Origin: Pseudomonadota bacterium
Lineage (GTDB): Bacteria; Pseudomonadota; Gammaproteobacteria; Xanthomonadales; Rhodanobacteraceae
Assembly (NCBI GenBank): GCA_025351555.1
Contig: JANXVS010000146.1
Span: 1-11,518, forward strand
DNA length: 11,518 bases
Direction of reading: 5' to 3'
The position numbers were made by a program, and so were the translations under genes. Below the pieces are notes generated by a model. The model was given only the letters and a program-made list of their open reading frames with translations, ran no database searches and was not told where the DNA came from. Below, one piece after another: positions 1-11,518 of this stretch; the first letter of the stretch is position 1; each line of letters begins with the position of its first letter.

Positions 1-1470
1 GCCGCCGCTGCACCGAAAGCCGCGGCAAGTTCAGGCCGCAAAGCCGATATCGAATGCCAGGTTTGCGTGCTCGGTTCCGGCCCAGGTGGCTACACCGCTG
101 CGTTCCGCGCTGCCGATCTCGGCCAGAACACGGTGCTGATCGAGCGCTATGCGACACTCGGCGGCGTCTGTCTCAACGTCGGCTGCATCCCATCAAAGGC
201 GTTGCTGCATGCCGCGCGCTTGATCGATGAAGCCGCGCATTCCGACGCCATCGGCATCAGCTTCGGCGCGCCGAAAATCGATATCGACAAGCTCGGCGTG
301 TTCAAGGACAAAGTCGTCGCGCAGTTGACCGGCGGTCTTGCGAGCATGAGCAAGCAGCGCAAGGTCACGGTTGTGTCGGGCACGGGCAAGTTCATTTCAG
401 CAAACGAAATCGAAGTCGAAACCAAGGACGGCAAGACATTGGTGCATTTTGAAAAATGCATCATCGCGACCGGTTCGCAGTCAGTGAAATTGCCGGGCTT
501 TCCCTGGGACGATCCGCGCATCATGGATTCGACCGACGCGCTGCTGCTCAAGGATGTGCCGGAGAAATTGCTCGTTGTCGGCGGCGGCATCATCGGTCTG
601 GAAATGGCCTGCGTCTACGATGCGCTCGGTTCGCAAGTCACGGTTGTGGAGTTGCTGGATCAGCTGATGCCGGGCGCCGATCCGGATCTAGTGCGACCGC
701 TCGCGCAGCGTCTGGGCAAGCGCTACGCTGGTATCCATCTCAAGGTGAAAGTCGCAAAGGTCGAAGCGCAGAAAGATGGATTGAAAGCCACGTTCGAGGG
801 TGCTGATTCTGATAGGAGCGCGGTCCCAGAATCGCAACTCTACGATCGCGTGCTGATCGCCGTCGGTCGCGCGCCGAACGGCAAGAAGATCGACGCGGAC
901 AGAGCGGGCGTCACGGTTACCGACCGCGGCTTTATTCCTGTCGACAAACAAATGCGCACGAACGTGGCACATATCTTCGCGATCGGCGACGTCGTCGGCA
1001 ATCCGATGCTGGCGCACAAAGCCACGCACGAAGGCAAGGTCGCGGCCGAAGTCTGCGCGGGACTCAAGAGCGAATTTGTCGCGCGCGTGATACCAAGCGT
1101 CGCCTATACCGATCCGGAAATCGCCTGGGTCGGCGTCACCGAAGCCGAGGCGAAGAAGGATGGGCTGAAAATCGGCGTTGGCAAATTCCCCTACGCCGCC
1201 TCCGGCCGTGCGATCGGCATTGGCCGCACCGAAGGTTTCACCAAGTTGATTTTCGACGAAACCACGCACCGCGTGATCGGTGGCGGCATTACCGGCCCGA
1301 ACGCGGGCGACCTGATTTCCGAAGTCGCGCTGGCGATCGAGATGGGTTGTGAAGCGGCCGATATCGGCCTGACCGTGCATCCGCACCCGACGTTATCCGA
1401 ATCCGTCGGCATGGCAGCGGAAGTATACGAAGGGACAATTACGGATTTGTATATTCCGAAGAAGAAGTAG
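1..1470 (+). CDS. lpdA: Dihydrolipoyl dehydrogenase (E3), 5'-truncated by window edge
   Basis: Flavoprotein E3 of the pyruvate and 2-oxoglutarate dehydrogenase complexes; it reoxidises dihydrolipoamide with NAD+ in the cytoplasm. The frame is open from base 1, giving 489 visible residues with no start codon. The first ~18 residues are Ala/Lys-rich (AAAAPKAAASSG), like the linker that joins an N-terminal lipoyl domain to E3 in many beta/gamma-proteobacteria, so a lipoyl domain probably lies upstream; this is inference. Visible motifs: FAD Rossmann GSGPGGYTAAFRAADLG near 70-120; redox-active CLNVGC with cysteines at 169-171 and 184-186; NAD-binding VVGGGIIGLEMA near 574; FAD-binding AIGDVVG near 979; and C-terminal HPHPTLSE with the His-Glu pair at 1384-1401. 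The GTG at 67 lies inside the FAD motif and cannot be the true start. A short palindrome at 805-833 adds about four residues relative to E. coli Lpd. Confidence 0.97.
   Translation, partial: AAAAPKAAASSGRKADIECQVCVLGSGPGGYTAAFRAADLGQNTVLIERYATLGGVCLNVGCIPSKALLHAARLIDEAAHSDAIGISFGAPKIDIDKLGVFKDKVVAQLTGGLASMSKQRKVTVVSGTGKFISANEIEVETKDGKTLVHFEKCIIATGSQSVKLPGFPWDDPRIMDSTDALLLKDVPEKLLVVGGGIIGLEMACVYDALGSQVTVVELLDQLMPGADPDLVRPLAQRLGKRYAGIHLKVKVAKVEAQKDGLKATFEGADSDRSAVPESQLYDRVLIAVGRAPNGKKIDADRAGVTVTDRGFIPVDKQMRTNVAHIFAIGDVVGNPMLAHKATHEGKVAAEVCAGLKSEFVARVIPSVAYTDPEIAWVGVTEAEAKKDGLKIGVGKFPYAASGRAIGIGRTEGFTKLIFDETTHRVIGGGITGPNAGDLISEVALAIEMGCEAADIGLTVHPHPTLSESVGMAAEVYEGTITDLYIPKKK
805..833. repeat. 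Palindrome within lpdA, possible small in-frame insertion
   Basis: GATTCTG (805-811) is matched by its exact complement CAGAATC (827-833), with GGA...TCC inside. It encodes residues reading DSDRSAVPES in a surface loop just before the conserved LYDRVLIAVGR strand. Recalled E. coli Lpd is about four residues shorter here. It could be a small palindromic insertion or just chance in a variable loop. Confidence 0.4.
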
Positions 1471-1545
1471 GTTATCGCTGACGGCTTCGCCACGCTACGA
1501 CACAGCTTGATTCCCGCCAACGCATCCCAATCTGATCCGCACCGG

Positions 1546-1562
1546 CAAGGTTTGTAACCTTG
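1546..1562. other. Small perfect hairpin between lpdA and the GST gene
   Basis: CAAGGTT and AACCTTG form a 7-bp stem around TGT. It lies 75 nt after the lpdA stop and 52 nt before the GST start. No T-tract follows, so it is not a convincing intrinsic terminator; it could be a weak terminator or part of the GST leader. No clear -35/-10 pair is visible in the 1471-1614 gap. Confidence 0.3.
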
Positions 1563-1604
1563 TCGCAGGGGAGTTCCGCGCCTCGTGGCGCTTTCGCTCA
1601 CATT

Positions 1605-1608
1605 GGAG
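1605..1608 (+). promoter_or_regulatory. Shine-Dalgarno that fixes the GST start
   Basis: GGAG lies 6 nt before ATG 1615. This supports 1615 over the longer in-frame option beginning at 1585, which would add ten residues before the conserved MKLYFAPGACS start. Confidence 0.75.
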
Positions 1609-1614
1609 ATTCGC

Positions 1615-2232
1615 ATGAAACTGTATTTCGCCCCCGGTGCCTGTTCGCTGTCGCCGCATATCGTGCTGCGCGAGTTGGGTTTGCCATTCGATCTGGTCAA
1701 GGTTGATCTGGCTGCCAAAAAAGCGTCCGATGGGTCGGATTTCAAGGCGATCAACCCGAAAGGTTATGTGCCGGCGCTGCTGACGGATGACGGTCATGTG
1801 CTGACTGAAGGCCCGGCCCTGGTGCAGTACCTGGCTGACCGCAAACCCGAGGCCGAGCTCGCGCCGGCGAATGGTACGTTCGCGCGTTATCAGCTGCAGG
1901 AATCGCTGAATTATATTTCCACGGAAATCCACAAATCCTTCAGCCCGTTGTTCAATGTGGCGATGCCGGATGCGGCCAAGGAAATCTATACGGCCAAGCT
2001 CAAGCAGCGTTTTGCGGAACTCGACACCGTGTTCGCCAAACAGGATTTTCTCAACGGCGCCCAGTTCAGCGTCGCCGATGCGTACTTGTATACCGTGTTG
2101 CGCTGGACCCAGCATTTCAAGATCGATCTGAACGAATGGCCGGCGCTGGCGAAGTTCTTTGCGCGCGTGGATGCGCGGCCGGCAGCGCAGGCGGCGGTCG
2201 AGGCTGAGGCGCAGGCGAAGAAGGCGGCGTAA
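1615..2232 (+). CDS. gstA: Beta-class glutathione S-transferase
   Basis: 205-residue cytosolic GST that conjugates or reduces electrophiles and peroxides with glutathione. The N-terminal thioredoxin-like domain begins MKLYFAPGACSLSPHI. Cys10 matches the beta-class residue that forms a mixed disulfide with glutathione. NPKGYVPAL (residues 47-55) holds the cis-proline loop and TEGPALVQYLA the GSH gamma-glutamyl site. The helical C-terminal domain carries His106 (TEIHKSFSPLF) and the family signature FSVADAYLYTVLRW. Length and motifs match E. coli GstA (about 201 aa), apart from a short Ala/Lys-rich tail. It follows lpdA on the same strand after 144 nt and is convergent with the ABM-like gene, separated by an inverted repeat. 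The gstA symbol is by resemblance; the physiological substrate cannot be read from the sequence. Confidence 0.93.
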   Translation: MKLYFAPGACSLSPHIVLRELGLPFDLVKVDLAAKKASDGSDFKAINPKGYVPALLTDDGHVLTEGPALVQYLADRKPEAELAPANGTFARYQLQESLNYISTEIHKSFSPLFNVAMPDAAKEIYTAKLKQRFAELDTVFAKQDFLNGAQFSVADAYLYTVLRWTQHFKIDLNEWPALAKFFARVDARPAAQAAVEAEAQAKKAA

Positions 2233-2249
2233 AGCCCACGGCTGGCTCC

Positions 2250-2281
2250 GGTGGGTTACCTCGCTGCGCGACTAACCCACC
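2250..2281. repeat. REP-like inverted repeat between convergent genes
   Basis: GGTGGGTTA (2250-2258) and its exact complement TAACCCACC (2273-2281) flank a 14-nt centre containing CGC/GCG. The GGTGGGTTA...TAACCCACC pattern resembles dispersed extragenic palindromes I recall from several proteobacterial genomes. It fills nearly all of the 58-nt gap between the GST and ABM-like stops, where it could act as a two-way transcription or mRNA-end barrier. Confidence 0.6.
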
Positions 2282-2290
2282 CTACAAAAG

Positions 2291-2650
2291 CTATTTACGA
2301 TTTTTCGCCGCCGGTTTTGCTTCGACGGTCGGCGGCGATTCCGATGCGATCTGCTCGGCCACATCGTAATGCCGCACCAGCGGTTCCATCTGCAACAGGT
2401 ATTGGTCGTCCTCGGGATAGTAGACCGAGCGATCGGGGTTTTCGCCGGCGAAGGCGCGCACCGCGTCCATCGAATCCCACAGCGAAATCAGCATGATTTC
2501 GCAATGCCCGCCCTGATCGCGACGCAGCGTGGTCACGCCGCGGTTGCCGGGCGTCTTGGCGTAGTCCCGCAAGCCCGTTTCATGGAGGTAGGCGAGATAG
2601 TCGTCCGCTTTTTCCTTCAGCGTGATGCCGCGCCAGATGCGAGCGATCAT
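2291..2650 (-). CDS. Small ABM-like (dimeric alpha-beta barrel) protein
   Basis: 119-residue cytosolic protein. It begins MIARIWRGITLKEKADDYLA and contains ISLWDSMDAVRAFAG followed by YYPEDDQYLL, a pattern I recognise from small proteins annotated as antibiotic biosynthesis monooxygenase (ABM) domain or related. These usually form ferredoxin-like dimers. No substrate or catalytic residue can be assigned, so a monooxygenase activity is not claimed. The start at 2650 is favoured over the ATG at 2668 because GGAG (2658-2661) lies 7 nt upstream and the family begins M-I-A-R. The last ~18 residues (ESPPTVEAKPAAKNRK region) are a low-complexity tail beyond the usual domain. No strong promoter was seen upstream; palindromes and tandem repeats start within about 75 nt of the start codon. 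Confidence 0.82.
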   Translation of the reverse strand: MIARIWRGITLKEKADDYLAYLHETGLRDYAKTPGNRGVTTLRRDQGGHCEIMLISLWDSMDAVRAFAGENPDRSVYYPEDDQYLLQMEPLVRHYDVAEQIASESPPTVEAKPAAKNRK

Positions 2651-2723
2651 GCGAACTCTCCGTTGCACCGATCAAGAGCTATCAGCATAGCGCGATATTT
2701 GCGCGCGGAAGAAATCCGGGTGT

Positions 2724-2792
2724 GGGAGACGTCCCGATTGCCGACCCACAGGGATGTGGGAAGTGTCCGCAGGTGCCGGGAGCACCGGCGGA
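2724..2792. repeat. Cluster of three short hairpins
   Basis: Three adjacent palindromes: GGGA/TCCC around GACG (2724-2735); CCCACA/TGTGGG around GGGA (2745-2760); and TCCGC...GCGGA enclosing GGTGC/GCACC with loop CGGGA (2766-2792). All stems are perfect. The last two have a GGGA-type loop, as do hairpins at 8866-8880, 7119-7136 and 11366-11379. Confidence 0.7.
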
Positions 2793-2793
2793 C

Positions 2794-2915
2794 CGGCATA
2801 CCGGCGATCCATGACCATCGCCGATAGTGCTCCTGCATTTTCGGCATACCGGCGATCCGTGGCCATCGCCGAAAATTGCTCCTGCATTTCCGGCATACCG
2901 TCCATCCGTGGCCAT
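2794..2915. repeat. Tandem repeat, 48/49-bp unit, two full copies plus a partial
   Basis: Copies begin with CGGCATACCG at 2794, 2842 and 2891. The first two (48 and 49 bp) differ at only a few positions and one indel. The third is degenerate after about 25 bp and runs into the T-tract side of the terminator. Each full unit holds GGCGAT...ATCGCC (2803-2822 and 2851-2870) and CCGG-CATA-CCGG, so it can fold as two small hairpins. Open frames across it are by-products of the repeat, not genes. Confidence 0.8.
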
Positions 2916-2947
2916 AAAAAACCCCGGGCAGCTCGCACTGCCCAGGG
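2916..2947 (-). terminator. Rho-independent terminator of the 63-aa gene
   Basis: Read on the minus strand, a 10-bp stem (2938-2947 with 2922-2931, one mismatch) with a 6-nt loop is followed directly by six T residues (complement of 2916-2921). It lies 25 nt after the stop codon at 2972. On the plus strand no T-run follows, so it is directional. Confidence 0.85.
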
Positions 2948-2971
2948 CTAGGGAGTTCGATGTGATCGGGT

Positions 2972-3163
2972 TCAGGCCGATAAACGGGTCAGCGCTTCAT
3001 TGATGCGCGCCAGCTTGGTTTCCAGCGGCGACAGCACCTGATCATTGGCCGAGTGATGAGAGCGGACGTCTTCGATCGCCATTTCCAAGCGACCAAGCTC
3101 GATCATCAGGTCATGGCGCAGAAACAGTGGATTGATGGTCAGGGCGGCGACGGTGGCTAGCAT
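2972..3163 (-). CDS. Hypothetical 63-aa protein, helical, monocistronic
   Basis: Not recognised. The predicted product starts MLATVAALTINPLFLRHDLM and continues as a charged, probably helical chain ending in LARINEALTRLSA; ETKLARINEALTRL has a leucine/isoleucine spacing fit for a short coiled coil. There is no signal peptide and no clear membrane helix. The start at 3163 is chosen because GGAG (3170-3173) lies 6 nt upstream; an upstream in-frame option at 3283 would place the promoter-like site inside the gene. It forms a complete small transcription unit: a sigma54-type promoter at 3197-3212, this frame, then an intrinsic terminator. That makes it more credible than its size alone would. Function is unknown. 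Confidence 0.7.
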   Translation of the reverse strand: MLATVAALTINPLFLRHDLMIELGRLEMAIEDVRSHHSANDQVLSPLETKLARINEALTRLSA

Positions 3164-3196
3164 GGCACTCTCCGATTTGCGACGTAGTTCACGTAA

Positions 3197-3212
3197 TGCA
3201 GAAGCTGTGCCA
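3197..3212 (-). promoter_or_regulatory. Sigma54 (RpoN) -24/-12 promoter candidate
   Basis: On the minus strand the site reads TGGCACAGCTTCTGCA. Against the sigma54 consensus TGGCACG-N4-TTGCA/T it keeps TGGCAC, the 10-nt GG-to-GC spacing and TGCA, with mismatches at the G after CAC and the first T of TTGC. Transcription would begin near 3187, leaving a ~24-nt leader with a proper Shine-Dalgarno before ATG 3163. No activator binding site was recognised upstream. Confidence 0.6.
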
Positions 3213-3644
3213 AAAGGCAAAAATCCGTCGAAACACGAGTATTCGTGCGATTTCCTCAGGATCGGTGACGTTTTGCGACGCAAATTGACACGGGTTTGGC
3301 GGAAGTTCTGCCCAGGATATGAACGTGTTCACAGTTCTCTAACTACAATCGGCGCTATCCTTGTAGTACGATCACGGCGTCAGTAATGCGTGCTATTGGC
3401 GCAGACCGGTAGACGCATGAAGCGAGTCACTGGCGCCCGGCATACGGTCCTCTTGGATTCCCCCTGTTCCTAAGACCGCCGGGCGCCAGCCTTCTTCCTT
3501 GAAACCCCCGCTACTCCTCCGAGCTTCCTTCCACCATCGCTCGATCGACCTGTGTTCGACCACCAGCGTACGCATACGCTGGTTGCGGGCGAAAGTGCGG
3601 TTCAGATATCGCAGAAAGCGTGCCAGCGTTAGGCGCCAGCTTTG
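3213..3644. other. Non-coding region with inverted repeats and C-rich stretches
   Basis: No credible gene was found in this 430-nt stretch. CTGGCGCCCGGC (3430-3441) and its perfect 12-bp complement (3478-3489) enclose a 36-nt loop that can pair further (GGTC/GACC) and exposes CCCCC (3460-3464). After it come CCCCC (3505-3509), CTCCTCC (3514-3520) and other pyrimidine-rich runs, then an 8-bp hairpin CCAGCGTA/TACGCTGG with loop CGCA (3563-3582). On the plus strand this could be a structured small RNA or leader with anti-Shine-Dalgarno-like C-rich loops. However, neither a convincing promoter nor a terminator for it is visible. Upstream parts probably hold regulatory DNA for the 63-aa gene. Confidence 0.35.
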
Positions 3645-3650
3645 TATAAT
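3645..3650 (+). promoter_or_regulatory. -10 element of a mnmG promoter
   Basis: A perfect TATAAT. The 16-18 bp upstream positions hold no good -35 hexamer (GCCAGC region), so the assignment rests on the -10 alone. A start near 3657 would leave a ~32-nt leader to TTG 3689 and would exclude ATG 3653 as a start on this transcript. Confidence 0.5.
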
Positions 3651-3675
3651 GCATGACCAACATCGTGCTATGCAC

Positions 3676-3680
3676 GAGGA
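3676..3680 (+). promoter_or_regulatory. Shine-Dalgarno supporting TTG start of mnmG
   Basis: GAGGA lies 8 nt before TTG 3689. No comparable site precedes ATG 3653, whose upstream bases are the TATAAT box. Confidence 0.6.
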
Positions 3681-3688
3681 CGACACCT

Positions 3689-5575
3689 TTGGACTTTCAA
3701 CAGCACTTCGAGGTCATCGTGATTGGCGGCGGCCATGCCGGCACTGAAGCCGCGCTTGGCGCAGCGCGCTTGGGTGCGCGCACCCTGCTGTTGACGCACA
3801 ACATCGAAACCCTCGGCCAGATGAGTTGCAATCCCGCGATCGGCGGCATTGGCAAGGGGCATCTGGTCAAGGAAATCGACGCGCTCGGCGGCGTGATGGC
3901 TTGGGCAGCCGATCGTGCCGGTATCCAGTGGCGTACGCTCAATGCCTCAAAGGGCCCGGCCGTGCGTGCCACGCGTTGCCAAGCTGATCGCGCGCTGTAC
4001 AAGGCCACGATCCGGCGCAAGCTCGAAACCCAGCCGAACCTGTCGATCTTCCAGCAGGCGGTGGACGATTTGACGCTCGACGGCAATCGGGTGACCGGCG
4101 TCGTCACCCAAATGGGTCTGCGCTTTCACGCGGCGACGGTGGTGCTGACTGCCGGCACCTTCCTCGCCGGCAAGATCCACGTCGGCTTCGCCAATTATGC
4201 CGGTGGCCGCGCGGGCGACCCACCAGCCACTCGCCTGGCCGAGCGCATGCGCGAGCTGCCGATCCGCGTGGATCGCCTGAAAACTGGCACGCCGCCGCGC
4301 ATTGACGGTCGCAGCATCGACTACGCTGGCTTGCAGGAACAGCCGGGCGATTCGCCGCTGCCGGTTTTTTCCTTCGCGGGTTCCGTTGCCGATCATCCGC
4401 GTCAGGTCAGCTGCTGGATCACGCACACGTCTGAACGCACCCACGACATCATCCGTGGTGCGCTGGATCGTTCGCCGTTGTACACCGGCAAGATCGAGGG
4501 CGTGGGTCCGCGCTATTGTCCGTCGATCGAGGACAAGGTGGTGCGCTTCGCCGACAAGACTTCGCACCAGATTTTCATCGAACCCGAAGGCCTGGACACC
4601 ACCGAGATTTATCCGAACGGCATCTCGACCTCGCTGCCGTTCGATGTGCAATTGGAGCTGGTGCGCTCGATCAAGGGTTTCGAGCGCGCGCATATCACGC
4701 GCGCCGGTTACGCCATCGAGTACGACTATTTCGATCCGCGCGGATTGAAAGCCAGCCTGGAAACCAAGACCATCGACGGCCTGTATTTCGCAGGCCAGAT
4801 CAATGGCACCACGGGCTATGAAGAAGCCGCGGCGCAGGGGCTCATCGCCGGCCTGAATGCCGCACACGCGGCGCAGGACAAACAACCCTGGACGCCGCGT
4901 CGCGATGAAGCCTATATCGGCGTGCTGATCGACGATCTGATCACCAACGGCACGATCGAGCCGTACCGCATGTTCACTTCACGCGCCGAATATCGGCTGC
5001 ACCTGCGCGAAGACAATGCCGACCTGCGCCTGACCGCGAAGGGCCATGAACTCGGCAGCGTGGATGGCGAGCGTTACGCGGCGTGCTGCCGCAAACGCGA
5101 CGCGGTCGAACACGAAACTCAACGTCTGCGCAGCCTGTGGGCGGCGCCGGGCAATGCGCTCGGGCGTGAGATTGAAACCACGCTCGGCGTCGCCGTGTCG
5201 CGCGAGACCACTGCCCTGGATCTGCTGCGCCGGCCGGAACTGGACTATGCGCAACTGATGCGCGTGCCGACGCTCGGCCCCGCCGTGGACGATGCGCGCG
5301 TCGCCGAACAAGTGGAAATTGCGGCAAAGTATAGTGGTTATCTGGAACGCCAGAACGAGGAAATCGGTCGCCAGCGCCGCCACGAAGATACGGCGATACC
5401 GTCGAATTTCGACTACGCCGGCGTGCACGGCCTGTCCACTGAGGTGCTGCAAAAACTGCAATGCAGCCTGCCGCAAACGGTCGGTCAGGCGCTACGCATT
5501 CCCGGGGTCACCCCGGCCGCGATCTCGTTGCTGCTGGTGCATCTGAAACGCGGCAACCGGCGTCGCGTCGCTTGA
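3689..5575 (+). CDS. mnmG: tRNA uridine-5-carboxymethylaminomethyl modification enzyme MnmG (GidA)
   Basis: FAD-dependent partner of MnmE. Together they install cm(n)m5U at wobble uridine 34 of tRNAs, using methylene-tetrahydrofolate. From TTG 3689 it has 628 residues, against 629 in E. coli, and the start aligns with E. coli residue 1 (both have VI-IGGGHAG from residue 9). Motifs: FAD Rossmann [10 protein letters not shown] (13-22); [16 protein letters not shown] with Cys47; [12 protein letters not shown]; the tail of the substrate region [15 protein letters not shown] with the second conserved Cys; [32 protein letters not shown] (C-terminal FAD contact); [26 protein letters not shown]; and the MnmE-binding helical C-terminus with [15 protein letters not shown]. 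An in-frame ATG at 3653 would add 12 residues unlike the family and sits upstream of the predicted transcription start. rsmG, a common neighbour in other bacteria, is absent; an outer-membrane-like gene follows after 2 nt. Confidence 0.97.
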
Positions 5576-5577
5576 AC

Positions 5578-6357
5578 ATGGGATGGCGCGCGACATCGCG
5601 CGCAACATCGGTCGCGCTGCTCTGCCTTGGTTTTGCTGCCCACGCTGAGGACAGTGGCGAACCCACGGCAACGCCGTATCGCCCGACGATTTCCAATCCG
5701 GCCGATTTGCCGGTACCGGGCTGGCTGGAACTCGAGTTGGGTGGCTTGCATGTTTCCGGCGCAGACGGCGCGGATTTGGACACTGTTCCCTGGCTGCTGA
5801 AATATGCTTTTGACGAAAATTCCGGTGTGTTGTTCGGCGGCAACGCGTTCGATCGCGCTATGGCTGCCGATGGCCGGCACATCTCGGGTGTTGGCGACAC
5901 CTTCGTGGAATGGAAGCAGCGTTTCCCGATTCGCGATGGCATGGGCTTCGGCGTCGAAGCCGGCATCCAAGCGCCGACAGCTCCGGATGCCATCGGTATC
6001 GGCAAGCCCGCGTATCTTGTGAATGGCATTTACAGCGTCGATCTCGGCACCGCTCATCTTGATCTGAATCTGGGCGGCACGCGCTTCACGACGCGCACAC
6101 TCGGCGCATCGCATTGGCAAAGCACATGGGCAGCGGCCTTGTCGCGGCCGATCACTGATCGCTTCGGCGCCGCGGTCGAAATTTCCGGAACGGCACAGCG
6201 AGGCGCCGGACACAGTCATCAGGCACTCGTCGCGGTCAACTACAATCTGTCGCGTCGCATCGTGCTCGATACCGGCATTGCTCTGGGTTTGGATCACGCA
6301 GCGCATGATCGAAGTGTCTTCGCCGGCGGCACCGTCCTGCTCGGCAAGCTGCACTAA
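5578..6357 (+). CDS. Secreted beta-barrel-like protein (phenol_MetA_deg/transporter-type)
   Basis: 259 residues. An N-terminal signal peptide [21 protein letters not shown] is followed by a likely signal peptidase I site after AHA (AHA|ED). The mature part opens with [21 protein letters not shown] and then alternates short amphipathic strands rich in Gly and aromatics ([37 protein letters not shown]). This is typical of outer-membrane proteins annotated as 'transporter' or MetA-pathway phenol degradation family. The ligand is unknown. The ATG lies 2 nt after the mnmG stop with no clear Shine-Dalgarno, suggesting translational coupling; tex follows after 35 nt. The longer frame start at 5461 overlaps mnmG and lacks the signal peptide at its N-terminus, so it was rejected. 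Confidence 0.8.
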
Positions 6358-6392
6358 GCCGTTCCTCACTCACTCAATCATACAAATCTCGA

Positions 6393-8750
6393 ATGCCAAG
6401 TATCGAACAAAGGATTGCCGAAGAAATCGTCGCAAAACCAGCGCAGGCCGCCGCGGTCGAGCTGCTGGATGGCGGCGCCACCGTGCCGTTTATCGCGCGT
6501 TACCGCAAGGAAGCCACCGGCGGGCTGGACGACATTCAGCTACGTCTGCTCGAAGAGCGTCTGCGTTATCTGCGCGAACTGGAAGAACGGCGTGAAGCGG
6601 TGCTCGCGAGCATCGCCGAGCAGGGCAAGCTCGACGATGCACTGAAGGCGCAGATTCTCGGTGCCGATACCAAGGCGCGACTGGAGGATTTGTACCTGCC
6701 CTACAAGCCCAAGCGCCGCACGCGCGCGCAGATTGCGCGCGAGGCCGGCTTGCAGCCGTTCGCCGATGCGCTGCGCGCGAGTCCGGCCGAAGCGCCGGAG
6801 GCGCTCGCGCTGACCTACGTCGATGCGAGGAAAAATATTGCTGACGTCAAGGCCGCGCTCGACGGTGCGCGCGCAATTGTTGTCGAAGAGTTTTCCGAAG
6901 ATGCGACTCTGGTCGGCCAATTGCGCGATTGGCTGTGGCAACGCGGTCAGGTGCGCGCGAAGGTGATCGAAGGCAAGCAGGGCGAAGGCGCAAAATACCG
7001 CGATTACTTCGATCACGCCGAAGCAATCCGCGCAATCGCTTCGCATCGCCTCTTGGCCTTGTTTCGCGCCCGTAACGAAGGCGTGCTCGATCTGGAGTTG
7101 GAACCGGGAGGTACCTCAGCGCGAATCCCTTCGCGCGAGGATCACAAAGCGGGCGTCCTGCCCGCACTTTCCAATCCGGGTCATGCCGAAGCTGAAGGAC
7201 GCATCGCTGCACATTTCAATGTTGCCGAACGTGGCCGCCCGGCTGACGCATGGCTCCGTGAATCCTGCCGCCAGACCTGGCGTATAAAATTACACCTGCA
7301 GCTCACGCTGGATCTGTTCGGTCGCGCGCGCGAAGCGGCCGAGGACGAAGCCATCCGCGTGTTCGGCAGCAACCTGAAGGATCTGATGCTGGCCGCGCCG
7401 GCCGGAGCGAAAGTCGTCATGGGTCTGGACCCCGGCATCCGCACGGGTGTCAAAGTGGCGATCATGGACGCGACCGGCAAGCTGATGACCACACACACGA
7501 TCTATCCGCACGAACCGAAAAACCAGTGGGATCAGTCGATCGCCCAGCTCGCCGCCGCGTGCAAGCATTGCGGCGTAAATCTGGTCGCGATCGGCAACGG
7601 CACCGCCTCGCGCGAGACCGACAAGCTGGTCGGCGAGTTGATGAAAAAGCATGCAGATCTCAAACTGGCCAAGGTCGTTGTCAGCGAGGCCGGCGCATCG
7701 ATCTATTCGGCATCCGAGTTTGCATCGAAGGAATTTCCCGAGCTTGATGTGTCGCTGCGCGGCGCGGTGTCCATCGCGCGACGCCTGCAGGACCCGCTCG
7801 CCGAACTCGTCAAGATCGAACCCAAGGCGATCGGCGTGGGCCAGTACCAGCACGACGTGAATCAGGTGAAGCTCGCGCGTTCGCTGGATGCAAGCGTCGA
7901 GGACTGCGTCAATGGCGTTGGCGTCGATGTGAACACGGCCTCGGCACCGCTACTCGCGCGCGTGGCGGGCTTGTCGCCGACGGTAGCGGACAACGTGGTC
8001 AAGTTTCGCGATACCAACGGCGCGTTCCGCACGCGCGCGGCGATCAAGAAAGTGCCACGGCTTGGCGACAAAGCCTACGAGCAATGTGCAGGGTTTCTGC
8101 GCATCGCCGCCGGCGACAATCCGCTCGATGCTTCCAGCGTGCACCCGGAAGCCTATCCGCTAGTAGAACGCATCGCCCAGAGCAGCGGGCGGGATGTGCA
8201 AAGGATCATCGGCGACAGCGCTTTCCTGCGCAGTCTCAAGCCTGATCAATTCACCGACGAGAAGTTCGGCCTGCCGACCGTGCGTGACATCTTGAAGGAA
8301 CTGGAAAAGCCCGGGCGCGATCCCCGGCCACAGTTCGTCATGCCGACCTTCGTCGATGGCGTGGACAATCTGGGTGATCTGAAACCGGGCATGGTGCTCG
8401 AAGGGCGCGTCTCGAATGTTGCCGCATTTGGCGCCTTTGTCGACATCGGTGTGCACCAGGACGGCCTGGTACACGTTTCCGCATTGTCCACAAAGTATGT
8501 CAAGGACCCACGCGACGTGGTTAAGGCGGGCGATGTGGTCAAGGTCAAGGTGATCGAGGTCGATCTGCTGCGCAAGCGCATTGCGCTGACGATGCGGCTG
8601 GATGATCTGCTGGTTGCAGCGAGCGGCAAACCGGTAACGCAGGAAAATCGCGCCCGCGCCGACAAGGACTCGGCTGCGCCGGTCAAACCGCAGGTTGCGG
8701 CGACGAACAACGCGCTGGCAGACGCGTTCTCGCGCGCACGGCGGAGCTAA
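6393..8750 (+). CDS. tex: Tex-family RNA-binding transcription accessory protein
   Basis: 785-residue S1-domain protein related to Bordetella/Pseudomonas Tex and E. coli YhgF, a nucleic-acid-binding factor implicated in transcription and RNA handling; it acts in the cytoplasm. Domains: N-terminal helical region (about 1-200, with [17 protein letters not shown] and [15 protein letters not shown]); YqgF/RNase H-like domain from about 340 ([42 protein letters not shown]); helix-hairpin-helix region about 510-570 ([19 protein letters not shown] to CAGFLRI); linker with DFTDEKFG-type sequence ([18 protein letters not shown]); S1 domain about 665-735 ([20 protein letters not shown]); and a low-complexity basic tail. 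Residues ~240-262 are extra relative to recalled homologues and come from two hairpins. The Shine-Dalgarno is weak. Likely cotranscribed with the preceding two genes. Confidence 0.96.
7110..7178. repeat. Palindromic in-frame insert inside tex
   Basis: Homologues I recall pass from LELEPG directly to a short stretch and GHAEAEGRI. Here ~23 residues ([20 protein letters not shown]...) intervene. The DNA has two perfect hairpins: GCGCGAA/TTCGCGC around TCCC (7119-7136) and GCGGGC/GCCCGC around GTCCT (7149-7165). Read on the minus strand their loops are GGGA and AGGAC, the same as hairpins in the glyS-adjacent insert. The frame is preserved. Confidence 0.6.
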
Positions 8751-8981
8751 GGAACCTCTGCAAAAGTATACCGAGGCTGGTTTCGCCCTTCAGCCCCCTT
8801 AAGTTATGGGGGCGACTGCGCGCGCCAGGAGCGCGCGCGAACGGCGCAGCCGGCCCGCAGGGCGAGCCACAGGATGTGGCGAGTCAAACCCTTGCTGCGC
8901 AAGGGTTTTCCGGGTTGTGGGAGTGCGGCGTCCGCAGTCGAAGTCAGCGCAATGAAGCCTTTTATAGACTTCCCTAAAGCG
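8751..8981. repeat. Hairpin cluster between convergent tex and lipoprotein gene
   Basis: No gene is present. Perfect hairpins in order: GCCCCC/GGGGGC (8793-8813); an 8-bp GC-alternating stem around CAGGA (8818-8838); GCCC/GGGC (8853-8863); GCCACA/TGTGGC around GGA (8866-8880); AAACCCTTGC/GCAAGGGTTT around TGC (8886-8908); and TGCGG/CCGCA (8924-8936). Such density is far above chance and looks like a composite dispersed repeat. Confidence 0.7.
8886..8909. terminator. Candidate bidirectional terminator
   Basis: A 10-bp perfect stem with TGC loop has TTTT on the plus side and TTT on the minus side. It lies 136 nt after the tex stop and 73 nt after the lipoprotein stop, which suits termination for both converging genes. 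The T-tracts are short, and it may simply be one more module of the surrounding repeat. Confidence 0.45.
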
Positions 8982-9815
8982 CTATTTCTTCGGCGCGCGT
9001 GCCTGGGCGGTGTTAAACGCCTGTTGCGCGTGGGCATAGACGCTCGTGGCGTCGTCGGCAGAAACTTCACTGCTCTGACCGCTGGCCATGCGTTCCTTGA
9101 GCACGAGCTGACCGCTGTCGTCCCAGCCAAGCCTGGTAGTGGCATAAGGACGTCCGCCGCCGGCAGCGGATTCCTCTTTCACTACCACCCACGGCTTGTC
9201 GGTCAGGAACGCCATCTTCAGCGTCACGCGGCCCTTGTCATTGTCCAGATCGGTGATCTCGCGCACTACCTTGACCTTGCCGTTGGATACGAAGGCATCC
9301 CAGGCGACCGACGAAGTATCGTTCATCGAAGTGCCGCTGATCTGCTTGAACGAGCCGATCTGGGCGTAGGCTTTCTTGTACTCGTCGAACATCTTTTCCG
9401 CTGGTGTCGGCTCGGGCGCAACGGTGATTTCCACGCGCGCAGGTGCCTTGTTGGTCAGCACCGGAGATTGCAACACCGGCAAATAGCGACGATCGCCATC
9501 GATGAGCACGGCGTCGACGGCGTAGGTGCGCTTGGGATCAACCTGCTTCGGGTCGATCGGAAGGTTGAAGTTGATCGGTGGGCGGCTGGCGTTGGCGATA
9601 ACGGTCTGCGCCAGTATGGTTGCCGGCTGGGCGACATCGATCACCTTCAGCTCAACGCGGGCCTGATTGGAGAGTTCGCGCGGATCACGCAGCACGATCG
9701 TGCCGCTGACGCTGCTGGCGATCGGAGCGGCGGCTGGTGGCGCCGGCGGCGGTGGCGCATTGCAGCCTGCGAGCAGGCCCAGTCCCAGCAACGTCGTGAG
9801 AATTCTTGTTTTCAT
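8982..9815 (-). CDS. Outer-membrane lipoprotein with YbaY-type domain
   Basis: 277 residues. Lipoprotein signal peptide MKTRILTTLLGLGLLAGC has lipobox LAGC with Cys18 as the lipidated residue; Asn follows rather than Asp, so outer-membrane sorting is expected. A Pro/Ala-rich spacer (NAPPPPAPPAAAP) leads to a YbaY-like beta domain at about 33-130: SGTIVLRDPRELSNQARVEL, then VIDVAQPATILAQTVI, then PINFNLPIDPKQVDPKRTYA. That domain is known from E. coli YbaY and putative pilotin-like lipoproteins, and its function is poorly defined. Residues ~131-277 (from PTPAEKMFDEYKKAYAQIG) are an additional mixed alpha/beta region I do not recognise. The start at 9815 is fixed by AAGGAG (9823-9828) 7 nt upstream; the longer frame from 9869 adds residues before the signal peptide. 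It lies 187 nt downstream of glyS on the same strand. Confidence 0.85.
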   Translation of the reverse strand: MKTRILTTLLGLGLLAGCNAPPPPAPPAAAPIASSVSGTIVLRDPRELSNQARVELKVIDVAQPATILAQTVIANASRPPINFNLPIDPKQVDPKRTYAVDAVLIDGDRRYLPVLQSPVLTNKAPARVEITVAPEPTPAEKMFDEYKKAYAQIGSFKQISGTSMNDTSSVAWDAFVSNGKVKVVREITDLDNDKGRVTLKMAFLTDKPWVVVKEESAAGGGRPYATTRLGWDDSGQLVLKERMASGQSSEVSADDATSVYAHAQQAFNTAQARAPKK

Positions 9816-10002
9816 GGTGCATCTCCTTGTCTGGCGCTGGCGCGACCTTGCGCCGTGTCTTGAATCCAATTGTCGTTGTCTTACCCTGAACGGTGACGAT
9901 GCGCAGACGCAAATCGTCTCAACGCAAATTCTAGCTGTTAAACCGGCTCACGAAAATACGAATATCTTCGTAAAGCCGATGTGTACACGCGTTTGTTGAA
10001 AT
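9816..10002. other. Gap between glyS and the lipoprotein gene
   Basis: 187 nt, AT-richer than its surroundings. On the minus strand ACGAA/TTCGT around GATA (9958-9971), followed by ATTTT, could be a weak glyS terminator. Further on, a TAGAAT hexamer (complement of 9928-9933) could be a -10 for the lipoprotein gene, but no good -35 is visible. No small gene was found. Confidence 0.35.
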
Positions 10003-11280
10003 TTATTGGCTTTGCAGCAACGAAATATCGGCCACATACAGGAACATGCGCCGCAATTGGCTCAGCAGGGCCAGGCGGTTTTGCCGTTTTGCCGTGTCCT
10101 CGACCATGACCATGACGGCGTCGAAATACGCATCAACCGGAGCACGCAGATTCGCCAGCGCACGCAAGGTCTCGATGTAGCGGCCTTGCGCGACTAGGGG
10201 CGCGATCGCGGTGGCGGCGGCTTCGATCGCGCGATGCAGCTCGCTTTCCGCGCCCGCGTCGAGCAGGGAGACATCGACCGGACCGGAACGAGCATCACCG
10301 GCCTGGCGCAGGATATTGCCGATACGCTTGTTCGCTGCGGCCAGCGCCTGCGCTTCGGGGAGTCGGGAAAATTCCCCAACGGCGCACAGGCGGCGGTCGA
10401 AATCGACCAGGGTTTCCACGTCGATCGCGCGCACGGCATCGAATTGATCGCTGCCAAAACCACGTTCGGCGTAATAGCTGCGCAGGCGATCGAAGACGAA
10501 ATCGCTGAGTTCGGCTGTCAGAGCATGCTTTTCGTCCGATGGCGAGGTTGCGGCTGGCGCGGGGGCACCGGTTTTCTGCAGTTTTTGCGTTGCGCGCACG
10601 GCCGGCAGCAACTCGACGGCTTCGCGCAGCAAGGCTTCCAGATCCAGTTCCATCTCGCCTTCGATCAAGGTGCGCGCCAGTCCCAGCGCCGCGCGCCGCA
10701 GCGCGAATGGATCCTTGTTGCCGGAAGGCTTCATGCCGACGGCGAAGATGCCGGCAAGCGTATCCAGGCGTTCGGCCACGGCCAGCACTTGGGCAATTTT
10801 CCCTTTTGCCACAGCGTCGCCGGCAAAGCGCGGACGGTAGAATTCGTCCAGCGCCTGCGCGACTTCGGAATTTTCTCCGTGCGCGGTGGCGTAGTAGCGG
10901 CCCATCACGCCTTGCAATTCGGGGAATTCGCCGACCATGCGCGTCATCAAGTCGCATTTGCTCAACGCCGCCGCGCGTGTGGCCAGCGCCGCATCGACGC
11001 TGACGCCGGTATCGCGCAAGCGATTGGCGATCACGCGTGACAGTTCCGCCACGCGCACGCACTTGTCCCAGACGCTGCCAAGCTGCTGCTGGTAGGTGAC
11101 GGATTTGAGCGCTTCCTGCTGGGTCTGCAGCGGCGTTTTCAGGTCTTCGTCGTAGAAGAATTTCGCATCGGCAAAGCGCGGCCGGATCACGCGCTCGTAG
11201 CCTTTGCGGATTTCGCTGGGATCCTTTGATTCGATATTGGCGACGCCGATGAAATGCTCGGTCAGCTTGCCGTCTGCGTC
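10003..11280 (-). CDS. glyS: Glycyl-tRNA synthetase beta subunit, C-terminal part only
   Basis: Beta subunit of the alpha2beta2 glycyl-tRNA synthetase, needed for tRNA recognition during charging of tRNA-Gly. About 425 of the usual ~690 residues are visible. Typical features in order: DADGKLTEHFIGVANIESKDP; RKGYERVIRPRFADAKFFYDEDL; QQQLGSVWDK; LSKCDLMTRMVGEFPELQGVMG; YRPRFAGD; AERLDTLAGIFAVGMKPSGNKDPFALRRAALGLAR (HD-like region); AANKRIGNILRQ; and the C-terminal DALR-type anticodon-binding helices ending FLYVADISLLQSQ. The N-terminal ~260 residues, including the normal lead-in to DADGK, are not present upstream. There the frame runs without a stop into a 147-bp palindromic repeat and then a prmA-like fragment. 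The fused frame continues to the window end, and a GTG at 11487 gives a 494-residue product that is unlikely to be a working subunit. Confidence 0.93.
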   Translation of the reverse strand, partial: DADGKLTEHFIGVANIESKDPSEIRKGYERVIRPRFADAKFFYDEDLKTPLQTQQEALKSVTYQQQLGSVWDKCVRVAELSRVIANRLRDTGVSVDAALATRAAALSKCDLMTRMVGEFPELQGVMGRYYATAHGENSEVAQALDEFYRPRFAGDAVAKGKIAQVLAVAERLDTLAGIFAVGMKPSGNKDPFALRRAALGLARTLIEGEMELDLEALLREAVELLPAVRATQKLQKTGAPAPAATSPSDEKHALTAELSDFVFDRLRSYYAERGFGSDQFDAVRAIDVETLVDFDRRLCAVGEFSRLPEAQALAAANKRIGNILRQAGDARSGPVDVSLLDAGAESELHRAIEAAATAIAPLVAQGRYIETLRALANLRAPVDAYFDAVMVMVEDTAKRQNRLALLSQLRRMFLYVADISLLQSQ

Positions 11281-11427
11281 GGCCGCTCCTGCGCCTCCTG
11301 CGACGCGCATGGATGCGCTAGTGTCGCGGGAGGCAGGATGCCGGGAGCGACCGCCCGCGGCACTCGTACCTCCCTGTACAGCGGCCGCTCCTGCGCGTCC
11401 TGCGCCCGCGGCACTAGTGCCTCCTTG
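11281..11427. repeat. 147-bp palindromic repeat block at the glyS/prmA junction
   Basis: Packed with hairpins: GCGCAT/ATGCGC around GG (11305-11318); GTCGC/GCGAC enclosing GGCA/TGCC with flanking GGGA on both sides (11323-11351); GTAC/GTAC around CTCCCT (11366-11379); GCGC/GCGC around GTCCT (11393-11405); palindrome GGCACTAGTGCC (11410-11421); and GTGC/GCAC around CTCCTT (11417-11430). It has internal direct repeats: 11281-11302 with 11383-11404 (21/22 identical) and 11352-11373 with 11403-11424 (20/22). Read on the minus strand it adds 49 codons without a stop, low-complexity Gly/Ala/Arg/Ser-rich (QGGTSAAG twice, RAGAAA, GGAGAA). Confidence 0.85.
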
Positions 11428-11518
11428 CACGTCGGTCATTACTGCGTCGAAATTCTGGGGCAGGCACAGTGCGAGGCGATCGGCCACCCCGTTGCGTTCG
11501 GCGTTGTCGATGGATGCG
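11428..11518 (-). pseudogene. prmA: Fragment resembling ribosomal protein L11 methyltransferase PrmA
   Basis: The 30 codons at the window edge read ASIDNAERNGVADRLALCLP and then QNFDAVMTDV. This matches the PrmA stretch recalled from E. coli (DNAERNGVSDRLELYLP...ADV), which lies just after the SAM-binding segment and before VVANILAG. PrmA trimethylates L11 at several sites. Nothing in GlyS matches here. The PrmA reading stops at the repeat instead of continuing into VANILAG, so if the sequence is correct this copy is interrupted. The call rests on 30 residues, and upstream sequence is outside the window; it is a truncated gene or one half of an assembly chimera. Confidence 0.65.

Follow-up and report, generated by a model that had tools for sequence, protein, structure and literature searches.

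Short dispersed hairpins are known in bacteria from the REP/RAYT systems, in which REPs are extragenic. Other palindromes are read as parts of proteins. In the accessible portions of the literature, Rickettsia palindromic elements (RPEs) are described as 105–146 or ~150 bp long and as lying in frame in many genes (PMC2229807, PMC10969869), protein-coding palindromic repeats are reported for Wolbachia (Ogata 2005, as cited in PMC2229807), and the MITEs ERIC, YPAL and the 107-bp Correia/NEMIS, about 100–200 bp long and several of them with target duplication, are said to form in-frame fusions with genes (PMC2229807). Here we describe a palindromic element of 51 nt, of which we found no account in Xanthomonadales or Rhodanobacteraceae in the literature searched, where subscription papers were mostly outside reach. 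We consider it highly probable that this element belongs to a dispersed two-hairpin family inserting into coding genes, and that the gene fusion in which it came to light is an assembly chimera.

The window, that is, the whole stretch analysed (11,518 nt), is the entire contig C603 of a MAG (G000) that comprises 603 contigs and is 80% complete and 2.5% contaminated; position 11518 is therefore a contig end, and it is at this end that a prmA and a glyS sequence are joined. A minus-strand ORF of 504 aa with an open 5′-end (11517–10003) runs from 30 residues of PrmA (ribosomal protein L11 methyltransferase; 11428–11517, minus strand), probably of another organism of the family, through a palindromic array of 153 nt, or 51 codons (11281–11433, minus strand; unit register 11434–11282), into the C-terminal part of GlyS (glycyl-tRNA synthetase beta chain; 10003–11280, minus strand), which starts with DADGKLTEHFIG. 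Both gene identities agree with the initial annotation, which had counted 49 repeat codons instead of 51. It had also described GlyS as lacking its N-terminal part, and indeed the match begins at ORF residue 79 and covers only positions 286–684 of 684 in TIGR00211 (456.6 bits), with PF02092 (positions 286–535) starting at residue 82. The 30 PrmA residues give no Pfam match (PF06325) at such short length. When they were compared with PrmA of family genomes, as had been suggested, identity reached 73% over 30 residues and 78% over 27 (G018 and G222 73%, G121 70%), the fragment aligning with '..DNAERNGVADRLALxLPxDFDA..ADVF(I/V)ANILAG' of family PrmA.

The array (11433–11281) is strongly self-complementary (MFE –94.6 kcal/mol), so its palindromic nature, recognized from the start, is confirmed, and it resolves into three units of 51 nt. 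Two are A units, which match a unit seen in other genomes at 46/51 and 41/51, and the remaining one is a B unit in inverted orientation. The first A copy (11384–11434, plus strand, A forward; 46/51 to reference A) reads DVQGGTSAAGAGRAGAA on the coding strand. The second A is split into two parts (11353–11383 and 11282–11301, plus strand) by element B (51 nt; 11302–11352, minus strand; coding strand GRSRHPASRDTSASMRV), which is nested within it in the opposite orientation. Excising B by script restored the second A at 41/51, with no target duplication around B. This three-unit structure is not due to chance. Elsewhere in the window, three ~49-nt repeats around GGCATACCGGCGATCC..GTGGCCAT (2780–2915, plus strand), a family distinct from the 51-nt element, occupy the gap between a short ORF (2291–2668, no Pfam match) and mnmG, and a protein with a YscW-type domain (PF09619) is encoded at 8982–9869 on the minus strand.

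Insertions at the same GlyS site are known at the protein level, element DNA in glyS having been seen in the window alone. We took the best 120 of 7993 protein matches to the window ORF and parsed 119 of them at NQKF..|..LTEHFIG (P0014 starts too late); because the query itself contained the element, these best 120 matches give no prevalence. The loop has 9 residues in 99 of the 119 and 26 (+17) in 12; it is longer in P0012 (43, +34) and P0017 (60, +51), and the remaining six measure 14 (two), 20, 21, 24 and 33 residues. Ten of the 12 inserts of +17 match the element peptide at 11–17 of 17 positions, while those of P0019 and P0022 match it at 8–9 of 17 only and may be decayed or unrelated. P0001, whose GlyS is 90% identical to that of the window, reads MFDVQGGTSAAGTGCAGAAAADGKL at the site, and the GlyS of P0012 carries the nested A/B unit of the window as 34 residues, the window having one A more. 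P0014 is a 351-aa GlyS piece on a 12,927-bp contig, 98% identical to that of the window over 70% of the query, and perhaps represents the same population assembled a second time.

Among relatives, 29 GlyS loci were read at this site, and all lack the element: 27 are uninterrupted, one has an N gap (G012) and one an unrelated longer loop (G006). The latter two belong to the same genus as the MAG; the loop of G006 (L023) reads ISTYLNQPVPVGIKAALGQGDETITFYAELSSWFFG at the element site, and in G012 (L024) the N occupy 599–601, also at the element site, with about 16 residues missing, a gap that a hairpin could have caused. A search of the 15 remaining genomes of the genus detected no copy of the repeat at E 1e-6 (three candidates per genome scored), and one of them, G010, gave a single weak match.

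In PrmA, the loop could be read in 157 of 233 family genomes (under a stricter pattern, a recount covered 148, missing 9, with the same lengths). It has one length in 132 genomes, is extended by 17 residues in nine and by 1 in five, and shows +2, +5, +6, +8, +9, +14, +15, +16, +26, +34 and +51 in one genome each. By DNA, the full element (at least 41 of 51) is present in 12 of the 157 prmA genes, before DVF(I/V)ANILAG: as three units in G220 (+51), as two in G210 (+34), at +16 in G114, and at +17 in G209, G202, G113, G144, G140, G126, G211, G204 and G226. The orientation is the same in ten of these genomes and reversed in G209 and G211; the reversed orientation was also found at the protein level in further PrmA (P0122, P0123, P0124, P0126 and P0128). 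A second PrmA site, before VVVRLDPG, is lengthened by 17 residues in P0122 and P0128, where the insert is read in another frame, and by fewer residues in P0125. The +26 insert of G034 (L132) is partly element-like, at best 27/51 by DNA. The initial annotation had pointed out that a join of two repeat-bearing loci would imply in-frame copies of the repeat in both genes, and the GlyS and PrmA homologues support this well.

A GlyS family search of the MAG found only the piece in the window, and its single full-length PrmA match, on contig C75, is intact, free of the repeat and 80–81% identical to the nearest members of the genus; four other PrmA matches are partial and weak. An intact prmA was thus located elsewhere in the genome and an intact glyS was not; a second glyS may be missing since the MAG is 80% complete. 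The PrmA fragment of the window is 59% identical to C75 PrmA over 29 aa, compared with 73–78% for the best PrmA of other genera. Being unlike the MAG's own prmA and closer to other genera, the fragment looks foreign, a feature that the initial annotation missed along with the occurrence of the 17-codon element elsewhere, while its gene identities and the chimera it considered stand. The exact PrmA fragment was absent from the 9 matches out of 8000 scored candidates, and besides the copies in the window no repeat copy was found in the MAG at a good score (six further matches had E 0.2–0.8). The GlyS segment of G001 equals that of P0011 (recorded as Rudaea sp.), and the PrmA segment of G209 (genus g18) that of P0125 (recorded as Rhodanobacter sp.). 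A Rudaea-like glyS joined, at a repeat and at a contig end, to a prmA resembling that of another genus of the family is what errors of metagenome assembly usually look like. Judged from these sequences, the assembly most likely produced a chimera of two species at a repeat that they share, the best supported of the options first listed: an element in the glyS of the MAG and one in a foreign prmA would have merged at the contig end. The real glyS of the MAG would then carry the array, with the breakpoint within the first A copy or at its edge, because this copy could belong to either parent gene.

An unlikely alternative is that the array belongs to the foreign prmA only and was stuck to an element-free glyS via CGACG, a short stretch common to both, through a chimeric read or a bad end extension. 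The repeat seems to be missing from same-genus genomes, the PrmA fragment and the array together make up the final ~240 nt, about one read long, and the array terminates where PrmA copies terminate ('..GCGGCCGAC'), all as such an extension would have it. It is opposed by the element-like insert at the exact site in P0001, in 12 further GlyS of the 119 parsed and in P0130, and by the same nested A/B unit in the GlyS of P0012. A real rearrangement, in which recombination between element copies fused prmA and glyS, is very improbable: dispersed near-identical repeats are able to recombine and the contig was assembled in this form, but glyS would be broken in a genome that has a single GlyS piece and a different, intact prmA, the PrmA fragment is unlike the PrmA of the genus, and we found nothing in support of this event.

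Unit A folds into two hairpins. Base pairing was tested in 61 distinct copies, three of them B-like, against 500 shuffles. Paired cells amounted to 94.8% (shuffle mean 85.1), double changes occurred in 9 of 15 pairs (mean 4.5), and 97 cells had double changes (mean 21.9); each of these values was reached by 0/500 shuffles, while the number of extra pair types was not clearly above them (10/500). For 26 representatives the first three measures again gave 0/500 and extra pair types 58/500; for 10 representatives the four measures were reached by 0, 1, 0 and 1 of 500 shuffles; and among 55 copies with at least 40/51 identity the first three held, with 59/500 for extra pair types. Sliding the partners dropped pairing to 18–54% of cells, a comparison biased toward the structure because the structure was taken from one of the test sequences. 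Thus, the two hairpins of the unit are kept by compensatory changes. The copies are read in four frames and both orientations, giving four unrelated peptides while pairing is kept, so it is the base pairing and not the peptide that is conserved. That the insert is instead a selected 17-residue peptide module, spread as protein sequence and not as a DNA element, is hardly credible despite its constant length and its being in frame wherever it lies in genes, given these four unrelated peptides from two orientations and four frames and the 15 of 54 loci, from the core search below, at which no coding-like ORF spans the element. Selection for open frames was considered and dropped, since random 51-mers of 75% GC mostly have 4–6 open frames. 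Three matches to two Rfam miRNA models (30.8 and 28.6 of 268 bits, E 0.0016–0.005 for this pair, and 21.1 of 90 bits) were all far below gathering scores; we rejected miRNA identity and take the matches as a generic effect of long hairpins.

Repeat matches led to 30 further Pfam-named ORFs, with an A or B unit inside 29 of them (not in L051); the loci left out of this set were L138, L046, L050 (no Pfam match), L049; L147, L047 (no coding-like ORF). UvrA hosts the element in seven genomes of five genera at one site (judged by eye), and an HrpA-type helicase, presumably so named rightly from its Pfam domain, in four genomes at one site. DnaE, tryptophan halogenase and a GTPase that we take from its Pfam domain to be YihA/EngB (three each) likewise have one site each, while the sites differ among three HrpB. 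Further hosts are GcvP, GcvT, trehalase, an aromatic amino acid lyase, a PF01494 protein and a GH31 enzyme, to which protein matches add a PpiC-type protein and exonuclease I (PF08411; presumably SbcB). The dnaE of G181 (L149) has two B units with a run of N between them, in frame. The composite of an A split by an inverted B recurs at the protein level in two unrelated proteins, P0121 and P0127, and may for this reason itself be a mobile unit.

An exact search for the 30-nt core in genomes of 84,980 species returned 54 stretches, some of them from MAGs and possibly mis-binned. By record title, these were 10 from Rhodanobacter, 8 from Dyella, 4 from other Rhodanobacteraceae, 12 assigned to Gammaproteobacteria at the class level, 7 to Proteobacteria or Pseudomonadota at the phylum level, and 13 from Pseudolysobacter, Lysobacterales, Stenotrophomonas, Luteimonas, Thermomonas, Pseudoxanthomonas, Solimonas, Ectothiorhodospiraceae, Acidiferrobacterales and Deferrisomatales. 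A coding-like ORF covers the first match at 39 of the 54 loci and none does at 15, by a base-composition rule that is not proof of coding. These ORFs include PrmA (5 with the match inside, 3 more beside it), HrpA (7), UvrA (2) and halogenase (2), and ten others: homogentisate dioxygenase (3), S9 peptidases (2), UvrD, PurL, nitrate reductase beta chain, NnrS and a DnaG-like protein. Matches at E 1e-6 occur in 59 of the 233 genomes of the family (three candidates per genome scored). Copy number is low: 14 genomes, searched at no more than 3 mismatches of 28, had 0–4 copies each, and 10 of them had a match (reversed control 0). Phage and plasmid records gave no match at E 1e-5. We conclude that many bacteria of soil and water carry the 51-nt hairpin in frame and at recurrent sites in their core genes.

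The distribution suggests that a dispersed 51-nt (17-codon) two-hairpin family of Lysobacterales and some other Gammaproteobacteria inserts into coding genes. Unit A is 51/51 identical in the prmA of G144, G140 (g19) and G126 (g17), genes that are elsewhere 78.4–82.6% identical, and from this we infer that the element is mobile. The G202/G204 pair, with prmA flanks 89.7% alike and elements matching at 44/51, does not fit recent mobility, and gene conversion between copies could instead have made copies identical. No target duplication is visible in filled and empty prmA pairs of different species, or around the nested B. We therefore picture a short hairpin element moved by some enzyme, which would insert 51 nt with no visible duplication and survive in genes tolerating a 17-residue spacer; the insertion sites, placed by alignment, are probably exposed loops that accommodate it, and tandem growth and nesting would come afterwards. 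The length of 51 nt is divisible by three and stops are scarce in the GC-rich sequence, so that an inserted copy would be read through as a 17-residue spacer. A resident Y1 transposase (PF01797) was considered as the mobiliser and rejected, as its presence does not track the element: it was found in 4 of 7 element-bearing genomes (absent from G113, G200 and G140), in 8 of 9 genomes without a repeat match at E 1e-6 and in 1 of 3 same-genus genomes. This PF01797 survey of element-bearing, element-free and same-genus genomes revealed no mobilising enzyme. More tentatively, a mobile 17-codon hairpin of many genera, possibly reaching beyond the order, might insert without duplication at fixed sites of core genes, the housekeeping proteins of these free-living hosts growing in 17-residue quanta through repeated target choice and not selection alone. 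If so, its fixed-site targets would include an aminoacyl-tRNA synthetase, enzymes of DNA repair and replication, and helicases. The hosts being culturable, the mode of movement, the repeated sites and the tolerance of enzymes to sudden 17-residue insertions are open to experiment. The join in the window is also a warning that elements of this kind may lead metagenome assemblers to fuse genes from different species.

Compared with the systems introduced above, the element resembles REP as a short dispersed hairpin and differs from these extragenic sequences in having a coding-like ORF over 39 of 54 loci, by the base-composition rule, and a Y1 transposase that does not track it. As far as the available descriptions go, it is small and readable through as part of a gene like the ERIC, YPAL and Correia MITEs, and unlike them measures 51 nt and shows no target duplication; the Wolbachia repeats are likewise protein-coding palindromes, in a different host group. 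The closest parallel is with RPEs, which, as described, share with it the small palindromic unit lying in frame inside conserved protein genes; the element is also hairpin-forming, with two hairpins and compensatory changes. It would, by this analogy, be a mobile coding palindrome working as they do. We have not filed it as an RPE because its length (51 nt, with composites of 102 or 153 nt, against 105–146 bp) falls outside their range, the two having been compared by description rather than by sequence. On that same descriptive basis it is further set apart by its four frames and both orientations, by the same sites recurring across genera and by its hosts among Gammaproteobacteria. The best-known coding palindromes are those of Rickettsia and Wolbachia, bacteria that live inside cells and whose genomes are shrinking, whereas here a much shorter element occupies core genes of free-living hosts, among them Rhodanobacter, Dyella and Rudaea-like MAGs.
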